Source of the DNA: Flavimarina sp. Hel_I_48
GTDB lineage: Bacteria; Bacteroidota; Bacteroidia; Flavobacteriales; Flavobacteriaceae
Direction of reading: 5' to 3'
NCBI RefSeq assembly: GCF_000733945.1
Contig: NZ_JPOL01000002.1
Span: 2,419,001-2,483,000, forward strand
DNA length: 64,000 nucleotides
Made by a program: the position numbers and the translations under genes. Position 1 is the stretch's first letter. Each line of letters opens with the position of its first letter. Positions 1 to 64,000 of this stretch are shown here, piece by piece. The notes beneath the pieces were generated by a model. That model did no database searches. It saw nothing but the letters and a program-made list of their open reading frames with translations, and had not been told where the DNA came from.

Positions 1-2
1 GA

Positions 3-806
3 CTGGCTATTTCGCAGAGCGAAAACAGTTTTGATAATACCTATAATGCTATACGCTCTGCATTGCAAAACAATGATGCCATAGGAATTGTTGCTGAAGT
101 TGATCACGAAGCTAACGCTGAATCCGTTGATCTGGAGCTTGGTCATAGCAAAGTAATACTTTTCGGTAATCCCAATCTGGGAACGCCTCTAATGCAGGAA
201 AATCAGTTGGCCGGGCTGGATCTTCCTCAAAAAATACTGGTTTACGAAAAAAATGGGAATGTTTTTGCCGCTTATAATAGCACGGGCTATCTATCTAATC
301 GCTACAACCTGACTGCAATGACCCTGGAGCAAATTGAAATAGCGCTGAGCGATCTGGTCACAAATGCAACGAATGTTGTACCCACAATTCCAGGAGATGA
401 TACTGTTGATTTTCAAGAAGGGGTAGTTACGGTAGATAGCAATAAACCCTTTAGCGCAACTTATGATGCGTTAAGATCTGCGATTGCTGACAATAGCAAT
501 CTGAAAATTATTGCTGAACTTGATCATCAGGAGAATGGCACGTCTGTGGGTAAAACGATTCGCCCCACACGGTTGATTGTTTTTGGAAATCCCAGGTCAG
601 GTACGCCCCTTATGCAAAACAAACGTAGCATCGCTATAGATCTCCCTCAGAAAATGCTGGTTTGGCAAGATGATGCAGGAATCACCCATATTTCGTACAA
701 TGACCCAGATTATTTGGCCAGCAGGCACGCTATTGATGGAAATACCGAGATTTTAAAAACTATTTCAGATGCGCTCAGCAACCTTAGCGAAGCAGGAGCA
801 AAATAG
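3..806 (+). CDS. Tandem DUF302 domain protein, 5' end outside window
   Basis: The reading frame is open from position 3 and has no credible start inside the window; a TTG at 63 is internal, because the residues before it match the region preceding the second repeat (a YNAIRSAL / YDALRSAI pair). Two DUF302 units follow each other (roughly codons 15-105 and 140-260), each with an E(V/L)DH segment, a VIFGNP-like strand, GTPLMQ and LPQK(I/M)LV. DUF302 is a small alpha/beta fold of unclear function, often secreted or periplasmic in Bacteroidetes. The missing N-terminus probably holds a signal peptide or lipobox, which cannot be checked. The family assignment is firm, the function is not known. Confidence 0.8.
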   Translation: MAISQSENSFDNTYNAIRSALQNNDAIGIVAEVDHEANAESVDLELGHSKVILFGNPNLGTPLMQENQLAGLDLPQKILVYEKNGNVFAAYNSTGYLSNRYNLTAMTLEQIEIALSDLVTNATNVVPTIPGDDTVDFQEGVVTVDSNKPFSATYDALRSAIADNSNLKIIAELDHQENGTSVGKTIRPTRLIVFGNPRSGTPLMQNKRSIAIDLPQKMLVWQDDAGITHISYNDPDYLASRHAIDGNTEILKTISDALSNLSEAGAK

Positions 807-830
807 AAAAATAAAATCAGCCTTTTAAAC

Positions 831-862
831 AAAAAGCCTTCCCTTTACGGAAGGCTTTTGTT
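831..862. terminator. Bidirectional intrinsic terminator
   Basis: AAAAGCCTTCC and GGAAGGCTTTT form an 11-bp stem around a 6-nt loop, with A and T runs on either side. It lies between two convergent genes and can serve both. Confidence 0.85.
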
Positions 863-933
863 TGGAATAAAACAATTATTTGGGATAATAAAGGGTAGAA
901 AACATCTTTTTTACACCAAAAATCACCCCTATT

Positions 934-1863
934 TCAATAGTTTTTCTCCCTGGAAACGGTGTTTTTCAATTCCTCTCCGCTTTGCAATCTTTTGTAGTTT
1001 TCCACGACCTGATCTGCAATAGAAGAGGGATCGCTTTTACTGGCTGTGTGGGGTGTGATCAGAATCTTTTCATTATCCCAAAATGGATGGTCTTCCGGTA
1101 GAGGTTCTGTATGAAAGACGTCAAGGGCCGCGCCGCTTAGTTTTCCATTTTTCAGGGCTTCTGTCAAATCATCATCTACCACATGTCCACCACGTGCGAC
1201 GTTGATTATATATGCATTATCGGGAAGTTTTTTAAAGAGATTTTTGTTCAAAATATTCTTGGTTTCTTCGGTAAGAGGTAGAAGACAAACCAAAATTTCC
1301 GTGGTAGCCAGGAAATCATCCAACTGCTCATCACCTGCAAAACTTTCTAGTCCGTCAATATCTTTTTTAGAATTTGCCCAACCTGTAAGTTTAAAATTAT
1401 TTCTGTGCAGTGTTTTTGCGACCGCTTCTCCTAAAACGCCAAGACCCATGATACCTACGGTTACATCTGGAGCGCGTTTATAGGGGATAGGTTTCCAATT
1501 ATGTTCTTTTTGAAAAGTCGTGTATGTATTTAGGTTTTTAATGGCGTTTAGTGTTTGAGCCAATACAAATTCCTGCATATCGCCTATCAGGTTTTCATCA
1601 ACAATGCGGGTCATCTTAATATTTTCAGGCAGGCTGGGGTCCTCAAAAAGGTGATCAACCCCGGCTCCCATTGATCCAATTACCTTATTGTTTGGATAAT
1701 TGTCAAAACTTCCGTGGGGAGCTTTCCAGGCCAGGATCATATTCACATCTTCCTTATTTTTCAGGCTTTCTGGGGTAAAAACCGGAAAATCTGGATCTAT
1801 TTTTTTTATGGCTTTGAGCCATGGTTCGTAATTTTTATCGTTACGTATAAGTAGTAGGGACAT
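934..1863 (-). CDS. ghrA: D-2-hydroxyacid dehydrogenase, glyoxylate/hydroxypyruvate reductase A type
   Basis: Cytoplasmic NAD(P)H-dependent reductase of 2-oxoacids such as glyoxylate or hydroxypyruvate. The 309 residues match the GhrA subfamily length. The Rossmann motif GxGxxG is at residues 140-145. The catalytic triad of the 2-hydroxyacid dehydrogenase family is visible: Arg224 in NVARGG, Glu253 in DVFHTEPLP and His272 in TPHTAS. It is a single gene with its own TAnnTTTG promoter and does not share an operon with metK. The exact substrate is inferred from the subfamily only; another 2-oxoacid is possible. Confidence 0.85.
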   Translation of the reverse strand: MSLLLIRNDKNYEPWLKAIKKIDPDFPVFTPESLKNKEDVNMILAWKAPHGSFDNYPNNKVIGSMGAGVDHLFEDPSLPENIKMTRIVDENLIGDMQEFVLAQTLNAIKNLNTYTTFQKEHNWKPIPYKRAPDVTVGIMGLGVLGEAVAKTLHRNNFKLTGWANSKKDIDGLESFAGDEQLDDFLATTEILVCLLPLTEETKNILNKNLFKKLPDNAYIINVARGGHVVDDDLTEALKNGKLSGAALDVFHTEPLPEDHPFWDNEKILITPHTASKSDPSSIADQVVENYKRLQSGEELKNTVSREKNY

Positions 1864-1911
1864 AGTACTTTGATTCTGAGAGGTTAAAATTGTAGTTTAT
1901 CTAGATTGTTT

Positions 1912-1919
1912 CAAATTTA
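1912..1919 (-). promoter_or_regulatory. -7 element of ghrA promoter
   Basis: Read on the minus strand this is TAAATTTG, an exact match to the flavobacterial TAnnTTTG box, about 50 nt before the ghrA start codon. Confidence 0.5.
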
Positions 1920-2090
1920 TAGATAAAAAATCATTAGTGCGGGTAGATGGTTTGCAAATCTATTTTTCAAAGGTGGCCTAGTGTAAATGAAGGTACGCAT
2001 TAGCCTTAACTGGTCAATTAAAAGTATAGATCATACGTTATTTATGATTTTAAGCGGTTTTCCAGATATTTTTGATTTGATCGCCGCATA

Positions 2091-2124
2091 AAAAAACAGC
2101 ATCCTTTGAGGGATGCTGTTTTAC
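2091..2124 (-). terminator. metK terminator
   Basis: AACAGCATCC / GGATGCTGTT hairpin flanked by A and T runs, about 20 nt past the metK stop codon. Confidence 0.8.
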
Positions 2125-2144
2125 CATGGAGACTGGGGGTATAT

Positions 2145-3401
2145 TTATATCCCGAAAGTTTCCTTTACCTTATCTACGTAATCAAGTTTTTCCCAGGTAA
2201 ACAATTCAACTTCTTTCGTTACTTTACCGCAATAGGGGCTTTCAAATATTTTTGTAATCGTTTTTGGTGACTTCCCAAGGTGACCGTAGGAAGCGGTTTC
2301 CCTATAAATTGGGTTACGTAATTTCAAGCGTTTTTCAATTGCCGAAGGCCGCATGTCAAATAGCTCACGTACTTTTTTTGCAATTTCACCATCCGTAGCA
2401 TCTACATGAGAAGAATTATAGGTCTCTACATAAATGGAAGTTGGCTCCACCACACCAATGGCATAAGAAACCTGAACCAAAACTTCATCAGCAACACCGG
2501 CCGCAACAAGGTTTTTTGCAATATGACGCGACGCATAGGCAGCAGAGCGGTCCACTTTACTGGGGTCTTTGCCTGAAAAAGCACCACCACCGTGCGCACC
2601 TTTTCCACCGTAGGTATCAACGATGATTTTGCGTCCGGTTAGGCCGGTATCGCCATGCGGGCCACCTATTACAAATTTACCCGTTGGGTTTATGTGGTAT
2701 GTGATCTCCTCATTAAATAGTTTTCCCAATTCTTCTGGGAGGGCATTTTTAACACGGGGAATCAAAATTTTGATTATATCCTCCTTGATTTTTTTTAGCA
2801 TTTTCTCATCATCGGCATCAAAAGGATCATGCTGGGTAGAAACAACAATGGCGACAATTTTTTGAGGCACATTATCATCCGAATATTCGATGGTGACCTG
2901 CGATTTTGCATCTGGGCGCAAGTATTTGATCTCGTTGTCTTCCCTGCGCAATTTTGCAAGTTCGATCATGATACGGTGTGAGATATCAAGTGCAAGCGGC
3001 ATATAGTTTTCGGTCTCTTTTGTCGCATAGCCAAACATCATTCCCTGATCGCCCGCGCCTTGCTCTTCTTTAGATTCCCGGTCTACACCCTGATTGATAT
3101 CCTGCGATTGCTCATGAATAAGCGAAATCACGCCACAGCTATCACCACTGAACTTATAATCCCCTTTTGTGTAACCAATATCATTGATTACCTCACGGGC
3201 AATAGTTTGTACATCAATGTAAGTATTGCTTTTCACTTCGCCGGCAAGTACCACCTGACCTGTAGTTACAAGGGTTTCGCAGGCAACTTTGGCCTCTGGG
3301 TCAAAAGCCAGGAAATTATCTAGAAGCGTATCACTAATTTGGTCTGCAATTTTATCTGGATGTCCTTCAGAAACACTTTCCGAAGTAAATAAATATGGCA
3401 T
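2145..3401 (-). CDS. metK: S-adenosylmethionine synthetase
   Basis: Makes S-adenosylmethionine from methionine and ATP with release of phosphate and pyrophosphate, in the cytoplasm. All three MetK domains are present over 418 residues. The N-terminal signature FTSESVSEGHPDK (ATP-binding His and Asp) is at residues 5-17, the GAGDQGMMFGYA hexapeptide region is near 115-126, and the GGAFSGKDPSKVDRS P-loop-like segment is near 275-290. The length is slightly above the usual 380-400. It lies divergent to the metY operon, separated by a 690-bp region holding a SAM-I riboswitch (plus strand) and a structured metK leader (minus strand). It makes the ligand that those riboswitches sense. Confidence 0.97.
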   Translation of the reverse strand: MPYLFTSESVSEGHPDKIADQISDTLLDNFLAFDPEAKVACETLVTTGQVVLAGEVKSNTYIDVQTIAREVINDIGYTKGDYKFSGDSCGVISLIHEQSQDINQGVDRESKEEQGAGDQGMMFGYATKETENYMPLALDISHRIMIELAKLRREDNEIKYLRPDAKSQVTIEYSDDNVPQKIVAIVVSTQHDPFDADDEKMLKKIKEDIIKILIPRVKNALPEELGKLFNEEITYHINPTGKFVIGGPHGDTGLTGRKIIVDTYGGKGAHGGGAFSGKDPSKVDRSAAYASRHIAKNLVAAGVADEVLVQVSYAIGVVEPTSIYVETYNSSHVDATDGEIAKKVRELFDMRPSAIEKRLKLRNPIYRETASYGHLGKSPKTITKIFESPYCGKVTKEVELFTWEKLDYVDKVKETFGI

Positions 3402-3419
3402 AAAAATTCAATATTAAAT

Positions 3420-3546
3420 GTGTGAAAACAGTGCAAAGGAAGAAGACTTTTAGCCTGCCAGGGGAGTGGATACTGCCTTTAGCATTTTTAAGGTTCCCTT
3501 GTGGAGCCTCGAGGTAGCAATCAGTCAAATCTTTCCTCAAAATCAG
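3420..3546 (-). promoter_or_regulatory. Structured metK 5' leader, possible SAM-responsive RNA
   Basis: Between the TAnnTTTG box (3549-3556) and the metK start the transcript would be about 140 nt. Its ends pair (GAGGAAAGA..GACT with AGTC..TTCCT). Inside are small helices (CCTCGAGG; AAGG-GAA-CCTT; GGCAG..CTGGCAG) and an AATGCTAAAGG segment. The GCTAAA string recalls the pseudoknot strand of SAM-II/SAM-V riboswitches, but the overall order does not match any class I can place. The long, helix-rich leader is visible; ligand control is inference. Confidence 0.4.
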
Positions 3547-3548
3547 AA

Positions 3549-3556
3549 CAAATGTA
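3549..3556 (-). promoter_or_regulatory. -7 element of metK promoter
   Basis: TACATTTG on the minus strand, an exact TAnnTTTG match. It places the start of transcription near 3542 and defines the long metK leader. Confidence 0.55.
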
Positions 3557-3789
3557 TATTTTTAATGAAGAATATAAAATTTAATACGTCGATTTTTGAA
3601 TAATTTATGAATACTGAAAATATTGAGATATAGGACTAACGTCAAACTCTCATTTTAACCCCTGTATTTTACTCCTTCTCAAAAAACGTATTTAAATTAT
3701 TAGTTTCTATCATTTTTTTGATATTTCCCTTGCAATTCTCAAAAACGTTTTGCAACCTTTACTTCAACGTTCAAAAGCATATTGACGAT

Positions 3790-3900
3790 GTTATCAAGAA
3801 AGGCCGAGGGATTAGACCCTTTGACGCCTTAGCAACCCTTTCCCTGTGAAAGAAGGTGCTAAATTCTACCCAGTGCAGGTTTTTGCCATGGATAGATAAC
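3790..3900 (+). promoter_or_regulatory. SAM-I (S-box) riboswitch upstream of metY
   Basis: The closing stem GTTATC / GATAAC is intact. The conserved core follows in order: TTATCAAGAAAGG, GAGGGATTAGACCC, GACGCCTTAGCAACC, then AAGGTGCTAAATTCTACC and GATAGATAAC. This is the S-box consensus. It precedes metY by about 190 nt, so SAM is expected to lower expression of metY and the following fusion gene. Confidence 0.93.
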
Positions 3901-4091
3901 GAATGAATTTTTCTTTTTCAGAAAATATTCAACTCCTTAATTCTTTATAACATTTTTGGCTTTTTGATTTTAATCAACCACATTGGGTCAAGTCCATGAG
4001 GTATGATTAGGAAATTTTTTTTAGAATTTCAACCTAACAGGTCGGGGAATAAAACCCTCTGGAGGGATTTATTAATTCAAAAACTTAGAAA

Positions 4092-5375
4092 ATGAGCACA
4101 CAAAAATTCTCGACCCAGGCCTTGCACGCCGGTCATGACACCACAAAAAATGGCGGTACAAGGGCGGTGCCCATTTACCAGACCTCTGCGTATGTCTTTG
4201 ACAATGCAGACCATGCCGCGGCACTGTTCAACCTTTCCCAACCGGGCAATATTTATACCCGGCTCAACAATCCCACAAACGATATTCTAGAGCAACGTCT
4301 TGCCGCAATTGAAGGCGGTATTGGCGCTGTGGTTACGGCTTCGGGAGCGGCAGCGATCAACACAGCTTTACTTACCTTATTAAAAACTGGCGACCACATT
4401 GTATCTTCCAGCAGTCTTTATGGAGGCACTTATAATTTACTGAGTGTCACCTTACCCCGGTTTGGGATTGATACTACTTTTGTAGATCCAGGCGATGCCT
4501 CTAACTTTCAGCATGCCATAAAGGAAAATACCCGCGCGATCTTTATAGAATCCCTCGGGAACCCAAAACTCGACGTGCTGGATATTGAAGCTATTTCTGC
4601 GGTAGCAAGAGCGAACAAGATTCCGTTGATCGTTGATAATACGGTGGCAACGCCGGCATTGCTCAACCCTATTAAACACGGCGCAAATATCGTAATCCAT
4701 TCGCTTACGAAATATATAAATGGAAACGGGACGTCACTTGGCGGAGCCATAATCGACGCCGGGACTTTTGACTGGTCCAGCGGAAAATTCCCTGAGTTTA
4801 CAGAACCTTCAAAAGGTTATCACGGTTTAATTTACCACGATGCCCTGGCAGAAGCTGCATTCATCGCAAAAGTTCGTGTAGAAGGTTTGCGCGATCACGG
4901 TGCCGCTTTGAGTCCGTTTAACGCTTTTCAGATCATTCAGGGATTGGAAACGCTGGAGATCAGGATGAAAAAACACAGCGAAAACGCACTTGATCTCGCA
5001 AAATGGCTACACAATCAGGAAGAAGTAGAATGGGTAAATTATCCTGGTCTGGAAAATAGCGAGTATAGCGATCTGGTTAAAAAATATTTGCCAAAAGGCC
5101 AAAGCGGGATTGTGACTTTTGGTGTAAAAGGCGGTTTTGAAAGTGCAAAAACCATTGCAGATGAAACCAAGATCTTTTCACTACTGGCAAATATTGGCGA
5201 TACAAAATCACTCATCATTCACCCGGCAAGCACCACGCACCAGCAACTGGACGATACTGCGCAGGAAGCAACCGGTGTGACAAAAGACTTGATTCGGCTT
5301 TCTGTGGGAATTGAAGATATTGAAGATCTGAAAGCCGACTTAATTTCTGCTTTTTCCCATATAGTAAAAGTTTAA
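4092..5375 (+). CDS. metY: O-acetylhomoserine sulfhydrylase
   Basis: PLP enzyme that joins sulfide to O-acetylhomoserine to give homocysteine. The 427-residue length is typical of MetY and longer than cystathionine synthases. The PLP lysine is Lys207 in SLTKYINGNG, which has the Asn-Gly-Asn signature of sulfhydrylases. The substrate-phosphate region SSSLYGGTYNLL is at 106-117. It stands behind a SAM-I riboswitch and 74 bp ahead of the metX-containing fusion that makes its substrate, so the pair forms a SAM-repressed operon. Sulfide would come from the cys genes about 8 kb downstream. Confidence 0.95.
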   Translation: MSTQKFSTQALHAGHDTTKNGGTRAVPIYQTSAYVFDNADHAAALFNLSQPGNIYTRLNNPTNDILEQRLAAIEGGIGAVVTASGAAAINTALLTLLKTGDHIVSSSSLYGGTYNLLSVTLPRFGIDTTFVDPGDASNFQHAIKENTRAIFIESLGNPKLDVLDIEAISAVARANKIPLIVDNTVATPALLNPIKHGANIVIHSLTKYINGNGTSLGGAIIDAGTFDWSSGKFPEFTEPSKGYHGLIYHDALAEAAFIAKVRVEGLRDHGAALSPFNAFQIIQGLETLEIRMKKHSENALDLAKWLHNQEEVEWVNYPGLENSEYSDLVKKYLPKGQSGIVTFGVKGGFESAKTIADETKIFSLLANIGDTKSLIIHPASTTHQQLDDTAQEATGVTKDLIRLSVGIEDIEDLKADLISAFSHIVKV

Positions 5376-5449
5376 TTACAGCAGAAAACTGGCTAAAAGG
5401 CCAAAAAAATCAGTAAAAATGCCGAAAATCGGCCTATAAACAGCATAAA

Positions 5450-8400
5450 TTGAAAACACTTTCAATACAGAATTTTAAGACACAATCTGGCCATACGCTT
5501 GATCTTCCGTTGAGTTATGAACATTTTGGGCAGCCCTTGCACAGCGCTCCCATTATTCTCGTCAACCATGCCCTTACGGGAAACTCGCACGTTGCCGGCG
5601 ACGATGGCTGGTGGAACAGTATCATAGGCGAGGGGAAATGTATTGATACGCGCAGTTATAGCGTGCTTTCCTTTAATATTCCCGGGAATGGCTACGATGG
5701 TTTCTTGATTGAAAATTATAAAGATTTTGTCGCTCGCGATATCGCGGAGATCTTTATTGTAGGACTTGAAACGCTTAAAATTCAGAAGCTTTTTGCCATT
5801 ATAGGCGGTTCTCTGGGTGGCGGTATATCCTGGGAAATGGCGGCACTGCGGCCCAAACTGACCCAGCATTTGATTCCCGTGGCTTCTGACTGGAAATCTA
5901 CGGACTGGCTAATCGCAAATTGCCAGATCCAGGAACAGATTTTGTTGAACAGCAGCCAGCCCGTGCACGATGCGCGCATGCATGCCATGTTGTGCTACCG
6001 CACGCCAGAATCGTTCAAAAATAAATTTCAGCGCAGCACGAATGCAGATCTTAAGATATTTAATGTCGAAAGTTGGCTGGACCACCATGGTACTAAACTC
6101 AAAGATCGTTTTCAGGTTTCTGCCTATAAACTGATGAACCAGTTGCTCAAAACAATTGATGTGACGCGCGATCTTGATAATTCTTTTGAAATTCTTGAAA
6201 AAGTAGCCGCTAATATTCATATCGTTGGGGTAGACTCTGATTTGTTTTTTACTCCGGAAGAAAACCGGGAAACGTATAAGCAGCTCGCTCAGGTAAAAAA
6301 TAATGTAACCTACGGCGAAATTAATTCCGTGCACGGCCATGATGCTTTTTTGATTGAGTTTGAACAACTGGAACAATTACTGGCACCAATTTTCAAGGAA
6401 AATAATGCCAATAAGAAGCTAAAAGTGGTCAAATTTGGCGGTAAATCGCTTGCTAATGGAGAAGGTATCGCCACGGTAGTAAAAATCCTGGAGCAAAAAG
6501 TGCAGAACAACGAGCGTATAGCGGTAGTACTTTCTGCACGTGGAGGCGCTACAGACGAGCTCGAAGCTATACTGAACCAGGCGCGCGCCGGTGAGGAATA
6601 TCAACATCAGTTAAAGGCTTTTAAAAAATATCAAAAGGGCGACTACGAGGTAGATCTCAAAGAAGAATTTGAGAAGCTTGACAAACTTTTTGAAGGCGTA
6701 AGCCTGCTGCATGATTATAGTCCGCGGGTGAAGGATGAAGTGCTTAGCTATGGCGAACTTATTTCAGTAAAGCTGATTACGCAATTGCTTCAAAATAAAG
6801 GGATAAAAGCCCGTTTTGCCGACTCCCGAGAGCTTATCAAAACGAATGATGTTCATGGCAATGCGCATCCGCTGGATAAGGTTTCCAAAGAAAATGTGAT
6901 ACGCCATTTTGCAAAATACAACGGTGATACGGTAAATATCATTACTGGTTTTATAGGCTCAAATGCAGATAATCACACCACCACACTGGGCCGCAATGGC
7001 AGTAACTATACCGCGGCACTTTTAGCGAATTATCTTGACGCTTCTGAATTGCAGAATTACACGCACGTGGATGGTATTTATACCGCAAACCCAGAACTGG
7101 TCCCTGATGCGCAGAAAATCAGTCAGCTGAGTTTTGGCGAGGCGAATGAACTGGCCAATTTTGGGACGACTATTTTGCATGCAAAAACGATTATTCCGTT
7201 GCTGGAAAAGAATATTCCGCTGCGCATTCTCAACACGTTCAATCAGGATGATACCGGTACATTGATTACCGCGCAGACTGAAAGTGAAGGCATAAAATCG
7301 CTTTCGGTGCTTGAAAATATGTCGCTGATCAATCTCGAAGGCCGCGGCCTTCTAGGAAAAGCGGGGATTGATGCCCGTATATTCAGGGCGCTGGGAAGCC
7401 AGAACATTAGTGTGAGTATCATTTCACAGGGCTCATCAGAACGCGGGATAGGACTGGTCGTTGCTGCCGGGGATGCCAACCGTGCGGTGATCGCGCTGGA
7501 GCAGGAATTTGAAAGTGATTTCTACAACCGCGATGTGAATCGTATAGAGGTCATTGACTCTGTTGCGGTGGTGAGCATCATAGGTCAGGATCTGAGTACG
7601 TTCCACAAGCCCTACAGTGCCCTTATAAAAAACGGCATTGTACCGCTACTTTTCAACAATACCATTACCGGAAAAAACGTGAGCGTGGTCTTAAAACATA
7701 AGCAACTTCACAAAGCGCTCAATGTGATGCATGGTGAGATTTTTGGCATTGCAAAACGGGTGAACCTGGGGATTTTTGGGCATGGTAATGTGGGAAGCAC
7801 GCTCATTGACCAGATTTTAAATTCAACTGAAAAACTAAGCGCGCGCAAAGGAATAAAGCTGCAGGTTTTTGCAGTTGCCAACTCTAAAAAAATCCTTTTA
7901 AATCGGGATGGAATTGATTTCCACTGGCAGGAAAAATTGGCTGAAACGGCAGAAAATGGCGGAGTTGCTGAGGTTATCGCTTTCGCGAAAGCGAACCACC
8001 TGGCAAATCTGATCGCAATAGACAATACCGCAAGCGCTCATTTTATTGAAAATTATACTGCATTGGTAGATAACGGTTTTGACCTTGTTTCTTCCAATAA
8101 AGTGGCCAATACGGTAGATTTTGAATTTTATACGCAATTGCGAAAAACACTTGCCGAAAATCAAAAGAGATATTTATATGAGACGAATGTAGGTGCAGGG
8201 TTGCCACTCATAGATACCATACGTTTACTGCATCTTTCCGGAGAAAATATCACACGGATAAAAGGTGTGTTTTCGGGGTCATTAAGTTATCTTTTTAACG
8301 CGTTTTCAGAAGAAAACAGGCCATTTTCCGAAGTTTTACTGGAAGCGATTGACCGGGGTTATACAGAGCCAGATCCACGCGAAGATCTTTCAGGAAACGA

Positions 8401-8833
8401 TGTGGGGCGCAAATTATTGATCCTGGCGCGTGAACTCGATCTTCACAATGAATTCAATGATGTACAAATTGAAAACCTGATCCCTGAAAAACTTGCCAGT
8501 GGGGATGTGGATAACTTTATAAACCGTCTGGGCGAACTGGATACAACTTTTGAAAAATTTAAAAAGGAACAGGATGAAAATCATGTGCTGCGTTATGTAG
8601 GCGAACTTTCTGGTGATCTTACCCATGAAAATGGCGGGAAATTGGAAGTAAAACTGGTCTCTGTGCCTAAAAATTCGGCGTTGGGGCAAGTAAAAGGCAG
8701 TGATTCCATATTTGAGATCTATACGGAATCTTACGGGGAAAACCCACTTGTCATTCAAGGCGCTGGTGCCGGGGCAGCGGTAACCGCCCGGGGCGTTTTT
8801 GGTGATATTCTAAGATTGGCAGAACGGGAATGA
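5450..8833 (+). CDS. thrA: Fusion: homoserine O-acetyltransferase (MetX) - aspartokinase - homoserine dehydrogenase
   Basis: One 1127-residue reading frame from a TTG start. Residues 1-320 are a MetX-type alpha/beta hydrolase with nucleophile Ser121 (GGSLGGG), Asp264 (VDSDLFF) and His297 (HGHDAFLIE). Residues 325-600 are aspartokinase (VKFGGKS at 326-332; GSNYTAALLA near 517). Residues 620-765 are two ACT-like regulatory segments. Residues 772-1127 are homoserine dehydrogenase (GIFGHGNVGS at 774-783, SSNKVAN near 881, NVGAGLP at 914). It would carry out the first and third steps from aspartate to homoserine and then acetylate homoserine; aspartate-semialdehyde dehydrogenase must be elsewhere. 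All catalytic motifs look intact. Control through the upstream SAM-I riboswitch is likely. Confidence 0.93.
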   Translation: MKTLSIQNFKTQSGHTLDLPLSYEHFGQPLHSAPIILVNHALTGNSHVAGDDGWWNSIIGEGKCIDTRSYSVLSFNIPGNGYDGFLIENYKDFVARDIAEIFIVGLETLKIQKLFAIIGGSLGGGISWEMAALRPKLTQHLIPVASDWKSTDWLIANCQIQEQILLNSSQPVHDARMHAMLCYRTPESFKNKFQRSTNADLKIFNVESWLDHHGTKLKDRFQVSAYKLMNQLLKTIDVTRDLDNSFEILEKVAANIHIVGVDSDLFFTPEENRETYKQLAQVKNNVTYGEINSVHGHDAFLIEFEQLEQLLAPIFKENNANKKLKVVKFGGKSLANGEGIATVVKILEQKVQNNERIAVVLSARGGATDELEAILNQARAGEEYQHQLKAFKKYQKGDYEVDLKEEFEKLDKLFEGVSLLHDYSPRVKDEVLSYGELISVKLITQLLQNKGIKARFADSRELIKTNDVHGNAHPLDKVSKENVIRHFAKYNGDTVNIITGFIGSNADNHTTTLGRNGSNYTAALLANYLDASELQNYTHVDGIYTANPELVPDAQKISQLSFGEANELANFGTTILHAKTIIPLLEKNIPLRILNTFNQDDTGTLITAQTESEGIKSLSVLENMSLINLEGRGLLGKAGIDARIFRALGSQNISVSIISQGSSERGIGLVVAAGDANRAVIALEQEFESDFYNRDVNRIEVIDSVAVVSIIGQDLSTFHKPYSALIKNGIVPLLFNNTITGKNVSVVLKHKQLHKALNVMHGEIFGIAKRVNLGIFGHGNVGSTLIDQILNSTEKLSARKGIKLQVFAVANSKKILLNRDGIDFHWQEKLAETAENGGVAEVIAFAKANHLANLIAIDNTASAHFIENYTALVDNGFDLVSSNKVANTVDFEFYTQLRKTLAENQKRYLYETNVGAGLPLIDTIRLLHLSGENITRIKGVFSGSLSYLFNAFSEENRPFSEVLLEAIDRGYTEPDPREDLSGNDVGRKLLILARELDLHNEFNDVQIENLIPEKLASGDVDNFINRLGELDTTFEKFKKEQDENHVLRYVGELSGDLTHENGGKLEVKLVSVPKNSALGQVKGSDSIFEIYTESYGENPLVIQGAGAGAAVTARGVFGDILRLAERE

Positions 8834-8872
8834 GTTGGCAGTTTTCAGTTTCAGTTGGCAGTAAATAGTTTT

Positions 8873-8927
8873 TGACCTGCAAGGTGTTGTTTTTCCGAGG
8901 AACGAGTAAAAACCTCCTTGTAGGTTT
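8873..8927. repeat. Intergenic hairpin repeat
   Basis: ACCTGCAAGG (8875-8884) pairs with CCTTGTAGGT (8916-8925) with one G-T pair, around a 31-nt loop. It looks like a small dispersed palindrome; there is no T run, so a terminator role is uncertain. Confidence 0.5.
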
Positions 8928-9000
8928 ATAAGATGCTCGCCTGAAACTAGACTCAATTGCCGATTTAAATGCTTAATTTTAGAAAATAAATACTAAAGTC

Positions 9001-9204
9001 ATGATCATAGAACGCACAGAAGACGAGGTCATTTTCAGACTTCCGGCAGATACTGATATTTCAAGTTTGCAGCGCATTCTGGATTATTTGAAATATAAAG
9101 AAGCCATAAGTAAAAGTCAAGGGACGGAAGAGCAGGCGCAGGAATTGGCGCGCGAATCAAAAGCTAGGTGGTGGGAAGAAAACAAAGAACGTTTCATTAA
9201 GTGA
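9001..9204 (+). CDS. Small antitoxin-like protein paired with PIN toxin remnant
   Basis: A 67-residue acidic/basic mixed protein, MIIERTEDEVIFRLPAD at its start. The N-terminal part looks like a short beta strand followed by helices, the usual build of a type II antitoxin with a C-terminal toxin-binding tail (ARWWEENKERF). No DNA-binding family is recognised with confidence. Its stop codon overlaps the GTG start of the next frame (GTGA at 9201-9204), the standard arrangement of toxin-antitoxin pairs, and that frame encodes a PIN-domain toxin broken by a frameshift. The antitoxin assignment therefore rests mainly on context. Confidence 0.6.
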   Translation: MIIERTEDEVIFRLPADTDISSLQRILDYLKYKEAISKSQGTEEQAQELARESKARWWEENKERFIK

Positions 9205-9631
9205 GGCTCGTTGTAGATACCAATATTGTATTTAGCGCTTTATTGAATCCAGATTCGGAAATAGGAGTTTTGCTTTGGATCTAGATGATCGATTCGATTT
9301 CTATGGCCCAGAACTTCTGCTGGAAGAAATCGAACGTTATTCGGAAAAACTAATGCGGTATACTAAAATTGATTTGGATAACTTTTATAAAATCAAAACA
9401 TGGCTCTTGGATTCCATAAATATAATTGAAGAGGAACTAATTTCAAACAAAAGTTGGAAGGAAGCATTTGAATTGGTCAAGGATGTGGATGTAGATGATA
9501 CACCTTTTGTTGCTTTAGCAATACAATTGAATTGTCAATTATGGACAGGAGATAAAAAACTTGCAGGATCAATTTATCATAAAAATGAAAAACTTATACT
9601 AAATACTCAAGAAGTTCTAAAATTACTTTAG
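9201..9631 (+). pseudogene. PIN-domain toxin, frameshifted
   Basis: From the GTG at 9201 the frame reads VRLVVDTNIVFSALLNP, the N-terminal PIN motif with its metal-binding Asp, then stops at TAG 9282-9284. The rest of the PIN domain continues in another frame from about 9275 (LDLDDRFDFYGPELL.. to ..DVDDTPFVALAIQL..LWTGDKKL), which contains the other acidic metal ligands. Restoring one T in the run at 9274-9276 joins both parts into a continuous protein of about 143 residues. PIN toxins are Mg-dependent RNases. Either the toxin is dead or this is a homopolymer sequencing error. Confidence 0.8.
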
Positions 9632-9641
9632 ATAGAGAAAC

Positions 9642-9674
9642 AACGTTTCCAAAGTTTGAAGCTTTGGAAACGTT
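9642..9674. repeat. Perfect 13-bp inverted repeat
   Basis: AACGTTTCCAAAG and CTTTGGAAACGTT are exact complements around a 7-nt loop, just after the PIN remnant. No T run follows. Probably a dispersed flavobacterial palindrome; it may also stabilise or end transcripts. Confidence 0.6.
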
Positions 9675-9727
9675 AGGACGAAGAGATTAGAAATAGGAAT
9701 AATAATAGCAATAATCAATAGTTAAGC

Positions 9728-10150
9728 ATGAAAGTACACTTAAACCGCATCAACAACGATTATCTTTTTGAAGCTAAAGGCGCTTCGGGCATCCCGGTGA
9801 TGATCGATAATAAAACGGGCGATGAAGTAAAAGGTTCAAGCCCCATGGAATTACTGCTCATGGGTGTGGGAGGTTGCAGCGCGATAGATATCATTTCGAT
9901 TTTGAAAAAGCAAAAACTGGAAATTGATTCTTATGCGGTAGAGGTGGAGGGCGACCGCAAAGAAGTGGGCGGTGCAAAACCGTTCAAGGCAATGGTGGTC
10001 AAAGTATTTTTAGAAGGTGAAATTCCGCCAGAAAAAGCCCTTCGCGCCGCAAAACTTAGTTTTGAGAAGTATTGTTCAGTTTCCATTACAATGCAGGCTG
10101 GAGTGGATATTATCTATCAGGTTTTTCTAAATGGGGAAGCACTGGCCTGA
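9728..10150 (+). CDS. OsmC family protein
   Basis: OsmC/Ohr proteins are small cytoplasmic dimers; classical members reduce organic hydroperoxides with two cysteines. This one has 140 residues and both cysteines are visible, in VGGCSAID (about residue 54) and EKYCSVS (about 118), within the family pattern GSSPMELLLMGVGGCSA. It lies 59 bp before metZ in the same direction and shares the AATAGCAATAA-like upstream motif with metZ, cysN and cysI. It may be a redox protein co-expressed with sulfur metabolism. The family is clear, the substrate is not. Confidence 0.88.
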   Translation: MKVHLNRINNDYLFEAKGASGIPVMIDNKTGDEVKGSSPMELLLMGVGGCSAIDIISILKKQKLEIDSYAVEVEGDRKEVGGAKPFKAMVVKVFLEGEIPPEKALRAAKLSFEKYCSVSITMQAGVDIIYQVFLNGEALA

Positions 10151-10209
10151 AAAATAACTTAAGACAAGCGCAAGAATAAAAATAGTAACAAGAATAGTAA
10201 TAAAAGAGA

Positions 10210-11379
10210 ATGAGCAAGCATTTTGAGACCGAAGCCATACGCACACAAATAAACCGAACCGAATTTCAGGAGCATTCCATGCCCATGTATTTGACTTCGA
10301 GTTTTGTTTTTGAGGATGCCGAAGATATGCGCGCGTCTTTTTCTGAAGAGAAAGAACGCAATATATACAGCCGTTTTACCAACCCCAATACCAGCGAATT
10401 TGTGGATAAAATCTGCAAAATGGAAGGCGCCGAAGCCGGTTATGCGTTTGCCACAGGGATGTCTGCCGTATTTTCCACCTTTGCTGCGCTTTTAAATAGT
10501 GGCGATCATATCGTTTCCGCACGGTCGGTTTTTGGCTCTACACACTCCCTTTTTACAAAGTTTTTACCTAAATGGAATATCACAACCTCTTATTTTAAAG
10601 TAGATGAGGTTGACACTTTAGAAAGCCTGATCACACCCGAAACCAAGGTGCTTTATGTGGAATCGCCAACCAATCCCGCGGTTGATGTACTGGATCTCGA
10701 ACTTCTGGGGGAAATTGCCAAAAAACACAACTTAATTTACATTGTAGACAATTGCTTTGCAACTCCGTATTTACAGCAGCCTATCAAATTTGGTGCAGAT
10801 TTGGTCATTCATTCTGCGACGAAAATGATTGATGGACAGGGACGCGTTCTGGGCGGTGTGACTGTTGGGAAATCAGAATTGATTCGTGAAGTTTATCTTT
10901 TTGCACGCAATACGGGTCCGGCGCTTTCTCCTTTCAACGCCTGGGTACTTTCCAAAAGTTTGGAAACACTGGCGGTTAGAGCCGAAAAACACTGTGAAAA
11001 TGCCTTAAAAGTGGCAGAATTCCTTGAAAAACACGATAAAATCAACAAGGTCAAATATCCGTTCCTAAAGTCGCATGCAATGTATGAAGTTGCTAAAAAG
11101 CAGATGAAGCTGGGCGGAAATGTGGTCGCTTTTGAAGTAAAGGGCGGTATTGATGCGGGCAGGAAATTTTTGAATACTATTAAAATGTGCTCGCTTTCGG
11201 CTAATCTGGGAGACACCCGTACCATAGTTACCCACCCTGCATCGACCACACATAGCAAACTCAGTGAAGAAGATCGTAATGAAGTAGGCATCACTGATGG
11301 TTTAGTACGTATTTCTGTAGGTTTAGAGCATGTAGATGACGTTATTGAAGATCTTCAGCAAGCATTAACTGCGGTATAG
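10210..11379 (+). CDS. metZ: O-succinylhomoserine sulfhydrylase / cystathionine gamma-synthase-like enzyme
   Basis: PLP-dependent Cys/Met-metabolism enzyme of 389 residues. The PLP lysine is Lys205 in HSATKMIDGQGRVLGG. The IDGQGR stretch is characteristic of MetZ-type sulfhydrylases rather than MetY. SPTNP at 152-156 and VDNCFATP near 179-186 fit the family. It would form homocysteine from sulfide and an acylated homoserine. The window thus has two homocysteine-forming enzymes; with MetX as the acyltransferase the natural acyl group is probably acetyl, so the succinyl specificity implied by the name is not proven. No SAM riboswitch lies in front of it. Confidence 0.87.
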   Translation: MSKHFETEAIRTQINRTEFQEHSMPMYLTSSFVFEDAEDMRASFSEEKERNIYSRFTNPNTSEFVDKICKMEGAEAGYAFATGMSAVFSTFAALLNSGDHIVSARSVFGSTHSLFTKFLPKWNITTSYFKVDEVDTLESLITPETKVLYVESPTNPAVDVLDLELLGEIAKKHNLIYIVDNCFATPYLQQPIKFGADLVIHSATKMIDGQGRVLGGVTVGKSELIREVYLFARNTGPALSPFNAWVLSKSLETLAVRAEKHCENALKVAEFLEKHDKINKVKYPFLKSHAMYEVAKKQMKLGGNVVAFEVKGGIDAGRKFLNTIKMCSLSANLGDTRTIVTHPASTTHSKLSEEDRNEVGITDGLVRISVGLEHVDDVIEDLQQALTAV

Positions 11380-11425
11380 CCTGAATTTGCTACAAGTACC
11401 AAGTTAAATATTTTGTCTAATTTAC

Positions 11426-11578
11426 ATGAAAATTCAAACCATGGTCAATTTTCAAGAGTATTCAGACACAAATCCCAACGTAAGATTTAAAAAACCCAGT
11501 CAAATTGGGTACAGAGCTGGCAAAAAAAGTATTGAATTAACAGGAAAACGAGAAGTTATTGAAAAAAACTACATCTAG
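11426..11578 (+). CDS. Possible small protein of 50 residues
   Basis: ATG to TAG frame starting MKIQTMVNFQEYSDTN and rich in Lys, Gln and Asn. It sits alone between metZ and the next gene and is followed 23 bp later by a good terminator, which suggests that something is transcribed here. I recognise no family. It could be a real short gene or a chance frame. Conservation of the reading frame in related genomes would decide. Confidence 0.35.
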   Translation: MKIQTMVNFQEYSDTNPNVRFKKPSQIGYRAGKKSIELTGKREVIEKNYI

Positions 11579-11601
11579 ACCGTTAATTAATTATCCAAAT
11601 A

Positions 11602-11649
11602 AAAAAGGCATTCATTTATAGTTCATTATAAAGGATGCCTTTTTTTATT
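11602..11649 (+). terminator. Intrinsic terminator
   Basis: AAAAAGGCAT .. ATGCCTTTTTTT stem with a T run, ending the metZ/small-ORF transcript. Confidence 0.75.
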
Positions 11650-11845
11650 TTTTTTCACCTTAAAAACAGAACGATCCGAGCGGAGCTGTTGGCATATTAT
11701 AATTTCGTTCTGCAAAAGAGATGGCTTCTTTATATTAGCCAAGCGCTATTGTTTTCTTAAAAGGAGCAACTATTTATTAATTTAGCGAACATTAAGAATA
11801 CTTCAACTAAAATTCGCCAGGTTTCATTTTTTATTCCGAAAATAA

Positions 11846-12277
11846 ATGCTTTCCAAAAAAACCAAATACGGTATTAAGGCCCTGAGTTACATTGCACGAC
11901 AACAATGTGATAATCAACCTGTGCAAATAGGTGCAATTGCAAAAAGCGAAAATATCTCACAAAAGTATTTGGAAAGTATTATGCTCACCTTAAAAAAAGC
12001 CGGATTTCTAAGTAGCCGAAAAGGAAAAGGCGGGGGCTATTATTTACGACGGGAAGCTCAAGAAATAAAAATGGTCGAAGTCATGCGCACACTTGAAGGG
12101 CCAGTTGCAATGCTGCCGTGCGTGAGCCTTAATTATTATGAACGTTGTGCAGATTGTCCAGAAGAAGAAGCTTGTTCTGTATACAGTTTAATGATACAGG
12201 TCAGGGACAACACACTAAAAGTTTTAAATAATAACACCCTTGCAGATATTATAGAGAAAGACACAGAACTTTCTTGA
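11846..12277 (+). CDS. Rrf2 family transcriptional regulator
   Basis: Winged-helix regulator of 143 residues, standard for Rrf2 (IscR, CymR, NsrR). The N-terminal MLSKKTKYGIKALSYIA and the recognition segment KSENISQKYLESIMLTLKKAGFLSSRKGKGGGY are typical. The region MLPCVSLNYYERCADCPEEEAC has four cysteines, enough for an Fe-S cluster of the IscR/NsrR kind. It stands about 165 bp upstream of the DUF2061-cysH run, and an 8-bp inverted repeat sits at that promoter, so it is the obvious candidate regulator of sulfate assimilation. That regulatory link is inference from position. Confidence 0.9.
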   Translation: MLSKKTKYGIKALSYIARQQCDNQPVQIGAIAKSENISQKYLESIMLTLKKAGFLSSRKGKGGGYYLRREAQEIKMVEVMRTLEGPVAMLPCVSLNYYERCADCPEEEACSVYSLMIQVRDNTLKVLNNNTLADIIEKDTELS

Positions 12278-12351
12278 AAATGAAAATTGCTTCGTTTAAT
12301 AGCTACAGAATTCAATAATCCTTAATTCCTGTTTATTTTTTCATAAAAGCC

Positions 12352-12410
12352 TTGTGAGGTTTGACGTTGGGGTTTACATTTGTTTTAAATCCTATTAATC
12401 CGATAGGATT
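12352..12410 (+). promoter_or_regulatory. Promoter and operator of the cysteine/sulfate assimilation operon
   Basis: TTG at 12352-12354 and TACATTTG at 12375-12382 (20-nt gap) form a flavobacterial promoter. Right at the expected transcription start lies a perfect inverted repeat, AATCCTAT (12388-12395), 7-nt gap, ATAGGATT (12403-12410). The position is right for a repressor, plausibly the Rrf2 protein encoded just upstream. Confidence 0.6.
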
Positions 12411-12441
12411 TAATAGAAATAAACAAAAACCTTCGGGTATT

Positions 12442-12708
12442 ATGATATTAGATCAAGTACTTACCGCCAGAGAAACGAATGAAAAAGTTTCTTATAAAAA
12501 GGATGCAAACTCAGAAAAAGCCGTGCGAAGTATTGCAAAATCAATCAGTTGGCGTATTGTGGGCACCATAGACACGGTACTTATCTCCTGGGTAGTTACC
12601 GGTGCGCTTACACTTGCTTTTAGCATAGGTGCCATAGAACTGGTGACTAAAATGGTACTGTACTTTTTTCACGAACGTATTTGGAATACCATAAAATGGG
12701 GCAGATAA
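12442..12708 (+). CDS. DUF2061 membrane protein of the sulfate assimilation operon
   Basis: An 88-residue protein starting at the ATG at 12442; an upstream TTG at 12361 in the same frame lies within the promoter and is rejected. The DUF2061 core SIAKSISWRIVGTIDTVLISWVVTGALTLAFSIG is cut by two membrane segments, followed by ELVTKMVLYFFHERIWNTIKWGR, the family's conserved end. DUF2061 proteins often stand next to cysH in Bacteroidetes; their role is not established. The stop codon overlaps the cysH start (TAATG), so translation is likely coupled. Confidence 0.85.
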   Translation: MILDQVLTARETNEKVSYKKDANSEKAVRSIAKSISWRIVGTIDTVLISWVVTGALTLAFSIGAIELVTKMVLYFFHERIWNTIKWGR

Positions 12709-13331
12709 TGAAATTCACACAAGAAAATATCAAGCAATTTAATGAAAGCCTTCGCCATCAAAATCCGCTGGATATTGCGATTTGGGCAATAGAAAATGCT
12801 GAAAAGCCTGTGGTAACGACCAATTTTCGACCTTACGAGGCGGCAATTTTATTTGTTTCGGCGAAAGCCAAAAAAGATATTCCGGTAATCTGGTGCGATA
12901 CGGGTTACAATACGCCAAATACCTACCGGCACGCGGAAGAAGTGATTCAGCTCTTCGATTTAAATGTTGATTTGTACGTTCCCCGTCAAACTGCCGCGCA
13001 CCGCGATGTGGTGATGGGAATTCCCGGTATTGATGATGAGAGGCATAAGCTTTTTACGCAGCAGGTAAAGCTGGAGCCTTTTCAAAGGGCCATGGCGGCA
13101 CATAAACCTGACGTATGGTTTACGAATTTGCGTAAAGGGCAGACCGCGCACCGCGATAACCTGGATATACTGAGCCTGAGCGCAGATGGTGTTTTAAAGG
13201 TGAGTCCGTTTTATTATTATAGTGACGACGATCTTGATGTTTTCCTAACTGAAAATAAGTTACCTAACGAGCATAAATACTTTGATCCCACAAAAGTGTT
13301 AGAAAACAGGGAATGTGGCCTGCACGCTTAA
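12708..13331 (+). CDS. cysH: Phosphoadenylyl-/adenylyl-sulfate reductase
   Basis: Reduces activated sulfate to sulfite with thioredoxin as electron donor, in the cytoplasm. The 207-residue protein is a PP-loop family member. The substrate-binding regions VIWCDTGYNTPNTYRHAEEV and WFTNLRKGQTAHRD are present, and the catalytic cysteine is Cys203 in RECGLHA at the C-terminus. The cysteine pairs that hold the Fe-S cluster of APS-type reductases are absent, so it belongs to the PAPS-type architecture. No APS kinase is seen in the operon. The start at 12708 overlaps the preceding stop codon; a start 27 nt earlier would lie inside the DUF2061 gene. Confidence 0.92.
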   Translation: MKFTQENIKQFNESLRHQNPLDIAIWAIENAEKPVVTTNFRPYEAAILFVSAKAKKDIPVIWCDTGYNTPNTYRHAEEVIQLFDLNVDLYVPRQTAAHRDVVMGIPGIDDERHKLFTQQVKLEPFQRAMAAHKPDVWFTNLRKGQTAHRDNLDILSLSADGVLKVSPFYYYSDDDLDVFLTENKLPNEHKYFDPTKVLENRECGLHA

Positions 13332-13340
13332 AAACCAATA

Positions 13341-14243
13341 ATGATGAGTACTATTTTAAAGCCAAATGCCCTAGAAAGCGAGTCGATTTATATTTTTCGG
13401 GAAGTTGTCGCGCAGTTTGAAAACCCTGTGTTGCTTTTTTCTGGCGGTAAAGACAGCATTACCCTTGTACGGCTTGCGCAAAAGGCATTTTATCCCGCGC
13501 CTATTCCTTTTCCGTTACTGCATGTAGATACAGGGCATAATTTTCCAGAAACGATCGCTTTTCGCGATAAACTGGTAGAAGAACTTGGTTTGAACCTGAT
13601 CGTTCGCCATGTACAGGACGCCATAGATGAAGGAAAAGTAACCGAAGAAACCGGAAAATATTCTAGTCGGAATATTTTACAGACCACGACGCTTCTTGAT
13701 GCTATTGAAGAATTTAAATTCGATGCATGCATTGGCGGGGCACGTCGTGACGAAGAGAAAGCGCGTGCGAAAGAACGCATTTTTTCGGTGCGGGATGATT
13801 TTGGGCAATGGGATGAAAAAAACCAGCGCCCCGAGCTTTTTGACCTTTTAAATGGTAAAATAGAGCACGGTCAGAATGTTCGTGTTTTTCCTATTTCGAA
13901 CTGGACCGAACTGGATGTATGGAACTACATCCACACAGAAAATATTGAAATCCCTTCTATATATTTTTCGCATCCGCGGAAGACATTCGTTCGTGACGGA
14001 CTCATCTGGAGTGCTTCAGAACATGTGTACAAAGAGGAAGATGAGCAGGTGCTAGAGCGTATCGTTCGTTTTAGAACGGTAGGGGATATGACCTGTACCG
14101 CAGCAGTAGAATCTGAAGCGGAAACCATTCTCCAGATCGTTGAAGAGATAAAACTCAGCACCATTTCAGAACGTGGCGCGCGTATAGACGATAAACGTTC
14201 AGAAGCTGCCATGGAAAAAAGAAAGCAGCAGGGATACTTCTAG
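13341..14243 (+). CDS. cysD: Sulfate adenylyltransferase small subunit
   Basis: With CysN it makes adenylylsulfate (APS) from ATP and sulfate. The PP-loop SGGKDS lies at residues 34-39, and the family segments HVDTGHNFPE, GGARRDEEKARAKERIFS and FPISNWTELDVWNYI are all present. The 300-residue length is normal. It begins 9 bp after cysH. Two adjacent ATGs open the frame (13341 and 13344) and the choice is immaterial. A GC-rich palindrome (14244-14270) separates it from cysN. Confidence 0.96.
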   Translation: MMSTILKPNALESESIYIFREVVAQFENPVLLFSGGKDSITLVRLAQKAFYPAPIPFPLLHVDTGHNFPETIAFRDKLVEELGLNLIVRHVQDAIDEGKVTEETGKYSSRNILQTTTLLDAIEEFKFDACIGGARRDEEKARAKERIFSVRDDFGQWDEKNQRPELFDLLNGKIEHGQNVRVFPISNWTELDVWNYIHTENIEIPSIYFSHPRKTFVRDGLIWSASEHVYKEEDEQVLERIVRFRTVGDMTCTAAVESEAETILQIVEEIKLSTISERGARIDDKRSEAAMEKRKQQGYF

Positions 14244-14270
14244 TCCCCCTAATCCCCGAAAGGGGAATTT
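14244..14270. repeat. GGGGGA-type palindromic repeat, copy A
   Basis: TCCCCCTAATCCCCGAAAGGGGAA directly follows the cysD stop codon. It is one of six related GC-rich palindromes seen in the window (others at 19121, 19228, 33791, 33961 and 34107). Confidence 0.75.
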
Positions 14271-14333
14271 TAAGCAGCGTGATTACTAATTACGCTTTTA
14301 ATAATAATAAGAATAGCAATAAAAAGTAAAGGG

Positions 14334-15578
14334 ATGGACGTTTTAAAAATAGCAACAGCAGGGAGTGTAGATGATGGCAAAAGCACCTTGATAGGCCGCC
14401 TGCTGTATGATACGCAGTCGCTTACAGACGATAAATTGGAGGCCATTGAACGCAACAGTAAGAGAAAAGGTTTTGATTATCTCGATTTTTCACTGGCTAC
14501 AGATGGTTTGGTCGCTGAGCGCGAACAGGGAATCACCATTGATGTGGCGCACATTTATTTTTCGACCAGAAGGCGTAGTTATATCATCGCAGATACTCCC
14601 GGGCATGTGGAATACACCCGTAATATGGTCACCGGCGCTTCGACCGCACAAGCTTCTATTATTTTGATCGATGCGCGTAAAGGAGTCATCGAGCAGACGT
14701 ATCGCCATTTTTTCATCAACAATCTGCTCCGCGTTAAACATATCATTGTAGCGGTGAATAAAATGGATTTGGTGGATTATGACCAATCCGTTTTTGATAA
14801 GATCAAAGCAGATTTTGAGGCTCTAAATGCTAAAAGCAGCTATGTGGAACAGGAAATAACTTTCGTCCCCATTAGTGCTTTAAAAGGGGATAACGTAGCT
14901 AAACATTCTACGGAAATGCCCTGGTATAACGGAGAAAGTATCCTTGCACATTTAGAACATCTAAAGCCTGAGGTGCAACAGGACAGTGCGATGCGTTTTC
15001 CTGTTCAAACTGTGATTCGGCCTAAAAAGGATGAGTTTCACGATTATCGCGGCTATGCTGGTAAAATCTATGGAAACAGCCTAAAAGTTGGCGATGCTAT
15101 CACCGTTTTGCCTTCGCTCACACAATCTAAGATCAAAAGCATTCAATTCTTTGATAAGGAATATAGCGAAGCGGTCGCGGGTAGTTCTGTGACCATTTCC
15201 CTGGAAGACGATATCAATGTTGCCCGTGGCGATATGTTTGTAAAATCTGACGAAGTGCCACAGCAAAGTAAAGAATTGCTGGCTTCCATTTGCTGGATGG
15301 ACGGTAAAGCGCTCGTTCCGGGCAGCAAATATGAAATTCAGCACAACAGCAACCGGATTCTGGCAAAAATTGATAGCATTCAGGGTGTTGTTGCAACCGA
15401 TTTTTCAGGGGACAAAACGGATGCCGGCAAACTTACGATCAACGAAATTGGTCAGGTGCGCCTCAAGTTGAGCAAACCTCTTTTTCATGATTCGTATGAA
15501 AAGAACAAGGCAGCGGGATCTTTTATTCTAATAGATACCCAGAGCAATACCACCGCAGGCGTGGGATTTATCAATTGA
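14334..15578 (+). CDS. cysN: Sulfate adenylyltransferase large subunit, GTPase
   Basis: GTPase subunit that drives APS synthesis by CysD. The G-domain motifs are complete: G1 GSVDDGKST at residues 10-18, G3 DTPGH at 87-91 and G4 NKMD at 142-145, followed by EF-Tu-like beta-barrel domains. The protein ends at 414 residues, so it lacks the fused APS kinase (CysC) found in some bacteria. It lies 90 bp downstream of cysD and has an AATAGCAATAA motif just before its start, shared with three other sulfur genes in the window. Confidence 0.95.
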   Translation: MDVLKIATAGSVDDGKSTLIGRLLYDTQSLTDDKLEAIERNSKRKGFDYLDFSLATDGLVAEREQGITIDVAHIYFSTRRRSYIIADTPGHVEYTRNMVTGASTAQASIILIDARKGVIEQTYRHFFINNLLRVKHIIVAVNKMDLVDYDQSVFDKIKADFEALNAKSSYVEQEITFVPISALKGDNVAKHSTEMPWYNGESILAHLEHLKPEVQQDSAMRFPVQTVIRPKKDEFHDYRGYAGKIYGNSLKVGDAITVLPSLTQSKIKSIQFFDKEYSEAVAGSSVTISLEDDINVARGDMFVKSDEVPQQSKELLASICWMDGKALVPGSKYEIQHNSNRILAKIDSIQGVVATDFSGDKTDAGKLTINEIGQVRLKLSKPLFHDSYEKNKAAGSFILIDTQSNTTAGVGFIN

Positions 15579-15699
15579 AAAAGCATAAAAAGCGGTAGAA
15601 AACGGTCAAAAATCACTCAAAATCAGGCATTATTTAGCTAAAAACGCTGTTTTCCGAAAGAAATACTAAAGAATACGAATAGCAATAACAATAGAATTC

Positions 15700-17793
15700 A
15701 TGCAAAGCTTCAGAACAGAAATAGAGAACCCAGTTGTAGAAAGAGATATTCTGGAGCTGGAAAAGAAAATTCACCTTTTTAAAGAAGGAAAGATTGATGA
15801 AGAGCGTTTCCGTAGTTTGCGTTTGGCACGCGGCGTTTATGGCCAGCGGCAGGACGGTGTACAAATGATACGTATCAAATTGCCATACGGTAAAGTTAGC
15901 GGCGATCAGCTCATACGCATTGCAGATGTTGCAGATGAATATTCTACCGGAAAACTGCACATAACCACCCGTCAGGATATTCAGATTCACTATGTGAGCC
16001 TGGATCGTACACCAGAACTTTGGGCGCAATTGGAAAAAGACGATGTTACCATGCGTGAAGCCTGTGGTAATACGGTGCGTAACATTACCGCAAGTGAAAC
16101 CGCTGGTATAGATCCCCAGGAGCCGTTTGATGTTTCCCCTTATGCACACGCAACTTTTCAGTTTTTTCTACGGAATCCTATTTGTCAGGAAATGGGGAGA
16201 AAGTTCAAAATTTCGTTCTCTGCAACTGAAGAAGATACTGCACTTTCTTTTATGCACGATCTTGGCTTTATAGCGAAAATCAAGGATGGTCAAAAAGGTT
16301 TTCAGGTTATGCTGGGCGGTGGTCTGGGTTCCCAGCCTCGCCAGGCGGATCTGTTGTATGATTTTATGCCAGAAGATCAATTGATCCCCACGGTAGAAGG
16401 TGTACTTCGCATTTTTGATAGGTTGGGCGAACGTGCAAAACGTCTTAAGGCGCGCATGAAATACCTTATCAAAGATCTGGGGAAAGATGCTTTTATGGAG
16501 CTGGTCAATGAAGAGCGCAAAGCACTTTCCTATAAAACCTATCCCATAGATGTAGAAGCTTACGAATCTAAATTAGGGATGCCAACGGCAGGAACCCCTG
16601 ACGTGGAAATTAATGAAAAAGCGTTTGAAGTTTGGAAAAGTACTAATGTATTTCCACAGAAACAGAAAGGTTTATTTGCTATCGGAATTAAGACGAAATT
16701 AGGCGATTTTTCTACCGAAAAAGCCCGAAAATTGGCTGATTTGGTCAAAAAATATGCAGCTAACGAGCTCCGACTTTCCCTTCGTCAGAATATTCTATTG
16801 CGTCATATTCCAGAATCGTCGCTGCGGTTTTTTTACAGCGAATTGGAAAAGCTTGATTTTGCTAATCCCGGTTATAATACTACGGTAGATATTACCGCCT
16901 GCCCGGGAACTGACACCTGCAACCTGGGGATTGCCAGCAGTACGGGGATGGCTGATATTCTTGAACAGACTTTGCTTGCAGAGTATCCTGAGTATATTAA
17001 CAATAAAGATATCACCATTAAAATAAGCGGTTGCATGAATGCCTGTGGGCAACATAATATGGCTAATATCGGTTTTCAGGGCATGAGCATTCGCACTCCT
17101 GAAAAACTGGTTGCACCGGCAGTACAGGTTTTGCTGGGTGGTGGCGTTCTGGGCAATGGTCAGGGTCGTTTTGCCGATAAGGTAATTAAAATGCCCAGTA
17201 AACGTGGACCACAAGCCTTGCGCAATATCCTTGATGATTTTGCTGAAAATGCAAACGGAAAAGACTTTTTGTCCTATTACGATGCACAAGGACAGAAGTA
17301 TTTTTATGATATATTAAAACCACTTTCTGAAACTGATAATTTAGAACCTTCAGACTTTGTAGATTGGGGGAATACAGACAGATATGTGCAGGAAGTAGGT
17401 ATAGGAGAGTGCGCAGGGGTCGTTATTGATCTTGTACAAACATTACTTCTTGAAGCAAAAGAAAAACTGGCACTTTCCATAGATTCTTTTGAACAGCAGA
17501 AGTGGGCAGATAGTATTTACAATACGTACACGGGACTTGTAAATGGAGCCAAAGCGCTTCTGGTTTCTGAAAATATCAACACGAATACACAAGCCAATAT
17601 CATTGCCGAATTTGATAAAACCTTCGGTGAAAATCCAGCGATCGCTGGACATAAGCCATTTCCTGCCTTAATTTATCAGATAAAGGAAAACGAACCTACA
17701 AAGGAGTTTGCGGAAACTTATTTAGAAGAAGCCAACGCTTTTTTTAATCGCGTAGATAGCTACCGAAAAAAACAATTGAGCCATGCCAACTAA
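15700..17793 (+). CDS. cysI: Sulfite reductase hemoprotein with C-terminal HEPN-like domain
   Basis: Six-electron reduction of sulfite to sulfide at a coupled siroheme/4Fe-4S centre. The cluster cysteines are Cys401, Cys407, Cys445 and Cys449 (ACPGTDTC and SGCMNACG), and siroheme/sulfite-binding arginines lie in LHITTRQDIQIH and LRLSLRQNILLRH. Residues 1-540 form a complete reductase. About 130 more residues (from near 565) form a helical C-terminal domain resembling HEPN domains, an unusual addition. It overlaps cobA by 11 bp, which couples enzyme production to siroheme synthesis. The electron donor is probably ferredoxin via the downstream reductase. A nitrite reductase role is possible but less likely in this operon. 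Confidence 0.93.
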   Translation: MQSFRTEIENPVVERDILELEKKIHLFKEGKIDEERFRSLRLARGVYGQRQDGVQMIRIKLPYGKVSGDQLIRIADVADEYSTGKLHITTRQDIQIHYVSLDRTPELWAQLEKDDVTMREACGNTVRNITASETAGIDPQEPFDVSPYAHATFQFFLRNPICQEMGRKFKISFSATEEDTALSFMHDLGFIAKIKDGQKGFQVMLGGGLGSQPRQADLLYDFMPEDQLIPTVEGVLRIFDRLGERAKRLKARMKYLIKDLGKDAFMELVNEERKALSYKTYPIDVEAYESKLGMPTAGTPDVEINEKAFEVWKSTNVFPQKQKGLFAIGIKTKLGDFSTEKARKLADLVKKYAANELRLSLRQNILLRHIPESSLRFFYSELEKLDFANPGYNTTVDITACPGTDTCNLGIASSTGMADILEQTLLAEYPEYINNKDITIKISGCMNACGQHNMANIGFQGMSIRTPEKLVAPAVQVLLGGGVLGNGQGRFADKVIKMPSKRGPQALRNILDDFAENANGKDFLSYYDAQGQKYFYDILKPLSETDNLEPSDFVDWGNTDRYVQEVGIGECAGVVIDLVQTLLLEAKEKLALSIDSFEQQKWADSIYNTYTGLVNGAKALLVSENINTNTQANIIAEFDKTFGENPAIAGHKPFPALIYQIKENEPTKEFAETYLEEANAFFNRVDSYRKKQLSHAN

Positions 17794-18547
17794 AACAGCT
17801 AAACTTACCGTAGTGGGCGCGGGTCCCGGGGATGCAGATTTAATTACATTAAAGGCTGTAAAAGCCCTGCAGAGCGCAGATGTTGTACTTTATGACGCGC
17901 TGGTAAATCCAGAATTACTGGACTACGCCAGCAGTGCCGAACTCATTTTTGTGGGAAAACGCAAAGGATGTTACGCTTATCAGCAGGAGCAAATCAACGA
18001 TCTAATCGTGAGCAGGGCACATTCACACGGGCATGTGGTACGCTTAAAGGGAGGTGATCCCTTTATTTTTGGCCGTGGTGCCGAAGAAATGGAAACCGCA
18101 GCGCAAGAAGGTATCGAGGTGGCCATGGTGCCAGGTATTTCATCATCTTTTGCAGTGCCTGCCTGTCAAAATATCCCACTTACAAAAAGGGGCAGTTCAG
18201 AAAGTTTTTGGGTAATTACCGGAACGACAAAAGAGCATAAAATTTCTGGTGATGTAGCACTTGCGGCTCAATCTAGCGCTACTGTTGTTATTCTTATGGG
18301 AATGAGTAAATTAGGTGAAATATGCAATTTATTCCGTGCAAGCGGTAAAAATGACACTGCGGTCGCTATAATCCAGAATGGAACGACTCTTGAGGAAAAG
18401 ATTGGTGTGGGAAAGATAGATACAATAGAACATGTTGTTGCTGAAAATGAACTTTCAAATCCCGCGATCATAGTGATAGGTGATGTTGTGAACCACAGGC
18501 AACAGTTGGCAGACATTGAACAGCAAATCGCAGAAAAAGTAGCATAA
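17783..18547 (+). CDS. cobA: Uroporphyrinogen-III C-methyltransferase
   Basis: SAM-dependent methylation of uroporphyrinogen III at C2 and C7 to precorrin-2, the first step to siroheme. The 254 residues are a single SUMT domain. The SAM-binding segments VGAGPGDADLITLKA near the N-terminus, VRLKGGDPFIFGRGAEE and VPGISSSFAVPA are clear. It overlaps the end of cysI and the start of sirC (TAATGA), so the three genes are tightly coupled. Its likely purpose here is cofactor supply for the sulfite reductase. Confidence 0.96.
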   Translation: MPTKTAKLTVVGAGPGDADLITLKAVKALQSADVVLYDALVNPELLDYASSAELIFVGKRKGCYAYQQEQINDLIVSRAHSHGHVVRLKGGDPFIFGRGAEEMETAAQEGIEVAMVPGISSSFAVPACQNIPLTKRGSSESFWVITGTTKEHKISGDVALAAQSSATVVILMGMSKLGEICNLFRASGKNDTAVAIIQNGTTLEEKIGVGKIDTIEHVVAENELSNPAIIVIGDVVNHRQQLADIEQQIAEKVA

Positions 18548-19212
18548 TGATAGGCGAAGAACGCAATACGTTATATCCCGTTTTTTTGAAAGTACGCAAT
18601 CTTCAAATCCTTATTGTGGGTGGTGGAAATGTCGCCCTGGAAAAACTGACTTTTTTGCTCAAATCAAGCCCTGATGCACAAGTTGAAATGGCCGCGCCTT
18701 TTTTTAGGGAAGAAACCATTGCACTTGCCTCTGCGCATAATGTAAAAATTACCAAAAAGAAGTACAGTCCTAAAATGCTCAAAAAGCGTCATATTGTTAT
18801 TGCTACGACAGATAGTCCAAGGGTGAATAAAAGAGTTTATAAAGGTGCAAGAAAGCGTTATATTCTAGCTAATATTGCTGATGTTCCCGAACTTTGTGAC
18901 TTTTATATGGGTGGTATCGTGACTAAGGGACACGTGAAAATTGCAATATCAACAAACGGTCAGTCCCCCACCACGGCAAAACGCCTTCGGCAGTTTTTTG
19001 AGGAAGTAATTCCTGAAAATATTGACGATATGGTCAAAAATCTGAACGAATATAGAAAAACCATCAAGGGGGATTTTGAACAAAAAGTAGAAGCGCTCAA
19101 CGAATTTACCAAAGGCCTGGTAGTCCCAGTAACCCCCAAAGGGGGAATTTTCAACACTACTGTTAAAAATAGTAATGAAAAAGAGAATACTAAATCTAAA
19201 AGCGAAGTATAA
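18547..19212 (+). CDS. sirC: Precorrin-2 dehydrogenase / sirohydrochlorin ferrochelatase with repeat-derived tail
   Basis: Completes siroheme synthesis: NAD-dependent oxidation of precorrin-2 to sirohydrochlorin, and possibly iron insertion. The Rossmann motif VGGGNVALEK (about residues 21-30) and the segments VIATTDSPRVN, CDFYMGGIVTKG and ISTNGQSPTTAKRLRQ match the Met8/SirC/CysG-N family. The normal protein ends near residue 190. The last 30 residues (VPVTPKGG onwards) are translated from a GC-rich palindrome and intergenic-type sequence, so the original stop codon seems to have been lost. The tail is probably harmless. Confidence 0.92.
   Translation: MIGEERNTLYPVFLKVRNLQILIVGGGNVALEKLTFLLKSSPDAQVEMAAPFFREETIALASAHNVKITKKKYSPKMLKKRHIVIATTDSPRVNKRVYKGARKRYILANIADVPELCDFYMGGIVTKGHVKIAISTNGQSPTTAKRLRQFFEEVIPENIDDMVKNLNEYRKTIKGDFEQKVEALNEFTKGLVVPVTPKGGIFNTTVKNSNEKENTKSKSEV
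19121..19151. repeat. GGGGGA-type palindromic repeat, copy B, inside sirC
   Basis: TAACCCCCAAAGGGGGAATTTT core, same family as copy A, read in frame as the C-terminal tail of SirC. Confidence 0.7.
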
Positions 19213-19227
19213 TTAAAAAAAGCCTTA

Positions 19228-19266
19228 GCCTCCCCTCCTTTCGAGATGGGGACTGAGGGGAAGGAA
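19228..19266. repeat. GGGGGA-type palindromic repeat, copy C
   Basis: CCCCTCCTTTCGAGATGGGG followed by ACTGAGGGG, in inverted orientation to copies A and B. It ends 2 bp before the ferredoxin-NADP reductase start codon and so supplies its translation initiation region. Confidence 0.65.
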
Positions 19267-19268
19267 TT

Positions 19269-20321
19269 ATGATAAAGACAGATATTTTAATAATAGGAGC
19301 AGGGCCTACAGGGCTATTCACGGTATTTGAAGCAGGATTACTTAAATTAAAGTGCCATATTATCGATGCGCTTGCAGAGCCCGGAGGGCAGTTGGCAGAA
19401 ATATACCCAAAAAAGCCTATTTATGATATTCCCGGTTTTCCGGAAGTATTAGCGGGTGACCTTGTTGATAATCTCATGGAGCAAGGAAAGCAGTTTCAGC
19501 CAGGTTTTACACTTGGGGAGCGCGCGCAGACTATTGAAAAACAAGACGACGGTAGTTTTATAGTTACAACAAATAAAGGTACACAGCACCATGCGCCCGT
19601 TGTTGCCATAGCCGGAGGATTGGGTAGTTTTGAACCCCGTAAGCCACCCATTCCAAATATCCAAAAATTTGAAGATAAGGGTGTAGCCTACATGATCAAA
19701 GATCCTGAGGTTTATCGCGATAAAAAAGTAGTGATTGCAGGTGGTGGGGATTCTGCTCTTGACTGGGCGATTTTCCTGGCAGATGTTGCTGAAGAAGTTA
19801 CCTTGATCCATCGTAGAAACGAATTTAGGGGAGCGCTTGATTCCGTGGAGAAAGTCCGTGAACTCAAACTGCTGGGGAAAATAAACCTGATCACTCCTGC
19901 CGAAGTTATAGGTCTTGCAGGTTCTGACAAGTTGGAGGCCATTATCGTTAAGCAGGGTGAAGAAGAATTAAGTCTTAAGGCTGATGCTTTTATTCCATTG
20001 TTTGGACTTTCACCAAAATTAGGTCCTATTGCCGGCTGGGGTCTGGAAATTGAAAAGAACGCCATAAAAGTGGATAATACACTTGACTATCAGACTAACA
20101 TTCCAGGTGTTTTCGCAATAGGTGATGTAAATACCTATCCGGGCAAATTAAAACTTATTTTATGTGGTTTTCATGAAGCAACGCTTATGTGTCAGGCGGC
20201 TTTTCAGATTATAAATCCGGGAAAACGTTACGTAATGAAATATACTACTGTCTCAGGTGTAGATGGTTTTGATGGCTCCCGTAAAGAAGCTGAAAAGGCA
20301 GTTGTACAAAGTATTGATTAA
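19269..20321 (+). CDS. Ferredoxin-NADP+ reductase, thioredoxin-reductase-like
   Basis: FAD flavoprotein that moves electrons between NADPH and ferredoxin. FAD motif IIGAGPTGLFTVFEAG at residues 7-22 and NADPH motif VIAGGGDSALDWAIFLA near 156-172. The CxxC pair of true thioredoxin reductases is missing, which places it in the YumC-type FNR class (about 350 residues). The FAD-closing segment IPGVFAIGDVNTYPGK is present. It is the last plus-strand gene of the sulfate run and very likely feeds reducing power to the sulfite reductase. The assignment is good; the ferredoxin partner is not in the window. Confidence 0.9.
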   Translation: MIKTDILIIGAGPTGLFTVFEAGLLKLKCHIIDALAEPGGQLAEIYPKKPIYDIPGFPEVLAGDLVDNLMEQGKQFQPGFTLGERAQTIEKQDDGSFIVTTNKGTQHHAPVVAIAGGLGSFEPRKPPIPNIQKFEDKGVAYMIKDPEVYRDKKVVIAGGGDSALDWAIFLADVAEEVTLIHRRNEFRGALDSVEKVRELKLLGKINLITPAEVIGLAGSDKLEAIIVKQGEEELSLKADAFIPLFGLSPKLGPIAGWGLEIEKNAIKVDNTLDYQTNIPGVFAIGDVNTYPGKLKLILCGFHEATLMCQAAFQIINPGKRYVMKYTTVSGVDGFDGSRKEAEKAVVQSID

Positions 20322-20345
20322 TACAAAAAAAAACTAAAGATTTTG

Positions 20346-20380
20346 AAAACTCACTTTTAGAATTAAAAGTGAGTTTTTTT
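20346..20380. terminator. Bidirectional intrinsic terminator
   Basis: ACTCACTTTT / AAAAGTGAGT perfect 10-bp stem with 6-nt loop and T run, between the convergent reductase and response regulator genes. Confidence 0.9.
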
Positions 20381-20780
20381 ATGCTGATTTCGAAATTTCG
20401 GACAAATTTAAGGCATTTTTTAGCGCCTTTTCATCTAAGGGTTTAATAAGATAATTGATGACGCTATTATACGTTTTGGCACGCTGCACATCCTCATTAT
20501 TCGTGCTTGAAGTAAGAATAATAACTTTTGTATCCGTCTTGTATGTCTGCAAACGTTCCAAAAACTCCCAGCCATCAATTTCTGGCATATTTAGGTCAAG
20601 CAGGACAAATTGAGGATTTTTCTCTTCAATTTCCTCAAGCGCTTGTAATGGGTTGATATAACAATGGATATTTTTACATATATCGGCCATTGTAATAATC
20701 TTCATATTGATGAAATTGGTTATTTTCTGATCATCAACTAGGAACAAGTTTATATCTGTAAAATTTTCTCTCAATTCCAT
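20379..20780 (-). CDS. Stand-alone CheY-like response regulator
   Basis: A 133-residue receiver domain without an output domain. The acidic pocket (VDDQ at 15-18), the phospho-acceptor aspartate in VLLDLNMPEIDGW, the conserved Thr/Ser (ILTSS) and the Lys of YLIKPLDE are all present. It begins 2 bp after the GAF/DHp protein and is the third gene of a minus-strand operon. It probably takes phosphate from that protein or from another kinase through it. It resembles the single-domain regulators common in Bacteroidetes; the downstream target is unknown. Confidence 0.92.
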   Translation of the reverse strand: MELRENFTDINLFLVDDQKITNFINMKIITMADICKNIHCYINPLQALEEIEEKNPQFVLLDLNMPEIDGWEFLERLQTYKTDTKVIILTSSTNNEDVQRAKTYNSVINYLIKPLDEKALKNALNLSEISKSA

Positions 20781-20782
20781 TT

Positions 20783-21628
20783 TTATTCATTTAAAATTTT
20801 GTCAACTTCTGAACCACTCATTTCAACAATTTGCTTAAGGCTAATATCCAGATCCTGAGCAGATATCTTTAAATAGGGCAAAAGGTCGCTGTTCAACTCT
20901 TCTATGGGCATTGCTTCGGCAATTTCAATAAGTCCAAGTATGCGGCTAAGAGGCTCCCTTACGTTATGCGCATTCATACGGGAAACTTGCACTAGCATTT
21001 TATTTTGATTACGCACCTCTTTAGTACGTTCAGCGATGATATTTTTTTGATTATTGACTATATGTTTGATCTGACGATTTTTTTCTTCAATCAGTTCTAG
21101 CGCTTCTTTTAGGTTTTTGTTTTTAATCTCAAGTTTGTTTTTAAAAACAATTTGTTCATATTTAGTTGCGATATTGTCCACAAGCAACTTTAATATCTGT
21201 ACATCGCTATTATCAAAACATCCCTGATCGTCTGCGAGTATAGAAACGCAAACTTCCAATTCATTATATTTAAAATACCAACCCCATAAAAGTGGGTTTG
21301 TCGTATCCCTTCCCGAAACATATTTTTCAAAAAGAAATTCATGAGGGTTTTTACAAAAAGGTATGTGTTTTAAAAGTAGTTCCTCTTCATATGAAAAAAT
21401 AACCTCTTCAAGTGGCTCTATCCAAAAATCTTTTTTATAAAATGTAAATACCTCATTAGCATCACTTTCTTTAAATAAAATTCTAAAAAGTTTATGATCA
21501 AACAGATATTTTATGTCCCTTTTTATAACTGTTCCCAGCTCATCAAATGTTTCTGCTTTGCTAAGTTTTCCCGAAAACTGGGAAAACGCTTCGTACGCGA
21601 TTCTATACTTTGCTGAGACTATATCCAA
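20783..21628 (-). CDS. GAF-like sensor with histidine-phosphotransfer (DHp) helices, no ATPase domain
   Basis: A 281-residue cytoplasmic protein. Residues 15-165 resemble a GAF-type sensor, residues 165-215 form a long coiled coil (KNLKEALELIEEKNRQIKHI), and residues 218-275 look like a DHp dimerization helix pair with the H-box HNVREPLSRILGLIE. The protein then ends: the HATPase_c domain (N, G1 and G2 boxes) of a histidine kinase is absent and there is no frameshift or downstream fragment. It may be phosphorylated by another kinase, or act as a phosphotransfer or phosphatase partner of the adjacent response regulator. Confidence 0.7.
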   Translation of the reverse strand: MDIVSAKYRIAYEAFSQFSGKLSKAETFDELGTVIKRDIKYLFDHKLFRILFKESDANEVFTFYKKDFWIEPLEEVIFSYEEELLLKHIPFCKNPHEFLFEKYVSGRDTTNPLLWGWYFKYNELEVCVSILADDQGCFDNSDVQILKLLVDNIATKYEQIVFKNKLEIKNKNLKEALELIEEKNRQIKHIVNNQKNIIAERTKEVRNQNKMLVQVSRMNAHNVREPLSRILGLIEIAEAMPIEELNSDLLPYLKISAQDLDISLKQIVEMSGSEVDKILNE

Positions 21629-21635
21629 ATTTCTC

Positions 21636-22229
21636 TTAGGCTTTTAATTCTAATAATTCATTATCTATCTGAATACCACAAACATCAGCAATTGTATTAA
21701 GCATGTTCACTAGATCTGCCTGAGCCATAAGTTCCTGGATTTCAACGTCATCAAAGCCCGCATGTTGCAGTTCTTCAAAATCAGCATGCGTTATATTTCT
21801 AGGTTCAAGGGCAGCTTTACTTACTATTGTTATAGCAGTCTTATAACTCTTCGGAATAATATCCGAGTCCATATTTTGTGATACCCTAAAGCTGGCATCA
21901 TCATTTAATACCTTACCCATACTATCTGCAAAAGCACCATGCGCTTGAATGCAGTAATTACATTTTTTTTTGCTAGAAACATTGTATAAAATTAAATGTT
22001 TTAGCAAAGAAGGAACTTCCCCTTCAACCAGTGTGGTTTTCAATTTAGTCCAGTTCCCTTCTAGCAATGTCGCATTATTTCCCTGACATTTAAACCAGTT
22101 AAGCACGAATGGAAGTTGTAATGATTTTTTTGTGTCATCGTAAATTGCCTGAACCCTGGGACTAGCATCCTCGTATTCAACAATTTTAAAACGACTTGGA
22201 TTCTCAGTATTTGTATTTTTCAAAGCCAT
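21636..22229 (-). CDS. AhpD-like / carboxymuconolactone decarboxylase family protein
   Basis: A 197-residue all-helical protein with the AhpD/CMD signature: the redox pair CNYC followed by IQAH (CxxCxxxH). Such proteins are alkylhydroperoxidase-like or peroxide-linked oxidoreductases. It is the first gene of a three-gene minus-strand operon (7 bp before the GAF/DHp protein, which is 2 bp before the response regulator). The link of a peroxide-type redox protein to a signalling pair suggests redox sensing, but that is inference. The family call is good, the substrate is unknown. Confidence 0.82.
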   Translation of the reverse strand: MALKNTNTENPSRFKIVEYEDASPRVQAIYDDTKKSLQLPFVLNWFKCQGNNATLLEGNWTKLKTTLVEGEVPSLLKHLILYNVSSKKKCNYCIQAHGAFADSMGKVLNDDASFRVSQNMDSDIIPKSYKTAITIVSKAALEPRNITHADFEELQHAGFDDVEIQELMAQADLVNMLNTIADVCGIQIDNELLELKA

Positions 22230-22468
22230 AATTTAATTTTAAGTGTGTAAAAATAATCATATTATCTCTTTATAAACAACAATTTATGGATGATATTCGA
22301 TTTTAATCGGATTTTATTGGACTTTAACAGCATTAATTAAGTACAATTTAACAATAAAATACTTACTCGCAAAGAAGTTTTTAATTTTTTGATATTTTCT
22401 TTTTTTTGTCTGCTCTGTTTTATAATCTTTGTTACATTCGTTCAATAGTTCAATTTGAACAGAACGTG

Positions 22469-22581
22469 GTTATCAAGAAAGGCTGAGGGATTAGACCCAC
22501 TGAAGCCTTAGCAACCCTCTATCTTTAGAGAAGGTGCTACATTCTACCTTAAAATCTTCAATGATATAAAGGATAGATAAC
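22469..22581 (+). promoter_or_regulatory. SAM-I (S-box) riboswitch upstream of metH
   Basis: Closely resembles the riboswitch at 3790-3900: closing stem GTTATC/GATAAC, TATCAAGAAAGGCTGAGGG, GACCC..GAAGCCTTAGCAACC, AGAAGGTGCTACATTCTACC, GATAGATAAC. It ends about 120 nt before the first metH gene. Confidence 0.94.
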
Positions 22582-22702
22582 ATGCTTTAACCTTTTGGTT
22601 TTTTCGTGATAACCTTTGTGAATATGCAACTATGTGATCAGTAGTTCTTAACGGAATATGCTGTCGCTAGTAATTATGTAACGATAAAATCAAAATTTAA
22701 AG

Positions 22703-23710
22703 ATGAGCAAACTACAGGATGCCCTACAAAAGCGGATACTTATACTCGATGGCGCCATGGGTACCATGTTGCAGCGCTATAAATTCACAGAAGATGATTT
22801 TAGGGGCCTTCGTTTCAAAGACTGGTTAGATTCCGTTCAGGGCAACAATGATTTATTATCGCTAACACAGCCCAGGGCTATTGCCGAAATTCATGCAAAG
22901 TACTTTGATGCTGGCGCAGATATCGTTGAAACCAATACCTTTTCTGGAACAACCATAGCGATGGCAGATTATCGTATGGAGGAGTTGGTATATGAACTTA
23001 ATTATGAAAGTGCTAAGATCGCACGGCGGGTCGCAGATGAATTTACTGCAAAGGAGCCTCAAAAACCCCGGTTTGTTGCAGGTGCAATGGGACCTACAAA
23101 TAAAACCGCCAGCATGTCGCCAGATGTAAATGATCCCGGTTACCGTGCCATTACGTTTAATGAACTGCGCAAAGCATACAAGCAACAAGCAGAAGCGCTG
23201 CTGGATGGTGGGGTGGATATCTTGCTTGTAGAGACGATATTTGACACCTTAAATGCTAAAGCTGCTCTTTTTGCAATCGAAGAAATAAAAGAAGAGCGCG
23301 GTATAGATATACCTGTAATGGTGAGTGGTACCATCACAGACGCTTCTGGCCGAACCTTATCCGGTCAGACTGCAGAGGCTTTTCTGATCTCGATAAGTCA
23401 TTTGGAATTACTATCAGTAGGATTTAATTGTGCGCTGGGCGCCGAACAGCTCACGCCTTATCTTGAAGTGGTTTCCAATCGCTCCGAATGTGGTATTTCA
23501 GCCTATCCCAATGCTGGTTTGCCCAATGCCTTTGGGGAATATGACCAGACCCCACAGGAAATGGCAGACCAGGTAAAAGAATATCTTGAAAAAGGCCTCA
23601 TTAATATTATAGGGGGCTGTTGTGGCACTACGCCAGAGCACATTAAAGCTATTGCAGAAGTAGCTAAAAATTTTAAGCCAAGAAAGATAAGAGAACTTAG
23701 CAGCAACTAA
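22703..23710 (+). CDS. metH: Methionine synthase, homocysteine-binding module (split MetH, part 1)
   Basis: The 335-residue homocysteine methyltransferase domain of cobalamin-dependent MetH as a separate protein. It starts with LQKRILILDGAMGTMLQRY. The zinc-binding cysteines are visible in VGFNCALG and in the pair GGCCGTTPEH near the C-terminus. The remaining MetH modules follow 116 bp downstream. Splitting after this module is common in Bacteroidetes. With the next gene it methylates homocysteine to methionine. A SAM-I riboswitch in front gives feedback control. Confidence 0.95.
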   Translation: MSKLQDALQKRILILDGAMGTMLQRYKFTEDDFRGLRFKDWLDSVQGNNDLLSLTQPRAIAEIHAKYFDAGADIVETNTFSGTTIAMADYRMEELVYELNYESAKIARRVADEFTAKEPQKPRFVAGAMGPTNKTASMSPDVNDPGYRAITFNELRKAYKQQAEALLDGGVDILLVETIFDTLNAKAALFAIEEIKEERGIDIPVMVSGTITDASGRTLSGQTAEAFLISISHLELLSVGFNCALGAEQLTPYLEVVSNRSECGISAYPNAGLPNAFGEYDQTPQEMADQVKEYLEKGLINIIGGCCGTTPEHIKAIAEVAKNFKPRKIRELSSN

Positions 23711-23826
23711 AAAATCCTAAAAGATAATATTCAAAGTATATTTTTTGGGAATTAAAATTAGTCCTGAACATAGCGTAACTTTAAAATGCTTGCCACTTTA
23801 AGGTATAGTTAGCCAAACTTAATTGA

Positions 23827-26538
23827 ATGCACGAAGCAACACCTAGATATCTTAGATTGAGCGGTCTTGAACCCTTGATCGTAACACCGGAAACTAATTT
23901 CATAAACGTAGGGGAACGCACAAACGTGGCAGGCTCCCGCATGTTCCTACGTTTAATAAAGGAAGAAAAATTCGATGAGGCACTTGCCGTTGCCCGCCAT
24001 CAGGTAGAAGGGGGCGCGCAGGTAATTGATATAAATATGGACGATGGCCTTATAGATGGTAAAGAATCTATGGTCAGGTTCTTAAACCTAATTGCCGCCG
24101 AACCAGATATTGCCCGCGTACCTATCATGATAGACAGTTCAAAATGGGAAATTATCGAGGCAGGACTCCAGGTGGTTCAGGGCAAGTCTGTGGTAAACAG
24201 TATCAGTCTAAAGGAAGGTGAAAAAGAGTTTATAGACCACGCAAAAAAAATAAGGCGATACGGTGCAGCCGTAATTGTCATGGCTTTTGACGAGGTGGGG
24301 CAGGCAGATAATTTTGACAGGCGGATTGAAATTGCGAAGCGCAGCTATGATATATTGGTAAATACGGTCAAATTTCCGCCAGAGGATATCATTTTTGACC
24401 TGAATATTTTTCCGGTAGCTACTGGTATGGATGAGCACAACCGCAATGCAATGGACTTTATTGAGGCTACTGCATGGGTGCGTCAAAATCTGCCATATGC
24501 CAGTGTAAGTGGTGGGGTGAGCAATGTTTCTTTCAGTTTTAGGGGAAATGATAAAGTGCGCGAGGCGATGCATTCTGTATTTCTCTACCACGCCATAAAA
24601 GCAGGTATGAACATGGGGATTGTAAACCCAACCATGCTAGAGGTTTACGATGATATCCCAAAGGAATTATTAGAACACGTTGAGGACGTGATCCTTAATC
24701 GCCGCGACGATGCCACAGAACGTTTGCTTGAACTGGCAGAAACCGTAAAAGGAAAAAATAAGGAAAAGGAAGTTGATCTTTCCTGGAGGGAAGAGCCTCT
24801 TCAGGATCGGGTTACACGGGCGCTGGTTAAGGGTATTGATCAATATATCCTGGAAGATGTTGAAGAGGCACGTTTGGCATCGGCAGCGCCTATTGAAGTG
24901 ATAGAAGGTCATTTAATGATTGGGATGAATGTGGTGGGCGACCTTTTTGGCAGTGGAAAAATGTTTTTGCCGCAGGTGGTAAAAAGTGCCCGGGTGATGA
25001 AAAAAGCTGTAGCGTACCTGCTTCCTTATATTGAAGAGGAAAAATTGAAAAATCCACCTAAAGAAGATGAAGTCGTAAAATCAAACAAAATTTTAATGGC
25101 CACCGTTAAGGGCGACGTTCATGACATTGGTAAAAATATTGTAAGTGTGGTACTGGCGTGTAATAATTATGAGATCATAGATCTTGGCGTTATGGTTCCT
25201 CCAGAAAAGATCATTGCTTCTGCTAAAGAACATAATGTGGACGTTATAGGCCTTAGCGGACTCATTACTCCATCGCTTGATGAAATGGTTTATTTGGCCA
25301 AGGAAATGAAACGCCAGAATTTTACGGTGCCGCTTCTAATTGGCGGTGCAACTACCAGTAAGGCACACACCGCGGTAAAAATTGATCCAGAATATCAGCA
25401 TGCGGTGATTCATGTAAATGATGCATCACGTGCGGTGACCGTTGTGGGCGATTTGCTCAATCCTGCATCATCTACTAAATATATAGCGGGGATTAAAGAA
25501 GATTACCTTGATTTCAGGGATAAATTCTTGAGCCGTGGGCGTAAAAAGGAATACTTGAGTATTGATAAAGCCAGAAAGAACAAATGGTTGCTCAATTGGG
25601 AAGAAAGTAAACTTGTCAAGCCAAATAAACCAGGCATCCAGATCATTGAGGATTTTGATATACGTAAGCTGGTAGAATACATAGATTGGTCTCCATTTTT
25701 TAGGAGTTGGGACCTTCATGGCCACTATCCGGAAATCTTGGAAGATGAAATTGTGGGTGCTCAGGCCAGGGAACTCTTTGCTGACGCAAAAGTTATTTTG
25801 GAGAAAATTTTGGACGAAAAATTGATTTCCGCGAAGGCGATTTTTGGTCTCTTTGAAGCAAATATGGTCAATGATGACGATATAGAAGTATATTTTGAAG
25901 GTGATAACACGCGGCAGGCCGAAACTTTTATCTTCAGGACCCTTCGCCAGCAAAGCAAAAAAGCCGAGGGCCGGCCTAATATTGCCCTATCTGATTTTAT
26001 CGCTCCAAAAGAACATGGAAAGAAAGATTATATAGGTTGTTTTTGCGTAAGTACCGGTTTTGGCGCTGAAGAATGGGCGCAAAAATACCGTGATGAACTG
26101 GACGATTACAATAGTATAATGGTAAAGGCGCTGGCAGATCGTTTTGCTGAGGCATTCGCCGAATTTTTGCACAAAAAAGTACGAAAAGAGGACTGGGGCT
26201 ATGCCGCAGATGAAAATCTGGACAATAATGATCTGATAAAAGAAAATTACCGTGGCATTCGCCCTGCGCCGGGATATCCCGCCTGTCCTGACCATTTAGA
26301 AAAGTTGACCATCTGGGATCTGCTTCAGGTAAAAGAAAAAATAGGTGTAGAACTTACCGAAAGTCTGGCGATGTGGCCGGCCGCATCAGTGAGTGGTTAT
26401 TACTTTGGGAATCCGGAGGCGCGTTATTTTGGTCTTGGAAAAATCAAAGAAGATCAGGTAGCAGACTTTGCAAACCGAAAAAATATAGAATACGCAATGG
26501 CCGAAAAGTGGCTCAACCCCAATATAGCAGACGATTGA
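23827..26538 (+). CDS. metH: Methionine synthase, folate-, B12- and SAM-binding modules (split MetH, part 2)
   Basis: 903 residues carrying the rest of MetH. Residues 20-300 are the methyltetrahydrofolate-binding TIM barrel ([11 protein letters not shown] at 27-37), residues 325-410 the B12 cap, residues 420-560 the cobalamin-binding domain with GDVHDIG and base-on ligand His432, and residues 590-900 the reactivation domain ([12 protein letters not shown]). All key segments look intact. Its partner, the homocysteine domain, is the gene immediately upstream, and methyl donor supply comes from metF downstream. Confidence 0.96.
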
Positions 26539-26550
26539 CCTAAAAAAAAT

Positions 26551-26630
26551 GCGTTAGGGATAGTAGTGGAAATCCCACAGCCCGAGGCACGAGGAGCGAG
26601 GAATTGTAACAGATAGCCCGCCCGAACGCC
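26551..26630 (-). repeat. Dispersed GGGCGTT..CCTAACGC repeat, copy 1
   Basis: On the minus strand it begins GGGCGTTCGGGCGGGCTATC and ends with CCCTAACGC. The plus-strand element at 42383-42487 has the same ends. It fills most of the gap between metH and metF and encodes nothing. From memory, elements of this type recur in flavobacterial genomes. Confidence 0.65.
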
Positions 26631-26687
26631 AAAAAAAAAGAATAAGTTAAAACCGTAAAGCCAGAAAAGCTTAACAGGAACACAATT

Positions 26688-27641
26688 ATGAAAGTAACGG
26701 AACATATTGAGCAGGCACAAGGAAAAACCTTGTTTTCATTTGAAATTATACCTCCTAAAAAGGGGAGCAGTATTCAGGAATTGTACGATAATATAGATCC
26801 CTTGATGGAGTTCAACCCTCCTTTTATAGACGTAACCACTTCGCGGGAAGAATATATCTATATAGAGCGCGAAGGCCTGCTGGAAAAGAAAATAACACGT
26901 ATGCGCCCCGGTACGCTGGGAATCTGTGCGGCAATTGCGCATAAATACAATGTGGATACCGTGCCACACGTGCTTTGCGGCGGTTTTACAAAAGAAGAGA
27001 CCGAATATCTTATGGTAGATTGCCATTATCTTGGGCTTGACAATGTGATGGCACTTCGTGGAGACGCCATGAAAGAGCAACAATACTTTGAGCCCACAAA
27101 AGGTGGCCACAATTATGCAGTGGGACTTGTGGAGCAACTGCGGGATATGAACTGTGGGCAGTACCTTAATGACCGGGTAGAGTCTAAGAATTGTGCCGAT
27201 TTCTGTATAGGTGTCGCGGGTTATCCAGAAAAACACCTGGAAGCCCCTTCCATTAAAAATGATCTTAGGAGACTAAAAGAAAAAATAGATGCGGGCGCAC
27301 ATTATGTGGTGACCCAGATGTTTTTTGACAACCAAAAGTATTTTGAATTTGTGGAAATGGCGCGCGCAGAAGGTATTAACGTGCCCATAATCCCTGGTAT
27401 AAAACCGCTTGCGGTAGAGCGGCATTTGCAATTGCTCCCACAGGTTTTTAACCTTGATCTCCCACAGGCGCTTATAGAAGCAGTTGAAGGTTGTAAAAAC
27501 AATAAGGAGGTTCGGGAAGTGGGCATTGAGTTCTGTATACAACAGTCTAAGGAGCTAATGGAATTTGGTGTGCCCGTACTGCATTATTATTCTATGGGAA
27601 AAAGCGACAATATTAAAGCGATCGCTTCGGCACTTTTTTAG
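26688..27641 (+). CDS. metF: 5,10-methylenetetrahydrofolate reductase
   Basis: FAD-dependent reduction of methylene-THF to 5-methyl-THF, the methyl donor for MetH. The 317-residue protein shows the family segments SFEIIPPKKG (residues 17-26), PFIDVTTS, LALRGD-like MALRGDAM for FAD/folate binding, and GAHYVVTQMFFDNQKYFEF. Length and order of motifs are normal. It follows the split metH genes with only a dispersed repeat between them, so it probably belongs to the same SAM-controlled transcription unit. Confidence 0.95.
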   Translation: MKVTEHIEQAQGKTLFSFEIIPPKKGSSIQELYDNIDPLMEFNPPFIDVTTSREEYIYIEREGLLEKKITRMRPGTLGICAAIAHKYNVDTVPHVLCGGFTKEETEYLMVDCHYLGLDNVMALRGDAMKEQQYFEPTKGGHNYAVGLVEQLRDMNCGQYLNDRVESKNCADFCIGVAGYPEKHLEAPSIKNDLRRLKEKIDAGAHYVVTQMFFDNQKYFEFVEMARAEGINVPIIPGIKPLAVERHLQLLPQVFNLDLPQALIEAVEGCKNNKEVREVGIEFCIQQSKELMEFGVPVLHYYSMGKSDNIKAIASALF

Positions 27642-27734
27642 AGGGGGATTTTATAGTCTAAAATTCACTTTTTTTACCATAAACTAACTTTTAGATATAG
27701 CAAAACGGCTAGATGTAAAACAGTTCTATTGTGA

Positions 27735-27742
27735 TACATTTG
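27735..27742 (+). promoter_or_regulatory. -7 element of PagL-like gene promoter
   Basis: TACATTTG, exact TAnnTTTG match, 18 nt before the start codon of the first deacylase gene. Confidence 0.5.
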
Positions 27743-27759
27743 CCGTTTATATTTTTTGA

Positions 27760-28851
27760 ATGAATTTTAAGTTGGTAATCGCCTTATTCTGGGGCTCTCT
27801 TGTATTTGCTCAGGTTGAAGAACGCAAACCCTATAGCCTGGATGCAAACTTTTTTTATGGCACCATCCTGGAACATAATGCTGAGATCGCAGATCTGATC
27901 ACTGCCCATCCCACCGGATTCATTTTGAGCTACAACCGCAAAACCTATGGTTTTAATGCCTGGGAAGCGCGTTATAATTATCCAGATTATGGAGCTTCAT
28001 TTGTTTTTCAGGACCTAAAAAATAAGGCCTTAGGACAGAATTATGGAGTCTACGGTCATTTTAATTTCTATTTTTTAAATAGACGCCTTATGGCTCGTGT
28101 AGGGCAGGGAGTTGCTTTTGCAAGCAATCCTTTTGATCTGGAGAAGAACTTTAGGAATACCGCATATGGCAGCAAATTTCTTAGTTCTACCTATTTAATG
28201 CTGAATTATCAAAAGCCCAATATCATCGGAAAAATTGGGCTTCAGGCCGGTTTGTCGCTGGTTCATTATTCTAATGCGAACATCAAGGCTCCCAATGCAA
28301 GTACTAACACTTTTGCCCTTAATCTAGGGCTTAATTACCAACTAGCGGAAAGTGAACTACCAGCCTATATTCCGCAGGAAAAAACGCGTTTTCAGGAATC
28401 AGTGCATTTTAATCTTGTTTTGCGAAGTGGCGCTAACGAAAGCGATTATGTAGGTTTGGGTCAGGAGCCTTTTCTTGTAGTGTCTTCGTTTGTGGACAAG
28501 CGCATCAATCAAAAAAGCACCCTGCAGGCGGGAATGGATTTTTTCTTTTCAAAATTTTTAAAGAACGAGATTGAATACAAAGCATTGGCCTTTCCAGAAT
28601 TTGACGTGCGCGGTGATGAAGACTGGAAGCGTATAGGTTTTTTTGCCGGTCACGAGCTGCGTTTTAACAAAGTCGCATTTGTGACCCAGGTGGGCTATTA
28701 TGTTTATTATCCTTACGACTTTGAAGGTCGTGTATATTTTAGGGGCGGTCTGAAGCGTTACCTCACCGAAAAAATATTCTTATCTGCGACCTTAAAGTCC
28801 CATTATGCCAAAGCTGAAGCTGTTGAATTTGGTCTGGGAATTCGCCTCTAA
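27760..28851 (+). CDS. Acyloxyacyl hydrolase, PagL-like outer-membrane protein, paralog 1
   Basis: PagL proteins are outer-membrane beta-barrels that remove acyl chains from lipid A. The 363-residue protein has an N-terminal signal peptide (MNFKLVIALFWGSLVFAQ) and alternating aromatic barrel strands. The catalytic His-x-Ser-Asn appears as His169-Tyr-Ser171-Asn. The glutamate that completes the triad in Pseudomonas PagL is not obvious: the expected place has Asn183. A paralog of nearly equal length lies 946 bp downstream, with a GIN-domain lipoprotein between them. Lipid A remodelling is likely but substrate and activity are not shown. Confidence 0.78.
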   Translation: MNFKLVIALFWGSLVFAQVEERKPYSLDANFFYGTILEHNAEIADLITAHPTGFILSYNRKTYGFNAWEARYNYPDYGASFVFQDLKNKALGQNYGVYGHFNFYFLNRRLMARVGQGVAFASNPFDLEKNFRNTAYGSKFLSSTYLMLNYQKPNIIGKIGLQAGLSLVHYSNANIKAPNASTNTFALNLGLNYQLAESELPAYIPQEKTRFQESVHFNLVLRSGANESDYVGLGQEPFLVVSSFVDKRINQKSTLQAGMDFFFSKFLKNEIEYKALAFPEFDVRGDEDWKRIGFFAGHELRFNKVAFVTQVGYYVYYPYDFEGRVYFRGGLKRYLTEKIFLSATLKSHYAKAEAVEFGLGIRL

Positions 28852-29021
28852 AAATACTAGTTTCTGCTTACAATATTGAAATGAGTAAAGTACGGCATCG
28901 TGTCTGGGTAATTTTCTTACTAAGGAAGGTGGCGATAGCAATAAAACGTGCGGTAACTGCTTATTTTTACGTTAATTTGCGGGTTAATGGCAATAAGCCA
29001 CAAAAATAGCTCTGGCATCAC

Positions 29022-29792
29022 GTGATTTTTCCTTTGAATAGATTCTTATATACTTTAGTTTTTATAGGTTTTATATCCTGTGATTCAGAGGACGCGTCCC
29101 CATGTTTTAAAACCGCGGGAACCACGATCATACAGGAATTTGATCTTGATGGTTTTAATAGCATACGCGTAGCGGGCGATATGCAGCTGATCATAAAGCA
29201 GGGGGAAACTCAGCTGGTCCAGCTTAAAAGCGGGGAAAATATCATTGATGAGGTGCAGCTTGCGGTAGAGGATAGCTTGCTTGTTGCGCGCTATGATGAT
29301 GGCTGTAACCTGGCCCGTGCTTATGGAGTGGCCCAGCTTATCGTGACCATCCCTGAGCTAAAAACGATCAGGAATGCTTCTTCATACGATGTGATAGGAG
29401 AAGGTACACTTCGTTTTCCGCAGTTGCGGCTAGAAAGCAATACGCTAGATGCAGATACTGATATATTCTATAATACCAGTGGTTTTGAACTTACGATGGA
29501 TAATCAGCGACTTGAATTATCTGCCAATGGTAAAGCCTTGTTTAAACTTCAGGGGAATACGGAACGACTTGTAGTAAACTTTGCGGATAAAACGGCTCGT
29601 TTAGAAGGCCGCGAACTCATCGCTCAGCATGTTGAGGTCTTTCACCGCTCGGCCAATGCGATCATTGTAAACCCACAGCGCAGCCTTTCGGGCATTATAA
29701 CCGGCCCCGGGGATCTAATCGCGATAAAAAAACCTGCCAGCGTGGATGTGCGTGAACGGTTTACGGGCAAACTTATTTTTGAAAATCAGTAA
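29022..29792 (+). CDS. Head-GIN domain lipoprotein (DUF2807)
   Basis: A 256-residue protein from a GTG start with a lipoprotein signal sequence whose lipobox is GFISC, so it should be a cell-envelope lipoprotein. The body is a DUF2807 / head-GIN right-handed beta-helix: FDLDGFNSIRVAGDMQLIIKQGE, LVVTIP-like LIVTIPELKTIRNASS, then repeated short strands. The family is described as an auto-transporter adhesin head but its function is not settled. It sits 6 bp before the second PagL-like gene and is probably co-transcribed with it. Confidence 0.83.
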   Translation: MIFPLNRFLYTLVFIGFISCDSEDASPCFKTAGTTIIQEFDLDGFNSIRVAGDMQLIIKQGETQLVQLKSGENIIDEVQLAVEDSLLVARYDDGCNLARAYGVAQLIVTIPELKTIRNASSYDVIGEGTLRFPQLRLESNTLDADTDIFYNTSGFELTMDNQRLELSANGKALFKLQGNTERLVVNFADKTARLEGRELIAQHVEVFHRSANAIIVNPQRSLSGIITGPGDLIAIKKPASVDVRERFTGKLIFENQ

Positions 29793-29797
29793 AGCAA

Positions 29798-30892
29798 ATG
29801 AAATCGATTTTTACTTTTTTCCTGTGTATATGCGCTTTTCTAGGTTTTTCTCAGAAAGAACAAAAACCGGTTACCCTTGACGCTTCTTTTTTTTATGGCA
29901 GTATCCTGGAGCACAATCCTGATATCAACCATCTAATCACCGGCCATCCTACCGGCTTTATTTTAAGCTATAACCGAAAAACCTATGGTTTCAATGCGTG
30001 GGAAAGGCGTTATAATTATCCTGATTGGGGATTTTCGATGACGTATCAAAACCTACACAATGACTATCTGGGTGAAAATATAGGTCTTTATGGCCATTTC
30101 AATTTCTATTTTTTGAAGCGGAACGCGTATTTCCGGATAGGACAGGGTATAGCCTATACGAGCAATCCATACAATGCCGAAACCAATTATATCAACAACG
30201 CCTATGGTACGCGTTTGCTGAGTTCTACCTACATTGCGTTGCGCTATGATAAACAGAATCTTTACAAGGGTTTTGGGTTGAATGCTGGCTTTACCATAAT
30301 TCATTATTCTAACGCAAATCTGCGAGCACCGAACAACAGCACAAACACTTTGGGTTTCAACATTGGTGCGACCTACAACCTGAATTATGAAGATTTCCCT
30401 GAATATATTCCGCGGGATGAAAATGATACGTATACAGAGCCGCTGGCCTATAATTTTGCTTTTAGAATGGGTGTAAATGAAAGCGATATTGTGGGGCAGG
30501 GCAGGCATCCTTTTTATGATTTCGGTTTTTTTGTTGATAAACGATTGAGCCACAAAAGCACAATCCTGGGCGGTGTAGATCTTTTTTTAGGTACTTTTTT
30601 AAAGGAATTGATCAAATTACAGTCGGTATCCTTCCCAGAACTTGGCGTTCGCGGCGATGAAGACTGGAAGCGTGTAGGGCTTTTTATAGGTCACGAACTG
30701 CGCTTCAATAAAATCGCTTTTGTAAGTCACTTAGGTTATTATGTGTACTGGCCATACGAATTTGAAAACCGTGTATACAACCGCCTGGGTTTAAAACGCT
30801 ATTTCACGGAAAATATCTCTGCAGCCGTTACCGTTCATGCCCACGGTGCCAAGGCAGAAGCTGTTGAATTTGGTATCGGTTATCGCCTATAA
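29798..30892 (+). CDS. Acyloxyacyl hydrolase, PagL-like outer-membrane protein, paralog 2
   Basis: A 364-residue paralog of the gene at 27760, alignable over its whole length with almost no gaps; shared stretches include GHPTGFILSYNRKTYGFNAW-type sequence and RGDEDWKR. The signal peptide is MKSIFTFFLCICAFLGFSQ. The catalytic His169-x-Ser171-Asn is conserved at the same positions, and again the third residue is Asn rather than Glu. The pair looks like an old tandem duplication. The most likely role is lipid A deacylation in the outer membrane. Confidence 0.78.
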   Translation: MKSIFTFFLCICAFLGFSQKEQKPVTLDASFFYGSILEHNPDINHLITGHPTGFILSYNRKTYGFNAWERRYNYPDWGFSMTYQNLHNDYLGENIGLYGHFNFYFLKRNAYFRIGQGIAYTSNPYNAETNYINNAYGTRLLSSTYIALRYDKQNLYKGFGLNAGFTIIHYSNANLRAPNNSTNTLGFNIGATYNLNYEDFPEYIPRDENDTYTEPLAYNFAFRMGVNESDIVGQGRHPFYDFGFFVDKRLSHKSTILGGVDLFLGTFLKELIKLQSVSFPELGVRGDEDWKRVGLFIGHELRFNKIAFVSHLGYYVYWPYEFENRVYNRLGLKRYFTENISAAVTVHAHGAKAEAVEFGIGYRL

Positions 30893-30929
30893 GTTTAGTT
30901 CTTTGCTTAAAATTTGTATTTTTCGGTTT

Positions 30930-31412
30930 ATGAAAAGGTGTTTTTTCTTATTGTTCTTGCTTTTCTCCACCCTTAGCGGTTGTAGGGATATGGAGACTAA
31001 AAAAGTCTCTTCGGAAACCATTCTTGCCGAAGAACTCAAGGAAATCGATATGAAAGAAGTGGATGAATATCCCAGCCTTGCCGGTTGTGATAGCCTTGCC
31101 ACGCGCTCCTCGCGCAAAATGTGTTTTGAACGCGAACTGAGTACTAACTTTCAGCAGTTTCTGGCCACAAAAATCCTTGTTTTTTCAGATCCCATTCGCG
31201 ATACGATTTGGCTGGACCTCAGTATCACCGCAGCAGGAGAAGCAGAAATAAATGCCATAAAAATACCCGATTCCTTAGAGCGGCAAATCCCACAAATGCA
31301 AGAGTGGCTGCGCCAGAGCCTAGATTCACTACCAGAGATCTATCCTGCCATAAAAAGGGGAATTCCCGTGCGCACCGCGTTTAGGATGCCGGTGGTTATC
31401 AGGGTAGAATGA
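30930..31412 (+). CDS. Lipoprotein with TonB-C-like fold
   Basis: The ATG at 30930 gives a proper lipoprotein signal (MKRCFFLLFLLFSTLSGC, lipobox LSGC); longer in-frame starts lie inside the upstream gene. The 160-residue protein has a pair of cysteines (AGCDSL, KMCFER) and a C-terminal segment ending GIPVRTAFRMPVVIRVE, the strand pattern of TonB C-terminal domains used in Bacteroidetes envelope proteins. No enzyme motif is seen. It starts 37 bp after the second PagL-like gene. Confidence 0.72.
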   Translation: MKRCFFLLFLLFSTLSGCRDMETKKVSSETILAEELKEIDMKEVDEYPSLAGCDSLATRSSRKMCFERELSTNFQQFLATKILVFSDPIRDTIWLDLSITAAGEAEINAIKIPDSLERQIPQMQEWLRQSLDSLPEIYPAIKRGIPVRTAFRMPVVIRVE

Positions 31413-31414
31413 GC

Positions 31415-32539
31415 TTATTTTCTTAAGCCGCGCCCCTTCCAGTCAAAAGATTGAAACTGGCTGCTTACCGCTATATAAATCGTAAAAAAAGGATAGATCA
31501 AAAAACTCCCCAAATAGCCAAATAAATAGCTTTTTTTGCCGAAAAATGACGCTGCCAGTGCAATTATTACAAAATCGATCAGGATTTTGAAAAGAACAAT
31601 TGAGGTAAGAAAAACGGACGTTTTTAGGTAGAAAATGGCCAAAATGAAGGCAAAATTAGCCAGAAAAACAGCCCAACTCACTAACATAGCTACCCTATTT
31701 TTATATTTTGAAGCTTTTGCGGCCCAGCGCTTGCGCTGGTTTATGAGTTGGTGCCAACTTGTTTGCGCCTGCGTTTTTACGATACTGTTTTTGGATTTCA
31801 AATAACCAACGATATCAGGATTATCCTCTAAAAATTTTTGCATCATTAACAAATCATCACCGCTGGCGATATCTTCATTCCCAGTATAACCGCCTAGCCT
31901 AAAAAAATCTGATCTGCAGAAAGCAAGGTTGGCGCCATTGCACAAAAAGGGTTTTTTAATCCCAAAAGCTCCCATGGTTGCACCTTGTAAGCTTAAAAAA
32001 TCAAGCTGCTGAAAAAGATTTAAAAAGGAAGAAGAGGTTTTAAAAAGCATAACTGGCGCAGCGATAAACTTTTTTTTATGATTTTGGATAAAACAGTTGA
32101 ATTCTATCAGCCAGTTTTGAGGAACTATGCAATCGGCGTCTGTTGTGAGGATATAATCGTTCTTTGCATGTTCAATAGCCAATGAAAGCGCGGCTTTTTT
32201 TCCGCTTTTAGCGATTGATTTTTGGCTTAAAAGGATCATTTTAGATTGAAAAACGGCGTTTTTTTGACAAAATCCGGTAATTATTTCAACAGAATTATCC
32301 TTTGAATGATCATCTATAAAAATGATTTCAAACAAGCTGTCAGGATAGTTTAAAGCGCTTAGCGAATCTAAAAGTGCAGGTAGGTTTTCGGCTTCATTGC
32401 GGAAGGGGATGCAAATGGAAAAAGTTGTCTTTTGAATCGTTTTAGATGTTCGTTGGGGTAAAATTTTTAGAAAGCCAACGATCAATACTAGTATGATCAA
32501 ACAGTAGATCGCAATTATTCCGGTTAAAATAGGGATCAT
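31415..32539 (-). CDS. Membrane glycosyltransferase, family 2
   Basis: A 374-residue GT2 enzyme that would transfer a sugar from a nucleotide sugar to a lipid or polysaccharide acceptor at the inner membrane. One TM segment at the N-terminus (residues 1-27) precedes the GT-A domain, with FIDDHSKD near 74-81, the DxD motif TTDADC near 132-137 and the acceptor motif QRKRWAAK near 266-273. Two or three hydrophobic segments follow at the C-terminus. It stands alone, convergent with the TonB-C-like lipoprotein gene, so the acceptor cannot be inferred from neighbours. Confidence 0.88.
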   Translation of the reverse strand: MIPILTGIIAIYCLIILVLIVGFLKILPQRTSKTIQKTTFSICIPFRNEAENLPALLDSLSALNYPDSLFEIIFIDDHSKDNSVEIITGFCQKNAVFQSKMILLSQKSIAKSGKKAALSLAIEHAKNDYILTTDADCIVPQNWLIEFNCFIQNHKKKFIAAPVMLFKTSSSFLNLFQQLDFLSLQGATMGAFGIKKPFLCNGANLAFCRSDFFRLGGYTGNEDIASGDDLLMMQKFLEDNPDIVGYLKSKNSIVKTQAQTSWHQLINQRKRWAAKASKYKNRVAMLVSWAVFLANFAFILAIFYLKTSVFLTSIVLFKILIDFVIIALAASFFGKKSYLFGYLGSFLIYPFFTIYIAVSSQFQSFDWKGRGLRK

Positions 32540-32586
32540 AAACTAGAAGAAAGCTTTTATTAGCGGTATTTCTCAGCTTTGATGTA

Positions 32587-32895
32587 TTAACTGAGATCAG
32601 TTCTTTCAATCCACTTTTTTGGATTTTTGCCAGTATGGAAAACACCTAAAACGAAAATCGTGTCCCGCTCAATAAGATAATGAATGCCGTAAGGAAAACG
32701 GGAGATATATTTAACCCGAATAGTTTTGTATTTTATCTGAAAGCCCACCGGATTACTTAAAACATCCTTATAACCTCCCTCAAGACAAAGTTCAAAATCT
32801 AAAGAGAGTCCTTTTCTTTGCTTTTCATACCAGCTTTGCGCATCAAGAATATCATTTAGAGCAGCTCTGGAAATGACGAGGGTATATGTTTTCAT
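32587..32895 (-). CDS. RelE/ParE family toxin
   Basis: A 102-residue protein with the ParE/RelE fold pattern: N-terminal helix hairpin (AALNDILDAQSWYEKQRKGLSLDFE) and a beta-sheet with IRVKYISRFPYGIHYLIERDTIFVLGVFH. The FPYGIHY segment is typical of ParE-like toxins. ParE toxins poison DNA gyrase; RelE toxins cut ribosome-bound mRNA; which applies cannot be said. The start overlaps the antitoxin stop by 4 nt, so the two are translated together. Confidence 0.87.
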   Translation of the reverse strand: MKTYTLVISRAALNDILDAQSWYEKQRKGLSLDFELCLEGGYKDVLSNPVGFQIKYKTIRVKYISRFPYGIHYLIERDTIFVLGVFHTGKNPKKWIERTDLS

Positions 32896-33101
32896 CTCGT
32901 TTTAGCGAGTTCTTCCCTTACCTGGTCAAGTGATAGATATTCCATTTTTTTATTGTTATGCATATCCAATCTATGATCCAATTCATTTTTAATGGGGTCA
33001 GAGAGGTCTATGGCTTCCTCAGAAAGAGAATCCCAAATTTCTTGAACAAGAAGAATTCTTTGGGAGTTGCTCATTTTTAGTATTTCTTCCTTAATATGCA
33101 T
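32892..33101 (-). CDS. Addiction-module antitoxin
   Basis: A 69-residue protein of the small addiction-module component family (PF09720 type): NSQRILLVQEIWDSLSEE is the typical N-terminal helix motif, followed by an acidic linker and a C-terminal toxin-binding helix ending DQVREELAKTR. It is the first gene of the pair and overlaps the ParE-type toxin gene (ATGA). It should neutralise the toxin and repress the operon. Confidence 0.85.
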   Translation of the reverse strand: MHIKEEILKMSNSQRILLVQEIWDSLSEEAIDLSDPIKNELDHRLDMHNNKKMEYLSLDQVREELAKTR

Positions 33102-33211
33102 GAAGCTCTCGTTTTTTGTAATTGATTATAAATATAGCGTATTTACCTCAAACTGGCATTTCGGTTTAATCCTTAGGTCATCCGCTTATCGAATAATAGG
33201 CTTATATTGAT

Positions 33212-33219
33212 TAGTTTTG
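33212..33219 (+). promoter_or_regulatory. -7 element of ruvC promoter
   Basis: TAGTTTTG, exact TAnnTTTG match, 27 nt before the ruvC TTG start codon. Confidence 0.5.
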
Positions 33220-33246
33220 TTCCTATAAAATCCTGAACGCGGCATA

Positions 33247-33831
33247 TTGAAATCAGAAAAAGTCATTCTAGGCATAGATCCCGGAACCACAATTATGGGT
33301 TTTGGCCTCATACGCGTGGTAGATAAAAAAATGGAGTTCATCCAGCTCAACGAACTTGTGCTCACAAAGTATAAAGATCCCTACGTAAAACTGAAACTTA
33401 TTTTTGAACGCACCATAGAACTTATTGACACCCATCATCCTGATGAAATGGCGCTGGAAGCTCCCTTTTACGGTAAAAATGTACAATCTATGCTAAAACT
33501 GGGCCGCGCGCAGGGTGTGGCCATGGCCGCCGGACTTTCGCGCCAGATTCCTGTTACTGAATATATGCCCAAAAAGATAAAAATGGCCATTACCGGTAAT
33601 GGGAACGCCAGTAAAGAACAGGTTGCAAAAATGCTGCAAAGCTTGCTGGGACTTAAAACCCTGCCCAAAAACCTGGATAGTACCGATGGCCTTGCCGCCG
33701 CGGTATGCCATCACTTCAATTCCGGAAGGGTGGAGGTAGGTAAAAGTTATTCTGGGTGGGCATCGTTTGTAAGTCAGAATGAGAAAAGGGTTGTCCCCCC
33801 TGCCCGCAAAGGGGGAGTTCAAAAAAAGTAA
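33247..33831 (+). CDS. ruvC: Crossover junction endodeoxyribonuclease with repeat-derived tail
   Basis: Resolves Holliday junctions with RuvAB during recombination repair. The catalytic acidic residues are in GIDPGT (residues 9-14), LALEAPF-like MALEAPFYG near 66-74 and the C-terminal DSTDGLAAAVCHH. TTG is the start; a TAnnTTTG box supports it. The family's usual end is near residue 180. The last dozen residues (VVPPARKGGVQKK) come from a GC-rich palindromic repeat that reads through in frame, as in sirC. Function should be unaffected. Confidence 0.95.
   Translation: MKSEKVILGIDPGTTIMGFGLIRVVDKKMEFIQLNELVLTKYKDPYVKLKLIFERTIELIDTHHPDEMALEAPFYGKNVQSMLKLGRAQGVAMAAGLSRQIPVTEYMPKKIKMAITGNGNASKEQVAKMLQSLLGLKTLPKNLDSTDGLAAAVCHHFNSGRVEVGKSYSGWASFVSQNEKRVVPPARKGGVQKK
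33791..33820. repeat. GGGGGA-type palindromic repeat, copy D, inside ruvC
   Basis: TTGTCCCCCCTGCCCGCAAA followed by GGGGGAGTTC; same family as copy A, forming the ruvC C-terminal codons. Confidence 0.7.
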
Positions 33832-33854
33832 TTTTTTGTGCTACAAAAAACCCT

Positions 33855-34000
33855 TCCGCTCGTTGGGCACCTTCCCTTGGTAAGGGCCGGGACTTTTAAA
33901 CCACGGTTTTTTTGAAAACAATTCAATCCCACCAGTCTTCTTAACAAATAAAAAGTAAAAGCTCCCCTCCTTTTTTCAAGGAGGGGCTGGGGGGTGGTTT
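33855..34000. repeat. Palindrome-rich ruvC-hemW gap, with GGGGGA-type copy E
   Basis: Copy E is CTCCCCTCCTTTTTTCAAGG followed by AGGGGCTGGGGGG (33961-33992). In front of it lies another GC-rich hairpin region (CCTTCCCTTGGTAAGGG near 33879-33895). No gene is seen between ruvC and hemW. Confidence 0.6.
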
Positions 34001-34046
34001 AATGTGGTTGTTAACTTATATTGTCAATTTTAGGTTTTAAAATAGC

Positions 34047-34054
34047 TATTTTTG
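34047..34054 (+). promoter_or_regulatory. -7 element of hemW promoter
   Basis: TATTTTTG, exact TAnnTTTG match, 17 nt before the TTG start at 34071. It supports that start and so places repeat copy F inside the coding sequence. Confidence 0.55.
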
Positions 34055-34070
34055 CCAATAAATTTACTTT

Positions 34071-35258
34071 TTGAAACAAGAGGAAAATCTTTTAAGCGTT
34101 ATTCAAAATCCCCCTTTGGGGTCTGGGGGAATATACATCCACATTCCATTTTGCAAGCAGGCCTGCCATTATTGTGACTTTCACTTTTCGACTTCCTTAA
34201 AAAAGAAAACAGAACTGGTTAATGCGCTTTGCAGGGAAATGACGCTTCGGAAAGAGGAGGTCACTGGTCCATTGGAAACCATATATTTTGGCGGTGGGAC
34301 ACCGAGTTTACTGGAGGAAGAGGATTTAGAAAAGATATTTAGCGCTATTTATTCCACTTTTGAAATCGCTGAAAATCCTGAAATCACACTGGAAGCAAAT
34401 CCAGACGATCTTACCCGGGAAAAGCTGGAAATCTTCTCCCGCTCTAAAATCAACAGGCTCAGCATAGGCGTGCAGTCCTTTTTTGATGAAGATTTAAAAC
34501 TGATGAACCGTGCCCACAATTCCGAAGAAGCCTGGGGTTGTCTGGAACTGGCAAAAGAATATTTTGAGAATATTTCCATAGATCTTATCTACGGAATTCC
34601 CGGGATGAGCAATACGCGCTGGGAAGAAAACCTAAATAAAGCGCTGGCACTCGATATTCCACATATTTCAAGTTACGCGCTTACTGTAGAGCCAAATACC
34701 GCACTCAAAAAATTTATTGATAAAGGCCTTGTCAAACCTGTTGATGACGCCATTTCGGAAGCCCATTTCGAGATTTTGCAGCAAAAAATGGAAGCCGCAG
34801 GTTTTGAGAACTACGAGTTTTCAAATTATGGAAAAGCGGGTTACTTTTCCAGGAATAATACCGCATACTGGACGGGAAAAAGCTATCTGGGCATAGGGCC
34901 ATCAGCGCATAGTTACGACGGGAAGCGCCGCAGCTGGAATATCAATAACAATACACTTTATATAAAAGCAATTGAAAAGGGCGAACTCCCATTAGAGCGG
35001 GAAACGCTGTCTGTGACTGATAAATACAACGAGTATGTCATGACCGGGCTGCGCACCGTTTGTGGGATTTCCCTGGAGAAGATCACTAATGAATTTGGTT
35101 TAAAGTTTAGGGAATATGTGCTTAAACAGGCTAAAAAACACATTCAGGAAGACCTGCTTTATCAGGATCAGGACCGACTTCTAGTAACTCAAAAAGGCAA
35201 ATTCCTGAGTGATGGGATTGCCAGCGATTTGTTCCTGCTTAATCAGGAAGATGTTTAG
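34071..35258 (+). CDS. hemW: Radical SAM heme chaperone with repeat insertion near N-terminus
   Basis: HemW (formerly called coproporphyrinogen III oxidase-like) binds heme and a 4Fe-4S cluster and uses SAM. The radical-SAM cysteines are in FCKQACHYCDF (CxxxCxxC, near residues 28-35), followed by YFGGGTPSLL near 68-77 and the C-terminal HemW domain. HemW normally starts just before (A/G)GIYIHIPFC. Here about 20 extra residues precede it, and NPPLGSGG (codons 13-20, 34107-34130) is translated from a GC-rich palindromic repeat. The TTG start is supported by the promoter 17 nt upstream. Confidence 0.93.
   Translation: MKQEENLLSVIQNPPLGSGGIYIHIPFCKQACHYCDFHFSTSLKKKTELVNALCREMTLRKEEVTGPLETIYFGGGTPSLLEEEDLEKIFSAIYSTFEIAENPEITLEANPDDLTREKLEIFSRSKINRLSIGVQSFFDEDLKLMNRAHNSEEAWGCLELAKEYFENISIDLIYGIPGMSNTRWEENLNKALALDIPHISSYALTVEPNTALKKFIDKGLVKPVDDAISEAHFEILQQKMEAAGFENYEFSNYGKAGYFSRNNTAYWTGKSYLGIGPSAHSYDGKRRSWNINNNTLYIKAIEKGELPLERETLSVTDKYNEYVMTGLRTVCGISLEKITNEFGLKFREYVLKQAKKHIQEDLLYQDQDRLLVTQKGKFLSDGIASDLFLLNQEDV
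34107..34130. repeat. GGGGGA-type palindromic repeat, copy F, inside hemW
   Basis: AATCCCCCTTTGGGG followed by TCTGGGGGA, in frame within the hemW N-terminus. Confidence 0.75.
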
Positions 35259-35387
35259 GCTTCATACGTTTTTGTAGCATTAATCTAAAAGATTTCCTGC
35301 AAGATGGCACTGTTGCTTTTGTCACTGGGTAGTTGGTTTTAAGTTAGTATATTTAGACTTCTGAATTTTATCCCTAAGCTTAAAAAC

Positions 35388-36134
35388 ATGAAAGCGACCT
35401 TCACGATTGACAAAAAACCGGTTTACGTAAATCTTTCAAAACCCATTGACATTTCTATACCGGTGCGCTCAGGTGAAAAAAATCCGCTGGCATGGTATAT
35501 TGACCCCCCAGAAATCACGCCCGTGGTAGAAGGTAAATGGGTCGCTAAAGTAAGTGAGGGCGCAGTGGTCAACTTCAATAATATTTACTACAATCCCCAT
35601 GCGCACTGCACGCATACAGAGTGCGTGGGGCATATTACCGAAGAATTTCACAGTATCAATGATTGCCTTAAAACCTTTTTCTTTAAAGCGGAACTGATCA
35701 CCATTCCGCCCACGTCAAAAGGGGAAGATTATATCATCACAAAAAACCAGGTAGAGAAGGCGCTCAAGGGAAAAACACCAGAGGCCGTCATAATCCGTAC
35801 CCTGCCCAATAGCCGCGAGAAAGCCCAGCGCAACTGGTCGCACACAAACTGGCCTTACCTGCTGGAAGAAGCGGCGGTTTTCTTTAGGCAAATAGGAGTA
35901 AAGCATTTATTGATCGATTTGCCCAGTGTAGACCGGGAAAATGACGAGGGCGTTCTTGCAAGTCACAATGCCTTCTGGAACACTGCGGGAGATACCCGAT
36001 TTGATGCCACGATTACCGAGATGATTTTTGTGCCGCATACCGTAAAAGATGGCTGCTATTTACTGAATTTACAGATAGCATCTTTTGAAAACGATGCCAC
36101 ACCAAGTAAACCAATCCTTTACTTTATTGAATAA
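35388..36134 (+). CDS. Cyclase family protein, kynurenine-formamidase-like
   Basis: Metal-dependent hydrolase of the cyclase family, 248 residues. The family's metal-binding motif HxGTHxDxPxH is seen in a variant form, HAHCTHTECVGH (near residues 74-85): the spacing of histidines fits but Gly is Cys and Asp is Glu. LLIDLPSVDREND and a late His/Glu region (MIFVPHTVKDGCY) also fit. Members hydrolyse N-formylkynurenine or related amides, but the altered motif makes the substrate uncertain. It overlaps the following DUF4260 gene by one base (TAATGA). Confidence 0.78.
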   Translation: MKATFTIDKKPVYVNLSKPIDISIPVRSGEKNPLAWYIDPPEITPVVEGKWVAKVSEGAVVNFNNIYYNPHAHCTHTECVGHITEEFHSINDCLKTFFFKAELITIPPTSKGEDYIITKNQVEKALKGKTPEAVIIRTLPNSREKAQRNWSHTNWPYLLEEAAVFFRQIGVKHLLIDLPSVDRENDEGVLASHNAFWNTAGDTRFDATITEMIFVPHTVKDGCYLLNLQIASFENDATPSKPILYFIE

Positions 36135-36484
36135 TGAAGACACTTTTAAAGATTGAAGAATTAGGCCAATTCCTCTTGGCCATGTTTCTTTTTAGCCAGT
36201 TGGATCTGAGTTGGTGGTGGTTTTTCGGTTTATTGTTTGCGCCAGATATTGGTATGCTTGGGTACCTGGTGAACCCAAAAGTTGGTGCGCTGGCTTATAC
36301 TATTTTCCATCATAAAGCCCTGGCCATTTTTTTGTTGTTGACAGGTTTTTATGCAGGGAACCTGGTGCTGGAAATGGCTGGGATTATTTTATTCGCACAT
36401 GCCAGTTTTGATCGTATTTGGGGCTACGGTTTAAAATATGAGAAAGGATTTAAGTATACGCACCTGGGTGAAATAGGAGCTTAA
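36134..36484 (+). CDS. DUF4260 membrane protein
   Basis: A 116-residue hydrophobic protein with about three or four membrane segments. The segments FFGLLFAPDIGMLGYLVNPKVGA and AYTIFHHKALA and the C-terminal ASFDRIWGYGLKYEKGFKYTHLG are characteristic of the DUF4260 family. Function is unknown. It overlaps the cyclase-family gene by one base and is surely co-translated with it. Confidence 0.85.
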   Translation: MKTLLKIEELGQFLLAMFLFSQLDLSWWWFFGLLFAPDIGMLGYLVNPKVGALAYTIFHHKALAIFLLLTGFYAGNLVLEMAGIILFAHASFDRIWGYGLKYEKGFKYTHLGEIGA

Positions 36485-36535
36485 CACGGCCCTAATTTGT
36501 ACCAACCTTATTTTGGTGACTTCCTTTAAGGCGAT

Positions 36536-36543
36536 TATCTTTG
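36536..36543 (+). promoter_or_regulatory. -7 element directly in front of DUF4230 gene
   Basis: TATCTTTG, exact TAnnTTTG match, ending only 4 nt before the ATG. If used, transcription would start at or next to the start codon, that is a leaderless mRNA. Confidence 0.45.
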
Positions 36544-36547
36544 TTAT

Positions 36548-37174
36548 ATGGAATATTTATTTATAGGCCTCGCTGCAGGCAGTATTATCGCCTATTTTGT
36601 CTTTGCCCGTTTCAATAAAACGAAGCGCCAGGAGCACGCCAGTTCCCAATCTACGGTACTGATGGAGAAAATTCGTTCGGTTTGTAAATTTATTACGGTG
36701 GAAGGCGATTTTTCTGAAATCTACCATTATAAAAACGTACAGGATAAGTGGATGAACCTATTTTTAGGAAGCAAAAAAGCTTTGGTCCTTATTGAGGCTA
36801 AAGCCTATGTAGGTTTTGACCTTACCAAAATAAAGATGCACCCAGACGTTGAAAACCGTACGATCACGTTGACTAATTTTCCGCAGCCAGAATTGCTGAG
36901 TATCGAAACCGATTTTAAATATTACGATAAGCAGGAAGGCTGGGCAAACCCGTTCACCTCTACAGATCTTACCGAAATAAACCGGGAGGCCAAGCAATAT
37001 ATTGTTGATAAAATTCCGCAAAGTGGATTGTATGCAGAAGCTTCAAAACAAGCCCTGAGTACAATAAGCCTTATGAAAAACCTGGTAGAAACCATAGGTT
37101 GGAAACTTGATTATACCGCTCTGCTCCAACTGGAAGAAGGAACCAAAAAAATAGAGAATGAAAATGCCTCCTGA
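36548..37174 (+). CDS. DUF4230 domain protein
   Basis: A 208-residue protein with one N-terminal membrane anchor (LFIGLAAGSIIAYFVFA) and a DUF4230 domain marked by VCKFITVEGDFSEIYHYKN and KKALVLIEAKAYVGFDLTKIK. DUF4230 proteins are membrane-anchored and of unknown function, common in Bacteroidetes and Firmicutes. The end overlaps the following acetyltransferase gene by 17 bp. A promoter box lies 4 nt before the ATG. Confidence 0.87.
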   Translation: MEYLFIGLAAGSIIAYFVFARFNKTKRQEHASSQSTVLMEKIRSVCKFITVEGDFSEIYHYKNVQDKWMNLFLGSKKALVLIEAKAYVGFDLTKIKMHPDVENRTITLTNFPQPELLSIETDFKYYDKQEGWANPFTSTDLTEINREAKQYIVDKIPQSGLYAEASKQALSTISLMKNLVETIGWKLDYTALLQLEEGTKKIENENAS

Positions 37175-37697
37175 ACCGTCTAAAACCAGAAAAAAATTTA
37201 GCGTGCATCTTTTGGCACAGGGAGATGTGAAAGTATTTCAGGAACTGGCACACGAAGTCTGGCCCATCACGTACAAAGATGTTCTTTCTAAAGATCAGAT
37301 CAGTTATATGCTTGAGATGATGTACAGCAAGGAAGCACTTAGGCAACAACAACAAGACGGCTGTGACTTATATCTTTTACAGGCAGACAAACATTCCATA
37401 GGTTTTCTCTCTTTGCAACACAACAAAGACAACTCAGGGAAAACAAAAGTGCAAAAGATTTATGTACTCACCGAATTTCAGGGTACCGGTGCGGGCAGGT
37501 TTTTGATGAATTTTGCCATTAAACAGGCAAAAAAGCAGGGCGCTGCTGCTGTTTTTCTGAATGTAAACCGATATAATAAAGCCCTCTATTTTTACGAACA
37601 TTTCGGTTTTAAGAACATGTTTAGTGAAGATAATGATATAGGAAACGGGTATCTTATGGAAGATTATGTCATGGAAATGCCAATTACCTCTGCATAA
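37158..37697 (+). CDS. GNAT family N-acetyltransferase
   Basis: A 179-residue cytoplasmic acetyltransferase using acetyl-CoA. The acetyl-CoA pyrophosphate loop is seen as VLTEFQGTGAGRFLMNFA (Q/R-x-x-G-x-G/A pattern, near residues 107-124), followed by VFLNVNRYNKALYFYEHFGFK, the usual C-terminal GNAT signature. It overlaps the DUF4230 gene. The acceptor could be an amine of a small molecule or a protein and is not predicted. Confidence 0.9.
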   Translation: MKMPPEPSKTRKKFSVHLLAQGDVKVFQELAHEVWPITYKDVLSKDQISYMLEMMYSKEALRQQQQDGCDLYLLQADKHSIGFLSLQHNKDNSGKTKVQKIYVLTEFQGTGAGRFLMNFAIKQAKKQGAAAVFLNVNRYNKALYFYEHFGFKNMFSEDNDIGNGYLMEDYVMEMPITSA

Positions 37698-37746
37698 GCT
37701 TCGCGAATTTTAAGATTGAATTCCTGTCTCATAGAACTTAGCAGTT

Positions 37747-38112
37747 ATGAATGTTGAAGAATTCTATACATTTTGCCTTTCTAAACCGGGAGTTGCCGAA
37801 GAATTTCCATTTGATAGGGAAACGCTCGTCTTTAAGGTAATGGGCAAAATTTTTGTCCTGACTTCAATGAATACCTGGGAATCTGGTGCGCCGCAGATGA
37901 ACGTGAAGTGCGATCCAGGGCAGGCAGTTGAGTTGCGCGAGAAATTTCCAGATCAGGTTTTTCCTGGCTATCATATGAACAAAAAACACTGGAATACCGT
38001 ACATATAAATGCCGGACTACCAGATGCACAAATCCATCATTTTATAAACCACAGTTACGATCTGGTCGTAAGCAAACTTCCTAAAGCAAAAAGGCCACAA
38101 CCTCTATCGTAA
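37747..38112 (+). CDS. MmcQ/YjbR family protein
   Basis: A 121-residue single-domain protein of the MmcQ/YjbR family (CyaY-like fold, described as DNA-binding). Typical features: N-terminal EEFYTFCLSKPGVAEEFPFD, central MGKIFVLTS, and C-terminal FPGYHMNKKHWNTVHINAGLPDAQIHHFINHSYDLVVSKLPK. The length is normal. The biological role of the family is poorly known. It is separated from its neighbours by short gaps. Confidence 0.9.
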   Translation: MNVEEFYTFCLSKPGVAEEFPFDRETLVFKVMGKIFVLTSMNTWESGAPQMNVKCDPGQAVELREKFPDQVFPGYHMNKKHWNTVHINAGLPDAQIHHFINHSYDLVVSKLPKAKRPQPLS

Positions 38113-38209
38113 AAAAGCTAAGTATCTTTAAAACTCGAATTTCGGGAATAAGCATTTTGTTAAAGCGAAATTAAACTCCCTTGCATGGGACGCAGTTCTG
38201 CGAGCGGGT

Positions 38210-38217
38210 TATATTTG
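38210..38217 (+). promoter_or_regulatory. -7 element of MutS-like gene promoter
   Basis: TATATTTG, exact TAnnTTTG match, 19 nt before the ATG at 38236. It lies downstream of the longer in-frame start (38185) and so favours 38236. Confidence 0.55.
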
Positions 38218-38235
38218 TACCTCAAACCTAAATTA

Positions 38236-40014
38236 ATGTCAGATCCAGTAGCGCACTACACAAAGAATATTGAGGATTATAAAACGCAGCTTGCTGCCGT
38301 CAGGAAAAAATTACTTACAAGCAGTTCTATTCGTTTGGTTCTCTTTCTTACGGCCTGTGCAGGTATATATTTTGCGTGGGGAAATACACAGATAATCCTG
38401 GCGATTATAGTGGTTTTTATCATTATTTTCCTGTTTTTAGTCTCAAAACATAGTGATTTACAGTATAAAAGGGGTTTTCTGGAGGAACTTATTAAGATCA
38501 ATACCACGGAGATCAAAGTACTCCATAGGGATTTTCACGATTTGCCAGATGGGGATAAATTTAAAAATGGCCAGCATGCTTTTAGTATGGATATTGACCT
38601 GTTTGGCCGTGGTTCCTTCTTTCAATATTTAAACCGAACCCGTTTAGATCCAGGTGCCGAAAAACTGGCCAATATTTTTACCGAAAATTCCATAGCAAAC
38701 ATTCCGCAAAAGCAGGAAGCGATACAAGAACTTTCAGCGAAAAGCGCGTGGCGGCAAACGTTCTCAGCTACGGCCGCCCTGGTAAAAACCGAAGTTCCGG
38801 TTACTTTTATCTTGAAATGGCTTAAAGCTTATAAGCCTTATGTACCACAAACAATGCGGTATATTCCGCAGGTGTTTTCGCTAATTTCGCTAGTGGTTTT
38901 TGTGCTTTATTATTTTGATATCCTACCTATAATGGTCCTTGTAAGCTGGTTTTTTGTGGGACTGGCTATTTCTGGGGCTTTTATAAAAAAAACCAATAAA
39001 CTAGCCGAATATACGAGCAAGACCCAGACCACTTTTGATCAGTATTATAAATTGCTGATACAGCTGGAAAACGAGGAATTTACTTCAGCGTTATTACGGG
39101 AGAAAATGGCTAATATCGCCCCAGAAAATGGCAAAAAAGCCTCTGAAATCGTTAAAATTCTATCTAAAAGGCTATCTGCATTTGATCAACGCGGCAACTT
39201 GCTCGTGGGTACGTTTACCAATGCGTTCATGTTGTCTGATTTGCGCCACGGGTATGCCATTGAACAGTGGATCGCGAATCATGCAGAGCAGATCAGCGAC
39301 TGGTTTGAGGTCATTGCTTTTTTTGACGCGTACAACAGTTTAGGTAATTTTAGTTTTAACCACACACGCTATACGTTTCCGGAAATTAAAACCGACGCAA
39401 AGATTCTGGAATCCACCGCAGCTTCACACCCGCTGCTTGATTCCAAAAAAGCGGTTTCCAATGATTTTAGCATTGATGAGGAGCAGTTTTTTATCATTAC
39501 CGGGGCAAATATGGCGGGAAAAAGTACTTTTTTACGTACCGTTTCCCTGCAGATCGTAATGGCAAATGTGGGGCTGCCGGTGTGTGCCGCTTCCGCGAGT
39601 TACACGCCCATAAAGTTGATCACCAGCATGCGCACCACAGATTCCCTTACAGATGATGCCTCTTATTTCTTTTCGGAATTAAAAAGGTTGCAATTTATTG
39701 TCAAGGCCATTCAAACTGACCGGTATTTTATCATTCTCGACGAGATTTTGAAAGGGACAAATAGCACAGATAAAGCCATAGGTTCCCGAAAGTTTATTGA
39801 TAAATTGGTCGCATCCCATTCCACAGGAATCATCGCCACGCACGATTTGAGCCTTTGCGCTGCCGCAGATGAACTCCCGCCGGTAGAAAACTATTATTTT
39901 GATGCAGAAATCAAAAACGACGAACTCTTTTTTGACTACACCTTTAAAAAAGGGATTTGCCAGAACATGAACGCAAGTTTTCTCCTTCGGAAAATGAATA
40001 TCATAGACGCGTAA
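38236..40014 (+). CDS. Membrane-anchored MutS-like ATPase
   Basis: About 592 residues from the ATG at 38236. Two hydrophobic segments lie near residues 27-65 and another pair near 210-250, so the protein is membrane-anchored. The C-terminus is a MutS-type ABC ATPase: Walker A TGANMAGKST, DSLTDDASYFFSELKR as the signature region, Walker B YFIILDEILKGTNSTD, and the HDLSLC switch. The mismatch-recognition domain I is absent. It is close to a known Bacteroidetes family of MutS-related membrane ATPases with no established function. It is followed at 1 bp by the next gene. Confidence 0.85.
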   Translation: MSDPVAHYTKNIEDYKTQLAAVRKKLLTSSSIRLVLFLTACAGIYFAWGNTQIILAIIVVFIIIFLFLVSKHSDLQYKRGFLEELIKINTTEIKVLHRDFHDLPDGDKFKNGQHAFSMDIDLFGRGSFFQYLNRTRLDPGAEKLANIFTENSIANIPQKQEAIQELSAKSAWRQTFSATAALVKTEVPVTFILKWLKAYKPYVPQTMRYIPQVFSLISLVVFVLYYFDILPIMVLVSWFFVGLAISGAFIKKTNKLAEYTSKTQTTFDQYYKLLIQLENEEFTSALLREKMANIAPENGKKASEIVKILSKRLSAFDQRGNLLVGTFTNAFMLSDLRHGYAIEQWIANHAEQISDWFEVIAFFDAYNSLGNFSFNHTRYTFPEIKTDAKILESTAASHPLLDSKKAVSNDFSIDEEQFFIITGANMAGKSTFLRTVSLQIVMANVGLPVCAASASYTPIKLITSMRTTDSLTDDASYFFSELKRLQFIVKAIQTDRYFIILDEILKGTNSTDKAIGSRKFIDKLVASHSTGIIATHDLSLCAAADELPPVENYYFDAEIKNDELFFDYTFKKGICQNMNASFLLRKMNIIDA

Positions 40015-40015
40015 G

Positions 40016-41017
40016 ATGGATTCACTCACCCAAATCGTTCTGGGCGCTGCGGTAGGAGAGGCCGTGTTGGGCAAAAAAGCAGGGAACAAAGCCATGATTT
40101 ACGGTGCCATTGCCGGTACCATTCCTGATCTGGATACCCTTGTAGGCAAATTCCTGGATCCTTTGACCGCGATTGAGATTCACCGTGGGGTGAGCCATTC
40201 CATACTTTTTAGTATCATAATGGCGCCTGCTTTAGGTTGGCTGGTCTCTAAAATTCATAAAAAAACAGCGGCTACCTGGCAAAACTGGTCCTGGCTCTTT
40301 TTCTGGTCACTCATCACGCATCCTTTACTTGATGCGCATACCACATGGGGCACGCAATTGTTCTGGCCTTTTGACCTTCGGCTGGCCTATCAGAATATTT
40401 TTGTTATCGATCCGCTATATACCGTTCCTTTTTTAATATTTCTGATTTTGGCTATGCGATTGCCAAAAATATCTCTTAAACGGAGAAAATGGAACCGCAT
40501 CGGGTTATTGGTTAGTTCGTCATATATGGTGCTTTCGCTGGTTTTAAAAGGGATTGCCTTTCATAAATTTGAAGAGGCACTTGATACGCAAGCAATAGAT
40601 TACTTGGAAATGGACACCCGTCCTGCACCTTTTAACACCATTTTGTGGGCGGCAAATATAGATGTGGGTGACGCCTATCTATTGGCCGATTATTCCTTTT
40701 TTGATTCTAAACCTATTTCCTTTCGGCGGGTGCCGAAACAGCACCAACTTCTGGGCGATCTTGCCAATACCAATACGGTAAGCCGACTGGCCAAAATTTC
40801 TGAAGGCTGGTACGCAATGACTAAAAAAGATAGGGTTTTGTATTTCAACGACCTGCGTTTTGGCGTATATGACCTTACTGCGGAACAACTTGATTTTGCC
40901 TTCAGTTACAGGCTCCTTCCAGATAAAAACGGATTAAAAATCGAAGAAAAAGAGCGCGATCCCGAAGCCATGAAAACGGTGATGTTTTCCCTCTGGGAAA
41001 GGATTTGGGGCAACTAA
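40016..41017 (+). CDS. Membrane-bound metal-dependent hydrolase (YdjM/DUF457 type)
   Basis: A 333-residue inner-membrane protein. The N-terminus MDSLTQIVLGAAVGEAVLGKKAGNKA and the segments IPDLDTLVG and HRGVSHSILFS carry the Asp/His metal-ligand pattern of the YdjM family (D-x-D, HRG-xx-HS), with a further HPLLDAHTTWG. Four or so membrane segments follow. These proteins are predicted hydrolases; in other bacteria some affect envelope stress, but the substrate is unknown. It starts 1 bp after the MutS-like gene, so the two are co-transcribed. Confidence 0.87.
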   Translation: MDSLTQIVLGAAVGEAVLGKKAGNKAMIYGAIAGTIPDLDTLVGKFLDPLTAIEIHRGVSHSILFSIIMAPALGWLVSKIHKKTAATWQNWSWLFFWSLITHPLLDAHTTWGTQLFWPFDLRLAYQNIFVIDPLYTVPFLIFLILAMRLPKISLKRRKWNRIGLLVSSSYMVLSLVLKGIAFHKFEEALDTQAIDYLEMDTRPAPFNTILWAANIDVGDAYLLADYSFFDSKPISFRRVPKQHQLLGDLANTNTVSRLAKISEGWYAMTKKDRVLYFNDLRFGVYDLTAEQLDFAFSYRLLPDKNGLKIEEKERDPEAMKTVMFSLWERIWGN

Positions 41018-41074
41018 TCGCGGCAAAAGCAGTATCTTAGAAATATTGAACGACGCAATAAAAAACTAAAGAAA

Positions 41075-41392
41075 ATGCATTTAAAATTAGAAGATATCAC
41101 TTCAAAGGAGATTATGCCCGGGTATCACGGCAAACTCGTACATACCGAAACCATGACACTTGCCTTCTGGGATGTAGAGAAGGATGCGGAAGTGCCAGAG
41201 CACAACCATGTGAACGAGCAGGTGATGCATGTGGTTGAGGGTGAATTTGAACTTACGTTAGAAGGCGAGACCAAAACGTACCGTGCCGGGGATATCGTGG
41301 TCATAGGTTCTTATAAAAAGCATAGTGGAAAAGCACTTACGCCTTGCAAATTGCTTGACGTTTTTAGTCCGCCACGAGAGGAATATAAATAG
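41075..41392 (+). CDS. Cupin domain protein
   Basis: A 105-residue single cupin barrel. Motif 1 is seen as PEHNHVNEQVMHVVEGEFELTLEGE (metal-binding His, His, Glu and His pattern) and motif 2 as GDIVVIGSYKKHSGKAL with a late His. Such small cupins bind a metal and act as isomerases, dioxygenases or simple binding proteins. It stands alone between the hydrolase and SDR genes. No substrate can be predicted. Confidence 0.9.
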   Translation: MHLKLEDITSKEIMPGYHGKLVHTETMTLAFWDVEKDAEVPEHNHVNEQVMHVVEGEFELTLEGETKTYRAGDIVVIGSYKKHSGKALTPCKLLDVFSPPREEYK

Positions 41393-41531
41393 TTTTTTCT
41401 TCGAAAGATTTAAAAGTTATGACATAGGACGTAGGATAATAGACGGAAGATAAAAGACTTAAAACGTAAGATTTTTTGAGGTTTTGAAGTCTTTCGACCA
41501 ACAACAGCAGAATCATATAAACCAGATCACA

Positions 41532-42317
41532 ATGCAAATCAATTTAGCCCATAAAAAAGCCCTCGTAGGCGGTAGCAGTGCCGGGATAGGGAAAGCTATC
41601 GCCTACCAACTAGCAGCAAGCGGTGCGAGCGTGACGCTGATGTCACACAGTGAGGAAAAACTAAAGCGAATCGTTGCAGACCTGCCCACGCACCAGGGAC
41701 AAAACCATAAATATCTTGTAGTTGATTTTAATGATTTTGAAGCGTATAAAAGGCTGATTTCAGGCTATTTTGAAGAGCATTCCATTGATATTTTAATCAA
41801 TAATACGCAAGGTCCGCCGGCAGGAACCGCACTAGAAATTCAGGTTGTGGATTATCAGAACGCCTTTGATCTACTTTTTAAAATCACCGTCTTGAATACA
41901 GAACTGGCGCTGAAAAATATGCAGAAAAACAAGTGGGGGCGCATTATAAATGTGGCTTCCGTTTCTGTGCGGGAACCTTTGTCCTATCTGGTGTTGTCAA
42001 ACAGCATTCGGGCTGCGGTAGTCACCTGGGCAAAAAGTCTCGCTGCGGAAGTGGGCAAAGACCAGATCACCGTAAACAGCGTGCTTACCGGTTATTTTGA
42101 TACGCAGCGTATCGCTGATCTCAATGCAAAAAAAGCGAAAGAGCAAAATAGTAGTGCAGACAAAGTGTTACAGGAAATGGAATCAAAAGTACCCGTGGGA
42201 AGAATTGGCAAACCCGAAGAATATGGCTTTCTGGTTGCATTCTTAGCCTCTGAACAAGCGTCATATATCACCGGAACGCAAATCCCAATAGACGGTGGCT
42301 TGTTGAAAAGCATATAG
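41532..42317 (+). CDS. Divergent short-chain dehydrogenase/reductase
   Basis: About 261 residues from the ATG at 41532, where the Rossmann strand begins correctly; an upstream start (41484) would only add a polar tail. The nucleotide motif ALVGGSSAGIGKAIA (TGxxxGIG type) is present, as is NNTQGPPAG in place of NNAG. The YxxxK catalytic pair is not present: the region after the catalytic-Ser position reads LVLSNSIRAAV, with Ser/Arg where Tyr and Lys are expected. Such divergent members form a known SDR subgroup. An NAD(P)-dependent reaction is plausible but the mechanism is unclear. Confidence 0.85.
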   Translation: MQINLAHKKALVGGSSAGIGKAIAYQLAASGASVTLMSHSEEKLKRIVADLPTHQGQNHKYLVVDFNDFEAYKRLISGYFEEHSIDILINNTQGPPAGTALEIQVVDYQNAFDLLFKITVLNTELALKNMQKNKWGRIINVASVSVREPLSYLVLSNSIRAAVVTWAKSLAAEVGKDQITVNSVLTGYFDTQRIADLNAKKAKEQNSSADKVLQEMESKVPVGRIGKPEEYGFLVAFLASEQASYITGTQIPIDGGLLKSI

Positions 42318-42335
42318 ATGAAAATTTAGATGCTC

Positions 42336-42371
42336 AAAAAAGCTGCTTCTAGTTTCATTTTTCAGCTTTTG
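42336..42371. terminator. Hairpin after the SDR gene
   Basis: AAAAAAGCTG .. CAGCTTTT stem with a 17-nt loop and T residues, 18 nt past the SDR stop codon. Confidence 0.6.
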
Positions 42372-42382
42372 CAATGGTTTAT

Positions 42383-42487
42383 GGGCGTTACCCTGCGGGT
42401 AGGGCTTTACGATGCAATTTTTTTGCTAGTACCTCACAAAAAGGCTTCCCCCGCGGGGGCAAACAGAGTCACTGCAATTCCTAACGC
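42383..42487 (+). repeat. Dispersed GGGCGTT..CCTAACGC repeat, copy 2
   Basis: Begins GGGCGTTACCCTGCGGGTAG and ends CACTGCAATTCCTAACGCG, the same ends as the inverted copy at 26551-26630. It includes a CCCCGCGGGG palindrome. The 42318-42684 gap holds this repeat, the SDR terminator and no gene that I can see. Confidence 0.65.
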
Positions 42488-42684
42488 GTAATTTCATTTT
42501 AATACTTCAGGTTATTTTTGGTCCTTTTTGCAAAAGGTGTTCAGCATGAAAAAATGCTCTATTTTAGGCAAAAATGGCTAAAATAGGGTATTTTTCACTC
42601 AATTTTGGATAATAATCGCGTGCTTTTTTCCGCTTTGCTTCCTTAAATTTGAAGCATTCTCCGTTTAAAAAACAATGCTTATTT

Positions 42685-44403
42685 ATGAAAAAACAGTCCT
42701 TTTTTCTCCTTTTCAGCCTGATTTCCATGTTTTCTTTTGGGCAATCCCAGGATATTTCTTTAGACAGTATTATCGCCACGTATGAGAACCACAAAGAGTA
42801 TGACTGGAAAGAATATCCCCTGGGGAGACATGATGAAGCGCTCGCCATGGAGCGTGCAGATTTTTCAAAAGCATTACTGGCCAGGCTGGATAGCGTTTCC
42901 GTAGCGGGTTTGAACACTTCAGAATCGACTTCTTATAAACTATTGCGCTTTGTATTGCAGGATGAAATTGACGCGTATACCTATAAAATGTACCTCAATC
43001 CCATACAGGCCGATCAGGGTTTTCACCTGAACCTCAATTACAGGATTCGTCCCATAAATAGCTTGGAGCAGGCTAAAGATTATTTAAAAACATTAAAGGC
43101 GATCCCTTATTTTACGCACAGTAATTTTAAATTGATACGCAAAGGCCTTAAGGAAAGGATAATGCAGCCCAAAATAATCTTTAATTGTTATGAATCTACT
43201 TACACGATCCACATCGTGGAAAATCCGGCCGATAGCCCTTTTTATGCGCCATTTTTAAATCTGCCTTCCACCATTGCGCAGTCGCGGAAAGACTCTTTAA
43301 TGCAAGCTGCAAAACAGGTAATTCAAGACAGCGTGGTGCCTAGTTTTAAGGAAATAAAAACTTTCTTTGAAGATGAATACATCCCAAAAACACGCGAAAA
43401 AATAGGGGTTTCTGAACAGCCCGGAGGTGCCGACTTTTATCAAAACCGAATTAATTTCTATACAACTTCTACAGAATATACGGCAAAATCCATCCATGAA
43501 CTCGGCCTTCGTGAAGTAGCGCGCATCAAGGAAAAAATGGAAAATATCATTAAAAATGTCGGTTTTGAAGGGGATTTTGCCGCTTTTTTAGAGTTTTTGC
43601 GCACGGATAAACAGTTTTATGAAAAAACAGGAGATGGTCTATTGATGCATGCGCGAGATATTGCCAAGCGCATAGATAATGAACTCCCTGCATTTTTCAA
43701 GAAATTACCGCGCCAGCCGTATGGTGTGATTCCCGTTCCTGACGCTATTGCGCCAAAATATACGGGCGGTCGTTACTCGGGAAGTTCAATAAATGGTACG
43801 CAGGCCGGGCATTACCTGGTAAACACTTATAAACTGGATAGCCGTACGTTGTATACGTTGCCTGCGCTGACCGCTCATGAGGCCGTTCCTGGTCATCATT
43901 TACAAACGGCGCTCAATCAGGAATTAAGCGATAGTATACCGCAGTTTAGAAAAGATTTGTATCTCTCGGCCTACGGCGAAGGTTGGGGACTTTATAGCGA
44001 ATATCTTGCTGCGGAAATGGGCATTTACCGAACGCCGTATGAAGAATTTGGCCAACTTACCTATGAAATGTGGCGTGCCTGCCGACTCGTAGTGGATACC
44101 GGAATACACGCCATGGGCTGGTCGCGGGATGAAGTTGTGGATTTTATGTCAAAAAACACGGCGCTTTCCCTACACGAAATCAATACGGAAACCGATCGGT
44201 ATATCGGTTGGCCAGGGCAGGCACTGAGCTATAAAATAGGGGAGCTCAAAATCCGTGAACTGCGCAAAAAAGCGGAAAATGAGTTGGGCGAAGCGTTCAA
44301 TATCCGTGATTTTCATAGTGTGATCTTAGACCAGGGTACGGTAACTTTGCCAATTCTTGATGCGCAGGTAGAGCAGTATATTCTTGATGCTAAAGCGAAA
44401 TAA
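42685..44403 (+). CDS. DUF885 family secreted hydrolase
   Basis: About 572 residues from the ATG at 42685, which opens a signal peptide (MKKQSFFLLFSLISMFSFGQ), so it is exported to the periplasm. An upstream in-frame ATG at 42649 would break this signal and is rejected. DUF885 proteins are predicted zinc peptidases: the motif HEAVPGHHLQ with a downstream YGEGWGLYSE segment is visible and resembles a gluzincin site (HExxxH with a distal Glu). Length and motifs are normal. It converges on the BlaR1-type gene across a shared terminator. Confidence 0.88.
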   Translation: MKKQSFFLLFSLISMFSFGQSQDISLDSIIATYENHKEYDWKEYPLGRHDEALAMERADFSKALLARLDSVSVAGLNTSESTSYKLLRFVLQDEIDAYTYKMYLNPIQADQGFHLNLNYRIRPINSLEQAKDYLKTLKAIPYFTHSNFKLIRKGLKERIMQPKIIFNCYESTYTIHIVENPADSPFYAPFLNLPSTIAQSRKDSLMQAAKQVIQDSVVPSFKEIKTFFEDEYIPKTREKIGVSEQPGGADFYQNRINFYTTSTEYTAKSIHELGLREVARIKEKMENIIKNVGFEGDFAAFLEFLRTDKQFYEKTGDGLLMHARDIAKRIDNELPAFFKKLPRQPYGVIPVPDAIAPKYTGGRYSGSSINGTQAGHYLVNTYKLDSRTLYTLPALTAHEAVPGHHLQTALNQELSDSIPQFRKDLYLSAYGEGWGLYSEYLAAEMGIYRTPYEEFGQLTYEMWRACRLVVDTGIHAMGWSRDEVVDFMSKNTALSLHEINTETDRYIGWPGQALSYKIGELKIRELRKKAENELGEAFNIRDFHSVILDQGTVTLPILDAQVEQYILDAKAK

Positions 44404-44440
44404 AAAAACCTGACTGATTTGAAAAATCAGTCAGGTTTAT
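44403..44440. terminator. Bidirectional intrinsic terminator
   Basis: AAACCTGACTGATTT / AAATCAGTCAGGTTT perfect 15-bp stem, serving the convergent DUF885 and BlaR1-type genes. Confidence 0.92.
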
Positions 44441-44463
44441 AGAATACTATTGAATTCGTCATT

Positions 44464-45951
44464 TTAATTATCGGTAATCAAAACCATTGGTTTGCCACTA
44501 TCTTTTCCTTCCGTGGAAAGAAAATTGAGGTTTTTATTCTTGCTAAAAAGTTCTTTTGCTCTTGCTGCTGAAATTTTAGTCCCATTATAATAAAAATCTG
44601 CATTAGCAGATGTCATTTGCTCGATTATGAGATCTGCACTTGGTGGTGCAGGTGGGGCAGGGGGTGATATGGGAGATGGAGGTGTACTATTAGCAGCGGG
44701 TGAAGCTGGAGTTAGTGGGACGGGAGGAGCATTCTTTGTTGCTGGTGAAGCAGGAGCAGCGGGAGCAACTGGAGCAGGTGGAGGTGGCGGTGGAAGCAAT
44801 TCTTTAGAGGGATTCGTTTTATACAGTTTTGTTTTGTGAAATTCGCTGATCAATATTTCCATGAATTTATCTACGCCATTGTTCGATTGCAATTGAACGG
44901 TGTAATTCATCATCTCGTATTCGGTCCATTTTGCGGTGATTCTATCAATGGTTTTTGCGAAATTATTGACTGTAGTTTCTTTTTTGTTAAGGTAAATTTT
45001 TTCGTCATTGATAAGAATCTTCAGAATGGGTGCTTTCTGAATTTCTATGTTGTTTAATAATATCTCTTTTTCTGGATTTATTGGCTTCGCCACAATTTCC
45101 TGATTGAAAAAGTAAATACAAAAAGCGAGAATGGGTAATAAAAATGCGAGTCTGGAGGCCAGTTGTCTGGCAGAAAAGGGTTGTGATAGCATAACGATTC
45201 GTTTTTTAGTTAATGAATAATTAATGGCGCTGGTCAATGTGGTGTGATGAGCACCTTGCGCATATTGAAGTAAAAGGTTTATGTAATTCTCTGGGTTGCA
45301 TTTATGATTTAGTACTTTTCTGTCGGCCAGGAATTCGTGGTTTAGCGCGACACTCTTTTTTATGAAATGCAGCAGCGGATTGAACCAAAAAACAACTTGC
45401 AGCATTTCTATAAACAGAATATCAAGTGTATGTTTTTGATCAACATGGGCCTGCTCATGCAGCAGGATTTCGGGTGCGATTTGTTGCTGTTCATAAGCGG
45501 CTTTTGAAAGGAAAATGTAGTTTATAAAAGTATGCGGGACAGTGTCTACATCCAGTAAAACATACACGGAATTATCATTGAAAACATGCATATTATGCCT
45601 GATTTTAGTCCGAATTTGGTCAATATTTCGAAGAAAACGGAAGCCGAAAATCAAAACTCCCAGACCATAAATAATCCAAAAACCCAACACCCACCAGTTG
45701 GTTACAGAAGCTATAGGTTGGGCGCCAACTACCTCGCTTTCCGAATTTATATAGGTATAGGTCGTAATGGCTTCTTCAACAGCCGGAATGCTATAGGTGA
45801 TCGTAATCAATGGAAGGATGAAAGCCAGCAACAGGCTCAAGAGAAGGTAAAACCGCTTAAAAGTGTGCGCGTTCTGTTGCTCGAGTGCCAACTTATAAAA
45901 TCCCCACAGTACCAGTAAACACAATCCAGATTTGATAAGATAGTCTGTCAT
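44464..45951 (-). CDS. BlaR1-type M56 membrane metallopeptidase
   Basis: A 495-residue sensor protease. The N-terminal part has four membrane segments (near residues 5-22, 34-52, 88-105 and 270-288). The zinc site HEQAH (165-169) lies between the third and fourth. The C-terminal part is extracytoplasmic, with a proline/alanine-rich linker (about residues 393-445) and a short end. M56 proteases of this type cleave the partner BlaI repressor after a signal. No penicillin-binding sensor domain is present, so the signal is unknown. It overlaps the blaI-type gene by 4 bp. Confidence 0.9.
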   Translation of the reverse strand: MTDYLIKSGLCLLVLWGFYKLALEQQNAHTFKRFYLLLSLLLAFILPLITITYSIPAVEEAITTYTYINSESEVVGAQPIASVTNWWVLGFWIIYGLGVLIFGFRFLRNIDQIRTKIRHNMHVFNDNSVYVLLDVDTVPHTFINYIFLSKAAYEQQQIAPEILLHEQAHVDQKHTLDILFIEMLQVVFWFNPLLHFIKKSVALNHEFLADRKVLNHKCNPENYINLLLQYAQGAHHTTLTSAINYSLTKKRIVMLSQPFSARQLASRLAFLLPILAFCIYFFNQEIVAKPINPEKEILLNNIEIQKAPILKILINDEKIYLNKKETTVNNFAKTIDRITAKWTEYEMMNYTVQLQSNNGVDKFMEILISEFHKTKLYKTNPSKELLPPPPPPAPVAPAAPASPATKNAPPVPLTPASPAANSTPPSPISPPAPPAPPSADLIIEQMTSANADFYYNGTKISAARAKELFSKNKNLNFLSTEGKDSGKPMVLITDN

Positions 45952-46319
45952 GATTTCTTGTCTTTAAGCTGTTTGTCAATCAGTTTTTTGAGATCTTCCA
46001 GTTCCTGTTCAGTTAAATCGGTTTCCTGGGTAAAGAAAGAGGCAAACTGACTGGCGGAGTCGTTGAAAAAATTCTTGATCATCCCGTTGACCTGTTTGGC
46101 GAAATAATCCTTTTTCCGCACCAGCGGAAAATATTCCCGCGACCGTCCTACTTGCACATAATCCACAAAGTCTTTGTCCTGCATACGCTTGAGTAACGTG
46201 GCAATTGTGGTCGTTGCAGGTTTAGGATCTGGATAGGCGAGAATGAGCTCTTTCATTAGGGCTTTTTCCTGCTTCCATAAAATTTCCATCAGTTGTTCTT
46301 CAGCCTTAGGGAGTTGCAT
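45948..46319 (-). CDS. blaI: BlaI/MecI/CopY family repressor
   Basis: A 123-residue winged-helix repressor with the family pattern LPKAEEQLMEILWKQEKALMKELI and PATTTIATLLKRMQDKDFVDY. It dimerises and binds TACA-N2-TGTA operators; two such operators lie directly upstream and cover its own promoter. The adjacent M56 protease should cleave and inactivate it. The pair therefore controls itself and perhaps other genes. It need not be a beta-lactam system: no beta-lactamase gene is nearby. Confidence 0.93.
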   Translation of the reverse strand: MQLPKAEEQLMEILWKQEKALMKELILAYPDPKPATTTIATLLKRMQDKDFVDYVQVGRSREYFPLVRKKDYFAKQVNGMIKNFFNDSASQFASFFTQETDLTEQELEDLKKLIDKQLKDKKS

Positions 46320-46331
46320 GGTTTTATATTT

Positions 46332-46376
46332 ATTCTACAAATGTAGAATAATATTTTAATTCTACAAGTGTAGAGT
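46332..46376 (-). promoter_or_regulatory. Promoter of blaI-blaR1 with two BlaI operators
   Basis: Two dyads, ATTCTACAAATGTAGAAT (46332-46349) and ATTCTACAAGTGTAGAGT (46359-46376), lie 27 bp apart. On the minus strand the first contains the -7 box TACATTTG (46338-46345) and the second the -33 TTG, with exactly 19 nt between boxes. Each operator masks one promoter element. Confidence 0.88.
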
Positions 46377-46396
46377 AAATTTTTTTATTGGGATTG

Positions 46397-46531
46397 TTAT
46401 TTTAAGACAGATTTAATATTGTCGGCATTTCCACAATAGGTGAAATCGTACCTGATGCTCACATCCGGTTTGTCATTTAAAAAAGTGAACCACCCTTTTT
46501 CAACAAAGCTGAAATTTTGCCTCTCTGGGAA
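46397..46531 (-). pseudogene. Possible C-terminal gene remnant
   Basis: On the minus strand a frame of 44 codons without a start ends at the TAA complement 46397-46399. Its translation looks protein-like (a WFTFLNDKPDVSIRYDFTYC stretch). It could be the end of a decayed gene. I recognise no family. Apart from this and the BlaI operators the 46320-46688 gap holds only the PhnA promoter box. Confidence 0.25.
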
Positions 46532-46661
46532 TTAGGAACGTAAGATTTGTATATCTTCAGCCGTTGAGCAGTTAACGTAAACCTATTAACGATTCAAAAT
46601 CCACAATCAATAAATGCCCAACATGAAACCTCAAATTATCCCCGAAACCGAAAAATAACCC

Positions 46662-46669
46662 TAGTTTTG
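46662..46669 (+). promoter_or_regulatory. -7 element of PhnA gene promoter
   Basis: TAGTTTTG, exact TAnnTTTG match, 19 nt before the start codon. Confidence 0.5.
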
Positions 46670-46688
46670 CCCTCAAATTTGACAATTT

Positions 46689-47267
46689 ATGAGCCTAGAA
46701 CAAGATTTAAGAGACCGTAGCGGCAATGTTTGTGAACTGTGTGGAAGCACTGATGACCTGGATGTATTTACCGTTCCGGATTCCGCCGAAAGCACAGCAG
46801 ATACGCACCTTTTTATATGCGCCACCTGTAGGGCACAAATACAAAATCCCGATGCGGTAGATCCCAATCACTGGCGTTGTCTTAACGATAGCATGTGGAG
46901 CCAGGTACCTGCAGTGCAAGTTGTGGCGTACCGTATGCTTCACCGTTTACAAGGGGAGGGCTGGCCACAGGATCTCCTGGATATGATGTATATGGAAGAA
47001 GAGAGTAAAACCTGGGCTAATGCAGGAATTACCCAGGAACCTAAAGCAAACGCGCTTATACACCGCGACAGTAATGGTGTTATCCTGGAAGCGGGAGACT
47101 CGGTAGTGCTGATCAAGGATTTAAAAGTAAAGGGCAGCAGTATGGTCGCCAAGCAGGGTACAGCGGTACGCCGAATCTCCCTTGATCATGAAAATGAAAA
47201 ATATATTGAAGGTAAAGTTGATGGCCAGCAGATCGTATTGATCACAGATTACGTCAAGAAACTATAA
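46689..47267 (+). CDS. PhnA domain protein
   Basis: A 192-residue protein. The N-terminal zinc-ribbon-like part has CELCGS (residues 14-19) and CATCRA (about 41-46). The C-terminal PhnA domain shows DSVVLIKDLKVKGSSMVAKQGTAVRRISL and ends QIVLITDYVKKL, its hallmark. Despite the name, PhnA proteins are not shown to degrade phosphonates and their role is uncertain. It is a single gene with its own promoter box. Confidence 0.9.
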   Translation: MSLEQDLRDRSGNVCELCGSTDDLDVFTVPDSAESTADTHLFICATCRAQIQNPDAVDPNHWRCLNDSMWSQVPAVQVVAYRMLHRLQGEGWPQDLLDMMYMEEESKTWANAGITQEPKANALIHRDSNGVILEAGDSVVLIKDLKVKGSSMVAKQGTAVRRISLDHENEKYIEGKVDGQQIVLITDYVKKL

Positions 47268-47345
47268 TCCCTTATATTTAATTCACTTTATACAATAAAG
47301 TGGTGTTTAGCTATATAGCTGGGCACTTCAAAAAAAACACGTTAT

Positions 47346-48125
47346 ATGGATAAAAAAAAGAAAAAAATAGCCCGCTTCGGTATGTTTTCCAAGGGTGCCG
47401 TTTATGCAATAATTGGAATTTTAACGGCTTTGGCAGCCTTTAATCTGGGCGGCTCAAAAAGTGGTAGCGGCAATGCACTTGAATTTCTCTCTGGCCAGCC
47501 CTTTGGTGAGGTACTGCTTGCAGTTTTGGCCCTTGGCCTTTTTGCCTACGCCTTTTACAGGATATACGAAGCCATTAATGGGCCCGGTGATTCATGGAGC
47601 GAAGGAAAAGGATTTGTGAAGCGATCAGGATATATCATTAGCGGAATTTTTTACGGTTCCCTTGGTTTTACTGCGGCAAAAATGGTACTGGGATCAGGTT
47701 CTGGATCTGGTAATGGCTCTATGGTATCTTCTATCATGTCAAAACCCTATGGACCGTACCTGATAGATTTTGTGGCCCTATGTATCGCCGGTAAAGGTAT
47801 TTTTCAGTTATACAAAGCATATTCCGGTAAGTTTAGGGAAGATGTGGAAGAATCAGATTTAAATGAAAAAGAGCGGGAAGCACTCATTAAAGGTGGAAAA
47901 GTAGGTTTTACGGCACGCGGCATAGTTTCCCTGATCGTCGCATTTTTATTTTTCAAAGTGGCTCTGGGTGATAGTGGTTCAGGTTCTGGAAAGGGCAAAG
48001 TTGCCGCTTTTGAATTTCTTCAGAACACCTTTGGCGCCACGGTAATGGGTATTGTGGCACTAGGACTGGTAGCCTATGCGGTCTACATGTTTATCCAGGC
48101 CAAATATCCACAAATGAGACTTTAA
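47346..48125 (+). CDS. DUF1206 membrane protein
   Basis: A 259-residue inner-membrane protein with three repeated units, each holding two membrane segments, as is typical of DUF1206. The repeats begin with similar text: IARFGMFSKGAVYAIIGILTAL, VKRSGYIISGIFYGSLGFTA and KVGFTARGIVSLIVAFLFF. Gly/Ser-rich loops (GSGSGSGNGS) separate them. Function is unknown. It is followed by a strong terminator. Confidence 0.9.
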   Translation: MDKKKKKIARFGMFSKGAVYAIIGILTALAAFNLGGSKSGSGNALEFLSGQPFGEVLLAVLALGLFAYAFYRIYEAINGPGDSWSEGKGFVKRSGYIISGIFYGSLGFTAAKMVLGSGSGSGNGSMVSSIMSKPYGPYLIDFVALCIAGKGIFQLYKAYSGKFREDVEESDLNEKEREALIKGGKVGFTARGIVSLIVAFLFFKVALGDSGSGSGKGKVAAFEFLQNTFGATVMGIVALGLVAYAVYMFIQAKYPQMRL

Positions 48126-48140
48126 ATTACATAGAAATAC

Positions 48141-48183
48141 TTCAAGCAAAAACCTGGCAAATCGCCGGGTTTTTGCTTGAAAA
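48141..48183. terminator. Bidirectional intrinsic terminator
   Basis: TTCAAGCAAAAACC .. GGTTTTTGCTTGAA style long stem around a CTGGCAAATCGCCGG inner part, between DUF1206 and the convergent dipeptidase gene. Confidence 0.85.
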
Positions 48184-48204
48184 AGGGTATTTAAATGCTA
48201 AAAA

Positions 48205-49605
48205 TCAAGACTTTTCGGAAGTTTTTAATTTAGTGAACTCGTGGTAAAAATGTGGAATTGTTTCGATTCCTTTTAGGAAATTCCAAATCCCGAAATGCTC
48301 GTTAGGGGAGTGGATAGCGTCACTGTCAAGACCAAAGCCCATAAGGATAATCTTACTGTCAAGCATTTTTTCAAAGAGTGAAACAATGGGAATGCTGCCA
48401 CCACTACGTTGTGGAACTGGGGTTTTTCCGAAGGTTTTCTCGTAGGCTTTTGAAGCCGCCTGATAGCCTATATCGTCAATGGGAGTCACATACGCCTGCC
48501 CACCGTGGTGGGGTTTTACCTTAACGGTTACACCAGCAGGGGCGATACTTTCAAAATGATCTTTAAATAACTGGGTGATCTCCTGCCAGTCCTGATCAGG
48601 CACCAGGCGCATGCTTATTTTTGCAAATGCCTTGCTGGGGATCACAGTTTTTGCACCTTCTCCAATGTAACCGCCCCAAATCCCATTTACGTCCAGTGTG
48701 GGCCTGATGGAGTTGCGTTCATTTGTGCTGAAGTCTTTTTCTCCGTAAACAGCATCTATGTTCAGCGCCTTCTTGTACGTATCAAGTGAAAATGGGGCTT
48801 CGGCCATTTTTTTGCGTTCGTCATCGCTAAGATCATCTACTTTATCATAAAATTGCGGAATGGTAATATGGTTGTTTTCATCATGTAGGGATGCGATCAT
48901 TTTAGTGAGCACATTTATGGGATTTGCCACCGCACCGCCATAAAGTCCACTGTGCAGGTCTCGGTTGGGTCCGGTTACTTCAACTTCCACATAACTCAAA
49001 CCACGCAGCCCCGTGGTAATGCTTGGAACTTCTTTTGAGATCATTCCCGTATCGGAAATAAGAATCACATCGTTCTTTAATTTTTCCTGGTTGCGTTCCA
49101 GAAACCAGTTCAAATTGACGCTGCCCACTTCTTCTTCCCCTTCAATCATAAATTTGACGTTACAGGGAAGTTCATCGTTTTTGACCATATACTCCAAAGC
49201 TTTGACGTGCATATACATCTGGCCCTTGTCGTCACAAGCCCCGCGGGCAAAGATGGCACCATCGGGATGGGTGTCGGTTTCTTTGATCACCGGTTCAAAA
49301 GGTGCGCTGTCCCATAGGTCTAGAGGATCTGGGGGTTGCACGTCATAATGACCGTAAACAAGTACCGTGGGAAGTTCTTCATTGATTTTCTTCTCACCAT
49401 AAACCACGGGGTATCCTGGGGTTTCACACACTTCTACTTTATCGCAGCCTGCTTCTTTGAGACGTTCTGCGACCTTGTCTGCGGTGGTAAACATCTCATC
49501 TTTGTAAGCAGGATCTGCACTTATGGAAGGAATTTTGAGAAGTTTTATGAGTTCGCTGATAAAGCGGTCTTTGTTTTCTGCTATATAATCTGCTGCTTTT
49601 GCCAT
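48205..49605 (-). CDS. M20 family dipeptidase
   Basis: Zinc-dependent cytoplasmic peptidase of 466 residues that would cleave dipeptides. The first metal motif is GHYDVQPPDPLDLWDSAPF (His and the following Asp, near residues 88-106). The Asp of ARGACDDKGQ bridges the metals, the catalytic Glu pair is in IEGEEEVGS, and a late His is in DSDAIHSPNEH. An insertion between metal-binding parts forms the dimerization domain. Length is normal for the M20 dipeptidase group. It is a single gene with a TAnnTTTG promoter box. Confidence 0.94.
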   Translation of the reverse strand: MAKAADYIAENKDRFISELIKLLKIPSISADPAYKDEMFTTADKVAERLKEAGCDKVEVCETPGYPVVYGEKKINEELPTVLVYGHYDVQPPDPLDLWDSAPFEPVIKETDTHPDGAIFARGACDDKGQMYMHVKALEYMVKNDELPCNVKFMIEGEEEVGSVNLNWFLERNQEKLKNDVILISDTGMISKEVPSITTGLRGLSYVEVEVTGPNRDLHSGLYGGAVANPINVLTKMIASLHDENNHITIPQFYDKVDDLSDDERKKMAEAPFSLDTYKKALNIDAVYGEKDFSTNERNSIRPTLDVNGIWGGYIGEGAKTVIPSKAFAKISMRLVPDQDWQEITQLFKDHFESIAPAGVTVKVKPHHGGQAYVTPIDDIGYQAASKAYEKTFGKTPVPQRSGGSIPIVSLFEKMLDSKIILMGFGLDSDAIHSPNEHFGIWNFLKGIETIPHFYHEFTKLKTSEKS

Positions 49606-49621
49606 AGTTATTGCTTTGTTT

Positions 49622-49629
49622 CAAAGTTA
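49622..49629 (-). promoter_or_regulatory. -7 element of M20 dipeptidase promoter
   Basis: TAACTTTG on the minus strand, exact TAnnTTTG match, 16 nt before the dipeptidase start codon. Confidence 0.5.
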
Positions 49630-49660
49630 AAATTTATCTGTCGAAAATTTTTATGAAAAG

Positions 49661-49694
49661 TTGATTTTCATATCGAAAAAATTTTATATATTTG
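49661..49694 (+). promoter_or_regulatory. Promoter upstream of tRNA-Leu
   Basis: TTG at 49661-49663 and TATATTTG at 49687-49694. Transcription from here would pass through the partial tRNA copy and then the intact tRNA-Leu. Confidence 0.5.
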
Positions 49695-49760
49695 CCCTCG
49701 CATTTTCAGTGATGGGGATGCAGGTTTTACAGCGAGTCCTAAGTGTTGTAAAATAAAGTT

Positions 49761-49799
49761 GCAGGCGTGGTGGAATTGGTAGACACGCTAGACTTAGGA
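49761..49799 (+). pseudogene. 5'-half copy of tRNA-Leu
   Basis: The 39 nt match the first half of the intact tRNA-Leu (49834-49872) except at one acceptor-stem and two anticodon-stem positions. The match ends immediately after the anticodon loop (GACTTAGGA). No variable arm, T arm or 3' acceptor strand follows. Confidence 0.85.
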
Positions 49800-49833
49800 C
49801 ATAGCGAAATATAAAGTGTTAAAATATTAAAAT

Positions 49834-49915
49834 GCGGGCGTGGTGGAATTGGTAGACACGTCAGACTTAGGATCTGATGCCGCGAGGTGTGGGAGTTCGA
49901 GTCTCCCCGCCCGTA
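49834..49915 (+). tRNA. tRNA-Leu(TAG)
   Basis: 82 nt. The acceptor stem GCGGGCG pairs with CGCCCGT; the anticodon arm is TCAGA-CTTAGGA-TCTGA with anticodon TAG; a long class II variable arm follows; the T arm GGGAG-TTCGAGT-CTCCC is normal. CCA is not encoded. The 3' end is the probable integration site of the adjacent conjugative element. Confidence 0.96.
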
Positions 49916-49916
49916 C

Positions 49917-49946
49917 AAAAGCCGAAGAGAAATCTTCGGCTTTTTC
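49917..49946 (+). terminator. tRNA-Leu terminator
   Basis: AAAAGCCGAAGA-GAAA-TCTTCGGCTTTTT, a perfect stem with T run, one base after the tRNA. Confidence 0.9.
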
Positions 49947-49974
49947 CATTTAAAAAAATGTCGAAAAAAATGTC

Positions 49975-49996
49975 AGGTACAACATAGGTACAACAT
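49975..49996 (+). repeat. Tandem 11-bp direct repeat near the element's left end
   Basis: AGGTACAACAT occurs twice without a gap, 60 bp inside the tRNA end, and GGCAACATTT follows 14 bp later. The position suits integrase or excisionase arm sites; this is inference. The rest of 49946-50115 shows nothing else I can name. Confidence 0.5.
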
Positions 49997-50151
49997 TTTG
50001 CTAATTTCAGGGCAACATTTGTATTGATGTCAAATATTTCTATTTGTTATTAAACCCTATTAATTTTCTGGTAAAATAATAAATTCTGCTAAATAGCAAC
50101 CTTATTACTTCGTAAGGGGGAGTTTATTATCATACAATATAACCGCAATTT

Positions 50152-50282
50152 AAACTCGTAAAATACTTCCATCAAAAGACTACGGCATAAAGCCAATGCT
50201 CTTTCCAACGCTTATTTATTCCGTTTCCTTTTGAGCCAAGATTTTATCTTCCGTTTGGTTTCTGCTCAAATATTGTTTAATC
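50152..50282 (+). promoter_or_regulatory. 131-nt leader repeat, copy 1 (before ParB-like gene)
   Basis: One of three gap-free 131-nt copies (others 52203-52333 and 58779-58909). CAAAAGACTACGG can pair with CCGTTTCCTTTTG, and TTTGAGC with GCTCAAA; the two stems share CTTTTG, so they exclude each other. A 16-nt central segment varies in sequence but not in length. It ends 15 nt before the ATG. Weaker similarity extends about 35 nt further upstream. Confidence 0.8.
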
Positions 50283-50297
50283 AAAAATTTGAGTATT

Positions 50298-52085
50298 ATG
50301 ACAACAAAAGCGAGTACCACAAAGCAGCGCAGTAGAGCGAAATCTACTGTCAAGAAAGAAGTAAACGGAAAGAAATCATCCATTCTTCAAATTCAGAACT
50401 TACAATTGGGCAAAATCAAGCCTGACCCGGAACAGCCAAGAAAGACTTTTAACGAGAATGCATTAAAGCAGCTTTCTGAGAGTATCGAAAAGCACGGTGT
50501 GTTACAGCCAATCACGGTAAGACAACAAAATGGCCATTTCATCATCGTGATGGGCGAACGTCGATATCGTGCCAGTAAATTGGCAGGAAAGAAAACGATG
50601 CCCTGTATCGTTAGTGCTTATGAGAACAATGATGTGCTTGAAGTTCAGATTATCGAAAACCTGCAAAGACAGGATGTCGAACCGACCGAAGAAGCTGAGG
50701 CGATTGCTTACCTAAGTGAGAAATATGAGCCTACCGAAATTGCAAAGCGATTGGGTAGGACAGATAACTTCATCAGACAGCGTCTAAAATTAGCTGGATT
50801 GATTGACGGTTTCAAGCAATTTGTACGCAATGGCGAAATGACCATATCATTGGGTGTCGGTGTAGCGCTCTTTGAACCGGAAGAACAACAAATGATGTTG
50901 GAAACAATGGGCGAAGATTTTAACGCACATCAGATAAACAGGATGATTAAAGACCAGACCTATGATTTGGAAAAAGCGTCTTTTGATGTAGCTGATAAAA
51001 AATTGGTTTCGAAAGCTGGGTCTTGTGTAGAATGTCCGTTCAATGCAGCCAATCAAGGCAATCTGTTCGGCGATGGTAAAATGGTCTGTACGAAAGCAGC
51101 TTGTTTTGAAACGAAGAAAAGCAAATCGTTCTTGAACCTGATTGAAAAGTCCAAGAAAGAGAATATCCTTTTAATCCCTGAAATACGACAATATTGGGCA
51201 GATGACGAAAGTAATCAGCTCATAATATCACAATTGGAAAAGAACGGATTGAAAGTCTATCTACTGGACGATGTTGAAATCATAGAAAATCCTATTGAAC
51301 CTACCCTAGAGGCGATTCAGAAAGAATATCAACACTATGATTATTCCGAAGATGAAATCAAAGCAGAGTTGAGCGAGGCGTTACAGAATTATACAGAAGA
51401 ATTGGAAAAATTCAATTCAGCAAAAGAAAATGGATTTAAAAACGGCATCGTATTCCATCCCGATTCATTCCAGCACAAGGAAATCTTTGTAAAGATTGTC
51501 GAAAAATCTAAGAACGATTCTATGGAATACTCGGCACCATTGGCGAATAGAAAAATGGCGGACTGCACGCCTGAAGAGCAAATCATTAAAATCAACGAAA
51601 GGGAAATCCGCAAGAAGCAAATAGAGAACAACAAGCAGTTTGAAGAAGTTGTCCAGATGATTCGAGAAACAAAATACATTGATACGAAGAAGACACTTTC
51701 AACAGACGAAATGGTCGCATTCTCGATATCGCTCTTTGAAAATAATGTGGACTATATGAGCCAGCAAAAGTATTTCTCAAAGTTCTTGTGCGACACTTCA
51801 AAGATGACAAAAGTTGAAATGGTTGAGAATTTCAAGAAGAAGTTCAAAAAGGAAATCTTTCACAAGTTAATACGCTATATGCTCACAAAGCAAGTGCATT
51901 TTAGCGAAAGCAATCACGTCAATAATCTGACCAACATTTCATTCTACAAAGCAATGCAAGGATATTATAAATCCAAGATTGCCGACATTGAAAAAGAATA
52001 TACCGAAAAGAGGGACAAGCGTGAAGCACGTTTGAAAGAGCGCATCACAGTTCTTGAAAAGCAAATTGAGGAACTCAACGATTAG
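50298..52085 (+). CDS. ParB/RepB/Spo0J-like protein of the conjugative element
   Basis: A 595-residue protein from the ATG at 50298; a TTG 9 nt earlier is less likely because the leader repeat keeps a fixed distance to the ATG. The N-terminal ParB/Srx domain is clear: KIKPDPEQPRKTF, LSESIEKHGVLQPITVR and VMGERRYRASKLAGKKTMPCIV, then a KorB/HTH-like part (TEIAKRLGRTDNFIRQRLKLAGLI). A cysteine group (CVECPF..CTKAAC) near residue 240 may bind metal. The long Lys/Glu-rich C-terminus has no recognised domain. Element maintenance or gene control is likely. A terminator follows. Confidence 0.88.
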   Translation: MTTKASTTKQRSRAKSTVKKEVNGKKSSILQIQNLQLGKIKPDPEQPRKTFNENALKQLSESIEKHGVLQPITVRQQNGHFIIVMGERRYRASKLAGKKTMPCIVSAYENNDVLEVQIIENLQRQDVEPTEEAEAIAYLSEKYEPTEIAKRLGRTDNFIRQRLKLAGLIDGFKQFVRNGEMTISLGVGVALFEPEEQQMMLETMGEDFNAHQINRMIKDQTYDLEKASFDVADKKLVSKAGSCVECPFNAANQGNLFGDGKMVCTKAACFETKKSKSFLNLIEKSKKENILLIPEIRQYWADDESNQLIISQLEKNGLKVYLLDDVEIIENPIEPTLEAIQKEYQHYDYSEDEIKAELSEALQNYTEELEKFNSAKENGFKNGIVFHPDSFQHKEIFVKIVEKSKNDSMEYSAPLANRKMADCTPEEQIIKINEREIRKKQIENNKQFEEVVQMIRETKYIDTKKTLSTDEMVAFSISLFENNVDYMSQQKYFSKFLCDTSKMTKVEMVENFKKKFKKEIFHKLIRYMLTKQVHFSESNHVNNLTNISFYKAMQGYYKSKIADIEKEYTEKRDKREARLKERITVLEKQIEELND

Positions 52086-52101
52086 CTTTTGTTGTTTGAA
52101 G

Positions 52102-52138
52102 AAGGGTCGGCATTCGTGCTGGCCCCTTTTTCTTTTTT
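52102..52138 (+). terminator. Terminator of ParB-like gene
   Basis: AAGGGTCGGCA-TTCG-TGCTGGCCCCTTTTT hairpin with T run. Confidence 0.8.
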
Positions 52139-52202
52139 ATGATAATGTTTTGAAAGATGGGTTCATAAGGAAGGGGGTATCAATCAATATCAGAGCAAAG
52201 GT

Positions 52203-52333
52203 AAACTCGTAAAATACACCCATCAAAAGACTACGGCATAAAGCCAACGCAACATCCTACGCTTATTTATTCCGTTTCCTTTTGAGCTGTGATTTTAGCT
52301 TCCGTTTGGGTACTGCTCAAATATTGTTTAATC
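52203..52333 (+). promoter_or_regulatory. 131-nt leader repeat, copy 2 (before DUF932 gene)
   Basis: Same length and order as copy 1. Both stem pairs are unchanged; the inner part of the second hairpin differs (CTGTG for CCAAG on one side, GGGTACT for GGTTTCT on the other), as does the central 16 nt. It ends 14 nt before the ATG at 52348. Confidence 0.8.
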
Positions 52334-52347
52334 TAAATTCAAAAGCT

Positions 52348-53184
52348 ATGTATTTACAAAATTTGCAACAGGATGAAATTTTCGTGTCATCAGAAATGAA
52401 ATCCTTAAAAAGTCTGACACAGATGGAATCCCGAAGAGGGCTTGAAAATGCCATTATCTCAAATGGCAAAATCGTTAACGTCGTATCGAACAGCTACGGT
52501 CACATTCCAAATCAACTGTTCTTCAAGAAAGCTGAAGAAATGCTGACTGATGCACAACTGAACTTCCACAAACGCACCATCAACAAAAATGATAGGTCGT
52601 TCATTACTGACTTTATTATCGACGACAAAAGCCAGTTTACAGTCAAGAACCATAAGGACTTGATATTGCCGATGCTTCGGTTCAAGAATTCGTATGACGG
52701 AAGTGAAAAGACCTCTGGACACTTCGGTTTTTATAGAGAAGTATGCTCAAATGGTCTGCACGTGTCACAGGCTGAAATCGAGTTTTCCATAAAGCACAAT
52801 AAGAACAATACGCACTTGATTATGCCGAGGCTGAACAATCTATTCGATAAATTTCTGGACAATGAATTCTATACCATTACCAAGAAATTCGACAAGATGA
52901 AAGAATTTAAAATCATCGATACACAGGAATTTGTGAAGGCGATTCTTGACAGAACGAAACTGTTCCGATACGAGTGTAGCGACAAGAACAGCGACCCGTC
53001 GAAAAAATCTCGTGAGGTCATAGAAATCTTGAACTATGAAGCCTTGTTGCTCAATGAAGAACCAAATCTGTGGTTAGGTTACAATGCGTTCAATTCAGTA
53101 CTTCATAATGTCTTAAAGAAAAGTTTCGGTCAACAGGAACGATTGGACAAGAAACTGTTCGATGAAGTTTATGCGATGGCATAA
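52348..53184 (+). CDS. DUF932 family protein
   Basis: A 278-residue protein from the ATG at 52348; a longer in-frame start (52282) would lie inside the leader repeat. DUF932 (phage/plasmid-like protein) features: PMLRFKNSYDGSEKTSGHFGFYREVCSNGL, a conserved core with R-x-x-C-x-N-G, and a late NLWLGYNAFNSVLHN. Members occur on plasmids, phages and conjugative elements, often near ParB-like genes; their function is unknown. It has the same leader repeat as the ParB-like gene and so is probably controlled together with it. Confidence 0.85.
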   Translation: MYLQNLQQDEIFVSSEMKSLKSLTQMESRRGLENAIISNGKIVNVVSNSYGHIPNQLFFKKAEEMLTDAQLNFHKRTINKNDRSFITDFIIDDKSQFTVKNHKDLILPMLRFKNSYDGSEKTSGHFGFYREVCSNGLHVSQAEIEFSIKHNKNNTHLIMPRLNNLFDKFLDNEFYTITKKFDKMKEFKIIDTQEFVKAILDRTKLFRYECSDKNSDPSKKSREVIEILNYEALLLNEEPNLWLGYNAFNSVLHNVLKKSFGQQERLDKKLFDEVYAMA

Positions 53185-53199
53185 CATCAATAAAGGTTC

Positions 53200-53228
53200 A
53201 TCCAGTACCTTAAACTGGATTTTTTTTC
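53200..53228 (+). terminator. Terminator of DUF932 gene
   Basis: ATCCAGT-ACCTTAA-ACTGGAT followed by a T run. Confidence 0.85.
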
Positions 53229-53283
53229 ATTTCAATATGATGTTCTTTTGGCAAATCCCAATAATTTCTATTAGAAATAACCA

Positions 53284-53359
53284 TTTCAAATATTTACCAC
53301 TTTATTGACATAGTGGCGATAATTAGTTTTCAAATATTCGCCACTTTTTTGTATTTTTG
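53284..53359 (+). promoter_or_regulatory. Promoter with repeated operator before the AbiE-like operon
   Basis: TTTCAAATATTTACCACTTT (53284-53303) and TTTCAAATATTCGCCACTTT (53328-53347) are direct repeats 44 bp apart, and CCACT..AGTGG between them is a dyad. The -7 box TATTTTTG is at 53352-53359, just after the second repeat. This suits autorepression by the AbiEi-like protein. Confidence 0.7.
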
Positions 53360-53380
53360 GCAAAGTTTTGATATTGTATT

Positions 53381-54148
53381 ATGCCAAAAATTATAGAAAA
53401 CAAGCTTATAGAAGCGTTTAAAGAGCAAAGTTCCTTTGATAGGGACCAGCTATTTCAGTTTTATTTGGACCTTGAACCGGATTTGAAGGAAAGTACATTT
53501 AGTTGGCGCATTTACGACCTGAAGAAAAAAGACATCATCAAAACTATTGGTCGTGGATTGTATGTTATATCCCATAAACCCAAGTATAGACCAGTACTGT
53601 CTGATAGTGTTCTAAAAATAGCAAGTAAGACCAATGAACGGTTTGAGGAAATCCAATATGCTATATGGGAAAACCAATGGCTAAATGAATTTACTCTGCA
53701 TCAAGTATCCAATCAAATGATTGTAGTAGAAGTGGAAAAAGAATTTACAGAATCACTATACTATTATCTCAACGATTCGTTGAAAATGGATTTTTTCTTG
53801 AATCCCGATGACAAGGAAATTGAATTCTACATTTCCGAGAGTGCTGTCCCCGTGGTCATAAAACGTCTCGTCACCAGAGCACCGATAAGTAAATTGAAAG
53901 ACAAAAAAAATTTAGTTCCAGTCGCCACACTTGAAAAAATAATGGTGGACTTGTTTGCCGATGAAAACCTGTACCATTTTTACCAAGGCTCTGAACTCAT
54001 AAATATTTATGAAAAGATACTTGAGCGATACAGTATTAATTTCACAAAGCTCTTTAGCTATGCGAAAAGACGAAAGAAAGAACAGGAAATCAAGCAATTT
54101 ATGAATAACCACATACCGAATATTTTAGAGGACATAATCAATGATTGA
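53381..54148 (+). CDS. AbiEi-like antitoxin/regulator
   Basis: A 255-residue protein. The N-terminus (IENKLIEAFKEQSSFDRDQLFQF..SWRIYDLKKKDIIKTIGRGLYVI) is a winged-helix segment of the type found in AbiEi antitoxins, followed by an alpha/beta domain. It overlaps the AbiEii-like toxin gene by 8 bp and starts just after the repeated operator. In type IV AbiE systems AbiEi represses the operon and AbiEii halts growth upon phage infection. The family call rests on the N-terminus and on the partner gene. Confidence 0.72.
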   Translation: MPKIIENKLIEAFKEQSSFDRDQLFQFYLDLEPDLKESTFSWRIYDLKKKDIIKTIGRGLYVISHKPKYRPVLSDSVLKIASKTNERFEEIQYAIWENQWLNEFTLHQVSNQMIVVEVEKEFTESLYYYLNDSLKMDFFLNPDDKEIEFYISESAVPVVIKRLVTRAPISKLKDKKNLVPVATLEKIMVDLFADENLYHFYQGSELINIYEKILERYSINFTKLFSYAKRRKKEQEIKQFMNNHIPNILEDIIND

Positions 54149-55244
54149 AAACAAAAGCTTCACAAAAGAGTGGCTGGGTATTTTTCGGTCAAAAAAAGAA
54201 CATAAAGGCATTAATGTGACCATTTTGGAAAAAATGGTTCACGCATTTTCATTGTTGGAACATCTAAAAATAGAAGGACTTGATTTTGTCTTTAAAGGGG
54301 GCACTTCACTGGTGCTTTTACTTGAAGAAGGCAATCGGTTTTCAATAGATATCGATATTATTTCGAGTGTAGAGCGTGACCCATTGGAAAAAATCCTTGA
54401 TGCGGTTGTTGCCAACTCACATTTTAAAAGCCACACTTTGAATGAACGTCGAAGTTATAAAGAAGGCGTTCCAAAGGCACATTATACTTTTGAATTTGAT
54501 TCAGATTACAACCCGAACGTTCCAGGAACCATTCTGTTGGATATTCTTTTTGACAGCCCACATTATCCAGAGCTCATAGAATCTTCCATTGAAATTCCTT
54601 GGCTATCGGTTAATGAGCCTATAATATCAATTACCACACCTTCGGTAAATTCCATCTGTGGCGACAAGCTTACTGCTTTTGCGCCAGAGACCATCGGTAT
54701 TCCATATTATAAGGGCGACCAGTTATTTGCAATGGAAATCTGTAAGCAATTGTTCGATTTAGGAAAGCTATTTGAAAACATTACGGCTATGGCAATGGTT
54801 AAAAAAAGCTTTTCAGCTTTTGCGAAAGCGGAACTATCATATCGCAGTTCGGATAAAGATTTCAGCGGCAGAAACCTCAAAGAAACAGATGTGCTTTGGG
54901 ATGCCATAGACACCTGTGCCATCATCGCCAAAAGGGAACGTAACCCAACCAAGGAAACAAAAAAGAAGTTTGACGAATTAAACCGTGGCATACGCAGTTT
55001 TGGAAGTGCATTTCTTATGACGGGAAATTTCAGAATAGAGGAAGCCCTTGCAGCTTCTGCCAGGGTAGCTTATTTGAATGCTATATTGTTGCAAGATGAG
55101 ATAACAGAAATTGAATATTACAAAGGACAAGACATAAGTAAACTTAACATTGAAAAAGCAGATTGGGCATTTTTGAACAAACTAAAACGACAGCCAGATA
55201 AAAGCATATTTTATTATTGGTATAAGGCGGTGGAATTACTATAA
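54141..55244 (+). CDS. abiEii: AbiEii-like nucleotidyltransferase toxin
   Basis: A 367-residue nucleotidyltransferase of the AbiEii/AbiGii family. The active-site motif is visible: KGGTSLVLL (residues 52-60) with GG-T-S, then RFSIDIDI (66-73) with the catalytic Asp70 and Asp72. Such toxins (for example MenT and AbiEii) add nucleotides to tRNA or other targets and arrest growth. It is preceded by its AbiEi-like partner with overlap and followed after only 10 bp by a membrane-protein gene, so the four-gene run 53381-58318 is probably one transcript. All key residues look intact. Confidence 0.85.
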   Translation: MIENKSFTKEWLGIFRSKKEHKGINVTILEKMVHAFSLLEHLKIEGLDFVFKGGTSLVLLLEEGNRFSIDIDIISSVERDPLEKILDAVVANSHFKSHTLNERRSYKEGVPKAHYTFEFDSDYNPNVPGTILLDILFDSPHYPELIESSIEIPWLSVNEPIISITTPSVNSICGDKLTAFAPETIGIPYYKGDQLFAMEICKQLFDLGKLFENITAMAMVKKSFSAFAKAELSYRSSDKDFSGRNLKETDVLWDAIDTCAIIAKRERNPTKETKKKFDELNRGIRSFGSAFLMTGNFRIEEALAASARVAYLNAILLQDEITEIEYYKGQDISKLNIEKADWAFLNKLKRQPDKSIFYYWYKAVELL

Positions 55245-55254
55245 ATATGAAGAA

Positions 55255-57534
55255 ATGAATCTAAAATATATAATAGAAATATGCATTGGGATTGATATAG
55301 CCATTATTGGTATCGCTTATCCTATAATAATTGATAAAATATCGAATATTGGAAATAGGTATGACTCAAATTATCTTTCCGAAGTTTTTGAACAAGAATT
55401 TCCACAAAGGGCATATGGTCGCATTTTGCCATTTCGGAGCAGGAAAGTTACCACTTTCGAATGGCTGTTGTTCTTCACTATCGCATCATTTGCCTTTTTG
55501 ATTGCAGGTGCCGAACCATTATTTTGGAAAAACTCAATATGGATGCAAAATTCTGCAAAATTATTGACATTAACTCTTACCTTTTTTCTTGTAATATCCT
55601 TTATAATCTGGCTTGACAAAATAGCGTTATACAACGGAAAACCAGCTCGCCTATTGAAATATCTGATTGCGAAATATCAATCAATTTCAAAAGAAAGTAG
55701 ATATAAAGAAAACCTTATCAATTCACTTAACGAGATAGCCTATTTCGCTGTAGAAAAGGAGGATATCCATTTACAAGAGGAATTGAGTAAGTTTTATACT
55801 GAAGAGTTTATTAAAATTCGTCATAATCATAATTCAAGCGAAGCTTTAGAATATCCATTTTATTTTTATGATGTAACCCGTAAGCTAATTAAAAAATTGC
55901 TTCGGAAAGAAGTTTCTGAATTGGATAGATTGACATCTCCCGCAGTATCAAATTGGTGGTTGTTGGGACAGGATTTTCAGGAGATTCCAATATCAGAAAA
56001 AACGTATGATAGTATGTGGGGCAATATCTATCAGATTTCCGACAATGCAAAGTTTATAAAGGAGCATTGGAGCACTGCACACCAATATTATAGATTTCAA
56101 TTAGGGAGGAAAACTGGCAAATACAACATCGATATTAGAGATTATGAGAACAAGGAGGAAATTGAAATAAGAGAAAGTGAACAGATAAGATTTTTAGAGT
56201 TTCACTATGCATTGGGTGGCTTGTTATTGTATCGTCAAAACAATAATGGACTAAAACGAATTCTAAATTTCACACAAAGTCAGCCGCCAGATTATTACCT
56301 ATTGCCTAACTCTATGTATGACATATTCTACTGGTTTGCCTATTTTAAAGAAGGGTATGTAAACAGAGTTACGCCTACAGATTTTAAATACCCATTTCCA
56401 GACATTGATAATTTAGGCCTCTCACGACAAATAACCTTTTGGATTTGTCAATATGTATGTTTGCTTTTTATAAGACAATTTTTCTTGCAACCCTATTATA
56501 CGTTTCATCAATTTACCGAACAACCAAGATTGCCAAATAAAGTACTTGAATTACTTAAATGGAAAGATGCTTTGGACTATTTCAAGTTTTGTTTAAACAA
56601 AATATTAGAGAATAAAGACTTATTGGATTTACTGGGCTATAATTTGTCAGATGCTATTTTTGAGGATATAGAAGGTTTTGAGCCTGAATTACGAATTAGA
56701 ATTGAAGAGCAAATTCAACAGAATAGAACAAATGCACCATTATCTGATAATAAAATCAATCAATTTTTGGCCAGCAGTTCAACGATGATAGACGACGCAT
56801 TTAATCAGTACAGCCTCATAATAAATAAAGATGATTTTGCAAATGATGAACCTGTGATGCGATTCGGTCTAAATGGAGGTTCCATACTTTTCCGAAAAGA
56901 AGGTTTTACAGAAGGAGACATACCACATCTAAATTATGATTCGATATTTGCACAACAAATCATTTATGACCAAATCAATCGATATATTCCAAACTCTTTC
57001 CTCGGAGCGAGAACACGTAGATACTTAATAGACAGAGAAAACTTTGAAGATGCGTTTAAAAGATTAAAATACGATAAAGAGAAACATCTAATTGTAGGGT
57101 TTGGTTTTTTCGACAATGGTTTAGTCGAAATACCTGATTTCCTTGAGAATATGATTAGGTTGACTTCGCCAGTTTTTACAAATGTACTATTCGTTCTGCC
57201 AAAGACTGACCTTCCGAGAATTAATCATCCAGACCTCAAAGCTGATGAGATTAAAGAACTGCGTCTTGAACCAATTATACCAGACAGAAACGTATATGCC
57301 TCTGTAATCGACTTGAATCTTGATGAGAATAGTGAGTTGAGACAACGCTGGAACACAAATGAAAATCAAAATCCAGCGGAATCTGTACAATTAACAATTG
57401 CATTCATCGCAGAGATTATTTGGAGACAAAATAGAGATGTCGTTCAGTTGAATATCACTTCGCCACTACGTGAACAAGGTATCAAAAATGATTTAAGCGA
57501 TATTGTTCCTTTCAAGACCATTGAAAATGATTGA
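55255..57534 (+). CDS. Unrecognised 759-residue membrane-anchored protein
   Basis: Three membrane segments at residues 5-27, 68-87 and 102-121, then about 640 residues that would lie in the cytoplasm. The large part is rich in aromatic and charged residues with mixed helices; a C-terminal region (near residues 615-690, HLIVGFGFFDNGLVEIP.. and VLFVLPKTDLPRINHP) reads like an alpha/beta fold. No catalytic motif or family is recognised. It starts 10 bp after the AbiEii-like gene and overlaps the arginase-like gene by 8 bp, so it is made together with them. The N-terminal build resembles membrane-anchored effectors of phage defence systems, which is inference only. Confidence 0.85.
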   Translation: MNLKYIIEICIGIDIAIIGIAYPIIIDKISNIGNRYDSNYLSEVFEQEFPQRAYGRILPFRSRKVTTFEWLLFFTIASFAFLIAGAEPLFWKNSIWMQNSAKLLTLTLTFFLVISFIIWLDKIALYNGKPARLLKYLIAKYQSISKESRYKENLINSLNEIAYFAVEKEDIHLQEELSKFYTEEFIKIRHNHNSSEALEYPFYFYDVTRKLIKKLLRKEVSELDRLTSPAVSNWWLLGQDFQEIPISEKTYDSMWGNIYQISDNAKFIKEHWSTAHQYYRFQLGRKTGKYNIDIRDYENKEEIEIRESEQIRFLEFHYALGGLLLYRQNNNGLKRILNFTQSQPPDYYLLPNSMYDIFYWFAYFKEGYVNRVTPTDFKYPFPDIDNLGLSRQITFWICQYVCLLFIRQFFLQPYYTFHQFTEQPRLPNKVLELLKWKDALDYFKFCLNKILENKDLLDLLGYNLSDAIFEDIEGFEPELRIRIEEQIQQNRTNAPLSDNKINQFLASSSTMIDDAFNQYSLIINKDDFANDEPVMRFGLNGGSILFRKEGFTEGDIPHLNYDSIFAQQIIYDQINRYIPNSFLGARTRRYLIDRENFEDAFKRLKYDKEKHLIVGFGFFDNGLVEIPDFLENMIRLTSPVFTNVLFVLPKTDLPRINHPDLKADEIKELRLEPIIPDRNVYASVIDLNLDENSELRQRWNTNENQNPAESVQLTIAFIAEIIWRQNRDVVQLNITSPLREQGIKNDLSDIVPFKTIEND

Positions 57535-58318
57535 ATTCAGAAACCCATATCACATAGAACCACCAGGTGTTTCACGACAAATATTATCGCATCCAACAAA
57601 TGAAACTGAAGCAATAGAACTTGCAGTATTTCAAGAACATCGATACGCATTTTTCTATTGGAACAAATGGATGCGTAAAAATGAAAATACTAATCCACCT
57701 TGTTTGGTTTCGCTAGACTGGCATCAGGATTTATGCTACCCTTGTGAAACAGAAAAAGAATGGTTAGATAAATTAGATTTAACGAGTGATGCAGAAGTGT
57801 CTTTATTCTCTTGGGCAAAACTGGCTGGAAATAATGACGGTCATATTCTATGTGCTGCCTATCTCAATTTGATTGGGGATATCTATGTGCATTGCAGGCA
57901 AGCTTCCTTTCCAGATGCTTGGAAAGATGAAGAATTGATAGATAAGTACGGCAACAAACATACTATCAAAAAATTCAAAACTTTTGACACATTACAGGAT
58001 GATTTATTGAATTCATCAGAAACATCTGTATTTTTTGATATAGACTTGGACTTCTTTTCGATAAAGAATGGCTTAAGTGATGGTTCTTTTGAATTTACCT
58101 ATCTACAGGAACAAGAAATACGTACAATGTTAGATAAGGACAATCCATTAATTCATTGGATTTTTGAACGTTTAAAAGGATTTACTATCGCAACAGAACC
58201 AGAACATTGCGGTGGACTTTTAAGAAGTAATAAGTTTCTTGATTTAATTAGCAAAATCTATTTCAGTCCAGAATTGTTTGCACCTAAATGTAATTGGAAA
58301 TGGAAACCTAAATATTGA
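57527..58318 (+). CDS. UPF0489-like, arginase-fold metalloprotein
   Basis: A 263-residue protein from the ATG at 57527 (overlaps the upstream stop by 8 bp; an earlier TTG at 57503 lies deeper inside that gene). The arginase/ureohydrolase metal ligands are present in order: EHRY (37-40), SLDWHQD with D-x-H-x-D at 64-68, NNDGH with His106, and FFDIDLDFF with D-x-D-x-D at 171-175. Glu224/Glu226 follow. UPF0489 proteins include peptide arginases that turn arginine residues into ornithine. Here it ends a cargo operon with an AbiE-like pair and a membrane protein. Metal-dependent guanidine or amide hydrolysis is inferred; the substrate is unknown. Confidence 0.75.
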   Translation: MIEFRNPYHIEPPGVSRQILSHPTNETEAIELAVFQEHRYAFFYWNKWMRKNENTNPPCLVSLDWHQDLCYPCETEKEWLDKLDLTSDAEVSLFSWAKLAGNNDGHILCAAYLNLIGDIYVHCRQASFPDAWKDEELIDKYGNKHTIKKFKTFDTLQDDLLNSSETSVFFDIDLDFFSIKNGLSDGSFEFTYLQEQEIRTMLDKDNPLIHWIFERLKGFTIATEPEHCGGLLRSNKFLDLISKIYFSPELFAPKCNWKWKPKY

Positions 58319-58346
58319 TGATGAATTGAATCGATAATAATACGGC

Positions 58347-58520
58347 CATTCAGCCCATTCCCCTACATTCCGCGAAAAGCTATATTTCAGGCAAAGCGCT
58401 TCATTAAAACAAGTCTTGGACACAACTATAAAGCTTCCGATTTCCTTTCCACTTGCCCACTCATTCCCAAGAAAATCGGGAAGTGGTCAAACTCCATTTC
58501 AACCTACACCTTTCAAGTTA
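58347..58520. repeat. Element-specific intergenic repeat R, copy 1 (degenerate)
   Basis: Contains the core TTCAGCCCATTCCCCTACAT followed by TCCGCGAAAAGCTA, and TCTTGGACACAA, as in copies 2 and 3, but is more diverged. No gene is seen in it. Confidence 0.65.
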
Positions 58521-58556
58521 AGTCCGCTTGACGTTCTACTTCAAAAGGATATACAG

Positions 58557-58737
58557 TTTTCATAATTCGTTCAGCCCAGTCCCCTGCATTTCGCGAAAAG
58601 CTACATTCCGGGAAAAGAGCTTCTCTGGACAGGTCTTGGACACAATCCCCAATTTCGACTTTCCATTCCGTTAACCCTTCCGCTATGCTGGAAAGTAACA
58701 CTACATTCCCTTGCCAAAATCGTGAATCAAGTCCGTT
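58557..58737. repeat. Element-specific intergenic repeat R, copy 2
   Basis: Matches copy 3 (59161-59342) over about 180 bp: GTTCAGC, CCCCTGCATTTCGCGAAAAG, GAGCTTCTCT, GGTCTTGGACAC, CCCCAATTTC, TTTCCATTCCG, AAAATCGTGAA. On the minus strand it reads as a 62-codon frame, and copy 3 encodes a similar text, but this follows from the repeat. Confidence 0.75.
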
Positions 58738-58778
58738 TAAAAAAGGAAGTTAATTATCATACAATATACACGCAAGGT

Positions 58779-58909
58779 AAACTCGTAAAATACTTTCATC
58801 AAAAGACTACGGCATAAAGCCATCTCTTCTTCCCTCGCTTATTTATTCCGTTTCCTTTTGAGCCAAGATTTTAGCTTCCGTTTGGTTTCTGCTCAAATAT
58901 TGTTTAACC
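58779..58909 (+). promoter_or_regulatory. 131-nt leader repeat, copy 3 (before 52-codon gene)
   Basis: Same 131-nt length and stems as copies 1 and 2; closest to copy 1, with a different central 16 nt. It ends 15 nt before the ATG at 58925. Confidence 0.8.
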
Positions 58910-58924
58910 AAAAATTTTAACATT

Positions 58925-59083
58925 ATGAAAAATACAACTGTAAAATCCGACATTTCATTGCAAGAAGCAGAAGAACATTATCAATTGAGTAGTGAAAATT
59001 ACACTATTGAAAGTGCGGAGAGTCATTTAGCTTACTACAGAGAAAAGCATCCCCTTTACTACCAAGTATTAAGTAATGTTTAA
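58925..59083 (+). CDS. Small 52-residue protein behind leader repeat
   Basis: ATG to TAA frame beginning MKNTTVKSDISLQEAEEHYQ, rich in Glu, Ser and Tyr, with a YYREKHPLYYQVL end. The 131-nt leader repeat precedes it at the same distance as in front of the ParB-like and DUF932 genes, which is the main reason to believe it is translated. No family is recognised. The leader suggests joint control with element maintenance genes. Confidence 0.6.
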   Translation: MKNTTVKSDISLQEAEEHYQLSSENYTIESAESHLAYYREKHPLYYQVLSNV

Positions 59084-59160
59084 TCTGAAAATCAGAAAGA
59101 ACCTTTTGTAGAATGAGATAACTACTCACCAAAGTAATATTAACCTTTTATTGAATACGA

Positions 59161-59342
59161 ATTTCATAACCCGTTCAGCACATTCCCCTGCATTTCGCGA
59201 AAAGCTACATTGCGGGAAAAGAGCTTCTCTAAATAGGTCTTGGACACCATCCCCAATTTCTACTTTCCATTCCGCTAACCCGATCCGCTGCGCTGGAGCG
59301 GAACGCTTCATTCCCAATCCAAAATCGTGAACGGAGTCCGCC
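59161..59342. repeat. Element-specific intergenic repeat R, copy 3
   Basis: Third copy of repeat R, downstream of the 52-codon gene. It carries an inner TCCGCTGCGCTGGAGCGGA palindrome not seen in copy 2. Confidence 0.75.
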
Positions 59343-59421
59343 AAATCGGAATTCCATTTAATCATTTGGTGCCACTTCCTATGTTATTGTACTTCACAAA
59401 GTCTTTAGAAATACTTCCGCA

Positions 59422-59577
59422 CCCTCGCTGCCCTAACCTTTTTTTGCCAGCAAAATACCAACATTTTGAACTTGAACAGACTGCATAAACCGTTACGCTG
59501 CGCTTCACTTTTTATAAGTCCTTATCATTTCAAAATCTTGAAACTGTATCAGCAACAAAAAAAGGTAACAGCGAGGG
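59422..59577. repeat. Long-range inverted repeat before the ssb region
   Basis: CCCTCGCTG..CCTTTTTTTG (59422-59446) is answered by CAAAAAAAGG..CAGCGAGGG (59556-59577) across about 110 nt. It could fold a structured RNA or a cruciform. The stretch between the arms shows no gene. Confidence 0.65.
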
Positions 59578-59581
59578 CGCT

Positions 59582-59755
59582 ATGGGAAGTAAATCTAAAA
59601 TAAAACTTATGAAATCTTACAAAAACATACAAAGGGAAGCGACACCAAAAAAAACAAAAAAGGAAAACGCTCAAGATATAATAAGTAAATCACTTCAAAA
59701 AAATATAAACGCAAACTGTCTGAATGGTTCAGATAGCATTTTAATTAATCTTTAA
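59582..59755 (+). CDS. Possible small basic protein of 57 residues
   Basis: ATG at 59582 (a second in-frame ATG at 59609) to TAA 59753-59755. The product is lysine-rich (ATPKKTKKENAQD) with an Asn-rich end. It begins directly after the right arm of the inverted repeat and ends 11 bp before the first ssb gene, so it could be the first gene of that operon. No family is recognised. Confidence 0.4.
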   Translation: MGSKSKIKLMKSYKNIQREATPKKTKKENAQDIISKSLQKNINANCLNGSDSILINL

Positions 59756-59765
59756 ATATTTTATT

Positions 59766-60110
59766 ATGAGTACTTTAAAAAATCACGTACAGTTAATCGG
59801 AAACGTTGGACAAGAGCCAACAATCACGAACCTTGAAAGCGGAAAAAAAGTAGCCCGTTTTTCAATCGCAACAAACGAGTATTACAAGGATGCCAAAGGC
59901 GAAAAGCAAACCGAAACTAATTGGCATACCGTTGTAGCTTGGGGCAAGACTGCCGAAATTATTAAAAAATATGTTGATAAAGGCAAGGAAGTAGGTGTTA
60001 CGGGAAAACTGAAATCCCGAAGCTACGAGGATAAAGAGGGTATCAAGCGATATGTTACCGAAATCGAAGCAAATGAAATCCTTTTGCTTGGAAGCAAAAA
60101 TGATAAGTAA
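59766..60110 (+). CDS. ssb: Single-stranded DNA-binding protein, copy 1
   Basis: A 114-residue OB-fold protein that coats single-stranded DNA, useful during transfer of the element. Typical start NHVQLIGNVGQEPTITNLESG, aromatic DNA-contact positions (TNWHTVVAWGKTAEII), and end KRYVTEIEANEILLLG. The acidic C-terminal tail of chromosomal SSB (DDDIPF type) is missing, as in many mobile-element SSBs. A closely related second copy lies 74 bp downstream, each with its own terminator. Confidence 0.93.
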   Translation: MSTLKNHVQLIGNVGQEPTITNLESGKKVARFSIATNEYYKDAKGEKQTETNWHTVVAWGKTAEIIKKYVDKGKEVGVTGKLKSRSYEDKEGIKRYVTEIEANEILLLGSKNDK

Positions 60111-60123
60111 TCATTGAAATTTT

Positions 60124-60160
60124 AGAGGGCGTACCTCTCAAACGTTGCGCCCTTTTTTTA
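60124..60160 (+). terminator. Terminator of ssb copy 1
   Basis: AGGGCG .. CGCCCT stem followed by a T run. Confidence 0.7.
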
Positions 60161-60184
60161 TTAATAATCTTTAAAACTTTTATT

Positions 60185-60529
60185 ATGAAAACTATTAAAA
60201 ATCACGTTCAGTTAATTGGAAACATTGGGCAAGACCCACAGGTTACAAATCTTGAAAATGGAAAAATTGTGGCGCAGTTCTCAATGGCTACAAATGAAAA
60301 TTACGAAGACTCAAAAGGGCAGAAGCAATCGGAAACCCATTGGCATAGTATTGTGGCTTGGGGAAAACTTGCTTCAATCATTGAGAAATATGCAGTAGTA
60401 GGAAAACAAATTGCCATTGCGGGCAAATTGGCGCAACGCTCTTATGAAACCAAGGAAGGCGAAAAACGATACTATACCGAAGTTGTAGCAAGAGAAATTC
60501 TTTTGCTCGGGTCTAAAAATGGTAAGTAA
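60185..60529 (+). CDS. ssb: Single-stranded DNA-binding protein, copy 2
   Basis: A 114-residue paralog of the preceding gene, same length and same motif order (NHVQLIGNIGQDPQVTNLENG; THWHSIVAWGKLASII; KRYYTEVVAREILLLG). It also lacks an acidic tail. The two copies differ at many residues but have no gaps, which points to an old tandem duplication with both kept. One may serve transfer and the other replication or recombination, but nothing in the sequence shows which. Confidence 0.93.
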   Translation: MKTIKNHVQLIGNIGQDPQVTNLENGKIVAQFSMATNENYEDSKGQKQSETHWHSIVAWGKLASIIEKYAVVGKQIAIAGKLAQRSYETKEGEKRYYTEVVAREILLLGSKNGK

Positions 60530-60541
60530 CCATAAAAATCC

Positions 60542-60588
60542 AAGAGGGCACAGATACCAGTTTTCAATTAGTTCGTGCCCTCTTTTAA
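60542..60588 (+). terminator. Terminator of ssb copy 2
   Basis: AAGAGGGCAC .. GTGCCCTCTT perfect 10-bp stem. Confidence 0.8.
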
Positions 60589-60612
60589 TTATTCACTTAA
60601 AATAAATGAACA

Positions 60613-60993
60613 ATGAAAGCACAAGTTAACGAAATCAAAGAAGGATTGCAACATTTTCACGGAACGGAAATGTTCTATCAAATCCCATTATTAAGAACAC
60701 GTTTTACGGACGGACTAAAATATCTTGCTAATGTGGCAGATTGTTTTTGGCTCATTACGGACACTTCCGTGATTGCAAAAAGTCTGATGAACCGAAGCGA
60801 ATTTATAACCATAGACTTCAAAAGATTGCCCGAAGAAAAACAGGATTATTCGGGTTATGAAGCCGAGATAATTTACAGCGATGGCAATGATAATATTTTG
60901 GAAAAACACGGTTATCGGGCAACCGATTTTCCACTCGATGAACTGCGGTTATTTTTTGTAAATGATACGCTGATGTTACCAAGCGAATACTAA
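60613..60993 (+). CDS. DUF6876 family protein
   Basis: A 126-residue protein matching the DUF6876 pattern: GLQHFHGTEMFYQIPLLRTRFTDGLKYLANVADCFWLITD near the N-terminus and ELRLFFVNDTLMLPSEY at the end. The family is found on Bacteroidetes conjugative elements next to ssb genes and has no known function. It is followed 11 bp later by a 65-codon gene, so the two may be co-expressed. Confidence 0.8.
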   Translation: MKAQVNEIKEGLQHFHGTEMFYQIPLLRTRFTDGLKYLANVADCFWLITDTSVIAKSLMNRSEFITIDFKRLPEEKQDYSGYEAEIIYSDGNDNILEKHGYRATDFPLDELRLFFVNDTLMLPSEY

Positions 60994-61004
60994 ATTTTAA
61001 AGCT

Positions 61005-61202
61005 ATGGTTTATCTGAATTTTACAGACTTGAGCGAGGAAACTCAAAACCGTCTTTTGGAAGATTCCAAAAAGGATGTGGAACGAAAATTTGGCGATGAT
61101 ATTCGCAAATACGTAAGAGAAAATTATACCTGTTTTGAAACGATGATAGAGGAAGAAGCATTGCGAAATTTATATTCCTATACGTTTATTTTCAACATCT
61201 AA
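61005..61202 (+). CDS. Small conserved-looking protein of 65 residues
   Basis: Starts MVYLNFTDLSEETQNRLLEDSK. The composition is acidic/basic mixed and strongly helical, with one cysteine. It lies 11 bp after the DUF6876 gene and is followed by a clear terminator, which supports that it is real. No family is recognised and no function is proposed. Confidence 0.65.
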   Translation: MVYLNFTDLSEETQNRLLEDSKKDVERKFGDDIRKYVRENYTCFETMIEEEALRNLYSYTFIFNI

Positions 61203-61222
61203 TTTTCTAAACTTTATAGTCA

Positions 61223-61252
61223 AGCACCTCTAAATTTTTGGAGGTGTTTTTG
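61223..61252 (+). terminator. Intrinsic terminator
   Basis: GCACCTC-TAAATTTTTG-GAGGTGTTTTT hairpin with T run. Confidence 0.85.
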
Positions 61253-61439
61253 TATGCAATTAATTTCAAGTCGAGAAAAAAGCGTATCTTTATTTCGCTG
61301 AAATTCAGCACACATAAATTCATATAGTTATCCCATTTTTAACTTTCGCTGGTAGCTGTATCCATCTATATTTTACATATTGGAATTTCCGAATTCCTAA
61401 AAGGGCAATTTGCTTTTTAGCCAGATTGTATGAAATTTT

Positions 61440-61630
61440 TGTCACGCTTTGGCGTGACGAAAAGGAATAGCAAGAGGGTAACGGGCAGAGCCACGTTACA
61501 TATTCCTTTTAGCGTATAAACCATTGAATTTCAAATACTTGAAAATTAATGGATTATATAAATTTCTTCAATTTGCGTCAAATGCCCTTGAACAACCTGT
61601 AAACAGGGATGGATTTACGTCAAATGCACA
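61440..61630 (+). other. Probable origin of transfer (oriT)
   Basis: Dense structure directly upstream of the mobilization genes: hairpin GTCACGCTTTGGCGTGAC (61440-61457); inverted repeat AAAAGGAATA / TATTCCTTTT with an inner GTAAC/GTTAC (61459-61510); direct repeats ATTTGCGTCAAATGC (61571-61585) and ATTTACGTCAAATGC (61613-61627); palindrome CCTGTAAACAGG (61596-61607) between them. Position and architecture suit a relaxase recognition and nick region. The nick site itself is not identified. Confidence 0.65.
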
Positions 61631-61646
61631 ATAAAAGCGAAAGAAA

Positions 61647-62027
61647 ATGGATTCATTCATCACCATCAGGTTCAAAAGGAAAACTGCCAAACGTTTTCAA
61701 GAATTTTCAAAAAAGCACTTCAAAACACATACTGAAACGATGGAAGCCATTCTTGATTTTTTCTTCTATAATGAGATATCGCCAAAAGAAAAGTTAGGTC
61801 CGACAGGGCGAACCATCGAAGCCAAACTATTAAAAAGAATCAATGCAGTCATCGCTATAATGCGTGATGTTGAAAAGACACAAACCAAACCAACGGTCGC
61901 AATGATTCAATCCCTTTTTGAGACAGAACAGCCAAACAAAAAACCGCTGATTTTGGAAAAGAAATATGCCGAAGAAAAAAAGGAAGTACGCTTCCGTGAA
62001 AAACAAAATCCAAGTAACCAACTGTAA
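61647..62027 (+). CDS. BfmA/BtgA family mobilization protein
   Basis: A 126-residue basic protein of the BfmA/BtgA family, accessory DNA-binding factors that help the relaxase at oriT. It starts at the ATG at 61647 (ITIRFKRKTAKRFQEFSKKHFKTHTETMEAILDFF, a ribbon-helix-helix-like segment) and continues with GRTIEAKLLKRINAVIAIMRDVEKTQTKPTVAMIQSLFE. The overlapping frame starting at 61609 is a shadow. It lies directly after the probable oriT and 11 bp before the relaxase gene. Confidence 0.88.
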   Translation: MDSFITIRFKRKTAKRFQEFSKKHFKTHTETMEAILDFFFYNEISPKEKLGPTGRTIEAKLLKRINAVIAIMRDVEKTQTKPTVAMIQSLFETEQPNKKPLILEKKYAEEKKEVRFREKQNPSNQL

Positions 62028-62038
62028 ATTTTTGAGCT

Positions 62039-63070
62039 ATGTACATTACAATCACACCTCAAAAAATAGGAGGTAATTATTCTAAAAGTTCGGCTGATTT
62101 TGTTGGCTATCTGGAGAAGGAAAATCAAGGATTGGAACAGCAGGATATGGAGCATTTCTTTAACCAAGATGGCGACGAGATTTCAGCAGAAGAAGTGGTC
62201 AGGGAAATAGACGGCAATACTGCAAAACTTGAAAAACACGAACCACGGTTTTATTCTATTACCGTAAGCCCATCTAAATACGAACTCAAACGGTTGCAGA
62301 ATCATAGTCAAGATTTGCAAAAATACACCCGTGAGATTATGAAGGATTATGTGGCTTCATTTAATCGCGAAATCAATGGGCGACCCATTAACATCGATGA
62401 TATTAAATATTATGCAAAAATTGAACATCAAAGGACCTTCAAAGGCACGGACTTTCAGATAAAAGAAAACCAACCGTATGCTACAAAAATACTTCAACTA
62501 AAAACTGAAGTCCGAAATGTGCAAGAAGGGCGAGCGGAAGGAAATCTAAAAAAAATGGAAAAAGAGATTGGGAAACTAGAAAGAGAAGCACCGCACCAAC
62601 AGAACGGAAAACGAATAGTACAGGGAATGCAAAAGGAGGGCAGCCAAAGCCATATTCACATCATTGTGAGCCGTAAGGATGTTTCCAATAAATTCAGTTT
62701 GTCACCTGGAAGTAAATATAAAGCTTCCGACGTTGAATTAAATGGTAAAACGGTAAAACGGGGATTTGATAGAGATGGGTTTTTTGAGAAAGCAGAAAAG
62801 ACTTTTGATAAGACTTTTGGCTATCAAAGGAACTTCGCTGAAACCTATAAAGCAAGAAAGGATTTTATCAAGAATCCGAAAATCTATTTTGCTTCACTAA
62901 TGAAACTGCCCACCAACGAAAAAGCATTGGCGTTCAAAATAATGGGGAAAAGTGGCATCCCGATGATGCCGAGTATTCCAGTTACACAGGCACAATTGGC
63001 AATGAAAATTTTTAATAGGCTACGACGTGGTGCGGAAGTGGCCATCAAATCGAGTTCCATCGGAATCTAA
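62039..63070 (+). CDS. DUF5712 mobilization protein (relaxase-type)
   Basis: A 343-residue protein of the DUF5712 / BfmC-MobB group found with BfmA in Bacteroidetes elements; expected to nick DNA at oriT. The N-terminus MYITITPQKIGGNYSKSSADFVGYLEKEN is typical. The histidine-rich SQSHIHIIVSRKD (near residues 201-213) resembles the HxH metal-binding motif III of relaxases, and RFYSITVSPSKYE supplies strand and tyrosine candidates. The catalytic tyrosine is not pinned down. It lies 9 bp before the coupling-protein gene. Confidence 0.85.
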   Translation: MYITITPQKIGGNYSKSSADFVGYLEKENQGLEQQDMEHFFNQDGDEISAEEVVREIDGNTAKLEKHEPRFYSITVSPSKYELKRLQNHSQDLQKYTREIMKDYVASFNREINGRPINIDDIKYYAKIEHQRTFKGTDFQIKENQPYATKILQLKTEVRNVQEGRAEGNLKKMEKEIGKLEREAPHQQNGKRIVQGMQKEGSQSHIHIIVSRKDVSNKFSLSPGSKYKASDVELNGKTVKRGFDRDGFFEKAEKTFDKTFGYQRNFAETYKARKDFIKNPKIYFASLMKLPTNEKALAFKIMGKSGIPMMPSIPVTQAQLAMKIFNRLRRGAEVAIKSSSIGI

Positions 63071-63079
63071 TCTAAAACT

Positions 63080-64000
63080 ATGCAAATGGACAATCTCGTA
63101 ACGGTACTTTTTATTATTGGTTTGGCCAGTAGTGTTTTTTATGGAATATTTCGGATAAGCAGATATGCATTTGTCGTCAATTTTCTATTGATTGGTGCTT
63201 TTGTGTATTATTTAAATGAACAATTACCATTGTTTCAAATAGCACTTTATTTGGTTTGTCCTCTGACATTAATTAATATAGGAATGTATGTATTCTTGCA
63301 TAAAACGGACGAGCCTAAAAGTGGAAATGCCAAATATCAAGTCAATTTTGCCACCACGAAAGGAAATTTTAAACTGGATAACATCAAACGAGGTGCATCC
63401 ATAATAGGTTCTGCCGGAAGTGGAAAGACAGAAAGTGTAGTCTATGGTTTTTTGAAACACTTCGAAAAAGAAGGGTTTTGCGGAATTATCCACGACTACA
63501 AGGATTTTGAGCTTACCGAAATGGCTTATCCACTCTTTAAGGATGGCGATATCCCATTTAAGGTCATTTCCTTTGATAAAATCATACATAGGGTAAATCC
63601 TATTGCGCCACGCTATTTAGAGAACGAGGAAAGCGTAAATGAGGTTTCAAGGGTGTTAATTGAAAACCTTCTGGAACAAAGGGAATCAGGAACAACTGGA
63701 ACTACAAAATTTTTTAATGATGCTGCGGAAGGCTTGATTGGTGGATTGATTTGGAAATTAAAAACTACCTATCCACAATTCTGTACCCTTCCACACTTGA
63801 TTGCCATTTATCAATATCTGGATACAGAAAGCCTTATCCAGTTTTTGGAAACCAATACCACATCGAGGGCAATGGCGGATGCATTTATTAGCGGAAAGGA
63901 TTCCGAAAGGCAAACTGCAGGTGTGAAAAGCACCTTGGCAAATGCGCTTAAAAGAATCAGCACCCAACGGATTTTTATGGCATTGTCTGCGGATGAAGTA
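63080..64000 (+). CDS. VirD4/TraG-type coupling protein, 3' end outside window
   Basis: The frame runs from the ATG at 63080 to the last base without a stop (307 codons). Three N-terminal membrane segments (residues about 5-68) are followed by a Walker A motif, IIGSAGSGKTESV (about residues 112-124), and an alpha/beta ATPase domain with IIHDYKDFELTEMAYPLF and NPIAPRYLENEESVNEVSRVL. Coupling proteins bring the relaxase-DNA complex to the type IV secretion channel. Walker B and the C-terminus lie beyond the edge. It directly follows the relaxase gene and forms one operon with it. Confidence 0.9.
   Translation, partial: MQMDNLVTVLFIIGLASSVFYGIFRISRYAFVVNFLLIGAFVYYLNEQLPLFQIALYLVCPLTLINIGMYVFLHKTDEPKSGNAKYQVNFATTKGNFKLDNIKRGASIIGSAGSGKTESVVYGFLKHFEKEGFCGIIHDYKDFELTEMAYPLFKDGDIPFKVISFDKIIHRVNPIAPRYLENEESVNEVSRVLIENLLEQRESGTTGTTKFFNDAAEGLIGGLIWKLKTTYPQFCTLPHLIAIYQYLDTESLIQFLETNTTSRAMADAFISGKDSERQTAGVKSTLANALKRISTQRIFMALSADEV

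Follow-up and report, generated by a model that had tools for sequence, protein, structure and literature searches.

The four-gene operon at positions 53381-58318 of the window, the 64,000-nucleotide stretch of the Flavimarina sp. Hel_I_48 genome analyzed here, may be a composite anti-phage (abortive-infection) operon that resides on a mobile element and carries a swappable, membrane-anchored, capsid-like sensor or decoy. We advance this reading tentatively, giving it somewhat less than an even chance, and it is the genomic context that suggests the defense role. Genes 1 and 2 are, by their adjacent profile matches, an AbiE type IV toxin-antitoxin pair, gene 4 belongs with the UPF0489 arginase-like proteins, and gene 3 lies between them. 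The features concerned are as follows.

49834-49916, forward strand: tRNA-Leu, at which the mobile element probably has its left border
50118-50304: leader repeat copy of a 187-nt family
52169-52355, no strand assigned: leader repeat copy upstream of the operon, 73% identical to the copy at 50118
53281-53380, forward strand: operator/promoter region, with TTACCAC, GTGGCGA, and TCGCCAC at -87, -68, and -43 from the abiEi ATG
53381-54148, forward strand: gene 1, abiEi, AbiEi-type antitoxin/autoregulator, DUF6577, 255 aa (PF20217 and PADLOC)
54141-55244, forward strand: gene 2, abiEii, nucleotidyltransferase toxin, 367 aa (PF08843 and PADLOC)
55255-56643, forward strand: gene 3, N-terminal part, residues 1-463 (AlphaFold2 model and hydropathy)
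56737-57465, forward strand: gene 3, C-terminal domain (about residues 495-737), with a predicted HK97 capsid/encapsulin fold
57527-58318, forward strand: gene 4, UPF0489/peptide-arginase-family protein, 263 aa, metal ligands H38, D64, H66, D68, D173, and D175
58745-58931, no strand assigned: leader repeat copy downstream of the operon, 89% identical to the copy at 50118

The initial annotation had described four genes that overlap or lie 10 bp apart, and the coordinates bear this out: the ORFs, all on the forward strand, span 53381-54148, 54141-55244, 55255-57534, and 57527-58318, with overlaps of 8 bp between genes 1 and 2 and between genes 3 and 4 and a gap of 10 bp between genes 2 and 3. 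Likewise, the operon does lie between two leader-repeat copies (52169 and 58745), and its proposed status as cargo on a mobile element is supported by the ORF at 62039-63070, to the right of the tRNA-Leu, a relative of plasmid proteins annotated as MobB relaxase or DUF5712, with 33% identity to the closest of them. The tRNA-Leu is flanked on its left by relatives of metH and sulfite reductase, and judged from the tRNA and the flanking genes, the element probably starts there. Immediately ahead of the intact tRNA gene, at the probable element border, part of its 5' half is repeated in tandem (49760-49800). The three leader copies, for which no Rfam family match was obtained, are possibly a shared regulatory leader of the mobile element. 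The first two lie immediately ahead of, or overlap, the starts of a ParB-like gene and a DUF932 gene, while repeated blocks of 63, 127, and 57 nt, at 58346-58735 and 59155-59340, flank the third copy downstream of the operon. Further on, two tandem 114-aa ORFs (59766-60110 and 60185-60529), 71% alike in DNA over 273 nt, encode putative single-stranded DNA-binding proteins. A terminator-like hairpin is present at 53200-53220, 3' of the gene preceding the operon. Such hairpins are not commoner in the region than in shuffled sequence (2 found against a mean of 3.1), and the same comparison shows no excess of promoter- and terminator-like sites within the operon.

The AbiEi/AbiEii-like pair of the initial annotation is confirmed by Pfam and PADLOC profiles. 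Gene 1 matches PF20217 (E 3.4e-75; 252.7 bits against a cut-off of 27.8) and PADLOC AbiEi PDLC02235 (E 1.5e-94), and gene 2 matches PF08843 (E 1.1e-18; 68.5 bits against a cut-off of 22.5) and PADLOC AbiEii PDLC02299 (E 2.7e-130). AbiEii contains the stretches KGGTSL and SIDIDI, presumably the NTase motifs; a search for solved-structure relatives at E up to 0.01 returned none. A repeated operator had also been claimed, and elements at fixed spacing indeed occur upstream of abiEi in related operons. When the window and 13 other loci were scanned with the slightly degenerate patterns GTGG[CT][GA]A and T[TC][GA]CCAC, 10 of the 13 proved to have the full set of three at identical spacing; L072 and L108 have two each, and L085, with DUF6577 in a different gene arrangement, has none. 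From these conserved elements we infer that AbiEi may regulate its own synthesis via the promoter repeats. In gene order, overlap, and repeated elements in the promoter region, genes 1 and 2 resemble AbiE. Unlike AbiE, which PMC3985639 describes as bicistronic, the present operon continues with two more genes, and a three-gene form exists in two other loci (L108 and L111).

Between abiEii and gene 4 lies a slot that holds a fused, split, or truncated gene 3 or no gene 3 at all. The fused form accompanies AbiE and gene 4 in four loci (L016-L019). In 12 loci (L035-L046), one of them cut by a contig end, gene 3 is split into ORFs of 472 and 302/303 aa, so that the N-terminal part is a separate 472-aa ORF. 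At the four junctions inspected, the second ORF opens with an ATG of its own, a single base beyond the TGA of the first. A sequencing frameshift was rejected as the origin of this split because of the separate ATG after the stop and the recurrence of the same split in 11 loci. Breaks at other sites in L065, L066, and L070 may be assembly or decay effects, and a further break, in the N-terminal part, is found in G086. In L067, L068, and L072, AbiE is followed by the first part of gene 3 alone, with gene 4 not in view, which shows that gene 3 can be lost. In L108 and L111, the slot is empty and gene 4 directly follows abiEii.

That the content of this slot moves on its own is apparent from protein identities. 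Between the window and L043, AbiEi, AbiEii, and gene 4 are 91%, 91%, and 87% identical, as against 52% and 43% for the N- and C-terminal parts of gene 3. Between L043 and L036, the corresponding values are 81%, 85%, and 83% as against 93% and 86%. Since the identity of gene 3 is at odds with that of AbiEi, AbiEii, and gene 4 in both comparisons, gene 3 is a cassette that has been exchanged while the genes in front of and behind it stayed constant. A tree built from the 18 distinct AbiEii sequences among 23 places the fused, split, truncated, and empty types in one well-supported group of 10. Within gene 3, the C-terminal part shows the lower identity to the window. This holds for all 32 full-length relatives that do not carry the window's own allele, with a smallest gap of 0.26 against 0.24. 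Such a pattern is as expected for a putative recognition domain, although no proof of one.

The wider distribution of gene 3 was assessed at 57 loci in named genomes, with fetched flanks of up to 8 kb, many shortened by contig ends, and queries taken from the window (E up to 1e-4); two of the loci, L057 and L063, nearly duplicate each other. Directly upstream of gene 3, abiEi and abiEii were found in 19 of the 57 loci (L016-L019, L035-L046, L067, L068, and L072), 15 of which contain gene 4 as well; in L038 the contig stops short of where gene 4 would lie. Neither AbiE nor gene 4 was detected in the fetched flanks of any of the remaining 38 loci. The initial annotation had considered that the membrane protein and the arginase-like enzyme might form one coupled module, conserved as a pair with and without AbiE. 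This did not hold: each occurs without the other, and among the 57 gene-3 loci the two were never found together without AbiE (0 of 38), so a gene 3/gene 4 pair was rejected. Gene 3 is rare in sampled whole genomes (10 of 149 and 7 of 221, own genome and fragments included).

Without AbiE, gene 3 has mixed surroundings, partly defense type and partly housekeeping. For instance, it is placed between HsdS and HsdR in a type I restriction-modification operon (HsdM-HsdS-gene 3-HsdR; L024), or is followed by an Eco57I/type IIG enzyme (L049 and L055), by SIR2 and Argonaute genes (L052), or by an nSTAND protein (L020). Among 131 neighbors of the 38 AbiE-free loci (two at most on either side, each of 90 aa or more), the commonest Pfam families were N6_Mtase and helix-turn-helix, with three each as raw counts among the best 25 of 124 families; an RpoB domain, LptF/LptG, CbiM, and exonuclease VII, one each, represent the housekeeping side. 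PADLOC profiles matched by these neighbors at E up to 1e-6 amount to 300 families, of which 25 were examined and between whose models there is much overlap. Close to the AbiE operon, on one side or the other, 12 of the 57 gene-3 loci have a pair of genes for proteins of 136 aa (NOV_C, PF13020, a weak match) and about 252 aa (without a Pfam family), for example, at L037:4802-5974.

These distributions also bear on an alternative to a composite operon, in which three independent modules share one promoter, with AbiE as an addiction module that stabilizes the element and genes 3 and 4 as passenger defense genes that do not cooperate. That gene 3 was found with neither AbiE nor gene 4 at 38 of the 57 loci would fit such an arrangement, as would the presence of gene 4 without gene 3 in L108, L111, and other defense-type contexts and the exchange of the gene-3 allele independently of its neighbors. 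However, the 11 split-gene-3 loci that extend to gene 4 and the 4 fused ones (L016-L019) preserve both the order of the genes and their overlaps, and the same operator elements recur in the examined loci, whereas loose passengers would be expected to reshuffle more. We regard the independent-module explanation as credible, with roughly a one-in-three likelihood.

Gene 3 had been described as a protein with three transmembrane (TM) segments, and it does have three N-terminal hydrophobic helices, at about residues 3-30, 67-84, and 100-127, followed by an all-helical region (AlphaFold2 model, pLDDT 84.3, and hydropathy); an extra hydrophobic stretch near residue 393 is barely over the same hydropathy threshold. 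The HK97-like C terminus was missed by the initial annotation. In the AlphaFold2 model (one model, from an 18-sequence alignment), the C-terminal domain is predicted to have an HK97-like fold: the Foldseek match spans whole encapsulins, and encapsulin folds are the closest structures. The best Foldseek E value is 6.2e-3, with no match at or below 1e-3. The model of gene 4, compared with the same PDB library, matched arginases, indicating that the library is not the source of the HK97 match. The match might still be a chance arrangement or the product of a wrong model, gene 3 then being a membrane effector of some other fold. Consistent with this are the E values above 1e-3, the lack of sequence support, and the reliance on a single predicted model with 18 alignment rows; overall, we judge this explanation to be improbable.

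No sequence link between the C-terminal domain and capsids or encapsulins emerged from either protein or solved-structure profile searches. A 30-sequence profile retrieved 10 proteins, none of them named capsid or encapsulin, but the search reaches relatives sharing exact 5-residue words only, so that this absence is weak evidence. Against solved structures, the best matches of the profile were DNA primase small subunits (E 0.006, about 39 residues). The assignment of gene 3 to a known Abi family was rejected, as Pfam, PADLOC, and NCBIfam gave no usable match; no PADLOC model fits, with 1 of 18 members matching at E 0.008 and 0 of 10 further members. One relative (P0100) bears the UniRef label "Phage abortive infection protein," which none of its listed Pfam domains explains. 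A whole-protein profile matched 7rdr, a designed helical repeat (residues 156-193, E 1.3e-8), with no single stretch passing, which was taken as a helix-repeat effect. No viral contig encoding gene 3 or gene 4 was confirmed.

Given the predicted fold, an encapsulin-type compartment has to be considered, in which an HK97-like shell would enclose the arginase-like enzyme as its cargo. In favor of this, the closest structures are encapsulin folds, the enzyme gene is directly downstream of gene 3, and an HK97 fold with selective cargo uptake is what marks encapsulins according to PMC8346489. Yet gene 4 was detected in none of the 38 fetched gene-3 loci without AbiE and occurs elsewhere without gene 3, gene 3 carries N-terminal membrane helices, and none of 18 gene-3 members matched any encapsulin Pfam family at E up to 1. 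In addition, the gene-4 C terminus in L108 and L111, which lack gene 3, is the same as in the window, and hence no gene-3-specific targeting tail is apparent. A compartment of this kind therefore appears highly improbable. The gene-3 domain (residues 495-737) has the predicted fold in common with encapsulins and HK97-fold major capsid proteins but, unlike encapsulins, it follows a helical N terminus with three TM segments, resides in mobile and partly defense-type loci, and lacks a sequence link to them. PMC8346489 also describes a Family 3 encapsulin, from Mesorhizobium, in which 4-5 TM helices are predicted within a C-terminal extension; it differs from gene 3 in both architecture and context.

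The assignment of gene 4 as an arginase-fold protein is supported by its structural model, which has an arginase fold resembling that of OspR, whereas the profile matches are weak and below the curated cut-offs (22.9 bits against 27 for PF12640 and 36.5 against 350 for the NCBIfam peptide arginase). Among the 120 homologues listed, some at 87% identity, many have a precomputed PF12640 assignment, and the six ureohydrolase metal ligands are invariant in 17 of 17 aligned sequences. Gene 4 is thus predicted to have an arginase-type active site. These ligands and the OspR-like predicted fold are shared with the peptide arginases (PF12640/UPF0489; OspR and FlmR/OhkR), from which gene 4 differs in scoring below both cut-offs and in its defense-type loci.

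In sampled whole genomes, which overlap in part between samples, gene 4 was found in 8 of 149, 3 of 395, 9 of 397, 10 of 395, and 2 of 226, own genome included, and in 1 of 64 in another family. Four plasmid records and no phage records carry it. On two Hymenobacter plasmids, it is beside BREX (one copy is fragmented), in one plasmid record it neighbors DUF6577 and type I restriction genes, and on an Aliarcobacter plasmid it is behind a SEC-C protein and a Lit-family gene. Elsewhere, it has AbiH with a 232-aa ORF on one side and genes encoding PAPS reductase, DndE, and DndB domains on the other (L089), or is divergent from a JetA-like gene (L090). The UPF0489 family is thus recurrently linked with defense systems, and the defense-type surroundings proposed for both extra genes have been found in several other genomes. 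Arginase-like genes of this family at L084:6977-7786, L089:8122-8916, and L090:8208-9029 are directly beside BREX, Dnd, and the JetA-like gene. A further relative is near an integrase (L124), its end overlapped by a 255-aa protein (L124:7774-8541) with an HNH-like start by eye and no Pfam match.

The initial annotation had also raised the possibility that both downstream genes occur mostly in core metabolic contexts. This is not so for gene 3, the neighbors of which are mixed, and for gene 4 such a setting was encountered in a single distant family of the phylum, represented by 9 genomes (L114-L122). There, a DUF3095 gene is near the gene-4 relative in 6 of 9 fetched loci, either adjacent or within about 5 kb (by Pfam in two loci and by similarity in the rest). 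In this putatively core-like setting, these relatives perhaps constitute a housekeeping branch of UPF0489.

For the composite defense operon, we infer the following division of labor between a constant frame, with the AbiE pair in front and the UPF0489 ureohydrolase behind, and the exchangeable slot in between. AbiEi would repress the whole operon from the promoter repeats. At the inner membrane, the HK97-like domain of gene 3 might bind or co-assemble with a phage capsid protein or another oligomerizing phage component. Such co-assembly could poison virion assembly, or it could cluster the membrane helices and thereby permeabilize the cell. AbiEii would supply growth arrest, possibly in cooperation with the other parts, and gene 4 would hydrolyze a guanidino group, most likely in the arginine side chain of a protein or peptide. 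A more far-reaching possibility is that gene 3 is the founding member of a family of immune proteins that are anchored in the membrane and have a domesticated or mimicked phage-capsid HK97 fold. Such proteins would sense or poison virion assembly by capsid co-assembly at the membrane and, in AbiE operons, be swapped as cassettes between the toxin-antitoxin front and an arginine-modifying enzyme. In this full form, we consider the proposal unlikely.

We know of no described defense protein with a membrane-tethered, virus-shell-like domain. The closest functional comparison is with a capsid-activated immune protein that we take to be CapRel. According to PMC9712102, that immune protein is activated by a phage capsid protein; gene 3, were it indeed a sensor, would share this trigger, with the difference that here the immune protein itself would be capsid shaped. 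Judged by the titles and opening lines of abstracts among the matches listed, with most subscription papers outside this scope, no description of an HK97-fold defense protein was found. On the same basis, none of the matches listed combines "arginase" with "antiphage defense" or describes an arginase with phage defense, and the words arginase and AbiE are absent from the main text of a 2026 BREX survey (PMC12839542).

In summary, if both fold and role are as proposed, bacteria would use a membrane-tethered, virus-shell-like domain against viruses. Likewise, the UPF0489 family, which according to PMC10028609 includes the human protein C5orf22 of unknown function, would gain a recurrent defense setting. 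With fused, split, truncated, and absent versions in nature, gene 3 offers a compact, naturally swappable module for testing capsid sensing.
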